From NCBI GenBank assembly GCA_006384855.1, contig VCJN01000224.1, positions 244,090 to 308,089 of the forward strand: a DNA stretch of 64,000 nt, given 5' to 3'. Both the position numbers and the translations under genes were made by a program. The notes under the pieces are model-generated. The model searched no databases. It saw nothing but the letters and a program-made list of their open reading frames with translations, and was not told the origin of the DNA. Of this stretch, positions 1 to 64,000 are shown piece after piece; the stretch's first letter is position 1, and each line of letters starts with the position of its first letter. The stretch is from Tetraselmis striata (lineage: Eukaryota > Chlorophyta > Chlorodendrophyceae > Chlorodendrales > Chlorodendraceae).

Positions 1-89
1 GTGCGGCCACGGGGCATTGTGACCTGCCCCTGGTGTGCCCCCGCCGGTGATGGCTTATTCCGATTGCCCCGCCATGTGCCCCTGTGCAG

Positions 90-2537
90 ACGACGGGCGC
101 ATCCTGGCGCTGCTGCAGCACACCAGCCTGAGCCCCCTGTCGGAGAACAACGAGGACCTCAAGGGTAACCGCCGTCACTTTATCTGGCTGTCGGGCAACA
201 ACAAGACCTTTGACAGCCTGGCGCCCATCACCCGGCGGGCTCTGCCATTATCGCCGCCAGCTATGGACAAGGTGGGGACCACGAGTGCAAAGCTCCGTGT
301 CTGACTATAATTGCAACTGTATTCTTTGCAGTGCCGCTGCTGGCCGCGACACTGCCCCACTCGCTCTTTGACTATTTCTAGCATGGATGATAGCGTGATT
401 ACAAGCTCAGTTCTTTGCTAATGCCACTGCATGCACCCGCCAGGTGGAAACGATGATTCCGCAGGTGTACCGATGGAAATGGCCGCTGGACTGTGGCGGC
501 AGAGGAAGGTGCGGAGAATGATACGTCTCACCGGGTCCACCGCTTTGCTCATTTTTGCGTGCTTGAGAGCGTGGTCCGACACCGACACACACACAACTAC
601 ACACACCGACACGCGGATCCACTCATCACCCCCTCCGTGCTCCGCGCCCCAGTTTCACGGTGCTGCAAGGAGCATTCTCCGCCAGCTACAAGGACTATGC
701 GAAGGACTTCACCGCGCGGCTGGGCCGCCGGACCGCCTCGCAGGAAGGCAAGCGCGCCCGGCGGGAGCGCGCCAAGGAGACGTTTATCCCGTACAAGCAG
801 CGCAAGTATGACATTGCGCTCGTGAGCACCATCAGCAACCGGGGCAACAACCGCGGAGTGTACGGCATCAACCGGCACAGGTGGGAGCGGCGTTCACACG
901 CCCTCGTCTCCACCAGGGCCCCCTCTCGCTCTGTGTGACTTGATTGCGGGGAGAGCCACGCATATGCTAAAGCTCTCGGTGCTGACCGACTAAAAGAACC
1001 CGATTTTTGCTCTCAGGAATAATGGGGTGCTAGCGAACGTTATCAAATCTCGTTTTGGTAGCGTGATGTATTTGTCTAAAATGGACCAATAAGGACATAG
1101 CGCGTCCTTAATTTATCTTCTTATAGTCAGGTCGGCAGCGTAGCCTTTTTCGCCTCATAGCTGTTTATCGCGTAGGTTAGAGACACAGGAATCGTCTAAT
1201 CCCTGATTGTGCAAGCAGGTAGGGTTTTAGGGTTTTAAAGCAATATTAAGGAAAGCGCTTTCATATTAAAACAAACAATTCTTTTGAAGATGAATCAAAT
1301 CAGATGAAAAAAAAAACGAGACGATCCATCTGTCGCGATGAAAACATAAACTATATGCCATTTTGCCACATCTGCTAGCCGCTTGCGTGCATTTGATGGC
1401 TCTCTTGAGTTCTGCTTGGGTGTGTGCACTCGATGACACACCCCCATTTCCTTTGCTGCCGCCTGCCAGGCAACAAGCGCAGGATGCCGTCAACAGGCTG
1501 CGCAAGCGGCACCCGCACGTCACCGTCTTCATGGCTGACTACAAGATCCACTACACCAGGTTCATCGAGATCCTGCGCGACAGCCGGGTCGTCATCAGCC
1601 CCTTCGGGCTCGGCGAGTTTTCGGGCAAGGACTACGAGGCGATGCTCGCTGGAGCACTGCTGGTGAGCAGCTGCGCGTGCGGCCGCCGTATCGTGACTGT
1701 CCCCTTCCCGCCCATGCCGTGTCTTCCCTTGCCTTGGACCGCCTTGACCATGATCCTCTGGTTTGTCTAGATTGTTCTACAGTCTTCCCGCCCCTTTTTT
1801 TGGGGCGGGGGGGGGGGGGGGTTACATGTCCACTGTCCATGACGGCTTGTTCTGTCCATGACAAAGTGTGTCTACAGTGTGGGTACCTGACGCTAATGGT
1901 TGTGCAGGTCAAGCCCCTCGCGCACAAGCTGAAGGCGTACCCCAACATCTACAGCAGCCGCTACGCGCTCGACGTCGAGGTGGACTTCAGCAACCTCGAG
2001 GAGGCCGTCATGCCGTACCTGGAGTCCATCACCCTCGCCCGCACGCGCATCGAGAACACGCTCAAGATGCTGCAGCGGTACTCCACCACAGACCAGTTTG
2101 CCGACGACCTGGAGGAGCTGCTGCGCAAGGTGGCGGCGCGGCCGACGGCGTTCGACCCGCGCGGGTGCTTCCGCACGCCCGACTGGCTGATCCAGGACGA
2201 CGGCACACACATCAGCCGCGAGGCCGCGGTGGAGGCTGCGCAGGAACGGGTCGCCGACGGGCTGCCGGTGTACCCGCCAACAGTGGAGGTTGACGCCAAC
2301 AGCCTGCTGCACATCCCGCCGAGCCCGCCGCCGCCCGCGCGCTCCCCCGCAGGCTCTATGCCGCATGCCGCACCCGCGCCCTTCCACTTCCAGTCGCACC
2401 GCTTTGTCCTCCCAGCTCGGCACGAGCACCGGCGCGGCGCAGGGCCATCGATACCCGGCCGGCTGCCGGCTCACTCCTCACTTCACATTCGCCAAACCAC
2501 CGTGTCTCAGCACGGGGATTTCGGTGAAGACGACTAG
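90..2537 (+). CDS. CgeB/GT4-like glycosyltransferase, copy A (5'-truncated by window edge)
   Basis: This is the 3' half of a glycosyltransferase gene. Exons: 90-271, 444-508, 653-880, 1470-1662 and 1908-2537; all phases agree with copy B at 10616-14176. Base 1 of the window is the GT donor of the intron that follows copy B's fifth exon, so the 5' exons lie outside the window. The diagnostic stretch SPFGLGEFSGKDYEAMLAG followed by a KPLAHKLKAYPNIY segment resembles the nucleotide-sugar-binding C-terminal half of CgeB/GT4-type glycosyltransferases; I infer sugar transfer in the secretory pathway. The C-terminus differs from copy B: about 140 extra bases replace the last 11 residues with a longer tail ending HGDFGEDD. 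The last intron is also 68 bases longer and holds a G-run. No stops interrupt the frame, so it may be functional. Acceptor and donor sugar are unknown. Confidence 0.75.
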
Positions 2538-2732
2538 CGGCTTCGGTGAGGTTTAGGGGATTAGTTGTCTTCGGTGATGTCATGTCGCCTGTCATGGGTC
2601 GCCCGGGGATTGGTACAAGGCGAGAGCAAGGGCCCAGCATGGATGGGGCGCCTCGATTCTTTTATGGTTAGTTTTAATCGCAACCTAAATTATATCGAAT
2701 GGCAACCCTCCTCCGCCTGTGCACCCGCACTC

Positions 2733-2858
2733 TCATTCCTGGCTGGCTACGGGCTCGGCATGGCGCCTTGCGGGCGCCGGCAGGGAGTGGATGAGACACA
2801 TGCGGGAGGGAGGCCACACGACAGCAGACACGGTCCCCAGGGTGAGGCCTGTGGGTAT
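2733..2858 (-). pseudogene. Orphan last exon of an IMP2-like peptidase
   Basis: On the minus strand 126 bases encode IPTGLTLGTVSAVVWPPSR and 22 further residues to a stop at 2733-2735, preceded by a good acceptor (GCAG). It corresponds base for base to the terminal exon at 14351-14476 of the intact gene, differing at only four residues. The other three exons are absent because the duplication ends first. It cannot make a peptidase alone: the catalytic Ser and Lys lie in the missing exons. Confidence 0.8.
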
Positions 2859-2935
2859 CTGCACCCAGGCAGCGGCCACGATGTCATGACGGACCAATGG
2901 CGGGGGCGGGGGCAGTGTGATATGTGCGCAGAGCA

Positions 2936-3296
2936 TTGGGGCAATGCGAGCAGGACCCAGCCGTGTAGCTAGCCATAACCTCTACAGATGCTCGGAGAAT
3001 TCCTAGCTTGTTGGGACACAATCTTTGGAATCAGAATATTGTATTACAAATGATGAGAAATGTCCTATTGTCCAGCGAAGCGTCATCGATTTTTCGGCGG
3101 TGAGCTTTATTGCCGTACGGGTACCCGTACAGTGCAGCGGATCGGGCCTATAGGTGCATGACTAAAGCGCTTATCTACTGGAATGTACTACTAAGTACTA
3201 CAATTCACCCGCCCGCCCACGGTCCTTAATTTCACAGCCGTCCGAATACGATCTCACGGTTGGGAGGCTATGAGTAGTGGTTTTTTTTTTCCGCCC
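2936..3296. other. Intergenic, nothing recognised
   Basis: About 360 bases between the end of the duplication and the first dispersed repeat. It contains a T10 run at 3281-3290; I see no exon, RNA gene or repeat. Confidence 0.5.
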
Positions 3297-3490
3297 CCGG
3301 GACAGGACTGGCACCAGTGAAACCCTTGCAGCGTCTCTACGACGGCCGTTTAGGCAGCAATCCAGTTACGGAAAGCCCTGGGTAGGCGACGCTCCGTTAT
3401 AGTCATCAAGCAAATTGCCGAAGCATTTCGCAAGACTAATTGGAGGCCAGTGACGGAATTTCCAACACTGTTGGATCACCGTCTAAAACA
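3297..3490 (+). repeat. Dispersed repeat family R1, copy 1
   Basis: This roughly 195-base sequence begins GGGACAGGACTGGCACCAG, contains CTTGCAGCGTCTCTACGACG and ends near TTCCAACACTGTTGGATCAC. Related copies lie at 23506-23708 (+), 18507-18690 (-) and 21600-21690 (-, shorter). Two copies are preceded by a C-rich run. I see no convincing tRNA A/B boxes or long terminal inverted repeats, so SINE, MITE or another class remains open. Confidence 0.75.
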
Positions 3491-3657
3491 CTGCCATCAA
3501 AATACCCGGCACTGACCACGAAAAGTCCGCCCTACCCGTTTGGGCGTCGGCCCATTCGAGTAATGCGAGTTGGGGCAAGCCCCAACCCGCGGAGCAAAGC
3601 ATTTCGGGAGTGCGATACATGTGCAACAAAAAAGGCAATGTGAGGGAGGGCCCGACG

Positions 3658-6005
3658 CTATAGCTGGAAATATTTCCCATTCCCAGTAAAATCCAGGGCG
3701 CCGTGAAGGGAGGGGGGGACCCCGCCCAAAATAAAGGCAGTTAAGTCCTCAGGCGTTGACGCACTAACCTGACTACTAATAAAATCCCTGAACTCCGGAA
3801 CTAACAACCCAAAATTATGACGGTGATACCCCCACCGCGGGCACTCCACCAACATATGTTCGATAGTCTCAGATTCACCTCCGCCACATGCAGGGCAGTG
3901 TTCAAGGAACCGCTCACGCATGGCATGAATCCGGGCCAATCGGCGGGCAGTGGGAAATACTCGGGTGCGTAATTGTATCATAATGTGCAACCCGGCCACA
4001 ACCCCCGCGGGGACACCCACACCGTACTGTGGCAACGGGTTTGACGCATAGGACGCCTGGACGCATATATGCCCCAGGTGTTATTGCGTGCTAACGATGC
4101 CGACGATTCGTAACGCGCCCACACCGATGCCTTTACTAGTTTAGCGGCATCGCGCGCGGCTAGTGACCTCCACTCAAGTGGAAGGTGCGCCCCCTCAGCT
4201 AGCCCTACGTTCGCCCTAGCTAGTCGATCTAACCACCGCACAGTCCCTGACGTCCACGTGTTAGGGCGCGCCCGACTTGGCTGATCTACTAAATGGGTTA
4301 TACATGTATTCAAGTCGGATGCTTTAAGGAACGCCCGAGCCCGTGCCGCAGCGGCCGTAGCCTCTATGGGCGCAATATCCAATTCCCGCATCATCGGTGC
4401 AGTGGCCACCCCAGGGGAGTTTTTACCTACCCCAATGAGGCAACGCAAGCACTGATTGAGTACAGTTTGTAATTTATTTGCGCCGCTAGTTCTATCCATG
4501 CCCCATACTTCACACCCATAAGTTAAAACCAGCAGTACACAGGTTTTAAAAACCGACACACGCACATTAATAGGGATTATGTCCCGTCCACCGACTAATA
4601 CCGAATCGAGCGCCTCAATAGCGCGTTTACCCTTCTTAACCCGGTCGTCTACTATGTGTTGCATACCTAAATCCGACTTAATGACCGTACCCAAGTACCT
4701 ATATTCATTTACAACCGGTACCCGTTCCCCCCCAAGCTGCCATCGGGCAGCTTGTTCGCGTAACGCGGTCTCGTCGGAATATCGGCCTAATGCCATCACG
4801 CCACACTTAAGTACCCCAAACCTCATAAAATGATCCTCCGCCCACTGCGAGAAGTGGGCGAACATGGCATGCAGGTTATCGAACGAGCCTGTGATACCAA
4901 CAGCGTCGTCCGCGTATAACTGACCTGGCACCCTTAGTGGTCGCCTTGCCGCTAATGTGTCAGTGCACCCTGGTACATCACATCCTAGATGTTCTACCCC
5001 ATCGAATATATCGTTAATAAATATGTTAAATATGATGGGGGAAGCGGGGCACCCCTGTCGGAGGCCACGCTCTATGGGTATGGGGTCTGATAGTGTTCCC
5101 GGGGCCACCCTTGTCTTGACCCGTACCATACTATCCCTGTATAGAGTTTTAATGAAGGTAAGCATATGACCCGTAACTCCTATGGCTTGTAGTTTTAGGA
5201 ATAAAAGCTCATGAGGTACGGTGTCATATGCCTTCCTAAACTCAATAAAACCCGCGTAGGTGGGTAGACCTGCCGCTTGGCGACGAGCCGCGATATCGAA
5301 CAAGCTGGCGACTTGCATGGGGCCCTCCTCATTCCGCATAAAACCCGCTTGCCAACGGCGGATTATCCCTTTAGCTTTGCAGACGTCTTGCAAGCGTTGG
5401 GAAATGACGGTCATAAGGAGTTTCATAGCGGCACCCATAATCGAAATACCCCTATAATTGTCCATAACGGTCGCGTCGCCTTTCTTGGGCACCGATACTA
5501 TGGCCGAGCTACGCCACTGCTGGGGGATATAGTTCTTAGTCCATATCCCATTAATTAAGGCCAGCAATGCCTTGCCAAAATGGCTATTCGGGGCGTATAT
5601 CGCCAATTTTAAAGCCTCTGCAGTGATCCCATCCTGCCCCTGGGCCTTATTATATTTTAAACGCCTAAGAGCCTTGACTAGTTCCTCCCATGTTATATGC
5701 CCATTAATCCCGTTTAGTGCGGGGGCAATGGGTGGGGATGTACCGTGGCGGTGTTCCCACGCCGCACGGTATATCGCAACCCGTTGTGCTAGGGGGTGGG
5801 GGTCACGCAGCAACTCCCGATAGATACTATGGTACTCGCTACTCGCTGCTGGTAATGGAAAAAAAAACTCTGGTACTTCATAGCGTTGGCAATGCGAACG
5901 CTCGCTGCTGGTACTGGTACTCGCTACTCGCTGTTGGTATTGCTGGTACTCGCTAATCGGTGCTGGTAATGGAAAAAAAACTCTGGTACTTGAAAGCGCT
6001 GGCAA
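3658..6005 (-). mobile_element. Non-LTR (LINE) retrotransposon, RT domain, 5'-truncated and frameshifted
   Basis: A minus-strand reading frame open from about 6005 to 3978 encodes a LINE reverse transcriptase. In order it shows an N-terminal NKAQGQDGITAEALK motif, the fingers/palm motif GFIEFRKAYDTVPH, RGLRQGCPASPIIFNIFIND and the catalytic YADD box, then a thumb region. The frame shifts near 4040-4060, and the next frame (4035-3658) supplies the C-terminal CPACGG...H...C zinc knuckle typical of LINE ORF2 ends. No endonuclease domain is present, so the copy is 5'-truncated. The first catalytic acid of motif A is Glu where Asp is expected. The frame does not start with ATG. It is probably dead. 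Confidence 0.9.
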
Positions 6006-6035
6006 TGCAAACGCTCGCTGCTGGTAGCGACTACT
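5831..6035. repeat. Tandem duplication at the LINE 5' end
   Basis: A unit of about 114 bases containing TGCTGGTAATGGAAAAAA and CTCTGGTACTT is present twice in tandem. It also contains shorter internal TACTCGCT repeats. The duplicated unit is why the N-terminus of the RT frame carries two FFPLPA segments. It marks the truncated 5' boundary of the element. Confidence 0.75.
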
Positions 6036-6059
6036 TCAAAGCGCTGGCATCCAATGCAA

Positions 6060-8064
6060 TTCATCAATAATTACACGAGCTAGCAACAGAAGGCGATATC
6101 AGGAAAATCACCAAAAAAAAAGGGAAATCAGAAAGGTCCTCTACAACGACTGCGAGGTGGAAGCAGTAACATGAGAAGACGCAGAATGGGCACGAGCCCA
6201 CGCATCAGACTTGGCCATCTGCACACCGGCAGAGAGAATGCCGCCCAGGGTACCATGCATGCAAGCCGAGACCCGTTGCAACAGCCCCCGCCGTGTGCGC
6301 GATAGGTGACGGCGGAACTCAGCATATTGGCTGGCGACAAAGTTCCGAAGTGCCTGAACGGATTGACCACGAAGGAAGCATGAGGTCTGGGCGGAAGGAC
6401 CGCCAGGGAAGTTGCGCACAGCCAACAGCACCGCGAAGATGTGGACCACCGTCAAAGCGGACTTCCCGAGACGGCCGCGGTCCTCCACCACAAAAGGGTA
6501 GTACCGGTGAACACCCTGCACTGGGGCGGAAGACGCCCGGTTCGCTGCCAACTTGCCATGCTCCGCCTCGGTCGCCGCGATTCCCGGGGTGCACCAGTGG
6601 GGGTCGTTGCTCCAAGTGGGGGTCGTGGAGTACACGCATGCGAAGTCGATCATGTAATCGCACGCCCCCCCCCCCCCCCCCCCCCCCACCCCGCCATCGT
6701 CAAGTCCGACGGCCGCGAGCGGCCCGCTGGGCGCAGCCCACTCGTCTCAAGGGTCAAGTCGCCGGCTCCCAAACGGTCCCGGTCAAGCACCGCCCCCGCA
6801 TCAATTGCCACAGATGCCCACAGATTATTCAAAGCGGTATGCATGCGGTGCTTGTAGTTCGCTACGGGGCACATGGGTAGATGATCCACGATGAAATCCG
6901 TAGCGCTCCGGCTTCGAGTCATCCGTATGTAGAGCGAAGCCATAAGGGATCAATACCACACGTGGGGCCAGGGCAAGTGACAAGCGCGGAACCTCCGCGC
7001 GGGCAAAGGCCCAGTACCCGCGCAGCGGCGGCCGAATAAGCAGCATGGGGAATCTTGCGGGCGGACTCGTGATCCGACTGGAAAAGCGATAGGGAGCCCG
7101 GCCCGCACGCGCTATACATGCGCATGGTATCAAGTCGCGAGGCCGCGGCACCAGTACGCTATAAGCTGAGATCGAGGGCCACGAAGTCACGCAAGCGAAT
7201 CGCACGGCTGAGGTAGTGGCGTTGGACAACCATGGTCGTGGGTTGATCATCGGAGGTCGCACCCGAACCCGTACCCGAGGGCGGAGCAGTAGAACCTGGC
7301 AGCTATTCTGGGAGGGAAACAGTCGCTGCTGACGGAGGGTGTGCCACTAAATCGCCAGGCGACGGTATCTTCAGAGCTACAAAAGCGCATGTAGTAACGG
7401 TATTGGCAGTACTCATACCACCGATAGGAAGCAATTGCTGGGCAGCAGAATGGCCTCACCAGTACCTCACTCCAAGGCGGCCTCACCAGTACCAACTCCA
7501 AGAGGAGTGGCCGTAAAAGTAAGGAGATGTGGTGACGCACAGTCCTCCGCTAGTGCTCGTACCCGTACGGGTCGTAGTACCAGCTGTTGTATCCGATGCA
7601 GCGGTGTTCGTAGCATTACTGACCGTAAGTAACTAGACGATCTCGTGGGCGTGCCCAATCACCGCGCGTGCGCGCCGCACATCCTCTTGCGGTAACGTGG
7701 TTAGGGCATGTACAGTCTCGTACACGCGGCGCGTCTCACGCGCCCATGGCAAAGCACTCGTAGCCACAGACGACACCTCGGCGCGGACCGCCTCGTATAA
7801 GGGGCCAAGGGCGGGCCCGTACTCCCGTACCATCTTTGGCAGGACAACCGATTGCGCGGAATAAAACGCCGCAGGGGCCTCGGACTGCAGCAAGGCCAGA
7901 TTCAGACCGCCAAAATCCGCGGGCATATTCATCTGAACGATTGCAGCCTCCATGCGCGGCGGTGTAGACTGGTCGCAAGCGTCCAGGCCAAGCAGCGAAA
8001 ATGCAGCCGACATGTTGGCAATGCAATTCATGGAAATGTAGGCCGGTGATATACACCCCTCCAC
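6060..8064 (-). pseudogene. Decayed second LINE, RT C-terminal region
   Basis: The minus strand carries broken frames typical of the C-terminal part of LINE polyproteins. Upstream (7633-8064) is a segment with MPADFGGLNLALLQSEAPAA, the usual 'GGLGL...APAA' block after the RT. Downstream (6141-6689) is a segment with PFVVEDRGRLGKSALTV, the common 'E-GRLG-A' block near the C-terminus. Several frame changes, a C-run at 6663-6687 and missing RT core motifs show decay. The terminal part and its 3' flank recur at 35895-36031. Its family differs from the element at 3658-6005. Confidence 0.65.
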
Positions 8065-10615
8065 AGAAGTTTGGGGTCCTTTTTTGGTTGAATATGAAAT
8101 GAAAAATACTAGGGTACCTAAACGTAGGGCTTTAGGGCTGGGACCCGGGAATGTTTTAGTTTGTATTAAATATTTTGCTTGATAGGGTCTGAATTATAAC
8201 CTAGTACCCTAAGAATAGGGTATTGCGATCTGGCGCGGGGCTCAAAGGGCATGACGCATAGTGATGCACAACAATACATGTTATTGGCACATATATGATG
8301 GCCCACATGCATAGGGCATTGTATGGTGCAATGGCCGTAGATGTGTGAGGAAACATAGTAGCTCGCGGGTTGGGTGGGTTTGGGTGGGCATAGTCACGTA
8401 AGGCAGAGTGGGCACACGTGCGTGTGACGATGCTGGGACCAATGCAGTTTTGCCCACTGCAAGCGACACCCCCTTGACCTCAAACGCTTATAGCGGCTCA
8501 GGGAATGCTCCAAAAAATCTGAAAAATGCGCAAAAAAATCCTTGCGTCAAACGCAAGCGGTGATTATCGGCCTTTTGAGCACCTAATTTGCACGTTTTGA
8601 CGATAAACATGAAATACATCAATCACGGCATCATTTCGCAACACTCAGCCTCAACACGGGCGGGGGCGTAGCTTTGCGCTATGTGCGTCCCCTTACTCCA
8701 TACGCATTTGTGTGACAGTGTTATGAATGTAGATGCACACGGGCGGCGAAAACTTGCCACATGCTCCGTCTCTACCCATGTCCTCGATGGCCAACAACAT
8801 TGTGCTGTTTTTCAACATATATTACTTTTTCTGATATTCGAGCATTTAATAGCGCGCTGCTATGTGGCATTCAACTTGTGATTCGGCGCAATTGCCATGC
8901 GTGCACGTGACCCCCATTGATGCGCTCTCGCCTAAGCCAAGGAGGGCTCAATAAGGCTTTCATGCGTGAGTAGGCAACAATAACAGCACCATTTTTGGCC
9001 GAAAATCACACCATGTAGTGGTGAAACTGTAATTTAGGGCTTGTGCAATACCCTTAGTGACCTAATCTTGGTGCCCCACACATGTTGTAGGTAAACCTTA
9101 CACTACAGATGGCGGCATGTCAGTACGGCGTGGATTTGCGCGTTGGATGTATGCGTACGAAGGGATGGCGCTTCTTGTTATTTTCCAGTGCAAGTTCTAC
9201 ACGCATTGATTTGCCATTTCTCGAGGGGCGCAGAACGACGCATGCCATGTCGCACGGTCAGGCCTAGAGCGCGCCCCCATTTTTTCCCAAGTCGACCTCG
9301 CCCTTAGTCACTTGCATGCAATTGCCCACGCCGTATTTTCTACATGACATGCGCATGTCGAACAAAACTGCAAAACCCAAACTTATGTGGAGGGGTGTAA
9401 AACCCGTTCTTTTAAATTTTTCTGAAAAATCGACGCATCGCTGATTCAACTATCAAGTTACTTCATATTCTCATCTGCATGATGCCCTTGCTAGGGGTAT
9501 GCTCCATATGCTCATCTGTCCATTTCTCATGCTTCCTGATCTGGTTCCAATATATGATTAGGCCATTCACGTTCACTGGGACACCTGTCAGAAATCTGGG
9601 GTAAGGTATAAGGCATGTCTTGCCTTAGACATGCCTCACAGGCTGACACCTGTCGTGCTCTCCAGATCCGGTACATGTCACGTGATAGTACCAGTACATT
9701 CCATCATTTCTGCCGTACTTTGTAGCCATATAATTTATGCTGCACTAGCCGTTATTATTACGAATATTACTATTATTATTCTCTTATGCTGTCAACCTTT
9801 CGTGGCGGTAGTTGCTGTTTGTACAATTCGGTTTGTAGTGATGCGGATGTGTTATAATTAAAGCCCTGATGTAAAAAACTTCTACACTACGAATATTATC
9901 ATCAGCAGGCTTCGGACATCTATGGAAACATCCAATCCCGCTTCGGTCCAAAATCAGACTAGATTGCATGTTGAAACAAATGCGACCGGTAAGGATTACA
10001 GGTACCCGGGTACCTACCGTCGGATATGGGTCGCAGGTAGACTATCGCTATATAAAGGGTGCCTGTACGGCTCTACCGACGAGTGGGCTTCGCGACCGGC
10101 GGTACATAATCCTTATAGGTGTACCTGTAGGTAGTAAGGATTTATTCCCTCGTGTCGACTCAGCATCGTGGTCGTTGAGCCGTGGTCATTGCTTGCATGC
10201 CTGTGCGACTCAAGCACGCAGTCGCAATCTGTCCAACACAAGTAGCGACTATGCTGACAGACATTGACGTTGGCGGCTCACGAGCTTGCTGCCGGAACAC
10301 AGTAGCTTTGTACAACTTCTAACAGCAGTCGTAGCACGTATGCGGGCGAGCAACAGTCTGACGAGGCTAACGAGCGGACAGGGGTAAACCGGTAGAGAGA
10401 CAACCGCGGCTTCTGGGCAGGGGGTGCAAACGCATCGAGGCGTCGTGACGCCGCGACCCCACACTCACTCACTTTCCAGATCCGACGAGGCGGCACCCGT
10501 GGCCCGTAGAGCAGTAAATCCCCAACGGCGGGGCCTCTACGTGTTCGGTGGCATCGCTTGTGTGTCGACCGTGCCCCCCGGCACGGCAATCAGCGTGTTC
10601 GGGCCGCGCAACAGT
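8065..10615. other. Intergenic, no gene recognised
   Basis: About 2.5 kb of lower-GC sequence with only short spurious frames. I see no exon, RNA gene or element. Near 10000-10135 is an imperfect inverted repeat (AAGGATTACAGGTACC against GTACATAATCCTT) containing GGTACCCGGGTACC and a TATATAAAG box; its role is unknown. Confidence 0.5.
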
Positions 10616-13600
10616 ATGGGCGCTACCGCTGACAGGATGGCCGCAGGCAACCAACCTACGGCTGCTGCTGGCGTCACGGGCCGCAGGAGGTCCCGCCGTT
10701 CAGGAAGCACCCACGTCGCGCCCTGTCCACTCCACCGCTTCCGGTTGCGCTGGGCAGTGTTGGCGGTCGTCTCGGTGCTGAGCGCCTGCGGGGTTGCGGA
10801 GGGCCTCCCCGAGCAGTATCAGCAGGTGCTGGACCACCTGTATGGGCCGACCCGCCTGGGGGCAGGCACGTCACCAGAGGTGTGCGCCCCCGAGGCGGAC
10901 TGCAAATCTCCGCACTTTCACCAATACGGGCCTACGCCGGCCCCCAAACAGCTGAGGATGGTCGCTCTCCTGGAAGCGTAAGCCTCCCCGCCTTAGGAGA
11001 GCCATCCCATCCCGATGCTGATTGCCGTGCCCTCCTATGCGTATTCAATGCGCAGAAGGAAATAACAGTCATGTAACCTACCACCTGATCAACCAACCTA
11101 CTCATGTTGCGCCATATGCAGGGAGTGCCCTGTGACCTACGACTTTCGGGCTGAGCATACATGCAACAACAACGCCAATTATGTTGCTATGAACTACTGC
11201 CTCGATAAAGGGCTTCCATTTGCGGATAATGAGAGCGCTGAAATGCAGCGGGAGAAGATTGGGTACTACAAGGCAGCGTGAGTGGATGCCCTGCCAGCGC
11301 ATGGTAATTGCGTGCGTGTCTGCGCTCACTACGTGAGGACGGCCTGCGGAGGGAGCATTACGAGTTGGTTTGTGCGCAGGTACACAGCGATTTTCCGTCG
11401 CGTGATGCCCGTCATGTGGCAACGAGGATGGCAACACTTCCGAGTCATATCTTACCCGAGCTCGGAGGTAGGCGCCACCTACTTGTAGATGCATGCACCC
11501 TCGGGGCATGCCGTGAGTAGTAGCGGGAGCGTCCACACAATGCTGACCCGCATTGCTGCCGCCCCCTCGCAGCCGGGAGCCGCAAAGGAGCAGAGGGGCA
11601 CCAAGCCCTGGCAGCTGGTGGAGGATGCCGACATCATCATTTGCTCCACGGCCCACTTTCGGTGAGCCGCGACACGCAGAGCCTGGTGGCCGTGTTACTG
11701 CCCATTTGCGCAGCCCGGGAGCCAGTGTATAACAACAGGCCTGCGTGCGCCATCTCGTGCAGGGAGATGATCGTAGCCTATCCGGACAAGCGCTACATCC
11801 TGGTGGCAATCAACGACGCTGCGACGATACCCACAGCGATGCGATGCGATCTCGGTGCGGCCACGGGGCATTGTGACCTGCCCCTGGTGTGCACCCGCCG
11901 GTGGTGGCTGATTCCGATGCCGCGATTGCCCCACCATGTGCCCCTGTGCAGAGGACGGGCGCATCCTGGCGCTGCTGCAGCACACCAGCCTGAGCCCCCT
12001 GTCAGAGAACAACGAGGACCTCAAGGGCAACCGCCGCCACTATATCTGGCTGTCGGGCAACAACAAGACCTTTGACAGCCTGGCGCCCATCACCCGGCGG
12101 GCTCTGCCATTATCGCCGCCAGCTATGGACAAGGTGGGGACCACGAGTGCAAAGCTCCGTGTCTGACTATAATTGCAACTCTATTCTTTGCAGTGCCGCT
12201 GCTGGCCGCGACACTGCCCCCCTCGCTCTTTGACTTTTCTAGCATGGATGATAGCGTGATTACAAGCTCGGTTCTTTGCTAATGCCGCTGCACCCGCCCA
12301 CCAGGTGGAAACGATGATTCCGCAGGTGTACCGATGGAAATGGCCGCTGGACTGTGGCGGCAGAGGAAGGTGCGGAGAATGATACGTCTCACTGGGTCCA
12401 TTGCTTTGCTCATCTTTGCCTGCTTGAGAGCGTGGTCCGACACCGACACACACACAACTACACACACTGACACGCGGATCCACTCCTCACCCCCTCCGTG
12501 CTCCGCGCCCCAGTTTCACGGTGCTGCAAGGAGCGTTCTCCGCCAGCTACAAGGACTATGCGAAGGACTTCACTGCGCGGCTGGGCCGCCGGACCGCCTC
12601 GCAGGAAGGCTGGCGCGCCCGGCGGAAGCGCGCGAAGGAGACGTTCATCCCGTACACGCAGCGCAAGTATGACATTGCGCTCGTGAGCACCATCAGCAAC
12701 CGGGGCAACAACCGCGGAGTGTACGGCATCAACCGGCACAGGTGGGAGCGGCGTTCACACGCCCTCGTCAGCGAGCCTCCCTCCCGCTCTGTGTGACTTG
12801 ATTGTGGGGAGAGCCATGCGCATGGTTAAGCTCTCGGTGCTGACCCATTGTTTGCTCTCAGAAATTGGGTGCTAGCGAGCTTCTCGTTTTGATATCGTGA
12901 TGTATTCGTCTTAAGGTGGACCCATAGGGACACGGTGCGTTTTTTTTTTCTTACTGTCAGGCCGGCACTGTAGCCTTTTTCAGCTAATCACTGTTTATCA
13001 TATAGATTAGACATACAGGGATTGTCTAATCCCTCATTGTGTATGCAGGTAGAGTTTTAGGGTTATAGCAATATTAAGAAAAGTGTTTCATAATAAAAAG
13101 AACATTTCTTTTGAAAATGGATCAAATCAGATGAAAAAACTAACGAGAAGATCCATCTGCCGCGATGAAAACAAAAGCTATCTGCCAGGCGGCCACATCT
13201 GCTAGCCGCTTGCGCGAGTTTGACGGCTCTCTTAAGTTCTGCTTGGGTGTGTGCACTCAATGACACACCCCCATATCCTTTGCTGCCGTCTGCCAGGCAA
13301 CAAGCGCAGGATGCCGTCAACAGGCTACAGAAGCGGCACCCGCACGTCACCGTCTTCATGGCTGACTACAAGATCCGATACACCAGGTTTATCGCGATCC
13401 TGCGCGACAGCCGGGTCGTCATCAGCCCCTTCGGGCTCGGCGAGTTTTCGGGCAAGGACTACGAGGCGATGCTCGCTGGAGCACTGCTGGTGAGCAGCCG
13501 CGCGTGCGGCCGCCGTATCGTGACCGTCCCCTTCCCTTCCATGCCGTGTCTTCCCGCCCTTTTTTTGGGGGGGGGGGGGGTTACATGTCCACTGTCCATG

Positions 13601-14176
13601 ACGGCTTGACCTGTTCATGACAGAGTGTGTCTACAGTGTGGGTACCTGACGCTAATGGTTGTGCAGGTCAAGCCGCTCGCACGCAAGCTGAAGGCATACC
13701 CCAACATCTACAGCAGCCGCTACGCGCTTGACGTCGAGGTGGACTTCAGCAACCTCGAGGAGGCCGTCATGCCGTACCTGGAGTCCATCACCCTCGCCCG
13801 CACGCGCATCGAGAACACGCTCAACATGCTGCAGCGGTACTCCACCACAGACCAGTTTGCCGACGACCTGGAGGAGCTGCTGCGCAAGGTGGCGGCGCGG
13901 CCGACGGCGTTCGACCCGCGCGGGTGCTTCCGCACGCCCGACTGGCTGATCCAGGACGACGGCACACACATCAGCCGCGAGGCCGCGGTGGAGGCTGCAC
14001 AGGAACGGGTCGCCGACGGGCTGCCAGTGTACCCGCCAACAGTGGAGGTTGACGCCAACAACCTGCTGGACATCCTGCCGAGCCCACCGCCGCCCGAGCG
14101 TTCCCCTGCAGGCTCCATGCCGCATGCCGCACCCGCACCCGGGGATTTAAAGCAGGATGGCTTTGGTGAGGTTTAG
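10616..14176 (+). CDS. CgeB/GT4-like type II membrane glycosyltransferase, copy B
   Basis: Ten exons give a 654-residue protein with consistent phases: 10616-10977, 11122-11277, 11380-11467, 11573-11661, 11763-11854, 11952-12133, 12305-12369, 12514-12741, 13297-13489, 13667-14176. The start was chosen because an Arg-rich cytosolic tail is followed by one hydrophobic helix (about residues 44-62, WAVLAVVSVLSACGV), the layout of Golgi/ER type II glycosyltransferases. Mid-protein KPWQLVEDADIIICSTAHF and IVAYPDKRYILVAIND look like Rossmann-type strands. The C-terminal half holds SPFGLGEFSGKDYEAMLAG (about residues 463-481), a CgeB/GT4-like donor-binding motif. The Pro-rich tail ends QDGFGEV. Copy A at the left edge is its duplicate, and the IMP2-like gene converges 175 bases downstream. 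Substrate is unknown; the fold-level call is inference. Confidence 0.85.
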
Positions 14177-14560
14177 GGATTAGTTGTCTTCGGTGATGTC
14201 ATGTCGCCTGTCATGGGTCGCCCGGGGATTGGTACAAGGCGAGAGCAAGGGCCCAGCATGGATGGGGCGCCTCGATTCTTTTTGGTTAGTTTTAATTGCA
14301 ACCTAAATTGTATCGAATGGAAGCCCTCCTCCGCCTGTGCACCCGCACTCTCATGCCTGGCTGGCTACGGGCTCGGCATGGCGCCTTGCGGGCGCCGGCA
14401 GGGAGTGGACGAGACGCATGCGGGAGGGAGGCCACACGACAGCAGACACGGTCCCCAAGATGAGGCCTGTGGGTATCTGCACCCAGGCAGCGACAGCGAC
14501 CAAAATGTCATGACGGAGCAATCGCGGGGGCGGCGGAAGTATGATGTGCGCAGATGTGTG
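11855..14560 (+). repeat. Segmental duplication, copy B
   Basis: Partner of bases 1-2935. It includes five exons of the glycosyltransferase and the last exon of the convergent peptidase gene. Relative to copy A it lacks about 140 bases before the glycosyltransferase stop and 68 bases of the last intron. Confidence 0.85.
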
Positions 14561-15285
14561 ATGTGCGCGGGGATGCCGGCCCTTACCGGCCCATACTTTG
14601 ACGCGGAGTCTCTACTTGAGTAGGGGTTGTCGCCCTCCACCCAGCAGTGCCCCTGTTGGGTGAGAGCAGCGTGACAATGGAATGCGCATTCAATGGTGTG
14701 CCACCACCCACAAACTGTTCCCCCCTTGCACGAGGGTGGATCAGTGTGTGGGGAGGAGCCACGCGTACCTGTGGAACTGTGATGTTGCCTCGCTGATCAG
14801 AGATGTGGACAGTTTGACCTTGAACGGCCACCAATCGTTTCACTAGCCTTTGCTGTGGATTCTCCGGTGACCTGGCAGGGGGGGGAAGCGGGGGGGGGGG
14901 GGGGGGGGGGGGGTTGGGGGGGGGGTAGCCAGGTGCAGCTCATCGGCGTCAGCATGTCGGCATTACAGCCTGAGTCGTCAGCTCGGCGCGTTCCGCGGTG
15001 AACTAGCAACACTCCAGTGCTGGTTTCGTGCATTTTGGGGAGGAAAGGGGGGGGGGGGGGGGGGGCGCACTTGAGAATAACGATGTCGCCGGGCCGGTAC
15101 ATGTGGTAGGTTCTCGAGAGGAGGTTGGACAGCACGAACTCGCCGCCGGAGGAGCTGTGCAGGTTGAGCGTCGGCCGCATCGACGTCCCCACAACGCGGT
15201 CGATTCGGAAGTACTCCGAGTTGATGTACAGGCCCACCGGCGCCCATAGCATACAATGCCGGAAAAACTCTTTGACGCTCCCCAT
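14351..15285 (-). CDS. IMP2: Mitochondrial inner membrane peptidase subunit 2-like (S26 family)
   Basis: Four exons on the minus strand (15285-15071, 14871-14769, 14652-14587, 14476-14351) join in phase to 169 residues, close to the usual IMP2/IMMP2L length. IMP cleaves sorting peptides of intermembrane-space proteins at the inner membrane. The N-terminal helix is followed by GTSMRPTLN with the catalytic Ser (residue 35). RLVKRLVAVQGQTV holds the catalytic Lys (residue 83). GHCWVEGDNPYSS and then IPTGLILGTVSAVVWPPSR match the conserved C-terminal boxes in order. Intron 1 contains two long C-runs on the sense strand. The gene ends tail-to-tail with the glycosyltransferase; its last exon is also duplicated at 2733-2858. 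Assignment to subunit 2 rather than 1 rests on length and the GHCWVEGDN box. Confidence 0.92.
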
Positions 15286-16840
15286 GCTGAAGCGGTGAGA
15301 CTCTTGGTTGAACGTCTCTGAAAAGATCCTACTAAGCGTGTTGCTATCACTGTCACCCTCACTGTCACTGCATCACTACGGATGTCTCTCGGTGTGCTGC
15401 TTCCCACAGTGCCGGTCGGAGGCATATGCCGCGCCTTTCGCCGGTCGCAGCTGGTGCCGAAGTGCAGGGTGGTAAACCAGTACCACTTGCAACGAGTATA
15501 GGCACTAGGAGGGCTTGAGAATCTTGGAGGTCTGGCTGCTTGCTATAGAGTAAAAAGAGCCGGCAGGGCGGTGCGATGGCGTGGAGTGAGAACGAGGGCG
15601 GCACGATATCGATCATCACGGTGACGAAACGCCGCGGCGGCGCGGGTCCATCCTGCAGCAAAACCATGAGCGATTCAGCCGCGCTTTAGGTCGCTATATT
15701 CTGGTAATGATCTTTGTTACAGGGAGATCGTCCGGAGAACGGTGCACAGCTGGTTATATCATGGTGCACACCTCGTTGCGCGCCAGGCTGGCACGCGCGA
15801 TGATTTTCTGTATTTTGATACTGTACGTGGGCCCCCTCGTGCATACAAATACGAGGGGTAAAATACCCTGTATACGTGCGAATGTCCTACAAATACGTGC
15901 GAACTTATTTCCTTGGTTCCCGCCAATAATAAGCACAACGCTAAAAGTGATACGCTGCAGCACCTGAAATAAGCAGCAGAAGAGAGCAGCATCAGCAGCA
16001 GATGAGAGCAGCAGCACGGATATCGTCAGCCACAACGCGGCGGAGGTGCCAGGCAGTCCCGTGGAGCAGGCGTTGCCGACCCGGCAGAGCTGGAATTTTA
16101 TCGCCGCCGGAGTTGCTGCTTGGAGGAGAGTTCGGAGGTAGGAAGGCAGGCGCGGCGCACACGGGGCGATGCGGGTCGGGCGCTCTGCGGTAGTGAGGCC
16201 GTGGAACTGCCTGAGCGTATTTTTACCTACTTACTTGTAGTGTGTAAAGCGCTACTTATCGAGAGCACTGCTTGCCAACCGGCGGACGGCTGAATACGAT
16301 CGCCGCTGCCACCGAATATACTCACCGCCTCTTATTCCAACGTGTACCTGGCACGCTCTTATCTCGGCGAGGGTTTGCACCGGTGGGGCCGAGAATGGTT
16401 TCAGCAAGGGTTACAACACAGCGGCGGAGCGTGGGTCGATGTATGCCCCCTTAAAGCACGGGCAGTGTGGGGCACGCGGTGTTTAGTGCGTGCGGATTGT
16501 AGCGACTATATGGCGGAGCCCCCGAAGCGCTTTGCGGACGGGCATCAGGGCGGGGCAGTTCAAGCGCAAGCTTTTCCCGCCGTTTCGTATGGAAACAAGC
16601 TACCGTCTTCGTGCTAGGGATGTGTGTGAAGTGTGCCGGGGACCCCTGGTACGAGTGCCCCTGACAGCATACACACTGTTCAGTGTGTATAGTACCAGGA
16701 CGTGTAGGCCCACTCACATTCGCCCCCTTCAGGACCCTGTCGTTACCAACATCTGTCTGCTGCCTTCCCTATGCGCGACACACCCCACAGACTCGCCATC
16801 GCCCTGGCCCTGCATCGAAATCACGAAAGAAATCGCCGCA
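15286..16840. other. Divergent intergenic region
   Basis: About 1.55 kb between the start codons of the IMP2-like (-) and synaptotagmin-like (+) genes, so it should contain both promoters. I see no clear TATA box, repeat or further exon. Short frames here have no recognisable content. Confidence 0.5.
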
Positions 16841-19800
16841 ATGGGGCTCTCACTGAACAGCCGGAAGAGCATCGTCAAGGCGGCGGCGGCATCGGGCAAA
16901 GGCGTCAGCAGCCCCGAGGCCCAGGAGCTCCCCGCGGCCAAGGAGCTCCCTGCGGCCCAGGAGCCCCCTGCGGCCCGGGAGCTCCCTGCGGCCGGGGCGG
17001 CCACAGCTGCGCTGGAGGGCCCAGGGACCCCGGAGACCCCAGAGGCTGGCGGCATTTCACCGGTCGCGGTACCGCCGCCTGAAGCCCGCTCCAACACTCC
17101 GAACGGGAGCACCCCCGGTGAGGGCGATGCCGCCGTTGCAGCTGCCGCCAGCGCTTTCGCTGCTGCTGGCGCGGGCACTGCATCGGCCAAGGCACCACCG
17201 GCCGACTCCTCCAGCAATGGAACCGCCGCCTGGCCTTCAATGTCCCAACTGACCAAATCTCCCAGCAAGGCTGAAGATGCCAGCGAAAGCACGAAACGAT
17301 TGTACGTGCTGGCTCCCGCATGAGGCCCGCCATGCCATCCATGCCCCGCCAATCACCCAACTGCCCCCCATGCTTGCATGCCAAGCCTCAGCAAAACTTT
17401 CTGATGGTGCACACACTATGCGTGCCATAGTACGTCCAATCATGCACGATGTTGTGTGTTGGGTCATCATGCGTCCAGCACCGACGACTGATGGACGCCC
17501 GCTTGCCCGCCGCAGTGCCAACGCGGTGGAGAAGGTCACGCAGGCAGGGCGGATCGCGCAGGCGTTGGAGCAGGCTCAGGCGGAGGCGGCCGCCAGGCAG
17601 GCCATCCTGCGGCAGTCGACCCAGTTCAGCGTGGCCAAGAAGCTGGGCAAGCCCCTCAAGCGCATCCACATGGTCAAGATCCTGCAGTTTGCCTTCGCGG
17701 GCTACCTCGCCTTCCTGGCCGTGATCGTCAAGCTCTTCTCCCCCAGCCTCTTCTGGATGTTCTTCGCCACGCTGGGCAGCGTCCCCATCGGCATCGGCAT
17801 GAGCTTCCTGTTCCACCAGAACCGAGTGAACAAAACGGAGACCCGGGACAAGGTGTGGTGCTCGCGAGCCGCGCTCCGGCGGTGCCTCTCGCACCATCTG
17901 GTGGCCTTTCCGGGCCGGGTGGACAGCCCTCTCTGTGGTATTGTGGGTGAAGGTGCCGATGAGATTTGATTAGTACGGCATTCTGTTTCTTTCTTCCGCG
18001 CAAAGAGGAGGGGGGCCTAACCTGTTTGAACCCACAGTGTGGTTATCGGATGGCAAATGATGTGTGGGGATCGGCTGGCGGCCCGTCTGGGAGTGCCCGC
18101 ATGTGCGCCACTGCGCCCAAGTTGACACTGCCGCTCCTGCGTCCTTCCAGCTTGGTGTCGAGCCGGGCGTTTACGGGCTGAAGCAGCTCCTGCACCAGAG
18201 CCCCTCGTGGCTGGCGTTCCAAGACAAAGAGAAAGTGGAGGCACGTGCTGGCCCGTGCTGACCCCAAACCGCATGGTGCCTGCGGGTGTTGACATCCGGC
18301 CAATGGCACCCCATGCGCTGCATCCGTGTGAACGTGCTCTCACTTTCCCACGTCGCAACCGCAGTGGATGAACCGGATTCTGAAGGAGTGCTGGCCATTC
18401 TACGACAAGGCCATTTGCGGCACTATCAAGGCACGCGCTCTCCTGCTCGGCTAGCTGCTGGGAATGCAGCTGTGTGCCTTTCGTTGGCATCATAATTGAG
18501 ACAGTGCGTGTTGGAGATTGCGTCACTGGCCTCCAATTAGTCTTGCGCGGAATGCTTCGGCGATTTGCTTGATGAATGTATCGGAGCGTCGCCTATCCAT
18601 CACGGCTTTCCCGTAACTGGATCGCTGCCTAAACGGCCGTCATGGAGACGCTGCAAGGGTTTACCTGTTGCCAGTCCTGTCCCGGGGGCGATTAAAAATG
18701 AGTCCCTGTGTGCTGCTGATGGCTGCGCCTCGATCCCCGTCACCAGGAAATGGTCGAGCCCGAGGTGGACAAGTACAAGCCGTCCTTCATCGCCAGCATC
18801 GGCTTCAAGAACCTCACGTTTGGAGAGTCGCCGTTCAGGATCGACACTGTCTGGACCGACCCGGAGGAGACGGACCGGCTGGTCATGGAGATCGTCTTCC
18901 GCTGGCAGGGCGACGCCAACATCGGGCTGTTCATTGCTCTGCAGGGCCTGAACCAGCTCGGGGGGTGAGTTCCGCATGGAAGGCCCATCCCACGACGCAG
19001 CGGGTCCACCAACACGCCGCCGTCCTGACGCCCGTACTCGCGACTACCCGCGGTTACCCAGAAAATGAAACTGATGCATTACGTGATGGACGGAGGCGGG
19101 GCTTGGAAACGAAAGCGGCCGGCCGATGCCTGATCTGGACAACGCCCAGCGTCATCCCATAGTGCTTAGGAAGGGCAGGTCCGGGAATGACTCGGTCTGG
19201 GCGGCGGAGAGCAGCGTGACGAGTAACGTGCGCCCACACCGAAACGCCGCAGGGACGCGACAAAGATGGTGGTGAAGCTGACCAAGCTGCAGCTCAGCGG
19301 GACCCTGCGCATCACCCTCTCCCCTCTCGTGGACAAGATTCCCGGGTTTGGTACGCCCATGGGGCCCACACGCACATGCCGACTTGCGCCGCCCTTCAAC
19401 CCGCCTCATGCCACCGCCACCCCGCTCCATCGACCATTCCGGGTAGACGGCCTAACGAGTTTGCGTGCCTCCGTGGCGCAGGTGCCATCACGGCCGCCCT
19501 CACCAAGTCCCCCATCATCAAGTACAACCTGGATTTCGGCAAGGCCCTGGGAAGCAGCTTCTCGGCCAACCTGGTGCGCAACTGGCTGGACCCCTTCATC
19601 AGGAACACGCTCATGGAGCTTTTGGTCTGGCCGGAGCGCATCGTGGTGCCGATGCTCCCGGAGGTACGCCTTTGCCCGCCCCACCTGCGCCCGCGAAAAC
19701 CCTAAACATGATGCGGTGCGCCGCATCATGGCGGGGCCGACGACGTGGCACTGCGGGCGATGCCCTGACGGGCGACGAGTGTGGCTGTGCTGCCGGCAGT

Positions 19801-21967
19801 CGGACACCGGGCCGCTGACCTACTTGCAGAAGAGGACGGTGGGTATCCTGAGGGTGACCCTGAAGAAGGCCTGGGGCCTGAGGGCCATGGATGGAGGCAT
19901 TACGGGCGGAGCCTCGGACCCGTTTCTGTGCATATGGTCCAATCCGCAGCGCAAGGTGGGCCGCTCGCTGCCCCCCCCCCCCCTCTTCCATCCCGGTGCA
20001 CATTGCTTTGCGGGACATGACGCTCAACCCATCCATCGGAATCTAATGCGCGATTGGGACACGTGAAGGTGTTTTTCACTTGTACCTTCTCAAAAGACAC
20101 GCGGGATCCCCCCTCATACGCCTCGCTTTGTATGCCTCGAGCATGTATCGACGCATGACACGCCGCGCCCCTGTGTCCGCAGGTGGAGACCAAGGTTGTG
20201 AAGAACACGCTGGAGCCCGCATGGGAAGAGACGTTCTACATCCTGGTGCAGGAGCCCACCACGCAGATGCTCAAGCTGGAGCTGTACGACTACGACACCA
20301 TCAGCATGAAGGTGGGCGCCGGAAGAAGCGCCCCGCCGGCCCAGTAGCGTGTTGTCATCGCGGCCCGGTCGCGTTCCCGTCCGCGACAGACAGGCGCCGC
20401 GACTCCATTCACCCGCGCATGGGGGCGGCCGTAGCTGACGCGCCTTTGATGCTTGGCATCGCCAGGAGCTGGGCGGCGGCCTGAACATTTTCAAGAACAT
20501 CCGGAACGTGTACGGCGCGCGCGAGCTGATGGGCCGCACCATCGTCCCGATGAAGCCCTTCTGCGAGGCGCCGGGCGCCGTGCTCGAGCAGGTCCACGAC
20601 TTTGGCCTGCAGGACTGGTCGTCCATCGGCGGCCCGGTGAGCCCTCCCCGTCCGGATCGGGGACCGAATGCCTGGACTTCGTGGCCTTCATTGGCCTACT
20701 TTCCGGCAGAGCATGTTCATCCCGTTTGACGCCCTGCGTCCCGCGTGGCGCTCTCCCCCCCCGCAGGGCAAGGGCGAAGGCAAGGTCGAGGTTCATGGCA
20801 TGTACGCCCCCGCAAGGGCCTGCCGCGGTCTGGGCTTCAAGACGGTGCGGCCCGCGGTGCCCATTATCCCCAAGTTATCAATCCCCAAGCTGCGCCGCTG
20901 CTGCGATTTGAGATCTGACCTTGGCCGGCGCCGCTCGCGGGCCGCGTGCTGTCCGGCATCAGGGGTGCCTGGCCGTGAAGGTGTTCTCTGTCGTGGGCCT
21001 CTCCGGGCTCGGCCTGACCAGCGACATGACGGTCTACATGCGGATGAAGCTCACCAAGCAGAAGAGCAAGTGTGTCTCCAGGGTGCGCCGGCTGGGGGGT
21101 TGCAGTACGGGCGTCGAGGCGCGGCCTCGCGGGCGTTTTTCCATGTTCACGGTTTGGGCGTTCCCCGTCGCAATCGCGTTGCACTGAAACGCCGAACCGC
21201 TGTGCCCGCAGCCGGTGACTGTCAAGCCGCCATCGCGCGATCCCAACACGCACAAGGTGGAGGAGCACGCCCCGACGTGGACGGAGACATTCATGTTTTA
21301 CGACGTGCGCAAGGACGACGAGCTGGTTGTCAAGGTAGGCGCACGTGCGCTGCGCGCCTCGCAGGTGTGCGGACTCGCCGACGCGCAGGACCTCGCCTGG
21401 TGACGCCGGGGGTGCTGCTGGCGCCTCGTGGCCCTTGCCTGCTGTGTGCTTTGCAGGTGGTGGAGACGGATAGCGTGAGTGACGAGACCCAGGGCGTGGT
21501 CTACATGCCGCTGGAGGACCATGTGATCACCCAGGAGGACAGGTAGGTGGCGGGCGATGCCGCGGTCTGGGAGCATGCCAACCCGCAGGGGTTTCTGTAC
21601 CTGCATCGCTGCCTAAACCGCCGTCGTAGAGACGCTACTCTGCAAGGGTTTATTCCCTATTGCCTGTCAGTCCTGTCCTGCCTGGGGGCAAAAAGAGAGT
21701 ACCACCTACCGTGCGGACCGTCTCTGCACGTGCGGGCTGCAGTGATGTGCCGTGCGGACGCTGTGTGCGGCGGCCTCTGGTGCGGATGCCGTATCCCAGG
21801 CACCCCCTAACCTGTGCGCCCGTGCCTGTGCCGCACGCAGCACGGTGAACAAGTGGTACAAGATGGAGGATACCAGCCTGCCGACGGGGAAGATCATGCA
21901 GATGCACATCAAGGCGGAGTGGCTGGGATTCATCGCGGAAGATGAGGGGTGGGAAGACCGCGTCTAA
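16841..21967 (+). CDS. Extended synaptotagmin / plant SYT-like (TM-SMP-C2-C2)
   Basis: Fifteen exons give 803 residues: 16841-17301, 17516-17852, 18151-18240, 18365-18430, 18747-18964, 19253-19350, 19482-19663, 19830-19955, 20183-20311, 20466-20636, 20767-20844, 20963-21082, 21212-21334, 21457-21542, 21841-21967. Such proteins tether ER to plasma membrane and move lipids. Residues 1-153 are a low-complexity Ala/Pro/Glu tail with a PAA repeat. A membrane hairpin follows (about 205-255). The SMP lipid-binding domain (about 267-485) includes QDKEKVE|WMNRILKECWPFYDKAI. C2A (about 486-626) keeps SDPF and YDYD acidic residues, so Ca2+ binding is plausible. C2B is less conserved. Exons 3 and 4 can only be joined from GC donors (GAG|GCACGT at 18241, AAG|GCACGC at 18431). 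Two R1 repeats lie in introns. The exon 11 boundaries are the least certain. Confidence 0.9.
18507..18690 (-). repeat. R1 repeat inside intron 4 of the synaptotagmin-like gene
   Basis: Reverse complement of the 3297 copy, running from GTGTTGGAGATTGCGTCACT to CCAGTCCTGTCCCGGGGGCG. It is nearly full length and occupies most of the intron between 18430 and 18747. Confidence 0.75.
21600..21690 (-). repeat. Short R1 repeat inside intron 14
   Basis: Only the GGGACAGGACTGGCA end of R1 is present (reverse complement), covering ATCGCTGCCTAAACCGCCGT through CAGTCCTGTCCTGCCTGGGG. It lies between exons ending 21542 and starting 21841. Confidence 0.7.
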
Positions 21968-22029
21968 GCCCCACCCCCCCCCCCAGACTGCCCCCGGCCG
22001 GCAGATGCTGGACGGCGGGACCTCCGTCT

Positions 22030-23289
22030 GGTAGCCTGGATGCGTGGTTGCCGCTGTTTTTACAGACCCCCCCCCCCCCCCCTCCCCCCCTCTGCCCCCC
22101 CCCCCCTCTCCTCTGCCCATTTTCTCCGGCAGATGGCCCACCTAATTGCCATCACAGTTGTTTGCACCTTTTGCCACCACCGTTGCGCATCAACGTACCA
22201 CCAGACGCTGCCGTTGCTCCGAAACCAGCCCCCTTTCTGCACCTCTCTTGTGGAGCCCGCATCCCTTTGTCCCCCCCTCCCCCTCCCCCCTCTCCTCTGC
22301 CTAATTACTCCGGCAGATGGCCCACCTAATTGCCATCACCGCTGTGCATCAATGCATCACCATACGCCGCCATTGCTCCGAAACCAGCCCCCTTTCTGCA
22401 CCTCTCCTGTGGAGCCTGCATCCCTTGGTCCCCCCCCCCCCCCCCCCTACCCCCTCTCCTCTGCCCATTTACTTCGGCAGATGGCCCACCTAATTGCCAT
22501 CACAGTTGTTTGCACCGATTGTCACCGCCGCTGTGCATCAATGCATCACCAGACGCCGCCATTGCTCCGAAACCAGCCCCCTTTCTGCACCTCTCCTGTG
22601 GAGCCCGCATCCCTTTGTCCCCCCTCCCCCTCCCCCCTCTCCTCTGCCTAATTACTCCGGCAGATGACCCACCTAATTGCCACCACCGTTGTGCATCAAT
22701 GCATCACCAGACGCCGCCCTTGCTCCGAAAGCAGCCCCCTTTCTGCACCTCTCTTGTGGAGCCCGCATCCCTTTGTCCCCCCCTCCCCCTTCCCCCTCTC
22801 CTCTGCCTTATTACTCCGGCAGATGACCCACCTAATTGCCACCACCGTTGTGCATCAATGCATCACCAGACGCCGCCCTTGCTCCGAAACCAGCCCGCTT
22901 TCTGCACCTCTCCTGTGGAGCCCGCATCCCTTTGTCCCCCCCCCCCCCCCCCCCCCACCGCTCCCTCCTCTCCTCTGCCCATGTACTCCGACAGATGGCC
23001 CACCTAATTGCCATCACAGTTGTTTGCACCTTTTGCCACCACCGTTGCGCATCAACGTACCACCAGACGCTGCCGTTGCTCCGAAAGCAGCCCCCTTTCT
23101 GCACCTCTCTTGTGGAGCCCGCATCCCTTTGTTCCCCCCTCCCCCTCCCCCCTCTCCTCTGCCTAATTACTCCGGCAGATGGCCCACCTAATTGCCATCA
23201 CCGCTGTGCATCAATGCATTACCATACGCCGCCATTGCTCCGAAACCAGCCCCCTTTCTGCACCTCTCCTGTGGAGCCCGCATCCCTTT

Positions 23290-23321
<32 letters not shown>

Positions 23322-23505
23322 TTTTCCTCTGCCTAATTACTCCGGCAGATGGCCCACGTAATTGCCATCACAGTTGTTTGCACCTATTGCCACCACCGTT
23401 GTGCATCAATGCATCACCAGACGCCGCCGTTGCTCCGAAACCAGTCCCTTTCCTGCACCTCTCCTGTGGAGCCCGCATCCCTTTGTCCCCCCCCCCCCCC
23501 CCCCC
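22030..23505. repeat. Tandem array of exon-like units with polypyrimidine/CAG ends
   Basis: Eight units begin with ATGGCCCACCTAATTGCC or a close variant at 22133, 22317, 22481, 22664, 22823, 22995, 23179 and 23349. Spacing is 184, 164, 183, 159, 172, 184 and 170 bases. Each unit ends with a variable C-run, then CTCTCCTCTGCC, TAATTACTCCGGCAG, which looks like a branch region, pyrimidine tract and 3' splice site. Long units carry an extra ACAGTTGTTTGCACC block (22133, 22481, 22995, 23349); short units lack it. The mix is A-B-A-B-B-A-B-A. It starts immediately after the synaptotagmin-like stop. Proline-rich frames across it are a consequence of the C-runs. Confidence 0.85.
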
Positions 23506-23708
23506 GGGACGGGACTGGCAACAGTGACACCCTTGCAGCGTCTCTACGGCGGGCGGTTAGGCAGCGATCCAGTCCGAGAAAGCCCTGGCTGCTCGGGTAA
23601 GGGCGACGATCCATTATAGTCAACAAGCAAATTGCCCAAGCATTCTGCGCAAGTCTAATTGGAGGCCAGCGACGGAATTTCCAACACTGCTGGATCACCG
23701 CCTCAAAC
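23506..23708 (+). repeat. Dispersed repeat R1, copy at the end of the tandem array
   Basis: It begins GGGACGGGACTGGCAACAG directly after the last C-run of the array and ends near TGGATCACCGCCTCAAAC. Same orientation as the copy at 3297, to which it aligns over its whole length. Confidence 0.8.
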
Positions 23709-25078
23709 GCCCCTCCGGTCCTCCCATCGCACACAGCAGTGCCGAGTATGGTTGACGGCACGTGCCCAACTGCCCACAGCTCACACAGGCTTGGTGTGTT
23801 GTTTGTTGTTTTCAAGTCCCATACTCCATTAGCTATGCGTGGCGGTGTACGGGCATGGCGGTTACTTGAGCCAGAGGTGACACAGAAATGCACAGTAACG
23901 GTCATCCATGAGGGGGTGGGGGGGGGATATGCGCAGAGGCTGGCCCCGAGAGGGACCTTGGGTTGTAAGCGTCCAAGGAAGGCGAGTTAGCACAGGCGAA
24001 GAAATAATCTAAGAACAGTCCGGCGAGAATCTGGGTGTTTCCCCTGGAGTCGAGACGCGTTGGGTGGGCGGGTCCCTGGATAAGCACGCGGAAAGTCAAA
24101 CAGCACCTTGAATTGTGTGCGACACTCGGACGTGATCGGCTGGGTTCAGAGCAGAAGCGACAGTGGAGCACTCCGACGAGCCTAGGTGGTCCGTCCCCAG
24201 GCCCGTCCGGGGCATAGGTAGTAAAAGTATCGTGGTCAATCTGGACCTTTGCGGTCGGGTAGCTGTACGTTGGCCGCACTGGCTCCCCGTGTTGGGTACA
24301 GTGGGAATCATGGGTGTGTGTGAGGGGGGGAGGGGGGGGTCCCTCAAGGCTGGTGGGGAAGTGGCACTTAGGGTCCCCAATACCCCCCCCCCCCCGCCCC
24401 TCCTGATGTTATCAATGATGGGAATCATTCTTACACACAGCGCAAGTGTGGGAGTGCCGGTGCTGCTGCGACTCTCGATGTGACATAACGCCACTCACCG
24501 GGTGAATCCTGGCCGATGCACCAAGGTGTGCACCCCCCCCCCCCCCCCCCATCCAATCTCCTGCATGTACTTGGGCCGGAATCCGGGTAAGGGATGAAGC
24601 ATGGCGCTGATATTCTGCATGCTCTTCTTCGCTGAGTTTGGGGCGATGTTGCTTTTACTCTCCGGCAATGTAGCTCCTCACCCCCCCCCCCCCCCCCCCC
24701 CCCCTCGTTGCTAGGCCTACAGAGGCCCCGCCCTGCGCGCTTTGACTAGCGGGCCCTATTTTGGCGGGCCAGGGGCGGGCCCTTCCCCGATACCGGGTAG
24801 AGACAACTTGTCAAGACAGAGAGCTTGATTCACTTGAAACAAATTTCAACCCCCCCCCCCCCCCCTCACCACCACCACCACCACCACCACCACCCCATTT
24901 CCTCCCGTCACAGACCGACATGTGTTCTCTGGACAGTCAGGCGTTGGATCCTGGGCATAGTGAATGCAGGAAAACTATATGGTTAATGCCCCCGCGATAC
25001 AGCGAGCCTGCTCCATCCGGACCGGCGCTTTCGGTATCTGTCGGGGTTCGGTCAGCGCAGTGGGCGCTGCGCGTGCGC
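23709..25078. other. Intergenic with C-runs, no gene recognised
   Basis: Contains C-runs at about 24381, 24533, 24680 and 24851 and a CACCACCACC run at about 24868. Minus-strand frames (23902-24494) are open for up to 130 codons but I recognise no family in them; a degraded mobile element is possible. Confidence 0.45.
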
Positions 25079-26606
25079 CTACCGCCGGTACCGCTCCGGG
25101 ACGGCAGCAGGGCCGTCGATGGTTTCGGAGCCCATGTCCGGCTCGGCCTCTGCGCTGCTGGGTCTGCCGGGCGCACCGGGGCCCGGGCGGCGGCCAAACC
25201 AGCGCGAGAGCGCGTCGCCGACGCTCTTCATGACGCCGCCCTTCCCGCGGCTGCCGTCCGCCCCGGAGTCCGCGCCCCGGGTGTCCTGGCTCAGCCCGCT
25301 CTCCAGCAGGCTGATCACGTTGTCGGTGGTGTCCGCCGGCGCGGTGGGCAGGACCGCCTTGTACTGCCCGTCCACGACCTCCCACGAGATGGCGGGCTTG
25401 GCGTCCCCCGTGGCCGCTGCGTTGGCTTTCTCTGCGGCGAACAAAGTGGGCGACTATATGAGGGCTGTCATCTGCGCCCGCTCCCCAGTCCAACAGGCCC
25501 GAGGCAGCATGGGCATGGGGGCACCACCGGGCGCACCTTCGGCTTCCGCGGCGCGCAGCAGCTCCGCGACCCACGGCTCAATATGGAGCTGCAGCATCCC
25601 GATCGGGTAGCTCAACTGCGCGGCCGCGCCGGCGGGGAGAGCAGCGGCGCCAGGGGGGGGGGGAGTCCTCTCAGTAGCCAGCGAGACCGGCGGCAGCGCT
25701 GTTCCCACCGGCGCAGCCATGCAGAGGGTGGCGTGGCATGTGGTGTTGTGGTGCGCTTACCAGTCCGCCTGCGGCTCCCCCCAGCAGAGCATTACCGACA
25801 CGCTGCAACGGACTGTATGGCACTACACCCCCGGGGAAGGAGGGGAAGGGGGGGGGGGGGGGGGGGGGGGCATGTGAGCGCACGTTGGTAGTACTATCGG
25901 CAGAGTCGGATTTAGTCCGACCCCACCCCCTCTTTCCCCAACATACATAAGAAGATAAGGCGCATTCAGTGGATGCGCCCACTGCATGCCGAGACGGGGT
26001 GGGAGCGGGGCCGCACAGAGGAGGCCGACGGCGGTGCCGGTGGCGCTCCCGGCGTACGCAATGTTCCACACATCGGCGCAGTCCCGCGCGTGCGCACTCG
26101 ACAGCTGCACGCCGAGAAAGAGCGCAGCGAGAGCGCCGAAGCGGCCCGCGCCGCCCACCGCGGCCCGCTGGACGCGCAGCACCCGCACCGTGTTCTCCTC
26201 CGCGATGAGGCGCGCCGCCTGGGCCTTGTTCACCGCGTGCGCGGGGAACTCCACCGGCGGCAGGCTCTGCACGCGCGCCCACTCGCGCGCGCCCGCGTAC
26301 AGCATCCCGAAGCCTGCTGAGAGGGTGGTGCACTCCGCCCAAAGCTTCAGCTCCTTGGGCACCGGAGGCACCTGCGGGTCGACGCAGCAATACGTCACTG
26401 GGTCGCCGCTACGGCCGCACAGGCCAGGTGATGGTGGGCGACGGCGCGCTGGTGCGCGGCACAGCGGCGTCGGCGGGGAGCCTCACCGGCTGATCGGGGT
26501 CAGCCTTGGTAAACGCATACGCGCACGCGTCCCGAAGGCGAATCCATGGGTCCTGCGCTGGCTGCCCTGCGTCCGCCTCGCCTTTCGTCGGCTGGCCGGC
26601 TGACAT
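25079..26606 (-). CDS. Gly-rich multi-helix membrane protein, Tim17/22/23 family-like
   Basis: Exons on the minus strand: 26606-26421, 26371 to about 25995, 25802-25761, 25615-25537, 25431-25079 (stop TAG at 25079-25081). Phases agree except at the end of exon 2, whose donor I could not fix. Helical segments contain closely spaced glycines: SAGFGMLYAGAREW, NIAYAGSATGTAVGL and GNALLGGAAGGL. This GxxxG pattern is characteristic of the Tim17/Tim22/Tim23 superfamily, which includes inner-membrane translocase subunits and the complex I assembly factor TIMMDC1. The C-terminal exon is soluble and charged (ISWEVVDGQYKAVLP). An in-frame upstream extension to 26744 with FVGGAEGVAGLLGGAM could be the true N-terminus. 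Exon 1 is followed by a very short intron (49 bases). Intron 2 has a sense-strand C-run. Family membership is an inference from pattern. Confidence 0.6.
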
Positions 26607-27616
26607 CGCCCCTCCTAGCAACCCGGCCACCCCCTCCGCGCCGCCTACGAACTTGAAGTGCTCGCTTGCAGAAGCAGCAGCGTGACACCCGCGCTCGTGA
26701 ACTCCAGCACGCACCGCTCGCGTGGCTATCTTGTCACCAGACACGGAGCCGCAGGGAGGCGCAGAAACTGCACACTACTGGGTGCCGCCGCCGAATCTTC
26801 CGTTCGTCCACGTCTCACCTTGGGAGATATATCGTCGATCTATCAGCGCATCGCTGGAGTGATCATGCATGCGAGTGCGCTGGTGTGAGTCTGCTGTTGG
26901 CGCGCAGCAGTTTAGAACTTTTTGGTTACAGGGAGAGCGTCAAGAGAATGCACGCAAAGTACTGGGGGAGGAAAAAGCCTACATTAAAAGCCCACGCGCA
27001 GCAGTTTCCAGCGTGCATATTGCGGCGCGCGCGGCCACGCGCCATACGAAGTGCAAATGATGTACAGGTACCTGTACCTGTATAAACCAAGTTGCACTGG
27101 TATTGAACCCATAGGTAAATGCTCGCACCGGTTTCGATGGCTCTGCTGACACGCAGCACTATTCGACGGTCCACGAACGAAACCAACCGACAGATACTAC
27201 CCGCGCTCTATCGTCCCCGGCTGCGAAGAAGCGCGCGCACCGCGTCGTCGCAACCGGTACGACGCGCCGGCGAGGGCCTCGGGAAACGATTATCGTATCA
27301 TGCCTGGTGAATACTCGTATATAAAGAATAACGCAAACTGTCCGCAGACAATGAGGAGACGACGGGACCGAGTAATTGGACAAAAAACCTCCGTAGTTTA
27401 GACTGCGCGACTACCGGGAATTCGCGCGCCGGGAGCTACATGCAGTTACGGCGGTACCCGCAATGTGGCTGGCGCACCCGCAATTGCTGTATGCAGCTAT
27501 ATGGCGGGAAGTGGTCATCCGCCATATGACTGCATAGCTGTATACCCGCCATATGGCGGGAGGGGGACATCGCTATTCGACGCGCTGCTACGAGCACTCG
27601 TAAAGCGTAAAGGTAG
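26607..27616. other. Intergenic with palindromes
   Basis: No gene seen. At 27062-27085 is a GTACAGGTACCTGTAC palindrome. At 27490-27565 is a strong inverted repeat built from GCTATATGGCGGG and TCCGCCATATG, followed by CCCGCCATATGGCGGG, which could form a hairpin or cruciform. Confidence 0.5.
26908..26982 (+). repeat. Dispersed repeat R3, copy 1
   Basis: Contains TTACAGGGAGAGCGTC, ATGCACGCAAAGTACTGGG and AAAAAGCCTACATT. Its reverse complement recurs at 52426-52503 with roughly 80% identity by eye. Confidence 0.65.
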
Positions 27617-27955
27617 CAGGTTTGAAGTGGAGTCTAGTTCTGCCAAAAGGTCCCGCAGGGTTGTTTACAAGAACAAAAGCCGAAATTGGCGGGAAGTTTT
27701 AGCGAAAGCGTGGAGGGTAAACCGAGTCAGGGTGGGGGGGGGGGGGGGGGGGGGGCATATGTGTAACACAGCGAAACTGGAAGACGGCAGGCTCAGCTGT
27801 AACGGTTGCTTTTATGTCTACTCGTGCCGCATAAAAATGGTCGCAACGACGGGTGAACTAGTAACGCGTACCACTTAGCAGCAACGGTAGGCAGAACAGC
27901 GGTTAGGAAAGGAGGAAAACGCAAAACCCATAAACTAGTGCAGATCATTTCAAGC
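27617..27955 (+). repeat. Dispersed repeat R2, full copy, left flank of a mobile element
   Basis: Runs from about TTTGAAGTGGAGTCTAG, through AAAGCGTGGAGGG and a G-run, to CCCATAAACTAGTGCAGATCA. A second long copy is at 46985-47290 on the other strand and a 3' half copy at 30770-30978 in the same orientation. The two same-orientation copies bracket the decayed element at 27956-30400, so LTR origin is possible, but the right copy is incomplete. Confidence 0.7.
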
Positions 27956-30400
27956 TGAGTATGGTTTTGCCAGTGATGAGCGAACGGAGAGTAGAGCGGT
28001 AGATTGACAAAGAAACGGTAGTGCATGGGCACGTAGGGGGCACCGGGAAGGACACCGGTGCGGACTCTTGCTGGACTTGTGGCGAAGGGGCGCGATGTGA
28101 CCGAAGACGAACCACGCGCCATGTGAAGGGAGGAGATTAGGGTCGATGTAGTCAAGAACGACGTCGGAGCTCGTGGCCCAGCCGCCATGGTTGTGAATAC
28201 GGGACAGCGGAAATCCGTTGGTGTTAGCAACAGAGGATGAACCCTTGCGAAAGCTATGTCAACTCCAGAGGGAGGGGCAATGACACCGACAAGACCAATA
28301 GCTTTAGAGAGCAAGTCCAAAACTGTAGCGACAGTGCAAGATTTGGACTGCTCGCTCGGAGAGATCGCCCAGAAGCGTGTCTCGGCCAAGGTAGCAGGAA
28401 CCAAGGTGGCAAACAAAACATTGTCGATGACGTGGTGCATGCATGAGACGGGCGATGCGGGGGGGCTCCGACATGGGAAGGAATACATAGTACATATGCA
28501 TGTCGTCGGGGCCGCGCCGTCCGGCACGCCCCTTCTCGCGGTACTCTTGCATGGTGATGTTGTAGGAGTCGACATGCACGTCCCGCACTCGGCAAAACAC
28601 GCATTTAAGCCCCCTTGCAAATAAAGAACATGAAGTTGACAACCGAGGCCACACAGGCCGGGAAGTCGTAGTACTGGTACTCCGGGGGAAGATAATACAC
28701 AATCAACTCGGCCCGCTCGACAAAAGCGTAAGCGACGCTTCAGCATGGCGGCAACAAAACTCGTAGAGGGGCAGCCTCCATTCGGTGTTGCCATAGCAAC
28801 ATGCCACAACGCGCGGCGGTGAGGTGCACGCTGTCCTTTGCGATGGGCGGTTCGATGTTGTGTAGTTCGGCGAAGAGCGTACGTGTTGATTGCTGACATG
28901 TAGGGCGGTAACGACTTCGCAGCACTGTGGTCCGGCTCACCAATCCAAGTTAGCGACGTACCGGACGACAATGGCAGTGATACTCTACCGGGCTCATGTT
29001 CTCGGAGGCGTGGCAAAAGTCCGCGAACTGAGGCAACTTGCCACGGCGTAGCTCTACTTGAGCATCCGGGTGGTGAGGGACGAGCTGGAGACGAGTAGGT
29101 CGAGGCCCCGCCGTCCCAACTCATCCGAGCCCAACGCTTTCTGTAAAATAACGGGACCGGGGTAAAGAAGCCCATGGGGCGATAGTTACGCAAATACGAC
29201 TCGTCAGTTACTTAAGTACGATGCTTTGGCGACGGAGTAACATGGGGCCGGTTCATTTCAGCAAAGTAATCTGCTGCCGCGGCGATTAAGTGGACTAGTG
29301 AGTGCTATAAACGGGTTAGTTTGGACACTACCAGCACGGATTTGCGGGGCAAGGTTCATGTAGGTGGGCCGCCCCGTGCGCCCGTCGCGCTCGTAGCGCA
29401 TGTCCCGCGCGTACCGTACACGTGCGAAAGATGGCCGTTGCGAACCATTTGTAACACGTAGTAGATAGTGTAACAACCGACGGCGGACGCAGTGATGAGA
29501 TGGTACGGGAGGCAGGCGGATTGATGTTGAGCCGCCATGTGCACGGGTGCGGATGGTTGAGCCGCACTCGGCTGTGGCTGTAAGAAGCGCCGCACCGAGG
29601 AAGGTCTAAATGATGTGTGTAGGGTAAAGGGTCCGGACCGCACACTACGGGGCGCTCATCCCGCCGTTGAGCTGCCAGAGTTCGTTGCGGCGGCCACCGC
29701 CGAAAGGTGACCTCGCAAACCGCCAGCAACTCCGACGAAAGGCGCCCCACGCCGTCACTCGTGCTCACCTTTGCGGCCACGTCCACGTCCACGCCCGCGT
29801 CCTGCGACTCTGCGAGCGCCGCTGTCACCCGAGTAGTGGCCGTAGCCTTCGCGCCGCTGGCGGCCGTCGCCTCGAAGACCCGGCGCGCTCGTAGTCCTTC
29901 ATCATGTCCCCGAAAATCGTAGACCTCAAATGCCCGGTTGCATGCTGAAAATGCTGAGCCCGTAGTACGTCCATCACACTTTGGTTACCGTGTACGTGCT
30001 TGATCTCGTTACGCCTCCGCATGTTGGCTAGACAAAAGCGAAACGCCTTGTCGATGGCCGCGGCGTGATTCCGGACGTGCGCGAGGTAGGTAGGCGGGGG
30101 TGAACCTTTGATTAGTAGCAGGGACGTAAGGAAGCAACTCGTCAAGGGCCACGATAAGAGCTCCATGTGGGCCCCCAATCATGTCACCCAAATGCACTCA
30201 TCCTCATGCTTGGGCCGGCAGACGCCGGTCATCTTGCTTGAGGTAGTCGTTCGTCATGTTGGTACGCAAAGAGAGAAGCCCAAGCATTGTGCCGACTGAT
30301 CGAACGTCTTGACTCGCAACCAAGCCATGCTCGTTGCAACATCTCTGGCATAGGGAGGTAGTCGTCCTCGTCACTCGCGGATTTTGCTCCAACACAACCG
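27956..30400 (-). mobile_element. Decayed mobile element with tyrosine-recombinase-like segment
   Basis: The minus strand carries several broken frames. The best one (about 28740-28304) reads YYLPPEYQYYDF, shifts frame, then LFARGLKCVFCRVRDVHVD and SYNITMQEYREKGRAGRRG. This pattern (R-x-V-D-x...ITxxxREKGR) resembles the middle of tyrosine recombinases from DIRS/Crypton-type elements. Further 5' (30178-29825) is FRFCLANMRRRNEIKHVHG, part of an unidentified frame. Frameshifts and stops are frequent, so it is a remnant. The 466-codon frame over 27793-29193 is a different phase and looks spurious. The class call is tentative. Confidence 0.45.
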
Positions 30401-30769
30401 CTCTAGGCCAACTCTAGCAAGTCGGGACGCATTGCGGCTCCCCCGCTGGCTGTCGGCTATCCCGAGACGCGCTGCCCGGACCCCAAGCCATGTGTGTGCT
30501 ACGTCTACAGTTCTACACCAACACCACATTCACTAGCCATCATATATTTGAGCCAACGACAATGTGAGCTCGGGCAGCAATGTAGATTGGGCATGCATGT
30601 CTACTTGCAGCGATTCGGGCGTCGGCTCGGCGACTGCTTCTTCTCAATATGACATGATGACGCACGGACGTACGGATGAGAATTGAACACATAGATGGTG
30701 AGCAGCCGGGTGTGGTCTTGAAACAACATGTGACCTTGCTCGTAGCATGTTAAAAGACAGTCAATCGCT

Positions 30770-30978
30770 TTGATAGCGAAACAGAATGATGGCAGGCTCG
30801 ACTGTTACGGCTGCTTTTATGTATACTCATGCTGCACACAAACGGTCGCAGCGACGACGGGTGAAGTAGTAACCCGTACCCCTTAGCAGCAACGGTAGCC
30901 GGCGGAAAGCGGAGAAGCGATAGTTAGGAAAGGAGGGAACCGAAATCCCATAAACTACTTTAGATCAGTACTGTCGTC
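30770..30978 (+). repeat. Dispersed repeat R2, 3' half, right flank
   Basis: Matches 27770-27955, from AGCGAAACAGAATGATGGCAG to CCCATAAACTACTTTAGATCA. The 5' part present in the other copies is missing. Confidence 0.7.
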
Positions 30979-32702
30979 TACCAATAGAATCACGACCAGT
31001 ACCAAAAATCGGCCGGCTCTTGTCTGCGTGGCGCCGCCGTTTCTCCTTGCTCATCAACATGGCACATGCAGACAACGTTCTTGGCGGGGTCGCGGCCGCG
31101 CGTGCGGCACGTGATGGTTCTCCTGCGCCTGCGTCGCGTCGCTCGTCGGCATGTGGTGCTATGACCCGGGTCATTGCTTGGCTGCAAGCGTCCTCGCCGC
31201 GGCTGATAGTAAGCCTACCCCGGGGCGGGGGTCCCTTTGGTTCCTGGCAGCTAAGCGACTTCGTGGTTCCCTTGGCTCCTTCTTGGTTCTTGGCTCCCTG
31301 TCCTCCTGCTCGACCTTGGTTTCAGGCTTATGTCTCTCTTTTGCTGGCAACCTTTCATAGTTGCTGTTAGTTCTGTTGTAGTGCGCATTTCTGAAAGCCC
31401 TGATGTAATATAATTAAAAGACCAGTACTGGTACCATACCGGCGCGCGCGTCACAGCACTACCGGCCCGCGGGAACGGGAACCGACGCGTCGATTCGCAT
31501 CATCAGCGACATGTGCGGGCGCCACTGCACCGGTAAGTGGCGCCGCCCGCGCGACAATAACCCGTACGCCGGGCGTACGGTAAGAATACAGTAGTGAACA
31601 GTTTAAATAATTATATATAATTTGAATCTCAATTATATTTACACTGGTAGGGTATTTTCGTGTATAGCGACCATAGAATACAAATTATGTACATATATCT
31701 CATCAGAGGAGACATAAGAGATGTGTGTAGGTGATACATACCTATAGCTTAGCACTTGCAAACCGTACCGAGCCGGATACATGCCCGTAAATAAAAAATC
31801 ATCCGGCCAGCAAATTGCCGGGATGATATAGGTAGCGACTACTACCGTCTCATACTATTATTTTATCATTGCATGCGTGCGAGAGTAGAATACTCTAACT
31901 TGGCGCCAACGTACCGCCGGTATAAGTGCTGGTAAGTGTAGCAGCCTGCTACTGTAGTGCGACGTTTGAGATGGCCAACCCATTTTTGGCGCGCGACCAA
32001 CAGCAAGTCCGCTGCACTAAGCGGCCTCACACCTCCACACAACAAGAAGGAGCGCCTTCCCGTGACGACGCCCGACGAGGACCCTGACTTGCTGACACTG
32101 CCGAGGTAGCACCCGGCTTGTGCGGTTCGCACGGCGCGCGCGACGGCGTCTGACTGGTCGCATGCCACGACGCGGATGATACACTCTTATTTCAAACCCG
32201 CTCCTTCCTGCTCTGTGCGAGCACACCGCACCTGACCGGATAACAGCCCGCACTAGTCCCGCGATCAGGCTGCAGGGTTCCGGCGGGTCTGTGCCCCGGG
32301 CATTAAGGCGCTTTCCCTTCCGAGCGGCGGGGCCGCAGCGGCCCACGGGGGCTCACAGCCAGCTGTCAACGCCTCGAGGGTCGGCGGCGTTTTGTTACCG
32401 GCCGGCCGTACGGGCAAAGCTGACGACCGGTCGAACATGGTACTCGTTCCTATATATACCAGGCAGCGCCCGCTCGCTACCTGAACAAGCGATCCACCGC
32501 GACCTGTACGCGCTCGATATGTGAGCAGTCGTTGGGATGGTCGAAGGCCAGGGCGGTAGGGTGGAATTGCGTAATGCGGGCCAGCTGCGAATGCTAAATG
32601 TGCAGTATTGCCTCCTACGCCCCCTGCTGTGCTCTCCTCCTCCTTATCCCCCCCCTCGCCCCCCCCCCCCCCCCCCCCCCCCCCACCCCCCTCCCAGGCG
32701 CC
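30979..32702. other. Intergenic upstream of the PH-kinase gene
   Basis: No gene recognised. 31580-31900 is AT-rich with a hairpin-like GGTAGCGACTACTACC at 31830. 32400-32700 is GC-rich and should contain the kinase promoter; a TATATATACC box lies at 32451-32460, 240 bases before the ATG. C-runs precede the ATG at about 32646-32693. Confidence 0.5.
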
Positions 32703-32827
32703 ATGTCAGACCTGGACCAAGATAGGCGCGCCAGCCTGCTGCGCATCCAAAGCCGCAGCCACAACGAGGTGACCCCCCCCCCCCCCCCCCTAAACCCTAA
32801 ACTTAGCCCTCAGACAAATACACAGAC

Positions 32828-32863
<36 letters not shown>

Positions 32864-35408
32864 GCAAACGCTCCACCCTGCGGGTCAGCCGCCACCTGGC
32901 AGTACCGCGGAGGCCGGCGTGCTGGCGACTGAACCCCTGTCCTACGGTCAGACGACGGACTCAGCGCGCGCCGGGTTCCTCTGGAAGCGCGGCAGCACCT
33001 TCAAGCGCTGGGTGAGGCGCTGGTATGTGGTGGAGCGCGGGACGCTCACCTACTCCCAGACGCCCCAGGTAGGCCCCCTCCCCCCCCCCCCCCCCCCCCC
33101 CCCCCCCTCGGGCATGCCAATCTACATCCCAGGGGCGCACCAGTGGCCATCATGCATCCCGTCATGCCGCCATGCCTGTCCCAACGGGTCATTCAGGTCG
33201 CCTCCCATCGCCTGCATATTGACGGGAGCCGGCAGGGGGGTGGGATCCTTCTCGGCGCTGCATGACGCGGTGGTGCGGCCGCTGCAGGAAGCGGCGATGC
33301 GGGAGGTGGACCACGCCATCAGCGGCCGCATCTGCGGCGCCAAGCCGTTTGGGAAGGCGCCGAGCACCAAGCGCGGCTTCCTGCAGGCGCAGGCAAGCGT
33401 GACCGCCGTCTCCGCCTTGGCGCCTGCGTGCGGCGCCCTTTGCGAGTTGCGGGGTTGTCGCTCACCCCGGGGCTGTGCGGTGCGCAGAGCGAGGGGGAGG
33501 AGATGTTTGGCATGACCGTCACCGGGGAGTGCGGCAAATCGGTGGTGCTGTACACGACGACGGAGGAGGAGCGCCGCGACTGGCTGGCCTTCTTCAAGCA
33601 GGCCATCCAGAAGGGCGTCTACGTCACGGACCTCTACGATATCGAGATTGACACCCCGCTGGGCAGGTGCGCCGCGCCGCCCTGCTGCTGGGCCCCACCC
33701 TGGCAGCATGCCCAATGCCCGGCCTGGCCCATGACACGCTTACGGTGCGCGCCGCAGCGGCGCGTTTGCGACCGTCGTCCGCGCGGAGCACAAGCTGGAC
33801 AAGGCGCCGTACGCGGTGAAGATCATATCGCGCAGCGCGTTCCAGGAGTGCGCCAACATGCTGACCAAGGAGGTCAACATCCTGCACATGATCGGCTTCC
33901 ACAAGCACATCGCGTGCCTGAAGGAGGTGCTGCACGCGCCGCAGCGGGTCTACATGGTCACTGGTGCGTACCCCCGCAGGCGGCAATGCGTGTGTGTTTA
34001 GGGTTTTAGGGTTTAAATCATTCGAAGAGTGTGAAGTGTTTTCGGGGTTTTCAGGGCGTTAAAACCCCAAAACCCTCGCAGTGGCAATGTATTGCTTTCG
34101 GAGATTTTAGAATTCAAAGGTTGGAATTCGAAGTGTTTCCGGGAATTCTTTAATGTCTTGAACCTTTAAACACTCATATCGCCATCACGGGGGCAATACG
34201 GTTTAGGGTTGTCAAAGTTGTCAAAGCGAGAGAGTGCTTTCGGGATTCTAAGGGTTTTGAAACCCCCAAATCCCTCGGGGTGGCCATGCCAGTGTTTTAG
34301 GGCTTTAAGGGTTTAGGATTTTGCAGTCTAAAGAGTAAAGTAAATTCTAGAGAGTTCTTAAGGTCCCTAACACTCCGAACACGCCCTAGCAGCGGCCATG
34401 CAAGTGTCGCTCGGTTCAATGCGCCGCCATGACGGTGGGTGATCGCAAAGGCACCTTGGGTTCACGCACGAGTTACACCAATTCACTCCATGAACATGCC
34501 CGACTTGCACATTGATACCTACACTATGAAACTGCTGGACCAAATTGGAAAAAAAAACACAAGCACCCCACCGGAATCGTAGCCGCAATGTGGCACAGCA
34601 AGTCATTGTTTCTCAGCCATAAAAACGCAATTGAAAGTGTCCCATCCGACACGAGCGGCTGAAAAAACACAACCACCCACCAAGGTGCCACGGCAATGTG
34701 GCACAGCAAGTTATTGTTTCTGGGCCATCAATACATAGTTAAAGAGTGCCCCAATCCGGCATGAGCGGCTGTGCCGGGTTGATTGTTTCCTACCGGGAAT
34801 GCGTCCGAGTCCAGTGTGCGTATGCGTATGCCTTTAGTAGTGAGCTCGGCCTCCTCATTGGCTGTATTTAATAGCATGTTGGGTGTGCTCAATGCCGTTC
34901 GCGCCGCCAGAGTTTTGCGACGGCGGGGAGCTGGTGGATCGGGTGTCGCACCTGAACCCCATGAGCGAGGGCACCGCGTCGCGCATTGTGCGCCAGCTGT
35001 GCGAGGCGCTGGTCCACCTGCACGACCAGGGCGTGGCGCACATGGACCTCAAGCCGGAGAACATCGTGTTCAAGACAAAGTGCGCCCCGCCGCGACCGCC
35101 CCTCCCCGCCCCTGCGAGCAAAACACATTGCCCCCCCCCTGTGTGATGTCCTTTGGTCATAGGCGCACGTCGGGGTGCCTTTCTCGTGTGTCTTGGACTC
35201 TCACAGCGTGCTTTGCCCATGCTGGAATGCCTGCAACGGACTATCCTCATGACAACATCAACCTCTGTCCTTCTACAGTCAATCGGATTGGCTATGTATT
35301 TCTTTGATATTGTTTTCATTACCCCGTCATCCAGGTTCTGGTTTGTTAACATAGTCTAATTTGTTTCCACAACGTAAAACATGATATACACCTATATAGG
35401 TGTCTATG

Positions 35409-35467
<59 letters not shown>

Positions 35468-35494
35468 GTTTAAGGGTTTTAGGGTTTTAGGGTT

Positions 35495-35572
<78 letters not shown>

Positions 35573-38052
35573 TACACACATATATATCTATATCTATATA
35601 TGATGTATATCTACAAATATATAAATATTACATATATATTTTGTTTTTTGATCGTATATTTACCGAGGATCAGCTTGCAGGCACATCACAAAAACCGCCC
35701 CGCGCTGTCAGAGGAAACAGTTGGCGATTTGGTTTCACCTCATCCGCCATGCATTTAATTTCCCCAAAAAGGCCACGTCGTTGAATAATACCATTAATCC
35801 TTATATCGAGCCCCCGACAGTGTAACAACGACAACAGTACCCGCCGCCAGGGCAAGCACGGGGGTGCATCATGCGCTAAAATATGGACGCCGGAGTCGTC
35901 GTAATGCATTATCTCATTTACATGAGCTAGCAGCAGAACGCGAGATCGGAAATCACCAAAATAAAAGGCAATCAGAAAGGTCCTCCAGCGCGACTGCGGG
36001 GTGGAAGCAGCAACATGAGAAGACGGTGGAATGCATTATGGTGTCGACGACCTATCCTACTGTAGAGAGATTGGGGAGAAATGTCCGTGGGTGATGCGTT
36101 GTGGGAGTCGCGGTGCTTTCGTGCGCCCCGTGCATCGTCGTATTCATCCGGGTTATTGTGCTCGCCGTGCCGACAGGCACGCGGAGTCCCCCATCAAGCT
36201 GATCGACTTCAGTCTGGCGACGTTTTTCACGTGCCGACCGAGCCCTGCGGCAACGCCCGAGTTTGTGGCCCCCGAGATCGTGCGCGACCCGCACGGCGTC
36301 TCAGAGAACGGGGTCGGCGGCGAGGTGGACATGTGGGCCGTCGGCATTCTGCTGTACTTTCTGCTCTCGGGGCGCACGCCCTTCGACGACCGCAGCGTGC
36401 AGAAGATCCTGGAGAACGTGCTCGTGGGGCACTGGCGCTGGCGCGGGAAGAACTGGGCAAACGTATCCTCCACAGCGAAGAACCTCATCCGGCAGCTGCT
36501 GCAAGCGGAGCCACACCGCCGGCTAACCGCGCGGCAGGTGCGCACTCCCCGCCCCCCCCCCCCCCCCCCCGCCCGCCTCCTACCCGGCCCCCCTCTCCGG
36601 ACCTGGATGGACCTGGATCGACCTCCAGCATGATGACCCGCTGCTATTGACAAGTGCCTCTTGGCCTCTGACGACCGGCATCAGCACATGGCAATGCGTC
36701 AATCGACGCGTCAAACACGATTGGCGTTGCTGTATCGCGAGTAGTGACGCAAATTCCCCTCATTCTCATTCTGCTTTGTGGCGCAGATGCTGGCCCATCC
36801 CTGGGTGAACGGGTCCATGAACCTGCCCGCCGGCAAGGTGTGGGCCGTCCGCCTGCAGCTCCCTTCCTGTTCACAGTCATGTCCACAGCATGTCATGTGC
36901 CCTGTTGTATGCTTCATGGCCACCCTTAGCAGCTCCATCTTGGCCTGCATGGCATAATATGACATCATGTCATGTCATGTCATGCCATGATGCCATGCCA
37001 TCTACTGCCCTGCCCTGCCGTGTGATGTGATGTGATGTGATGTGATGTGATGTGATGTGATGTGATGTGATGTGATGTGATGTGATGTGATGTGATGTGA
37101 TGTGATGTGATGTGATGTGATGTGATGTGATGTGATGTCATGCCATGACATGGCGATATCAATCTATGGGAATGGATAGGGATTGGGGGTATAGATGTCG
37201 TGGCACGGCATAACATGGCACCGCATGATGGCATGACATGGCATGACGTGGTGGGCCATGGCCCTGCAGGCGGTGGCGGCGAAGGAGGCAAGGGGGGCGA
37301 AGAGCGCCGGACTGCCCGACGCCGCAGCGCCCACGACGCCGCAGCGCCGGGCTCCCGCCATGAACACCCAGTCCCCGATCACACCTGACCGGGACGTCGT
37401 GCAGGTGAGCCTCCTTCTTGCTGCCACCTGCATTTGCATTGCGCGCAACAACGTATGGCAGATGGCAAACACCAACGGGGCAGAGAAGGGAAGGGGCATA
37501 GCTACTGCTAAGCAGGAGGAAGGTGTGTTTCAGACTTATTGGTCACTGTCTACCATAGCCAGCATTATATGGGGCTCGCAGCTTTGAAACTGACACTCTT
37601 GGGCGGAATGTTGTGTCGGAGTCGGAGACGCTGTGCGGCTGTTGTGGCGTCTTCTGATATGTTTAATGATGAGTGTAGTTATTCCTTCTCTCTGCCCCGG
37701 GGGTTCACAGAGTGAGGCTGACTATTTATGGAGCCCAAGGCGTGTGCACTACAAGTCCCATAATGTACGACGCGGACTGCGTCGATCCTGAAATGGTTGT
37801 GATTGTATAGATCTGACGCATTTGATTTATTCTAGTAAGGTGACAGTAATACTGTAATAATGCAGGGGTAGGGAATGGGGTAAGGAGGTGCATTAGTTAG
37901 AGCGGGTGCCGCCGCGGGAATAATAATACTGACAAGCACCTGCCCTACCTGCCAAAGGTCAAATTTAAGACACAACTATAGCGAAACTATAACTAATGAA
38001 ACGGGTTATATTAGGTGACTTTGCGCCCTTGCCTCATGTCATACCCTTATAA

Positions 38053-38086
<34 letters not shown>

Positions 38087-39247
38087 CCCCTCAGAATTTC
38101 ATTATTGGGTTATTCTGGCTGTCGATATATAATATATATAAAAAAATGTTTATGTAGTGGGTTATTGTCGCTGTTAATATTATATGTGATCCGGCTGTGT
38201 AATCCGGCTGGTGCGCTTGATCGTCTGGATAGCTGTTTGGTTCTGGATGCGGACTCGTAGTGAACTCATGACATGACCTGACCTATCCGCCGCCCGTTCA
38301 CCCCCCCGGGACCTCAGGCGCGCACCTCCGGGCAGGCACTCCTGCTGGCAGACCTCCGCAAGAAGCAGGCCAACATATCCCCGCATGCCCGCGCCATCAT
38401 GAACTCCATCTCCAACACCAGGCAGAACCAAAACTACACGCCCAAGTCCAGCCCCAAGATCGGTGAGCGCCCTGCTGCAGTGACGGCGCCCTTATGTGCG
38501 GCTTTCAACACTGTCACTGCTGCAGTTTCCTAAGGTCTAATGGCCGTTCATTTTACATCGCTTTAAGTGGTCACACTGTCTTCAATTAATACTTTCTGCA
38601 TATATGAATTCCGCCCTACCATAGTATTTAAAGCGCGATGGCGTAAGTATTTAGTCGATTTCGATATCTCAATATATTCACGGCTGCAGAGATCCGAGGT
38701 TAGGTTAGTCCGAGAATTAATTAACCCTAATCTAGGTGGCGGTAGTCAGGCAGTCAGGCAGATAGTCAGGTAGTCAGGCAGATATGACGTAAAATAGGTG
38801 GCGCCAGCCGCAAATGCTGTTTCATTAATCGTACCACGGTCGGGAAGCGCTGTAGGACCTACTGTACATTACCACTGTAATTGCGACCTTATGTTGGACC
38901 GACTGTACGTTACATCCCCTCGTCTCATGGATGTCGGAGTTCGAGCTGAGCGAGGCTGAGGGGTGGTTGTGCCGCGTGCAGGCCCCGACGAGCTGCAGAA
39001 GTTCAGCTTGCGCTTCCGCATGCGCAAGGCCCTCCTGGAGGCGTCCAAGACGCCTGAGCGGCTGCAGGAGCTAGGCGCCGCGGGGCAGCCCACCGGCTGC
39101 AGCCGCTCCGACTCCGTCCCGTCCGAGCTCAGGCAGTCGCTATTTCCCAACTCGCCCGCGGACTCGCCCGCGAGGGGGGCGCAACGGGCGAAGGCCGACA
39201 GCCCTACCGGGTCGTGGTCGATCCCCGTATCCAGCAATGCACAGTAG
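32703..39247 (+). CDS. PH domain-CaMK-like serine/threonine protein kinase
   Basis: Exons: 32703-32768, 32952-33068, an uncertain exon ending 33392, 33488-33666, 33758-33963, 34911-35079, 36177-36537, 36787-36837, 37270-37404, 38318-38462, 38982-39247; about 615 residues. An N-terminal PH domain ([20 protein letters not shown], ending [10 protein letters not shown]) would bind phosphoinositides. The kinase starts directly after it with [15 protein letters not shown]. Visible kinase residues: Lys in YAVKII, Glu in [19 protein letters not shown] in KLIDFSLA, and TPEFVAPE. The catalytic Lys, Asp, Asn and Mg-binding Asp are kept, so activity is likely, but HRD is HMD and DFG is DFS. It most resembles the DAPK/CaMK group. 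The exon ending 33392 uses a GC donor (CAG|GCAAGC) and its 5' edge is unresolved. The Ser/Pro-rich tail ends VSSNAQ. Introns hold TA and TGATG satellites and a LINE fragment. Confidence 0.88.
33995..34360. repeat. Degenerate telomere-like motifs in a kinase intron
   Basis: Several TTTAGGGTTTTAGGGTTT and AACCCCAAAACCCTC blocks lie within the intron between 33963 and 34911. The same TTTTAGGG flavour appears at 1219-1240, 13043-13060 and inside the TA satellite at 35466-35493. Confidence 0.55.
35409..35640. repeat. TA microsatellite split by telomere-like block
   Basis: (TA)n runs at about 35410-35465 and 35494-35568 are separated by GGGTTTAAGGGTTTTAGGG and one more TTTTAGGG unit. All lie in the kinase intron between 35079 and 36177. 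Confidence 0.9.
35895..36031 (-). mobile_element. LINE 3'-end fragment in a kinase intron
   Basis: Matches 6048-6180, the terminal codons and 3' flank of the second LINE: shared GAGCTAGCA.CAGAA, AATCAGAAAGGTCCTC and AACATGAGAAGACG. It is inserted 150 bases upstream of the exon that starts at 36177. Confidence 0.7.
37018..37140 (+). repeat. Pentanucleotide satellite (GTGAT)n
   Basis: About 24 perfect copies of TGATG/GTGAT on the sense strand of the kinase intron 36837-37270. ATGTC and ATGCC pentamers flank it on both sides, like the array at 56741. Confidence 0.95.
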
Positions 39248-39480
39248 GAATGTGTCCGCCGTATGCAAGTCCCCCGCCCGCGCTGAAACATAGAACCTTT
39301 AGAGCGCTAGAGCACGCGTCCGCTTCCTCGTGAACGCAGCCGTGAGGCGCACAGATAAATTAAAAGTTGTAAATATAATCGCCACACCGTGGTATTTGAT
39401 GAAATGATGAAGCCCTGCCGGGAAAGGCTGGACGAGAATGATGATGGGTGACTATCTGAAACGTGCAAAATCGCGACTGG

Positions 39481-42806
<3,326 letters not shown>

Positions 42807-43715
42807 TATTATCCCCGCAGCGGCGCTTTATTTGTTGCTTTCGGGCGCCGTACCTGATCCAGTAGCCCGGGTGGGCCTAGCTGCGCCGCTTTTCCTGGGG
42901 CAAGACGTGTTTGCCACGGTCAGATGGCAGCGCTCTGTGGGGTGTGAGCCGGCTGGGACAGTGCTGTGGTCAGGTGCAGCCCTCTGGCCTTCTGGATGCG
43001 CTAATTGGGCATAGGTCGTGTAGCCAACAGAGGCCTTTAACTTGCTTGGCTCGCTCTGACCTGTCTCTAAGCACAGGTACGTAGCGCTAGCGCAAGCAGA
43101 TACATGCCACTACCATAAAATGCAGCAGCGGGCAGCCGCACCGGGTCAACGCCCGGCAAAAAAACGGTGCTGCTGCGCTCGCGCGATGTGCAGCTTTGGG
43201 ACGCTAACTGGCGCACCGTATGCATGCAGACTGCTCAGGCAAAACGGTAAGTGAAGGCGCTCTGTGATCGTCCAGCCAGGGGAGATGAGTAGCGACTGCC
43301 AGCGCTGTGAGCTCGGCGAGGGTGGGCCGGGGGGGGAGGCTGCTACTTGCCGTCTGGTCGTGCCGGCCGGCTCGCAGTGCCAAGGGTTTACTAGGTTTAA
43401 AAGCCGGTAACCTAAATATCATGGCTTGCGCAAGACGCGCGGGTGGCTTCGATTCTGATGAGAGCCCATTAAACATGGTAATTCATAAATCCTTTAACCC
43501 ATATCATTGTACCCTGTTAAAAAGCATCGCGGGCGCCATCCATCCCGCGTTCGCGGGCGCGGTCTATAGCCGCTACCGGGCAATCGTCCATCTGACGACG
43601 CGTCCTGCATGCGTGAGGTAGAGCCACTCACCGCCAGCACCCCAGCGAGCGCGACAACGCAGAGCTGGCGCGTAGGAAAGCTTGCGCACTCCCGCTCGGT
43701 GCTGTCCTCGTCGGG
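42807..43715. other. Divergent intergenic region
   Basis: About 0.9 kb between the TTLL9-like (-) and TMEM69-like (+) starts. I see no further exon, repeat or RNA gene; it should contain both promoters. Confidence 0.5.
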
Positions 43716-45239
43716 ATGTCTCCGTTGACACTGCTTCGAGGCCGGCTGACCAGAGCCCGGGAGGCCGGCGCGCAGCTTTCGCAATTGCAGCAGCACTGCC
43801 TGGGCCACAGCTGCGAGTACAATCAAGAGGCCTTCAGGAGCCGCTCCAGCTGGGCGCGCCTCCCACTCAATGGGCCAGCAGCAGGGCGTGCGGCGTATGG
43901 GACAACCACCGCTCAGGTGCGCGAGAGCGCAGAGACTGGCAGCTTCTCTGACAATATGTGCAATACACGGCCATCGCACTAAATGACAGGCCCCGTATGA
44001 ACCTGATGCCAGTAACGAGCGCTAGTGCAAACAGCGAGTACACGATCTGAGTATGAGCGCTTGGACCTGCCCTTGATGGATGCACAGGTCGACGGCAGAA
44101 GGCTGCTGATCAATGACACGTTCCGCGGAAGCACTCTACACGCTGCCTCGTTTGCCAGCTCAGCTGACGCGCGGTCACCGCCACCCACTCCACCCGACAC
44201 CCAGACGAATACAAGCAGCGCGCAGACGCCGGATGTTGCGCCCTCGGAGTGGGCTACAGTGCCTCCTCTCGTGAAAGCTGTTGGCCTTGCTGGCGTCATC
44301 CCCTTCGTGATCCTCTCGCCCCCAGTGGCGGCGGTGGTGCCGTTCATGCCGATCGACGTACAGCCCTGCACATGTTCGATCTCCTCCATCCTCACAATAT
44401 AACGCCGCACCACCGCTGCATTGCACTGATTCATGCCTCGGTTTCTTTCGTCCGTGGGTGCGACCTGCCCAGGTTCTTCAGCATGCCGCCATCCTTCAGA
44501 CCTCGTACGGCATCTCCATCGCCACGTTCCTAGGCGGAGTCCACTGGGGCATGGCCATGGCGGAGTATGGCGGTCAGCGCCGATGCCCCGCCTTTCCAAC
44601 CGCCCTGCATGCCCTGCTTGAGATGCACAGCGGCCACGTGGTGACAAGGCTGCGCGCCTTTGCTGTGAACCCTCCTGCAGGACGGGCTCTCAGCTCCAAA
44701 GCCGCAGGGGAGAGGTACCTGTGGAGTGTGACGCCCTCGCTGGTCGCCTTCCCGGCCGTCATGCTGCCGCCTGCGCAAGCATCGATCGTGATCACGGGCA
44801 CCCTGGCGGCGGTGAGTGCAAGCCCTTGGCCAAACATCATACAGTGGCGGTCCCTGCATCGGCCAACCTCTTTTCGCCCTACTAGCTGGACATGTCAACC
44901 ACAGGGAAGTTATTCGGACTGATTTGTACATTGTTTGGACCGGTTGCGGCATGGTTGGACATGCTGGCAGATTGTTTGAAACGCGCCCTTTCATTGCGTT
45001 TGGTCCACTCTGCAGGCGTACGTGGTGGACGGCCGCTTCACCGCAAACGGACTGCTTCCAAAGTGGTGCGCAATCTATTCATAAAGTTGGCGTTGACGGT
45101 TGCGTGTGTTCCAGGCCATTGACTGCGCATCCGACCGCGCCGGTTCCCCCGCAGGTACATGGCGCTTCGTTTGCCTCTCACCGTTGGCGCGATTTCCGGC
45201 ATGATGGCCACCGCCTACCACTTTCTCTACCTTGTGTGA
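43716..45239 (+). CDS. TMEM69 / DUF3429 family membrane protein
   Basis: Six exons (43716-43916, 44088-44357, 44473-44572, 44681-44811, 45016-45065, 45155-45239) join in phase to 278 residues. The family is a small multi-pass membrane protein of unknown function found in bacteria and in mitochondria of eukaryotes. Characteristic pieces: AVGLAGVIPFVILSP (first helix), LQTSYGISIATFLGGVHWGMA (the family's signature 'Y...FLGGVHWG'), LWSVTPSLVAF and a C-terminal GLLPKWYMALRLPLTVGA. An Arg-rich N-terminus could serve as a mitochondrial presequence. All six junctions are GT-AG. The start ATG was chosen as the one leading in frame into exon 2; an upstream exon cannot be excluded. Confidence 0.88.
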
Positions 45240-46984
45240 GCTGTCCATCGGAAGAGAGATGTCCATCATCGCGGCTGCGGCGCCTGCAATGATAACGCAG
45301 TGGGCTCATGTCCATCATCGGCTCGACTGTGGCGACCGAGAGCAACGGGTTGGCTCGTTGAAATTTGGCGTTTGTCAAAGCTTGATGCTGGTCAGCATCG
45401 ACGTCACAGGCCAGATGCCTCACGGCCCGGCGTCATGGACCCGCATAGGCTTTTTGCGTGCGAGTCCTGCGAAGGCCAATGTCAAGTTGAAACTGATCTT
45501 TGTGTGTTTGCGCCGCGGAGGCCGAGTCTAACTGCACTCCGGCCCAGGACAATGTAGTCCTTGGGAATGGCCTCCAACTAGTTCATGCCAGCGGCGTGAA
45601 GCACTTGCGGACACTCCGCATGCAGTGGGCACGCTTGAGGAGGGGTTGTTGGGTTCATGGGTATGGGTGGGGATGTTGTTTGGGTGGCCTTTTTGCTGCT
45701 GGTCTTGGTTAGTCTTACGGATCATCCGAGCATATCATACTATAGCAGGGTATTGTGAGAGGGAGAAATGAAACATCGCTTCTCTGAGAGGTTGCCACTG
45801 AGGACCGTGATGAGTTTCCCTGTAGATGGTAATTGGCGCGCGCGCAGATGGTGCGATGGTGCATATACACCGCGCAGGCTGTACTCCATTGTTTGCGCAC
45901 TACATGGGCGATATGTGTAACGGGGCTGACGAAAGTACATATGCGCTCAGCTTTATCATTTGCACTTCATGTTTAGGCACGTATTTACTAATGTGATCAA
46001 TGATCCGATGATGGATCCGACCGCGGTACTGGTAATTGGATAGGTGATCACGCCACATTACAGTTGGAATGCTCGTACAATCCTAACCTGGCAATTGCTT
46101 TCAGTCCAAGCACTTTTGACTTCTAGTAAGGTTTCCTTTGTTAACAGCAAGCATGAGCAGGTATACAACATTGAGATCGTATCAGTTAATTTCGTCCAAG
46201 GAGAGAGGGAGGGGGATTGCAGAAAGACATCGCAGGACTGTGTCTTGTCATTCTAATTGGTTACACAAAGGGATACGAGGATGCCCACGCACAAGCATCG
46301 TAACAATCTTCTGACCAGTCACTATGTTCCGTGAACCTGCAGTCATGCGGCAGCGACTACTATCAATAGTTAAACTGGCGTAAGGATTACAACTTGACGC
46401 GAGGAGGAGGCGGAGTGTTGTTGTATGGGTGCTTGCTCCGTTTTGTGTGCTGTCGGCCAGCCATCCGTGATTTCGCCGATATGTACGTCTGTACGGACGA
46501 TACTCGTACCAATACTACCCGTACGTAGTCCCCAGCAAATCATCGAAAATTAGAATGAAGTCGAATACCCGTACATACATACCAGTACCGCATATCATCA
46601 CGTGCTTTATCTGTAATGATGTGCCCTGGGAGAGGCACGCCCCGATTACTACCGAATATACACCGGTATTATCACATTAAGTATGCGAATGTGTTTCATT
46701 CGAAAGCAGCTCTAGATGTTGAGGAGGAGCAGAACGATGGTATGATACAGGCGGGGGTACCGGGTACTGGTACGGTACCCGTACCCCTGATACCGCAGCC
46801 GACGCCATATATCAGGGGTGCTATACAGTAGTAACAAACCCACATTTTCGCTCCTTGAGAGGGGGTGCCGGGGATGCGGATACTACATGTTTCGTGTAGT
46901 ATCCGTGATTTGTCGGTTGTGTTGCTGTGCAAGCTCAATATTATCGCTTGCCGGGTTCTGCCGCCTGATGGTTATGATCTAAAC
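45240..46984. other. Intergenic, no gene recognised
   Basis: About 1.7 kb without a recognisable exon. At 46750-46800 is a nested palindrome GGGTACTGGTACGGTACCC within a longer GGTAC-rich stretch. Confidence 0.5.
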
Positions 46985-47290
46985 TAGTTTATGGGGTTTC
47001 CATCCTTGACCTAACCGCTTTGTAGCTACAAGTGCTGCGCAATGGTACGGGAACTAGTAACTGTTGTTGCGCCCTTGTTGGGTGCAGCACGAGTAGACAT
47101 AAAAGCAGCCAGAACAGCTGAGCCTGCCATCTTCCAGTTTTCGCTGCGTTCCACGCAGCGCCCCCCCTGACTCTGTTTTCCCTCCACGCTTTCGCTAAAC
47201 CATCCTGCCAATTTCGGCTCTTGACCGTGTAAAACAGCCTGCGCGACCTTTTTGGCAAAACCAGACTCAACTTTGAAATGCTACTTGCCA
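46985..47290 (-). repeat. Dispersed repeat R2, solo copy
   Basis: Reverse complement of 27617-27955, from CTAGTTTATGGGGTTTCC to CAAAACCAGACTCAACTTTG. The long G-run of the 27.7 kb copy is only a G7 here. No element body is attached, so it is a solo copy. Confidence 0.8.
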
Positions 47291-47857
47291 AATCTGGTCG
47301 CTGTAACGTACCTGTAGTCGGCACCCCTACATGCATTATTAAACCTTATTCGCGCTTCTACTACGACTAGTCGCTACTGCTTTCGTACCGCCAATAATAT
47401 GCTGTACGAGTGCCGCCGACCCGGCCGGTCCGCTTTTTTTTTCCATCGCAGGTCCGCTTTATATCCTGCATCAGCGCGCCGATGACCGTCCCCTCCCGCC
47501 CCGATTTTGTTGTCCCTTCCGCCCGCTCGCCGGCCGCCGCCGTAATTTTCACGACGGCTGCTACGAGTACCCTGTACTTGCGGTTCCTCCGCGGTGTTGG
47601 CGACAAGGATAGCACCCTGAGGGCGGCCCGGCAATCCTGAAACACTCGCGACGGGCGCGGACTCAGCGCACCCTCCCTTCCCTGCAGCGACAGAGCAGTC
47701 GGCGAGCTGGTAGCCCCAGCGGCAGGGATTGGGCGAGGCTACGGCTCTTGCCGGCACACGGTCCGAGCCGGGCGTGCGGCCTTGCCCTGCTGCTTCTAGC
47801 ACTCGCTTACTGGAGACGCGGATACAACATAAATAATTCCGCTTCTATTTATGCGCG
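47291..47857. other. Upstream region of the A-T-TE gene
   Basis: No exon recognised. An out-of-frame ATG at 47851 sits seven bases before the chosen start and could affect initiation. Otherwise I see no clear promoter element. Confidence 0.45.
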
Positions 47858-50800
47858 ATGGCGGTCCGCCGGACCGCCGGGATGCAGCGCAGCCCGTCGG
47901 CCACGGCACACTTCCTGCGGCCCAGCCACGAGTACATCTCGAAGGGCGCCCTCTCTAACCCGCACGCCCCGGCGCTGCGCGCGTTCTCGGCGTCGGAAGG
48001 CGAGGACGCGGGGGCGGTTTATAGCCTGACGTACAGCGAGCTGGACGCGGCGGCTCGCGCGGTGGGCAGGATGATGGCGGGGTCAGGGGTGCGGCCGGGC
48101 AGCCGCGTGGCGCTGCTCATCCCGCGCGGCGTGGAGGCGGTGCTGGCGCTGGTGGGCGCATCGGTGGCGGGCGCGGCGTACGTGCCCCTCAACGCCGCCG
48201 CGCCTGTGGCGCGGCTGGTGCAGCTGTGCCGCGCGGCGGAGGTGGCGGTGGTGGCCACCACCAAGCAGCACATAGACCTAGGCTTCGAGCTGGTGGGCAC
48301 CCTGGGCGCGGCGCTGCTGCTGGTGGACCGCCACCACCACCACGGGCCCGGCATCCGCGGCGGCGACCCGGACGTCCCCGACACTCGCGCCTGCCTCCGG
48401 GCGCTTCCGGAGCCTTCTCCGCGGCGCGACGGCGAGGATGCCGAGTCGGAGGACACGAACGGGCGGTCATCGCGCGGAGGGGGGAGCGGGCCGCTGCCCA
48501 GCTGCTCCATCGACGACGGCATGGTGGTGCTCTTCACCTCGGGCACGACCGCCAAGCCCAAGGCCATGGAGCTCACGCACCGCGCCGCACTGCACCACGT
48601 GGCGTTCTACGCGGCCGAGTTTGCGGCGCGCTCGCCGGTGCCCGTGGTCGCCGCCTGCATGAGCGCGCTCGTGTTCGACATGCACATCAGCGAGCTCTTC
48701 CCGCCCTGGGCCACGGGCGGCTGCGTGGCGCTGCTGGACGCGCCCGACAGCGACCTGCACGCGCGCGTGCGCTGCCTGGAGCACGCCACCATCAGCATGT
48801 GGGTCCCCTCCGTGCTCCGCTCCTGCCTGCAGGCCTTCGTGGCGATGGGCGTGTCCGCGGCCCACATGCGGCAGGTGTTTGTGGCGGGGGAGCAGCTGGT
48901 GGTGAGCCTGGTGCAGGCGGTGTTTGACGCGTGGGAGGGCGTGGAGGAGGTGATCAACGCTTACGGCCCCGCGGAGACGCACGTCGTCACCGTCCACCGC
49001 GTGCTGCGCGACCGCTGGCCGCCGCCGGGCGTGCGCCACAGCCCCTCCGTCCCCATCGGCCGCGCCGTGCCGGGCGTGCGACTGGAGCTGCGCAACCGCA
49101 CCATCTCGGCCGGCGGCGGCCTGGAGGGCGAGCTGCTGGTGTCGGGCCCCTGCCTGGCGAGCGGCTACATCGGCAACGCGAGCAAGACGAGCGAGAAGTT
49201 CCTGGTGGACGAGGGCGGGGTGCGCTGGTACCGCACAGGCGACCACGTGGAGCTCACCCTGGACGGCGACTGGCTGTTCATCGGTCGCATCGACGCGATG
49301 CTGAAGAACCGCGGGCGGCGGATCGAGCCGGAGTGGGTGGAGGCGGTCGCGCGCGAGGCGGGCGCGGACGAGGCGCTGCTGGCGTCGGTGAGCGAGGAGC
49401 TGCTGCTGGCGTTTGCGGGCGCCGCGGACCCGGACGCCGTCGGGCGTCACCTTGCAGCTGTGCTGGACACATACAGCGTGCCCGACCACATCCTGCGCGT
49501 CCCCGACGGCTTTGCCTGGCCGCGCCTCGCCAGCGGCAAGCTCGACCGCGCCAGCGGCGCCGCCCACCTCGCCGCGCTGCGCGACGCCGAGCTCGCCCAG
49601 CAGCGGCTCGGCGGCAGTGGCGGCGGTGGTGGCAGCGGCGAGGGCGGGAACGGCGGCAGCGGCGGCGCGCAGCCGCACTGCAACAAGATCGTCGCGGACT
49701 TTCTGGCGGGGGTGGCGTCGCTCTCCTCGCGGCCGCCTGACCCCTCCAAGCCGCTGCAGCTCAACTCCATCCAGGTGAGGGAAGGCGGGGTGAAGTGCGT
49801 GGGAGTTGCTGGCGGACTAAAGTTCTACCCCCCCCCCCCCCCCCCCGCTTCCCGCGGAGTGGGCACTGAGCATTGCCATCGTCAGGCGGTTTGAATCTTT
49901 TAATTGATGGCCTGACCCCGGCCTGACGCGCGCGGTTGCTGTGCTGCCGCCCCGCCCCGCAGGTGATGACGCTGGTGGGCGTCCTGAACCTGAACCCCGC
50001 GCAGGCGCGCCTGCTGCGCAGCATGCCGGAGGTGAGCGTGGAGACGCTGGCCATCCAGGTGCACAAGGCGGCGGGCGCAAGCGCCCCCGAGGCGGCCACC
50101 CCGCTGCGCAAGCTGGCGGACCTCGCGGACGATCGCGCCGCGCGCCCGCGCGACCGCGCGCCCGTCTTCATCTGCCCCGGCGCCTTTGGCCGCACCTCCA
50201 ACCTGCGCAACCTGGCCAAGGAGCTGGTCGCCGCGGGGCTGGGCCCGGTGTATGGCTTCGAGACGCCCGTCACGGAGCCGCGCCCCGACAGCGTGGACGA
50301 CCTCGGCTCGCTCTTTGCCGACGCGATCGCCGACGCCAAGGTGACGCCGGTGGCCAGGGCGGACGCGGCCACATTTGATTGTGGGCATATTATACTTGCG
50401 TTATATATATGACTAATCTATGTCATATTCGTGCATTCTAATGTGTTCATAAAATGATAGTTAGACATGAAAAGAAATAGCTGCGGAGGACCGGCACATT
50501 GGCGGGGGTAACAGTAAAGATCGCCCCAGGACATTGGCCGAAGCCGCCCCAGCACTTGGCCTCTTGCGCCAACTGCAGTCGTAAGTCTGGCATAGCCCAT
50601 AGACCATTGCCTCATTCGAACCCCGAAGGGTAAATGCATCAACCGGGTAAACCCGGGACACGCCGGGCCGATATTGCCGAAATACATCAGCCAGGAATCG
50701 AACCCGGGTCTCTCGCATACGAGACGACCGCTCTACCGAGCGGACACGGGTTGCACACGGGGGTATATGCATGGAGGCATCATTCGCATCGTATACGTTA

Positions 50801-52923
50801 AAGTGAAGATGACTCTTTCCGATTTTGGAACAAATCCTGAACTACAACGGGCCGACGTGCTGCTTGACACCTCCCGCACCAGGCGGCTCTTACTCGGCCC
50901 ATGTCTCAGCGGGCGTTGCGTGGCACAGTTGGCTGAAAAGTGCGTTGATGAAGCAGGTGTACACCTGTAGATGCTGTGTAGTCAATTGTCCACATGCACA
51001 GGGGTGGCGCGTACTGCTATCAATGACAATACGCATGTATATAGTGTAATATGTATATGTTTGTGTATGTATGTGTATGTGTACATTTTTATATTGCATC
51101 TTTATTGTATTATATATTCTACATATCTGTGTTGAATATATGTGTATGTGTATATATATAATATGTGCAGGTATATGTATATATATGTATATGTATATGT
51201 ATATATATATGCAGGTATATGTATATGAATAGGTATATGTATCTATATATGTCCTTCAGCCACCTGCACCATGATGCGTGACGGATCATCTCTCCCTTTC
51301 TCTCACAGCATTGCTTATCGTGTAGGTCGCGACTCCAGTGGCATCGTCATTCACACCGCACTGTCTGTTCCTATCCGCTGCTCACCGCTGCCCCCCCCCC
51401 TCCCCCCCCCGCCCAACATCCCGCGTGCCCAGGTGAAACTGGAGGGCCGCGGCTGCGTCATAGTGGGGCAGTCCTTTGGCGCGCTGCTGGCGCTCAGCCT
51501 GGAGGCGCACCTCCGGCGGCGCGGGCACCGCGTAGGCGCCGTCGTGGCGCTCGACCCGCGCCGGCAGTGCTGGCTGGACGCGCCGCCGCCCGGGACGGAC
51601 GGCGCCGCGGCGGACCCGGGCGAGCCGCCGCCGACCGCCAAGGCGCTGCAGGGCCACCTGCGCTACACCGCCGCGCTGCGCGCCATCACCATGGGCAGCC
51701 CCGAGCTGCGCGTCATCTACGAGGAGATCCGGGACTCCGACAACCCGTGCGAGGCCTTCCGAAGTCGCATGCCCCCCAAGCAGGCCAACCAGACGCGCGC
51801 CATCCTCCGCGAAACCGAAACCATGGTAAGACCCCCCCCCCCCCTTCCTCCCCCTCCGACACGCTCGCCCAGTGGCTGACGTGCAGCGGAGGCGTTTTGT
51901 TTCCATTTGTATGGAAACAAAAGGACGAGTACCTCGGAGACAACCTGCCACGGATCGAGCGGGTGTCAATGTCTTCATCTACATAGGTGTTAACATCCAT
52001 TTGTACCTCTCCGGGTACCCCTCTGAGTCAAAGATTCTTTTTCGCATTATAAGTCGCTACTGTTGATGCAATCCGCTCTGTCGTCATCGGCACTGTATAT
52101 TTTCGCCATGATTCATGTCGATTTTTCCTTCCTTTGGATTCGCCAGATTTGCCGGTTGGGAAGCGAGGGGTTATCTTTGGGTCTATCAAGGGTATTTGGG
52201 TTTCGTCATATTCATAGTCGTAGTCTATTAATAACATCAATTTATAATATGCTGGATGTACGTGTTGGGGGGTCGATTTTCAGGGCTTTTACTTATTGTG
52301 ACTCCATGAGTGAAAGGCCTCAGACTAGGGGGCTTGGGGCTGTTAGGGTATGATGAGGTGTGACCGCACCATAGAGCGCTGCCGACGCGGAACCGTTGAA
52401 CCCCTAAAACCTTTGAGTTCTGCTTAAATGTAGGCTTTTTCTTTCCCCAGTACTTTCCGTGCATTTTCCGGACACTCTCCCTGTAGCCCAGAAAATCTAA
52501 AACCTACATCTGCATGCCTGCACACGCTAGACAAACCCTAACTTCAGATCACGTGTGTCGCCGGGTGCCTCTCGTCTACTGCAGGTGGGCATGCTGGACT
52601 ACAGCCTCGCCCTCTGGAAGTCCATCCCCGAGAACCACTTCCGCCCCACCGCGCCGCTCCTCGTCCTGCAGGCTGCCTCCGAGGAGCATGCAGCGGGCGC
52701 GCCGGGCCGCACGGAGGCCACGCGGACGGTGCTGGCCGCCATGTGCTGCAGCCACGACCCCGCCCCGGATATCACGCGGATCCCCGTGGCGGGCGACCAC
52801 TTCACGATCGGCTACCGGGACAACGCCGTCTCTGCGGCGGAAGCCATCAAGCACCGCCTAGAGCTAGCGGCCAATGAGGGGCGCCCACCCTGGCTTGCGT
52901 CCGGGGCGCCAATGCATGTATAG
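47858..52923 (+). CDS. NRPS-like adenylation-carrier-thioesterase (A-T-TE) enzyme
   Basis: Four exons (47858-49774, 49963-50340, 51433-51825, 52585-52923) join in phase to 1008 residues. The adenylation domain activates a carboxylic acid as its AMP ester: VVLFTSGTTAKPKAMELTH (about 225), YGPAETH (about 368), YRTGD (about 457), GRIDAMLKNRGRRIEP (about 475) and LASGKLDR (about 555). A linker of Gly/Ser repeats leads to a carrier-like segment with LQLNSIQV, whose Ser (about 637) is the expected phosphopantetheine site. The C-terminal alpha/beta hydrolase has FICPGAFG, VGQSFGALLAL (nucleophile Ser about 780) and GDHF (catalytic His about 969). There is no condensation domain, so it cannot build a peptide. 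The layout equals that of fungal atromentin-type synthetases; the substrate is unknown. C-runs occur in all introns on the sense strand. Confidence 0.92.
50395..50755 (-). mobile_element. tRNA-derived SINE-like sequence in an A-T-TE intron
   Basis: On the minus strand 50750-50691 has a tRNA-like head: GCTCGGTAGAGC (shortened D-arm), an anticodon arm with loop CTCGTAT (anticodon CGT, threonine-like) and a perfect T-arm/B box CCGGGTTCGATTCCTGG. The D-loop is about four bases short and the acceptor stem does not pair, so it is not a working tRNA. About 290 bases of unrelated sequence follow 3', ending in a TA-rich stretch, as in a SINE body. No second copy was seen in the window. Confidence 0.5.
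51040..51260. repeat. TATATG-rich microsatellite
   Basis: Alternating TATATG and TGTATA runs occupy most of this part of the long intron 50340-51433. Confidence 0.85.
52426..52503 (-). repeat. Dispersed repeat R3, copy 2
   Basis: Inverted relative to 26908-26982: AATGTAGGCTTTTTCTTTCC, CCAGTACTTTCCGTGCATTTT, CACTCTCCCTGTAGCCC. It lies in the last intron of the A-T-TE gene. Confidence 0.65.
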
Positions 52924-55333
52924 AGCATGATGTAGTAAGATGAAAGCCGGCGGAAAATGTATGATGAGTGGAAAGTCGAGGTGGCGAGTCGCGGCGTGGC
53001 TGCGGACACTGCTCTCTCCCGCCCGCGCCGTGATGCTCTAAGAGCCTGCCACCTCAACATATACAAGCAGGGGGGCAGTGCCTGCGCAAAGTGTGGTACT
53101 ACATGATATATGCAACACGCTCGTCATGCGCTCCACCGCCCGATTGGCAAACCTAGTGGGCAAAGTGATAGCGCAGGCGCAGCCTGCGACGGGTGCCGCT
53201 CTAAGTATGATTAGTGTAGGGTAACCTTAGAAGTAATAGTCGCAAACAGTCGTCAGCAATAATACGAAGCCAAGCAGTACGTGTACTCTTTACGTGGTAG
53301 TGTGGTACTTGTTGTTACGGCGTTTCTGAAATGATGTTGCCAATAATATCGGGTTTTCGCCGTACACGCCGCGGAGCCAGTTTAGTACTTGCAGAGGTAT
53401 GCCATACCATGGCATTCCATTCGTGCTGGGACATCGGTGTACGGTGGTATACCAGTCGGTATCGGTATACCATGGTATGGTATTCCAATAGGGGCGGGGA
53501 TATATCACTCTAATCCTCGTATGTGTATGCTACCTGTACGTTTTTGCGACGTGGCGCGCTGCACGGCTCCTGCCGTCCTGCTGTCCAGCGGTTCTGCGCC
53601 TCTGCGGCATGCACTGCTGCGCGCGGCGCGCCGGCGCGATGCGCTAGCAGAGTGTCAGTGAGACGAGTGCATGCCGTCAGGCATCAGTCGTCCCGCGTGG
53701 CCTGCAGAAGCGGAGGATGGAGATCATGGAGGAGGCACAGTTGAACTTTGCGGCTGATGATGCCAGTGGCCCTGAGGCTGAATCCTCCCTAGCTGCATCC
53801 AGACCGCGATCCCGCGCAGGCAGCAAGGGCCTTTATTTGCCGCCGTGGGCGCGGCCGTGGAGCTGGGCGTCAAAGCACCGCACTGATGCAGAGCAGCAGC
53901 CAATGGTGATGAGTTGACTCAAATTGAGCAAGAGCGGCAGGCGATGATAGAGCGCAATGCCGGTGCTTGCTCACTGGTTCACATGTGTGCTACGAATCCA
54001 CACTTGGCAGGGGCGTTATTTGCTCAGTTTGGCTGCACACCACATCTTCAGCCTCGTCATCTTCAACAACAACCCCCCCTCGGCAGAGGCAGGCACCGCC
54101 ACCTCCAATGCCAGACGACGGGCCTCTGCCGCCCTCTTCATTTTCCACGTCCATGTAATTAGTGCCGTAATACCCCAACAATATGGCAATATATACCGCG
54201 GTGTTGCTGGCATCCATTGATCATTGCAACCACTTTGTTGTCATCAACATTGATTCGTGTTCGTTTCGCGATAAGTCATTGAGATACCAGAGGGTCGTTG
54301 TGGGGCACATTGGTATACCATGGTATGCCAACGGTATACCAATACCATCGTATGCAAAGGTATTTTGGGGCGCGCACCTCTGAGTACTTCGTGCATGAGA
54401 TCATTATATCAAAATTAAAGCTAAAATTGAAAAATCCGACTCGGTCACGGTCATGGACGTCGTCGATTTAGATGGGGCAACTTTGTGTCGGGCAAGATCG
54501 GTCCCGGAACCCCTCCCGATCTGTTGTAAGTACTAACAGTAAATTGCGCAGTGCATCTCGCGACGAATAAAATGGGATGAGGACAGAAGAAAACTACGGA
54601 ACGCAAGATATGAAAACGGCATCCGGAATATTTTATTACCGGCGCTAGGGCTTGACCCAGCCGCTTTTTAATTTCCGATGAAGTTCGATGGGATGTAATA
54701 CATCCTAACGTAATTATCTCGGGTAGTTATCGTATACGAAGACGACGGGCCCGGTATCTGCCGCCGGTCGGGAACGCCGAGTGCGCGCGGGTTCGCTATG
54801 CTCAGCACGTGAAAAGCTGGTCGCGTCTTACCGCCGATCAAAAATGCTGTGAATATCCCTGTGATCGGTCGGGATGCCGCCCGTACAGCCGCAGTATATT
54901 CCCGCGCACCCTGCGCCTTCACTCATGCAGCAGCACAGCACAGCATGATTGCAGTGAGTTCTGCTACGAGGTATTGAACGTGTGCTGGCGTACATGCTGA
55001 GCATGGACCTGCTGTACTGTGCGCAGTTTGAAACACGAGTGTCAGCACCAGTACCGGTTCCGGTTCCGGTAGCCCTTGCGCGGAGGATATCGTGCCATTG
55101 GCGCGGCAGCCGCGGCTGGGCGGCCCGCGCGCTACTAATTGTCGATCCATCCACACATCCTCACCATAGGCTGTAGTCCACCGCCAAGCCGACGAGCATA
55201 TTCAAAGATCCCTAGCGACAAATCAACAGTCCCTACCAAGGACACTGTAGCGTGCTGGCTGTCCCGATAACATTTTATCTTCTTCAATCGTTCAACCCTT
55301 ATTCATCACACATCTTACCAACCCCTCTGCAAC
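52924..55333. other. Intergenic with palindromic GGTATACC clusters
   Basis: No convincing gene. Two clusters of GGTATACCATGGTATG-type palindromes occur at 53395-53492 and 54305-54365, about 0.9 kb apart. A 66-codon frame at 53717-53917 is not recognisable. 54400-54800 is AT-richer and featureless. Confidence 0.5.
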
Positions 55334-55591
55334 ATGTCCTACCGCGGCTCAGACGGAAAGTTTCTGCCGCGCAATATGAACGCTTCCGAGGCGCTCAACG
55401 CCGGCAACGGCGACAAATACAAAGTGTCGACCCATTACGCAGGCAAGGCGACCAACTGCAACGCCAGCATCGCGGAGCCCAACCCTTACTGGTTTAAGTC
55501 ACCCAACGGCGAGAAGAGTGGGGACAGTCCTTATCCACAGACTGGCCGGAAGCTCTCGACGAACACTGTCGAGAAGCACTTCAACAAATAG
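55334..55591 (+). CDS. Small unknown protein, 85 residues, intronless
   Basis: One uninterrupted frame begins MSYRGSDGKFLPRN and ends STNTVEKHFNK. I do not recognise it. It is hydrophilic, rich in Asn, Ser, Gly and Lys, with no signal peptide, membrane helix or cysteine-rich motif (one Cys). Composition and codon use look protein-like rather than random: GC-ending codons and few rare residues. The 5' flank is AC-rich and pyrimidine-rich, as in a short leader. It stands alone between the A-T-TE and beta-helix genes. Confidence 0.5.
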   Translation: MSYRGSDGKFLPRNMNASEALNAGNGDKYKVSTHYAGKATNCNASIAEPNPYWFKSPNGEKSGDSPYPQTGRKLSTNTVEKHFNK

Positions 55592-56143
55592 AACTGCTTT
55601 TTCTAGCAATCGAAGTTTGATGAGTGGCACATGCCGACATCGGGTACAATAGAGGCGTGGGGCTGTGTGAGAGTGCTCGACCCTCCACTGTGCCACCTGG
55701 CGTACAAAAAGCAGCTGCATGAAGCAATTATATCTTATTTAAAAAACACAGTACAAAGCAAACAGTACTGTCCACCGAGATGCACATACTGCCCACCGAT
55801 GCTGATGACGCGCTATGTTATCATAATATCAATTCACATGTCACTGTCTTTCGCGGCGGGGCCATAACAGGATGAAAAACATTGACAAACTCCAAGGCTG
55901 TCAATACGTCGATACAGTATGAAGTAGCGCGGCAAGCAGGTGCGGCGGGCTGTATGTCCCCAGAGTGATGATTGAAGATACATCGCGAGATTGGTGGCAG
56001 TCGCGAGACTGCTGCAGGGTGCGATCATTGCATTGGAAGGAAAAGCGTTGACCCATTGTTGCGAGTTTTGGGGACACAAGATATCACAGAGTCATTACAG
56101 GACGGCATTACAAGGCCGCTAGCAGTGTGTGCTCTTCTAGGTC
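55592..56143. other. Intergenic, nothing recognised
   Basis: About 550 bases between the small gene and the 3' end of the beta-helix gene. No exon or repeat seen. Confidence 0.5.
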
Positions 56144-59100
56144 CTATGCGTACGGATTCGGAACATACACAAAAGGCTCGGCGAGCGGTGGCATGTCTGC
56201 CTTGAGGTCCGAGTTGGTGAGCTTGTTGCGAGCCAGGTCGATGGCGTCCCACGCCAGATCGGTGGCGTGAATGTTGCCATCCACAACGCACTGATCGCAC
56301 GCCACCACAGCGTCGTCGTCCGCGAGCAGAGCGATTGACCGCCCACCGGCGATGTGAGTCCTCTCCACGGCTGCCTGAGCGCAGCCCCAGGCCCACACGC
56401 CCCCAACACTCTCCTATGGGGATCGTCAACAGCCGACTCAGCACCGACCCGCCAAGAGCAGTCGTGGGGAACAATCCGACTAGCGCTGTCTGAGCACAAT
56501 ATACATGTCAGCATGCGGTGGGCGATGGGGAAGCGTGCCAAGTGACCTGAAGGATGCAGTTTGATATATTTGCGGTGGCGTCCGATGACAGGTCGATCGC
56601 GGGCCCCTTGTTCCGCTCCACGACACAGCTCTGAAGTGAACACACCCCGCATGTTGATGTCATGTCATCCAGGTACGTCGCTGAATTTCATGCCTCGCCA
56701 TTGCCAATGTCACTTCATGTCATGCTATGTTCTCTTTTATCATATATCATATCATATCATATCACATCATATCACATCACATCACATCACATCACATCAC
56801 ATCACATCATATCATATCATATCATATCATATCACATCATATCACATCACATCACATCACATCACATCATATCATATCATATCACATCATATCACATCAC
56901 ATCACATCACATCACATCACATCATATCACATCACATCACATCACATCACATCATATCATATCATATCATATCATATCATATCATATCATATCATATCAT
57001 ATCATATCATATCATATCATATCATATCATATCATGACATATCCATGTCACGGAATGGCGATGTCACGTCATCATGACAAGTCATGTCATATCATGCCAT
57101 GTGATGTGATGTGATGTGATGTGATGTGATGTGTCATGCCCTGTCATGCCCTGTCATGCCCTGTCATGTCATGTCATGGCACAGCATGGCGATGGCATGG
57201 CATGGGCACATGACAATCCATGCTCCATACAAAAGCACCGCATGCTGCAGAGTATACCTCCAGCATGACGGAGCTTTTGCCCATCGCGACGACGCCTTCA
57301 GCGTCGCAGTCTCGCAGGAACGAATGCTGCACCTCCGCCTTCGCGGAGTGGAAGAGCTTCAGCGCCTGCTGCCCGCACCCGGTGAGCTTGCAGCTGACGA
57401 TGCGCGGCCCGGCGTCGTTCCACGCTCGCAGGCCGCACTTCTTCTTGCCTACGGACACAACACCAAGCAGAGTTGAATAAATGCTTTGTCTAGTGCGAGG
57501 CATGCCGCCCATTCATGAGATTTCGCTCAGAAGTAGGGTCAGGACATGTCTGAAAGGAACGAAATGTGGCTAGATGACGGTCAGGAAGCTCAGCCTTATG
57601 GCTCAGTTGGGAGCATTGGATGGCGGCGTTCAGGGGAGAGGGCGCTCGCCTGTGATCTCGCAGCCTCTCAGGATGGGGCACGCCTTGCGGGAGACGTTGA
57701 TGGCGTCGCTGCCGCTGCACAGCACCTTGCAGTTCTCGATCAGAGGCTGCACGTTCTCGGCGCCGTTGATGGAGATGGCCGCGGAGTAGCCTGCAGCGCA
57801 GCGCGGCCCCCCGGCGTGAGGCACACTCAAGGCGTGGTTTGGTACATGGTTGAACACGCCCAGCGCTGAGGCCTGGATGTGGCCAGACGAGCGCATCACC
57901 CGGCCCCAATCGGGTGCCTGTCTGTGGCCCGGGTCTCAAGGCATACACATCTACTTCACCGCAGGCCATTCCGACACCTGCTGGGGGGTGAGCCAAATTG
58001 TAAAGCATGCCGTGGTAGCTTACAAACACAGAAAGTCTGCGGATACATGAGGTCTTTTGACCTCCCCCCCCCCCCCCCCTGACTCCCGCCCTTCTGCGAG
58101 AAGCGAAGTAACCTTTCAAAGGGAGAAATAATCCAGAGCCCACCGTGATTACAACACGGACATTCCGGCGCAAAGGTGCAACTCAATTGTATTGTTTATG
58201 GTTCCGCCGGCCGAATTTAACTGTACGGCGTCGACACTGTCACGGCACGCAACGGTGCGATTGCATCGGGGAATGGCGCATTGAGACGAGCGCCACTGTA
58301 ATCCACGCGGATGTCGCCAACAATGGAAGGGCACCAACCGCGCACGCGGACTTTTCGCACAGCACGATGATGCATGGCGTCCCAGCACCAAGTGCGGCGC
58401 CTACTTTCTCTCCTGCCGATGCTGTCAGTTGCGTTTTAGGGTTGATTAGGCTTTCCACCGATAATACAGTGCGCCCCGGACAACGCGACGTTTGGTTGTT
58501 CACATCGCACATCGCATGCGTCCGCGCACCGGACATGTCGACGAAGACGTTCTCCAGCACCGCGTTGGCGGTGATGTGGAACGCGGGCGAGTTGCCGCGG
58601 AAGTCCACCGTCGCCTCCTCGAGCTCGCCTTCCCCGGTTATCAGGACGCGCTTCGTCACCTTCACCGTCTCCGCCTGCCCGTTGTGAATGCCCCTGCACG
58701 GTCAGCGACAGCGGCAGCGGCACCTGGATCAGCGGCAATGGATGGCACACTTCGTTCTGGATCTTTTTGTTCTTTGAGCCGGGTCGGCAGTTTTGGCACC
58801 CGTATGTGAGCTTGACATGGTGCACCCTCAAAGTATTGACGCGTGCCGTATCCCCTCCTCCCCCCCCCACCCCCCCCCCCCCCCTCTCTTTCTTGAGTGG
58901 ACGAGCAGGATGCGCAGGGGGGAGGGGGGGGGGGGTTAGATCCACTGTATACACGCATCGTCATCATGGTAATGATGATACATGTAGCAGCCAGTGCGCC
59001 CGTGCTCAGGTAGCTCGCCAGAGCTCTGGAGTCGCTGGGGACATGGTCGCTCATGCTTCTGTGAGTTGCAGGTCGGGCATGTTTACGCACTGCCGCAACG

Positions 59101-59300
59101 GCAGGAACGAGCGTCGTACCGGAGCAGCAGGATGCGGTCGCCGTCCACGGCGGCCTCCATGGCTTCGTTGATGCACCGGAAGGACAGCCGCCCGGGGAGC
59201 GCCACCTCCAGGCCGGCGCCCGCGGTGAGGCTGGCGCCGGGGTTGCGACCCGTCTCGGTGCCCTCCGACAGCCCTGACCCACATGCAACAGAGCGCAGTG
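56144..59300 (-). CDS. Right-handed parallel beta-helix repeat protein
   Basis: Minus-strand exons I can place: about 59300-59120, 58693 to about 58515, 57790-57650, 57448-57258 and 56374-56144 (stop at 56144-56146); others between 58500 and 57790 and around 56400-57250 are missing from this model. Typical pieces: DGDRILLLR|GIHNGQAETVKV, GNSPAFHITANAVLENVFVD, PLIENCKVLCSGSDAINV, CGLRAWNDAGPRIVSCKL and GCGQQALKLF. Repeated short strands with 'xxIxxCxI' spacing are the pattern of parallel beta-helix domains as in FBXO11 or SHCBP1; such domains bind carbohydrates or proteins. No F-box was found. The intron after exon 57790-57650 can only join in frame from a GC donor (ACAG|GCGAGC). A large pentanucleotide satellite sits in the last intron. 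The 5' end is unresolved: no ATG fits. Confidence 0.75.
56741..57040 (-). repeat. Pentanucleotide satellite (ATCAT/ATCAC)n
   Basis: About 60 pentamers in alternating blocks of ATCAC and ATCAT. On the sense strand of the surrounding beta-helix gene it reads (GTGAT/ATGAT)n, the motif of the kinase intron array at 37018. ATGTC-type pentamers and a short (GTGAT)n stretch at 57100-57133 follow. Confidence 0.95.
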
Positions 59301-59339
59301 TGTCAGCCACCCCCCCCCCCCCCCCCTCCTGTTAGAGGG

Positions 59340-59992
59340 GCATGTGTCCAACCCTACCTATTGAAAATTAGCCTCGGTGACGGTAATACCCAGTAGCGGG
59401 CCGCAACGAAGTGATAGAGTTAATGATGTCGGCACGCTGTCCATGTGTGAAGATGAATAATACGTAATCATGAGTAATACGAAAACACTCATATTGCGCG
59501 AGCTGCGCCAAGGAGGCGTGATCTGCGGTGCCATCCTTCGCTGGCTGTGCGCAGCACCGAAATCACGACCAGTCCATCCTGCTTCTACGATTAATGGCGC
59601 AATGTACGTTTATAGCGTGCCGCTGTGCCGATCGCCAGCATCTTTATTCACGGATGGGCAGGCGGGTGTGTTGGGCAGCAACAGCACAAAGGCCACCGCC
59701 GCTCATATTCCTTGTAGGCGCGGAGGGCGGTGTTTCCGCCCCCCCCCCCCCCCCACCCTCCCCCCTTGTCCAAACCTCGTGCCTCCCAGGCCAGGGGGTA
59801 CCGGGTGCCGGCTCATCCACACACAGCACGGCAAGCACACAATCACGTATCGCCCTATACTTAGAACCGCTCCGCGGGGCTTGTAAATAACCAATGGTGT
59901 TGCAGGTTTGCGTCAGGATTCCGTTTTGTATTCGTGGTATATCCTTACTATAACCGATTCGTTACCAGATATTATTGTCGGTAAATTATTAA

Positions 59993-60023
<31 letters not shown>

Positions 60024-60305
60024 AACCATTAATCATTTCGGTAGTTAAATAGTCTTTCTCTGTCGGGGGAGGGGGGGGGGGCACAAACGTTAACTATCCG
60101 CGTTCCGTTGTGTTTGAGGGGGATGGCGCAGCAACATGGCACTGCTTGACTGTCATGGCGCTGTAGGGGCGTGGGGCAATAATATAATATCATATCATTG
60201 ATAATATGCCTGGATATCTGCTGATGAGGGTGTTATTGCATCTTTCGGAAGTGAGCCGCGTGAGGTGTTATTGGTTGTGGGCGGGGGGGGGGGGGGGGGG
60301 GGGGG
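59340..60305. other. Intergenic with GA microsatellite
   Basis: No exon recognised. (GA)n at 59993-60018; a C-run at about 59740-59754; a G-run at 60068-60080 and a long G-run at about 60282-60307 bordering the TPR gene. Confidence 0.5.
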
Positions 60306-60309
60306 GGCT

Positions 60310-61960
60310 GTGCCTGCGGCGTTGATCTCCTGCGACGGCGCCGCTTGGTCGAGGCGGGGGTCAAAGGGGGCCTTGCCGCCAAGCCACGCATCCTCGCCGG
60401 CGCTGCGGACCTGGTGTTGCGAGGCACGGCAGCCGGATCAGCCTCGGCGCGGCAGCATCACGACGCGCCGCTCGCTCGCCATGCACGAGCGTGAAGGGGA
60501 GCGGGCATGGAAAGCTCGGGCGGCGCGCGCCTGCAGTGTGCGCCCGTCAAATCCGGCGAAGCTCCCGTGCAGAGCCGCGACGATGGCGATTCTGTCGAGC
60601 AGTGCGGTAAAGTCCTTCCCGCACTCACCGGCTGCGGGTTTCAGAGCAATCAATGGTCGCGCCGGCGGCAGAGTCAGCCGGCACAGCTTGACGCACTCAT
60701 CTAGGGGGCTGTGGGAACGGAGGCAATCGGGACAGGCAACACCCTGTGCGTCATGGCATGGTGCGGAAGGGGGACGGGCCACCTTTGCGGCACAGCTGCT
60801 CGCCCTGCCGGGCGGCCGCCACCGCGTCCGCGTAGAGCCCTTGGCCCAGCAGAGCCTGCGCGGTGCCAGCAATGGCAGGCGCCATCAGACATCTGGTGAG
60901 AGGCCAGGCGTGAATGCACAGTAAGACTGGCACTCTGAGCGCCTGCTACTATTATATTGATATATATAGATATATATGTATTTATGTGTATATATATATA
61001 TATACATATCTATACATATACACACGTACATCTATATGTATATATATACATATCTATACATATACACACATACATCTATATGTATATATAGATATATATG
61101 AACGGCATAAGCACAGCGTTATTGTTGTGGCACGTCAGGCGATGCATTGGCATTACGTATGCAGCGGGGATGCAAGGGTTCTGGGCGCAATGAATCCGCA
61201 GGGCGATGACGCGAGCAACCTGCGCCAGCCTGTGGTGGGGCTTGGACCACGTCCGCAGCAACGACGACGCGCACTCCGCGTCGCTCTGCGCCTGCGTGTA
61301 GTCCTGCAGGGCGAGGTGCGCCGCTGCCCGGTTGCTCAGCAGGACCGCGGCCGCTTCCTGTCGCAGCCGCATGCGCAAGTGGCAAGTCAGCGGCCGTATT
61401 TTTTGCTGATCACGCTCAGCGGTGGTTAAATGAATGGCGCAACCAACTCGGCCACCCCAACACCAACATTAAAACATCAACAGTCGCGATTACACGTTCA
61501 TTAATGGTCAGAAGGGTAGAGCTATCGCTGAAAAGTGGAAGCGTGAGGATTCTGATGACGGCGATGATGATGATGATGACGGTGATGATGACGATTTGGA
61601 CAGTTTCAAGATTGAGTGGAATCGAGCTGCACAACAGCTGTCATGCACCTGTGCCGAAGCGCCGTCTTTGGGCAGCCCATTGAGCGCCTCTGTGTAGCAT
61701 GCGACGGCGGTGCCAGCGTCGCCCTGCGGACGGACACAACAGCCACGCATTAACCAACATCCGCCGGCATACAACGCATACCGGATGCTGTGCGATTGTG
61801 TTCGGACTGGCATTGCGGAGCTCTGCCAGGTGCATGCCAGCGTCACCTTCTGCATGGCTTTGTTGCCCTGCTCTTTGGCGGACGCAATGTCCTCCTGCCA
61901 CTCGAGCTGATCAATGCGAGGCTTGTCCGCTGTGGAATGCGTGCTGGAGTCCCACACCAC
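60310..61960 (-). CDS. Tetratricopeptide (TPR) repeat protein
   Basis: Minus-strand exon pieces in order: around 61960-61855 ([22 protein letters not shown]), 61725-61655 ([21 protein letters not shown]), 61375-61215 ([21 protein letters not shown]), 60898-60780 ([21 protein letters not shown]), 60700-60630 ([16 protein letters not shown]), 60625-60540 ([21 protein letters not shown]) and 60415-60310. The first three form classic TPR helix pairs (KEQGNKA...[32 protein letters not shown]), as in Hsp90/Hsp70 co-chaperones. Exact splice sites, the start and the C-terminus were not resolved. A conserved-looking AGFDGRTLQ segment lies downstream of the repeats; I do not recognise that domain. The partner protein is unknown. 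Confidence 0.65.
60955..61105. repeat. TATATA/CACATA microsatellite
   Basis: Runs of TATATA and a near-duplicate TACATATCTATACATATACAC block, repeated at about 61000 and 61048. It lies in a TPR-gene intron. Confidence 0.85.
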
Positions 61961-61984
61961 GCGCACCCCTGCAGCACGATGCAA

Positions 61985-62150
61985 TCAGGGAAGAGAAGCC
62001 TACCACTCGTTGACCACATCCATCCAAGGAGTGCATTGTCCTCCTACTATGCACCTATTATATGAGAGTGAATACGTGCAGAAGGGTAGAAACCGCCATG
62101 TAGGATGTAGTTCTATGCCAGCAATAGAACCCCCCCCCCCCCCCCCCCCC

Positions 62151-62184
<34 letters not shown>

Positions 62185-62690
62185 GTGGGACCGCATTTAA
62201 GGGACGCCGCTGTTAGACAGAGCACCTGTGCCCACAAAGCACGGACAAGCCAACAATGTATGCCGTACGATGTATATGAAAATGCACTCTCGTCATGTGT
62301 GCGTGCGTGTGCGTGTGCGTGATGCTGTCAGAGAAGGGACGCCTACCGCTCGTTGACCGCATCCATCCCAGGAGTGTACTGTCCTCCTACTATGGACCCC
62401 TTGTATTAGAGTGAATACGTGCACAAGGAAAGAAACCGCCATGTACGATATAGTATATGCAGGCAATAGACCCCCCCCCCCCCCCCCCCCCAACACACCA
62501 CACACACATATACACACACTTTATGCGAAACCTCAATTGTGGGACGCCGCTGTTAGCACACAATAGACAGGCCACCTGCGCGCGCAAGCAAGGACGAACT
62601 AACGAGGTATACAGTACGATGTAGGTGAACATGTACGCCCGTCGTGTGATGTGTGTGTGTGTGTGTGTGTGTGTGTGCCTGTGCGTGTGT
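61985..62690. repeat. Tandem dimer of a ~345-base unit with AC/TG microsatellites
   Basis: The unit beginning CCTACCACTCGTTGACCACA at 61999 recurs as CCTACCGCTCGTTGACCGCA at 62341. Both continue through GTCCTCCTACTATG, GAGTGAATACGTGCA, AAACCGCCATGTA, a C-run with AACACAC repeats, and GGGACGCCGCTGTTAG. (AC)n at 62153-62182 and (TG)n at 62648-62678 mark unit ends. Confidence 0.85.
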
Positions 62691-63761
62691 GCGTGTGCGA
62701 GTGTGCAGGCCGAACCGACCGGTGTCTTCGCTGTCCCGAGTCATCATACTGTGCGTTCGGCTGAGTCCCTTTTTCTCCTTCCTTGCCGCAGCCTGAATCG
62801 ACAGCCAACACTTGAGTGGCCACAGCAGGCGCAAATCCACGGGTGGATCGCCAAACGATGTTGCTTCTACGGCAGCGTCGCAGTACAGTTGGTCGTCGAA
62901 AAGCCCGCCCAGCCTAGCCCCAGCCCAGCCCAGCGCAACCGCCATAGTTTGTTAGTAATGCGTACTCAACTTGCGGCTGTTTGAGGGCCTTGCCAGTGCC
63001 GATTCAGCCTGCCGTCCAAGCTCGTCTGTTTCCCCATGACGCTCTATGGACCTTTCGGGGAATCGGGCGGAGGTGTGTCAGGACGAGTCGTCAAGCAGAG
63101 TCCTCGCACTCCCGCGGCCTTCGCGTGTAGTGGAACGTATAACGGGGGCGGCTGATAAACGGGCGGGGCGAGCCCCTGGTGTATGTCGAGTCGGCGCGCT
63201 CGGACCGTTATCTTAGACAGGTCCGGGTTGCACTCGCGGGTGACGGCGTGATGGCAGGGCAGCATGTTCCCGAGTATTTGGTCCACCCAGAACTAGGGCG
63301 CAAGAGCGGTGCGCCTTCTTTAGAAGTTGGCACCCGCCCCCTGCGGTTGAACCGAGAGTATATGGAATCTGTTGGCCTCGAGGCGCCGTCCTTGGCCCCG
63401 ATCGCGCGCACGCATGGAAATCACACGAATGCGGGCGCGGAAGTTTCAAGGCGTCCATTTCTAAAATTTATATTCGGGAAAATTGCAAAACAGGGTGTAA
63501 ATTTGACCTTTTTAGCAAAACAGGGTGGAACCCCGGCTTCTGCACATCAGGCCAGAGTGTGGTGGCAAATTGCAGAACAGGCTGTTCCCCACTTTGCCAA
63601 TTTGGAAAATTGCAAAACAGGGTGGTATTTCTTTTAAAACAGGGTGTCACTTCTACTTCTTCGTATTACTAGTGGTGTTATCCATTTGTATGATACGAGG
63701 GGGACTATACACGTGGCAAGTCGAACTGCCCCTGGTGCGCTTTGGTTTTGAAGGGGGGGGT

Positions 63762-63792
<31 letters not shown>

Positions 63793-64000
63793 CTGTGTTT
63801 CCACCCGTACTCTACCAGGCCGCTGCGGTGTCAAGTGAAGGCAGCCACTCGCTGAAGCGTCAAGCGCGGCATCCTTGGTCTGCTGAGCGGGAGCTGATCC
63901 GAGCGCCATCTGTTCACGTTTATGCTTACATCGGCGGCGAGCCGGCGAGCAGGGTAGCTACTCGCACTGCTCCTGCTGACACGCCCGATCCCCGCCGCGC
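62691..64000. other. Right end: no gene assigned
   Basis: A minus-strand frame at about 62945-62780 has LFDDQLYCDAAVEATSFGDP but I cannot tie it to a gene. 63470-63650 carries spaced AAAACAGGGTG repeats. A G-run of about 35 bases lies at 63755-63791. No further gene seen. Confidence 0.45.
63475..63652. repeat. Spaced AAAACAGGGTG motif cluster
   Basis: GCAAAACAGGGTG or close variants occur at about 63485, 63514, 63573, 63611 and 63637, with irregular spacing. Not a perfect tandem repeat. Confidence 0.6.

Follow-up and report, generated by a model that had tools for sequence, protein, structure and literature searches.

A four-exon Tetraselmis striata gene with adenylation and thioesterase domains and a carrier-like segment that is barely recognisable

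Since an adenylation (A) domain and a thioesterase (TE) encoded in one spliced gene of Tetraselmis striata suggested a small synthetase, we asked what kind of enzyme this locus specifies and which class of acid it might activate. The window, the whole stretch of DNA analysed, is 64,000 nucleotides long, and the gene within it (47858-52923, + strand) is a real four-exon eukaryotic gene, with a spliced product of 1008 aa, every exon in phase 0, GT-AG introns and an exon GC3 of 0.88-0.96 (Table 1). An in-frame stop lies at 47834, and further exons 5' of that stop are conceivable. The coordinates and the splicing into one gene, as proposed in a preliminary description made from the sequence, were confirmed by the open spliced frame, the GT-AG boundaries and a second copy on contig C1264, colinear with the first, in which every splice junction is preserved. 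The introns, together with an assembly of 224 Mb, mark the host as a eukaryote. The two near-identical copies are probably haplotypes; they differ at 28 of 3027 exon sites (0.9%) and at 69 of 2037 intron sites (3.4%), and the exon changes comprise 20 synonymous and 8 non-synonymous differences (dN/dS ~0.15). The gene is maintained by selection, and constraint is confined to the exons. The only in-frame 3-bp insertion in exon 1 falls in the Gly-rich linker, another of the eight amino-acid differences affects residue 605, outside that linker, and a 1-bp difference in exon 4 of the second copy alters only the extreme terminal residues.

Table 1. Positions in the window of the exons, introns and landmark residues of the gene.
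Feature	Position	Strand	Description
Exon 1	47858..49774	+	Residues 1-639: N-terminus and A domain, then the Gly-rich linker and the first half of the carrier-like segment
Core motif A3	48536..48568	+	TSGTTAKPKAM, residues 227-237; Ala232 instead of Gly
Asp274	48677..48679	+	Equivalent to GrsA Asp235; Asp in 85/85 bacterial A domains compared
Gly-rich linker	49610..49666	+	Residues 585-603; 2/8 amino-acid differences between copies
Ser637	49766..49768	+	LNSIQ; candidate phosphopantetheine-bearing serine; spacing supports, profiles do not
Intron 1	49775..49962	+	188 bp; interrupts carrier-like segment after SIQ; kept in second copy
Exon 2	49963..50340	+	Residues 640-765: remaining half of the carrier-like segment, then the beginning of the TE
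Intron 2	50341..51432	+	1092 bp; kept in second copy
Exon 3	51433..51825	+	Residues 766-896: TE core with Ser779, Asp806
Intron 3	51826..52584	+	759 bp; kept in second copy
Exon 4	52585..52923	+	Residues 897-1008: TE C-terminus with His968, stop codon

Pfam analysis of the product identified an AMP-binding domain (PF00501, E 1.5e-55, residues 35-437) and a Thioesterase domain (PF00975, E 5e-8, residues 706-807), and up to E 1 no family found was a condensation domain; the A domain, the TE with GQSFG and GDHF and the lack of a condensation domain, as first described, were borne out. The TE triad consists of Ser779 in GQSFG, Asp806 and His968 in GDHF, and the Asp follows the Ser by 27 residues, as it does in all six bacterial T-TE modules located by pattern. 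Against PDB and NCBIfam, the carrier-TE fragment gave weak matches to the erythronolide-synthase and Pks13 thioesterases, and otherwise low-complexity chance matches. We give an even chance to the reading that this nuclear gene encodes a single-module NRPS-like enzyme (A, divergent carrier, TE) that would activate and tether an amino acid, which its TE would then release or transfer.

Apart from P-loop Gly232, the A domain retains the catalytic residues checked (Glu373, Asp462, Arg477 and Lys561). Its core motif A3 is altered, as had been noted from SGTTAKPKAM: both changed places are mostly Gly in the 85 bacterial A domains compared (the best 80 of at least 583 relatives listed, together with 5 plasmid loci), position 232 being Gly in 85/85 and position 236, Ala here, being Gly in 81/85 and Ala in 4/85. 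The P-loop consensus of amino-acid-activating A domains, TSG(S/T)TGxPKG, is thus not matched, TSGTTAKPKA standing in its place, and the replacement of Gly232 by Ala may reduce adenylation.

Between the two domains, a carrier-like serine motif, LNSIQ, had been proposed; the motif is present and its spacing fits a carrier, whereas profiles for PP-binding and T domains find nothing. No Pfam match to PP-binding (PF00550) was obtained with the whole protein at E 1 or with two isolated fragments at E 10, nor did our own HMM built from 64 bacterial T domains match; the lack of a PP-binding hit near residue 637 is the very outcome that the preliminary description had named as one that would refute it. 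In local profile alignment, 135/300 shuffles scored as well and other stretches of the same protein scored higher. Semi-global alignment under one setting gave z 2.2 (12/400 shuffles as good) without placing Ser637 on the carrier serine, and under a second setting placed it there with z 0.8 (90/400 shuffles as good), A-domain stretches outscoring the carrier-like segment under both; in a MAFFT alignment made without exon 2, the conserved column was occupied by the linker residue Ser593 instead of Ser637. One alignment supports a carrier, alongside the LNSIQ motif and the spacing, and nothing further does. As regards spacing, 76 residues separate Lys561 from Ser637, a distance that falls to 57 when the Gly linker of 19 residues is left out; the bacterial median from A-domain Lys to carrier Ser is 55 (n=115; 5-95% 44.5-58.6; range 39-87). 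The distance from Ser637 to the helix-IV landmark is 27 residues, and is 27 or 28 in 71/76 bacterial cases with the same pattern, which had been widened by one letter (Val), the narrow pattern matching nothing in this protein. The combined geometry was reached by 66/20,000 shuffles in tests devised after the motif had been seen. Its spacing makes a carrier plausible, if a barely recognisable one.

The rival reading that survives best holds that the segment from A to TE contains no working carrier, the protein either fusing A and TE and relying on a carrier supplied in trans, or making an aminoacyl adenylate in free form, or some other acyl ester, for its TE-like hydrolase to handle. The two profile failures favour it, as does the sequence LQLNS, which has neither glycine of LGGxS; on contigs C2177/C1722, by contrast, this genome has a further gene with introns, an A domain and a carrier, and that one retains the canonical LGGHS (LGGHSLLA). 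The spacing on either side of Ser637, however, suits a carrier, and residues 606-703, which adjoin the fast-changing linker, are identical in protein between the copies (3 synonymous and 0 non-synonymous differences). We regard this rival as unlikely, though a serious contender.

The best 80 of at least 583 bacterial and archaeal relatives listed show 24-35% identity in the A domain over the best segment, none of 1439 matching plasmid records covers 80% of the query and no viral contig matches; no close prokaryotic donor was seen among these plasmids, viral contigs and best 80 listed relatives. In an A-domain tree of 86 rows, of which the other 85 are bacterial and none fungal or algal, the gene has the longest end branch (2.78 vs a median of 0.66), which agrees with the divergent single-module synthetase-like enzyme first described; the tree offers no placement, just a long branch. 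That branch, the Ala at P-loop Gly232 and the unrecognisable carrier speak for a degenerate or repurposed synthetase, its catalysis lost and the protein kept for another role, but the retention of Glu373, Asp462, Arg477, Lys561 and the TE triad, together with the low dN/dS, renders this improbable. Compared with bacterial NRPS modules, the gene shares the catalytic residues checked and the Ser-Asp spacing of the TE, and differs in its P-loop Ala, its want of LGGxS and its branch length.

The extracted substrate code is DMSSFAAVVK, and no row among the 85 bacterial A domains compared agrees with it at more than 6/10 places. Asp235 and Lys517 are described, in the portion of PMC12283262 drawn on here, as present in all alpha-amino-acid-activating domains, and both have their equivalents, D274 and K561 (the latter at GrsA position 517). 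Our best reading, for which the code is the support, is that the A domain would activate an alpha-amino acid, with a side chain that is not predictable. In NCBIfam, the A domain is matched best by TIGR01733 (general amino-acid adenylation; residues 58-500, 2.9e-75), at 253.6 bits, below the curated cut-off of 317.4.

The preliminary description had instead looked to fungal aryl-pyruvate and quinone chemistry. Fungal non-reducing A-T-TE enzymes (atromentin, polyporic acid; PMC10316625, PMC9047271) likewise carry A, (T) and TE on one chain with no C, and alpha-keto acids are reported as the substrates of those that have been characterised. In the text of PMC10316625 that we used, Val at the first code position marks alpha-keto-acid enzymes; here that mark of the fungal aryl-alpha-keto-acid A-T-TE is absent and Asp274 takes its place, a distinction made by this published rule and not by direct sequence comparison. 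An enzyme of the quinone/furanone type that dimerises two aryl pyruvates on its TE is therefore very improbable despite the shared domain order, because the code keeps Asp235/Lys517 and has no first-position Val, and the best NCBIfam match, although below its cut-off, is an amino-acid model. A further proposal, which we advance only tentatively, is that the P-loop Gly and the carrier GGxS loop have both been replaced under purifying selection in an amino-acid-activating A-T-TE of one-residue release or transfer, unlike the characterised fungal enzymes.

In the single-module reading that we prefer, the A domain would adenylate an alpha-amino acid, as the code suggests, and the aminoacyl group would be loaded onto a phosphopantetheine on Ser637; tailoring in trans might precede release, and the Ser779-Asp806-His968 TE would then hydrolyse the group off or pass it to a small nucleophile. 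The nearest working precedent, by functional analogy, is the NikP1/NikP2-type system, and not the fungal quinone synthetases. In PMC4147253, so far as its text was used here, NikP1/NikP2 pairs an A-T didomain with a thioesterase in bacteria and hands over a modified amino acid; the likeness lies in the proposed logic, in which an amino acid would be activated, held on a carrier and released by a thioesterase.

A partial screen of the 64 kb recognised neither a tailoring nor a transport partner: ten window ORFs chosen by codon score were scanned with Pfam, and the six that had a family gave RVT_1, Tim17, PH, kinase, TTL and DUF3429, with no tailoring enzyme. Across the genome, a scan that ignores splicing found 79 PP-binding matches, 0 of them on the window's contig, and the only ACPS-type PPTase match (PF01648; six frames, introns ignored) is on C2280, a contig of bacterial appearance. 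Among candidate A genes, 14/86 were scored, the present gene being outside those 14, and eight of the 14 were compared; these are intronless, with a G+C of 0.64-0.70, and are taken for bacterial contamination, although G+C alone is no proof of this because the exons of the present gene are equally rich. An intronless 2116-codon frame on contig C1539 was rejected as a relative of the same layout, as it includes two AMP-binding, one Condensation and two PP-binding matches.

In the parts of PMC7073580 considered here, algal genes that combine A domain, carrier and thioesterase are reported to have a 'surprisingly wide distribution' and are likened to the fungal benzoquinone enzymes. Its 'Other(A)' class (A domain, carrier and a further domain, e.g. 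thioesterase) also takes in genes whose additional domains are of other kinds or are reducing, and its Table 1 counts 2 for Cymbomonas, 2 for Ostreococcus tauri and 8 for Emiliania. The present gene resembles this class in domain order and in having no condensation domain, and differs in that its carrier escapes profiles; the comparison is one of layout. Because algal genes of such layout have already been described as widespread, the layout is not new, and to call this an unusual algal A-T-TE was an overstatement. The gene joins a known A-carrier-TE layout, and its deviations, in the P-loop and the carrier, are what is unusual. A eukaryotic protein of this layout can bear an amino-acid code, and the fungal benzoquinone analogy should therefore be checked against each individual code before any product is proposed. 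With 1008 aa and two near-identical copies, the gene also offers a compact target for asking how much drift is possible in a carrier and in a P-loop.

The synthetase is predicted to be encoded by one spliced gene, as the preliminary description had proposed: its four exons join in a single frame through three GT-AG introns, all of phase 0, to give a product of 1008 residues, with an in-frame stop 24 bases 5' of the ATG. In the genome search (assembly of 224,097,584 bases in 2,903 contigs) the window maps to contig C175, and the neighbours of the gene include TTL, kinase and PH-domain genes; together with the introns and the size of the assembly, these neighbours identify the host as a eukaryote. 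The adenylation (A) domain and thioesterase (TE) previously assigned to the product were both clear in Pfam (AMP-binding, 1.5e-55; Thioesterase, 5e-8), the TE residues being Ser779, Asp806 (+27) and His968; the TE Asp also lies at +27 in 6/6 bacterial T-TE modules picked out by a pattern search. TIGR01733, a model for amino-acid adenylation, scored 253.6 bits, under its curated cut-off of 317.4, and sequence comparison with solved structures gave NRPS proteins as the nearest, headed by linear gramicidin synthase.

Positions of the synthetase gene and of other features in the window
Feature	Position	Strand
Synthetase gene	47858-52923	+
Exon 1	47858-49774	+
Exon 2	49963-50340	+
Exon 3	51433-51825	+
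Exon 4	52585-52923	+
Repeated region, first occurrence	1-2600	
Repeated region, second occurrence	11855-14219	
Part of first occurrence scanned for families	1539-2534	
Reverse transcriptase frame	3981-6035	-

An exon-by-exon genome search identified a second copy of the gene on contig C1264 (locus L125), with 88-99% protein identity per exon and all splice sites retained, the rest of the 18 listed matches being at most 42% identical (45 of 53 candidates were scored). The 27 kb of sequence taken around this copy follow window 36.7-64 kb colinearly, with 92-97% identical DNA, interrupted by short segments without a match around 47 kb and 54 kb. We take the copy to be the second haplotype, with recent segmental duplication as the less favoured possibility. 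The copies diverge by 0.25-1.1% in exons and 2.1-4.8% in introns (28/3027 versus 69/2037 differing sites; Fisher p 7e-10), with 20 synonymous and 8 non-synonymous coding changes (dN/dS about 0.15). Conservation is not complete: close to its 3' end the second copy differs by one base, either an allele or an assembly error, and its product, at 994 residues, is altered only just before the stop, beyond the TE histidine.

The altered P-loop motif A3 (TSGTTAKPKAM) was borne out, with Ala232 at the place of a Gly present in 85/85 bacterial rows and Ala236 shared by 4/85, and the other adenylation residues examined are intact. The substrate code reads DMSSFAAVVK; its columns were fixed by the core motifs in each of two alignments and are consistent with the HMMER alignment. 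Position 1 is Asp in 85/85 rows and position 10 Lys in 82/85; these frequencies do not represent A domains in general, because the rows were selected by similarity to the synthetase and by two sequence patterns. The closest match to any row is 6/10, and the side chain is therefore not predicted; the rule separating amino-acid from alpha-keto-acid codes is that supplied in excerpts of PMC12283262 and PMC10316625.

Of the carrier claimed between the A domain and the TE, the spacing fits but profile detection fails, PP-binding being undetected in the whole protein at E 1 and in fragments at E 10. The distance from Lys(A10) to the candidate Ser637 (LNSIQ) is 76, or 57 once the 19-residue Gly linker is left out (bacterial reference, n=115: median 55, 5-95% 44.5-58.6, full range 39-87). 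From Ser637 to the helix-IV landmark it is 27, versus 27 or 28 in 71/76 bacterial cases, by a pattern one letter wider than the version first applied to bacteria; the narrower pattern has no match in the synthetase protein. The combined geometry was reached by 66/20,000 shuffles of the segment, in a test designed after the motif had been seen. Carrier Ser and TE Ser are 142 residues apart, versus 128-137 in six bacterial T-TE modules. Within residues 606-703 the copies differ by 3 synonymous and 0 non-synonymous changes. Three of their 8 amino-acid differences fall in residues 585-605 (binomial p 5e-4), and a single in-frame insertion of 3 bases, apparently within the Gly linker, distinguishes the two versions of exon 1. 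We consider the segment somewhat likelier than not to function as a carrier.

Elsewhere in the window, one region occurs twice in the same orientation (DNA identity 91-97%); its translations, by eye, resemble an exostosin-type glycosyltransferase, and a Pfam scan of part of it gave no family match. A reverse transcriptase match (PF00078, 3.1e-25) within a stop-to-stop frame of 685 aa probably marks a LINE-like element. In the wider assembly, contig C1549 (locus L097 and around) holds stop-free frames of 16,476 and 7,889 codons with many PP-binding matches, which we read as a giant PKS-like gene or genes; they recall the large chlorophyte PKSs described in part of PMC4661987, including the two of Chlorella variabilis, put at 1.2 MDa. 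A near-identical contig pair, C2177 (L127) and C1722 (L128), carries a different intron-bearing A-domain gene with the canonical carrier motif LGGHSLLA. AMP-binding genes without introns, in long open frames, occur on contigs C2280, C906, C1804, C2251 and C1539, the last encoding an intronless A-T-C-A-T synthetase of 2116 codons; these contigs are possibly bacterial contamination of the assembly.

Algal genes with an A domain, carrier and thioesterase have a "surprisingly wide distribution" according to passages of PMC7073580, which compare them to fungal benzoquinone enzymes and whose "Other(A)" class also takes in genes whose extra domains are reducing or of other kinds. Across 212 algal genomes, 585 NRPS-class candidates, NRPS-like counted in, are given in an extract of PMC10794256. 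Single-module enzymes are described as joining amino acid and alcohol through a C domain (PMC10720950, in part), and NikP1/NikP2 provide a bacterial precedent in which a thioesterase acts with an A-T didomain to pass on a modified amino acid (PMC4147253, in part). Judged by its sequence, the Tetraselmis gene is real and constrained, of an ordinary kind in a little-studied class, with a code predicted to be for an amino acid and with two motifs altered in unusual ways.
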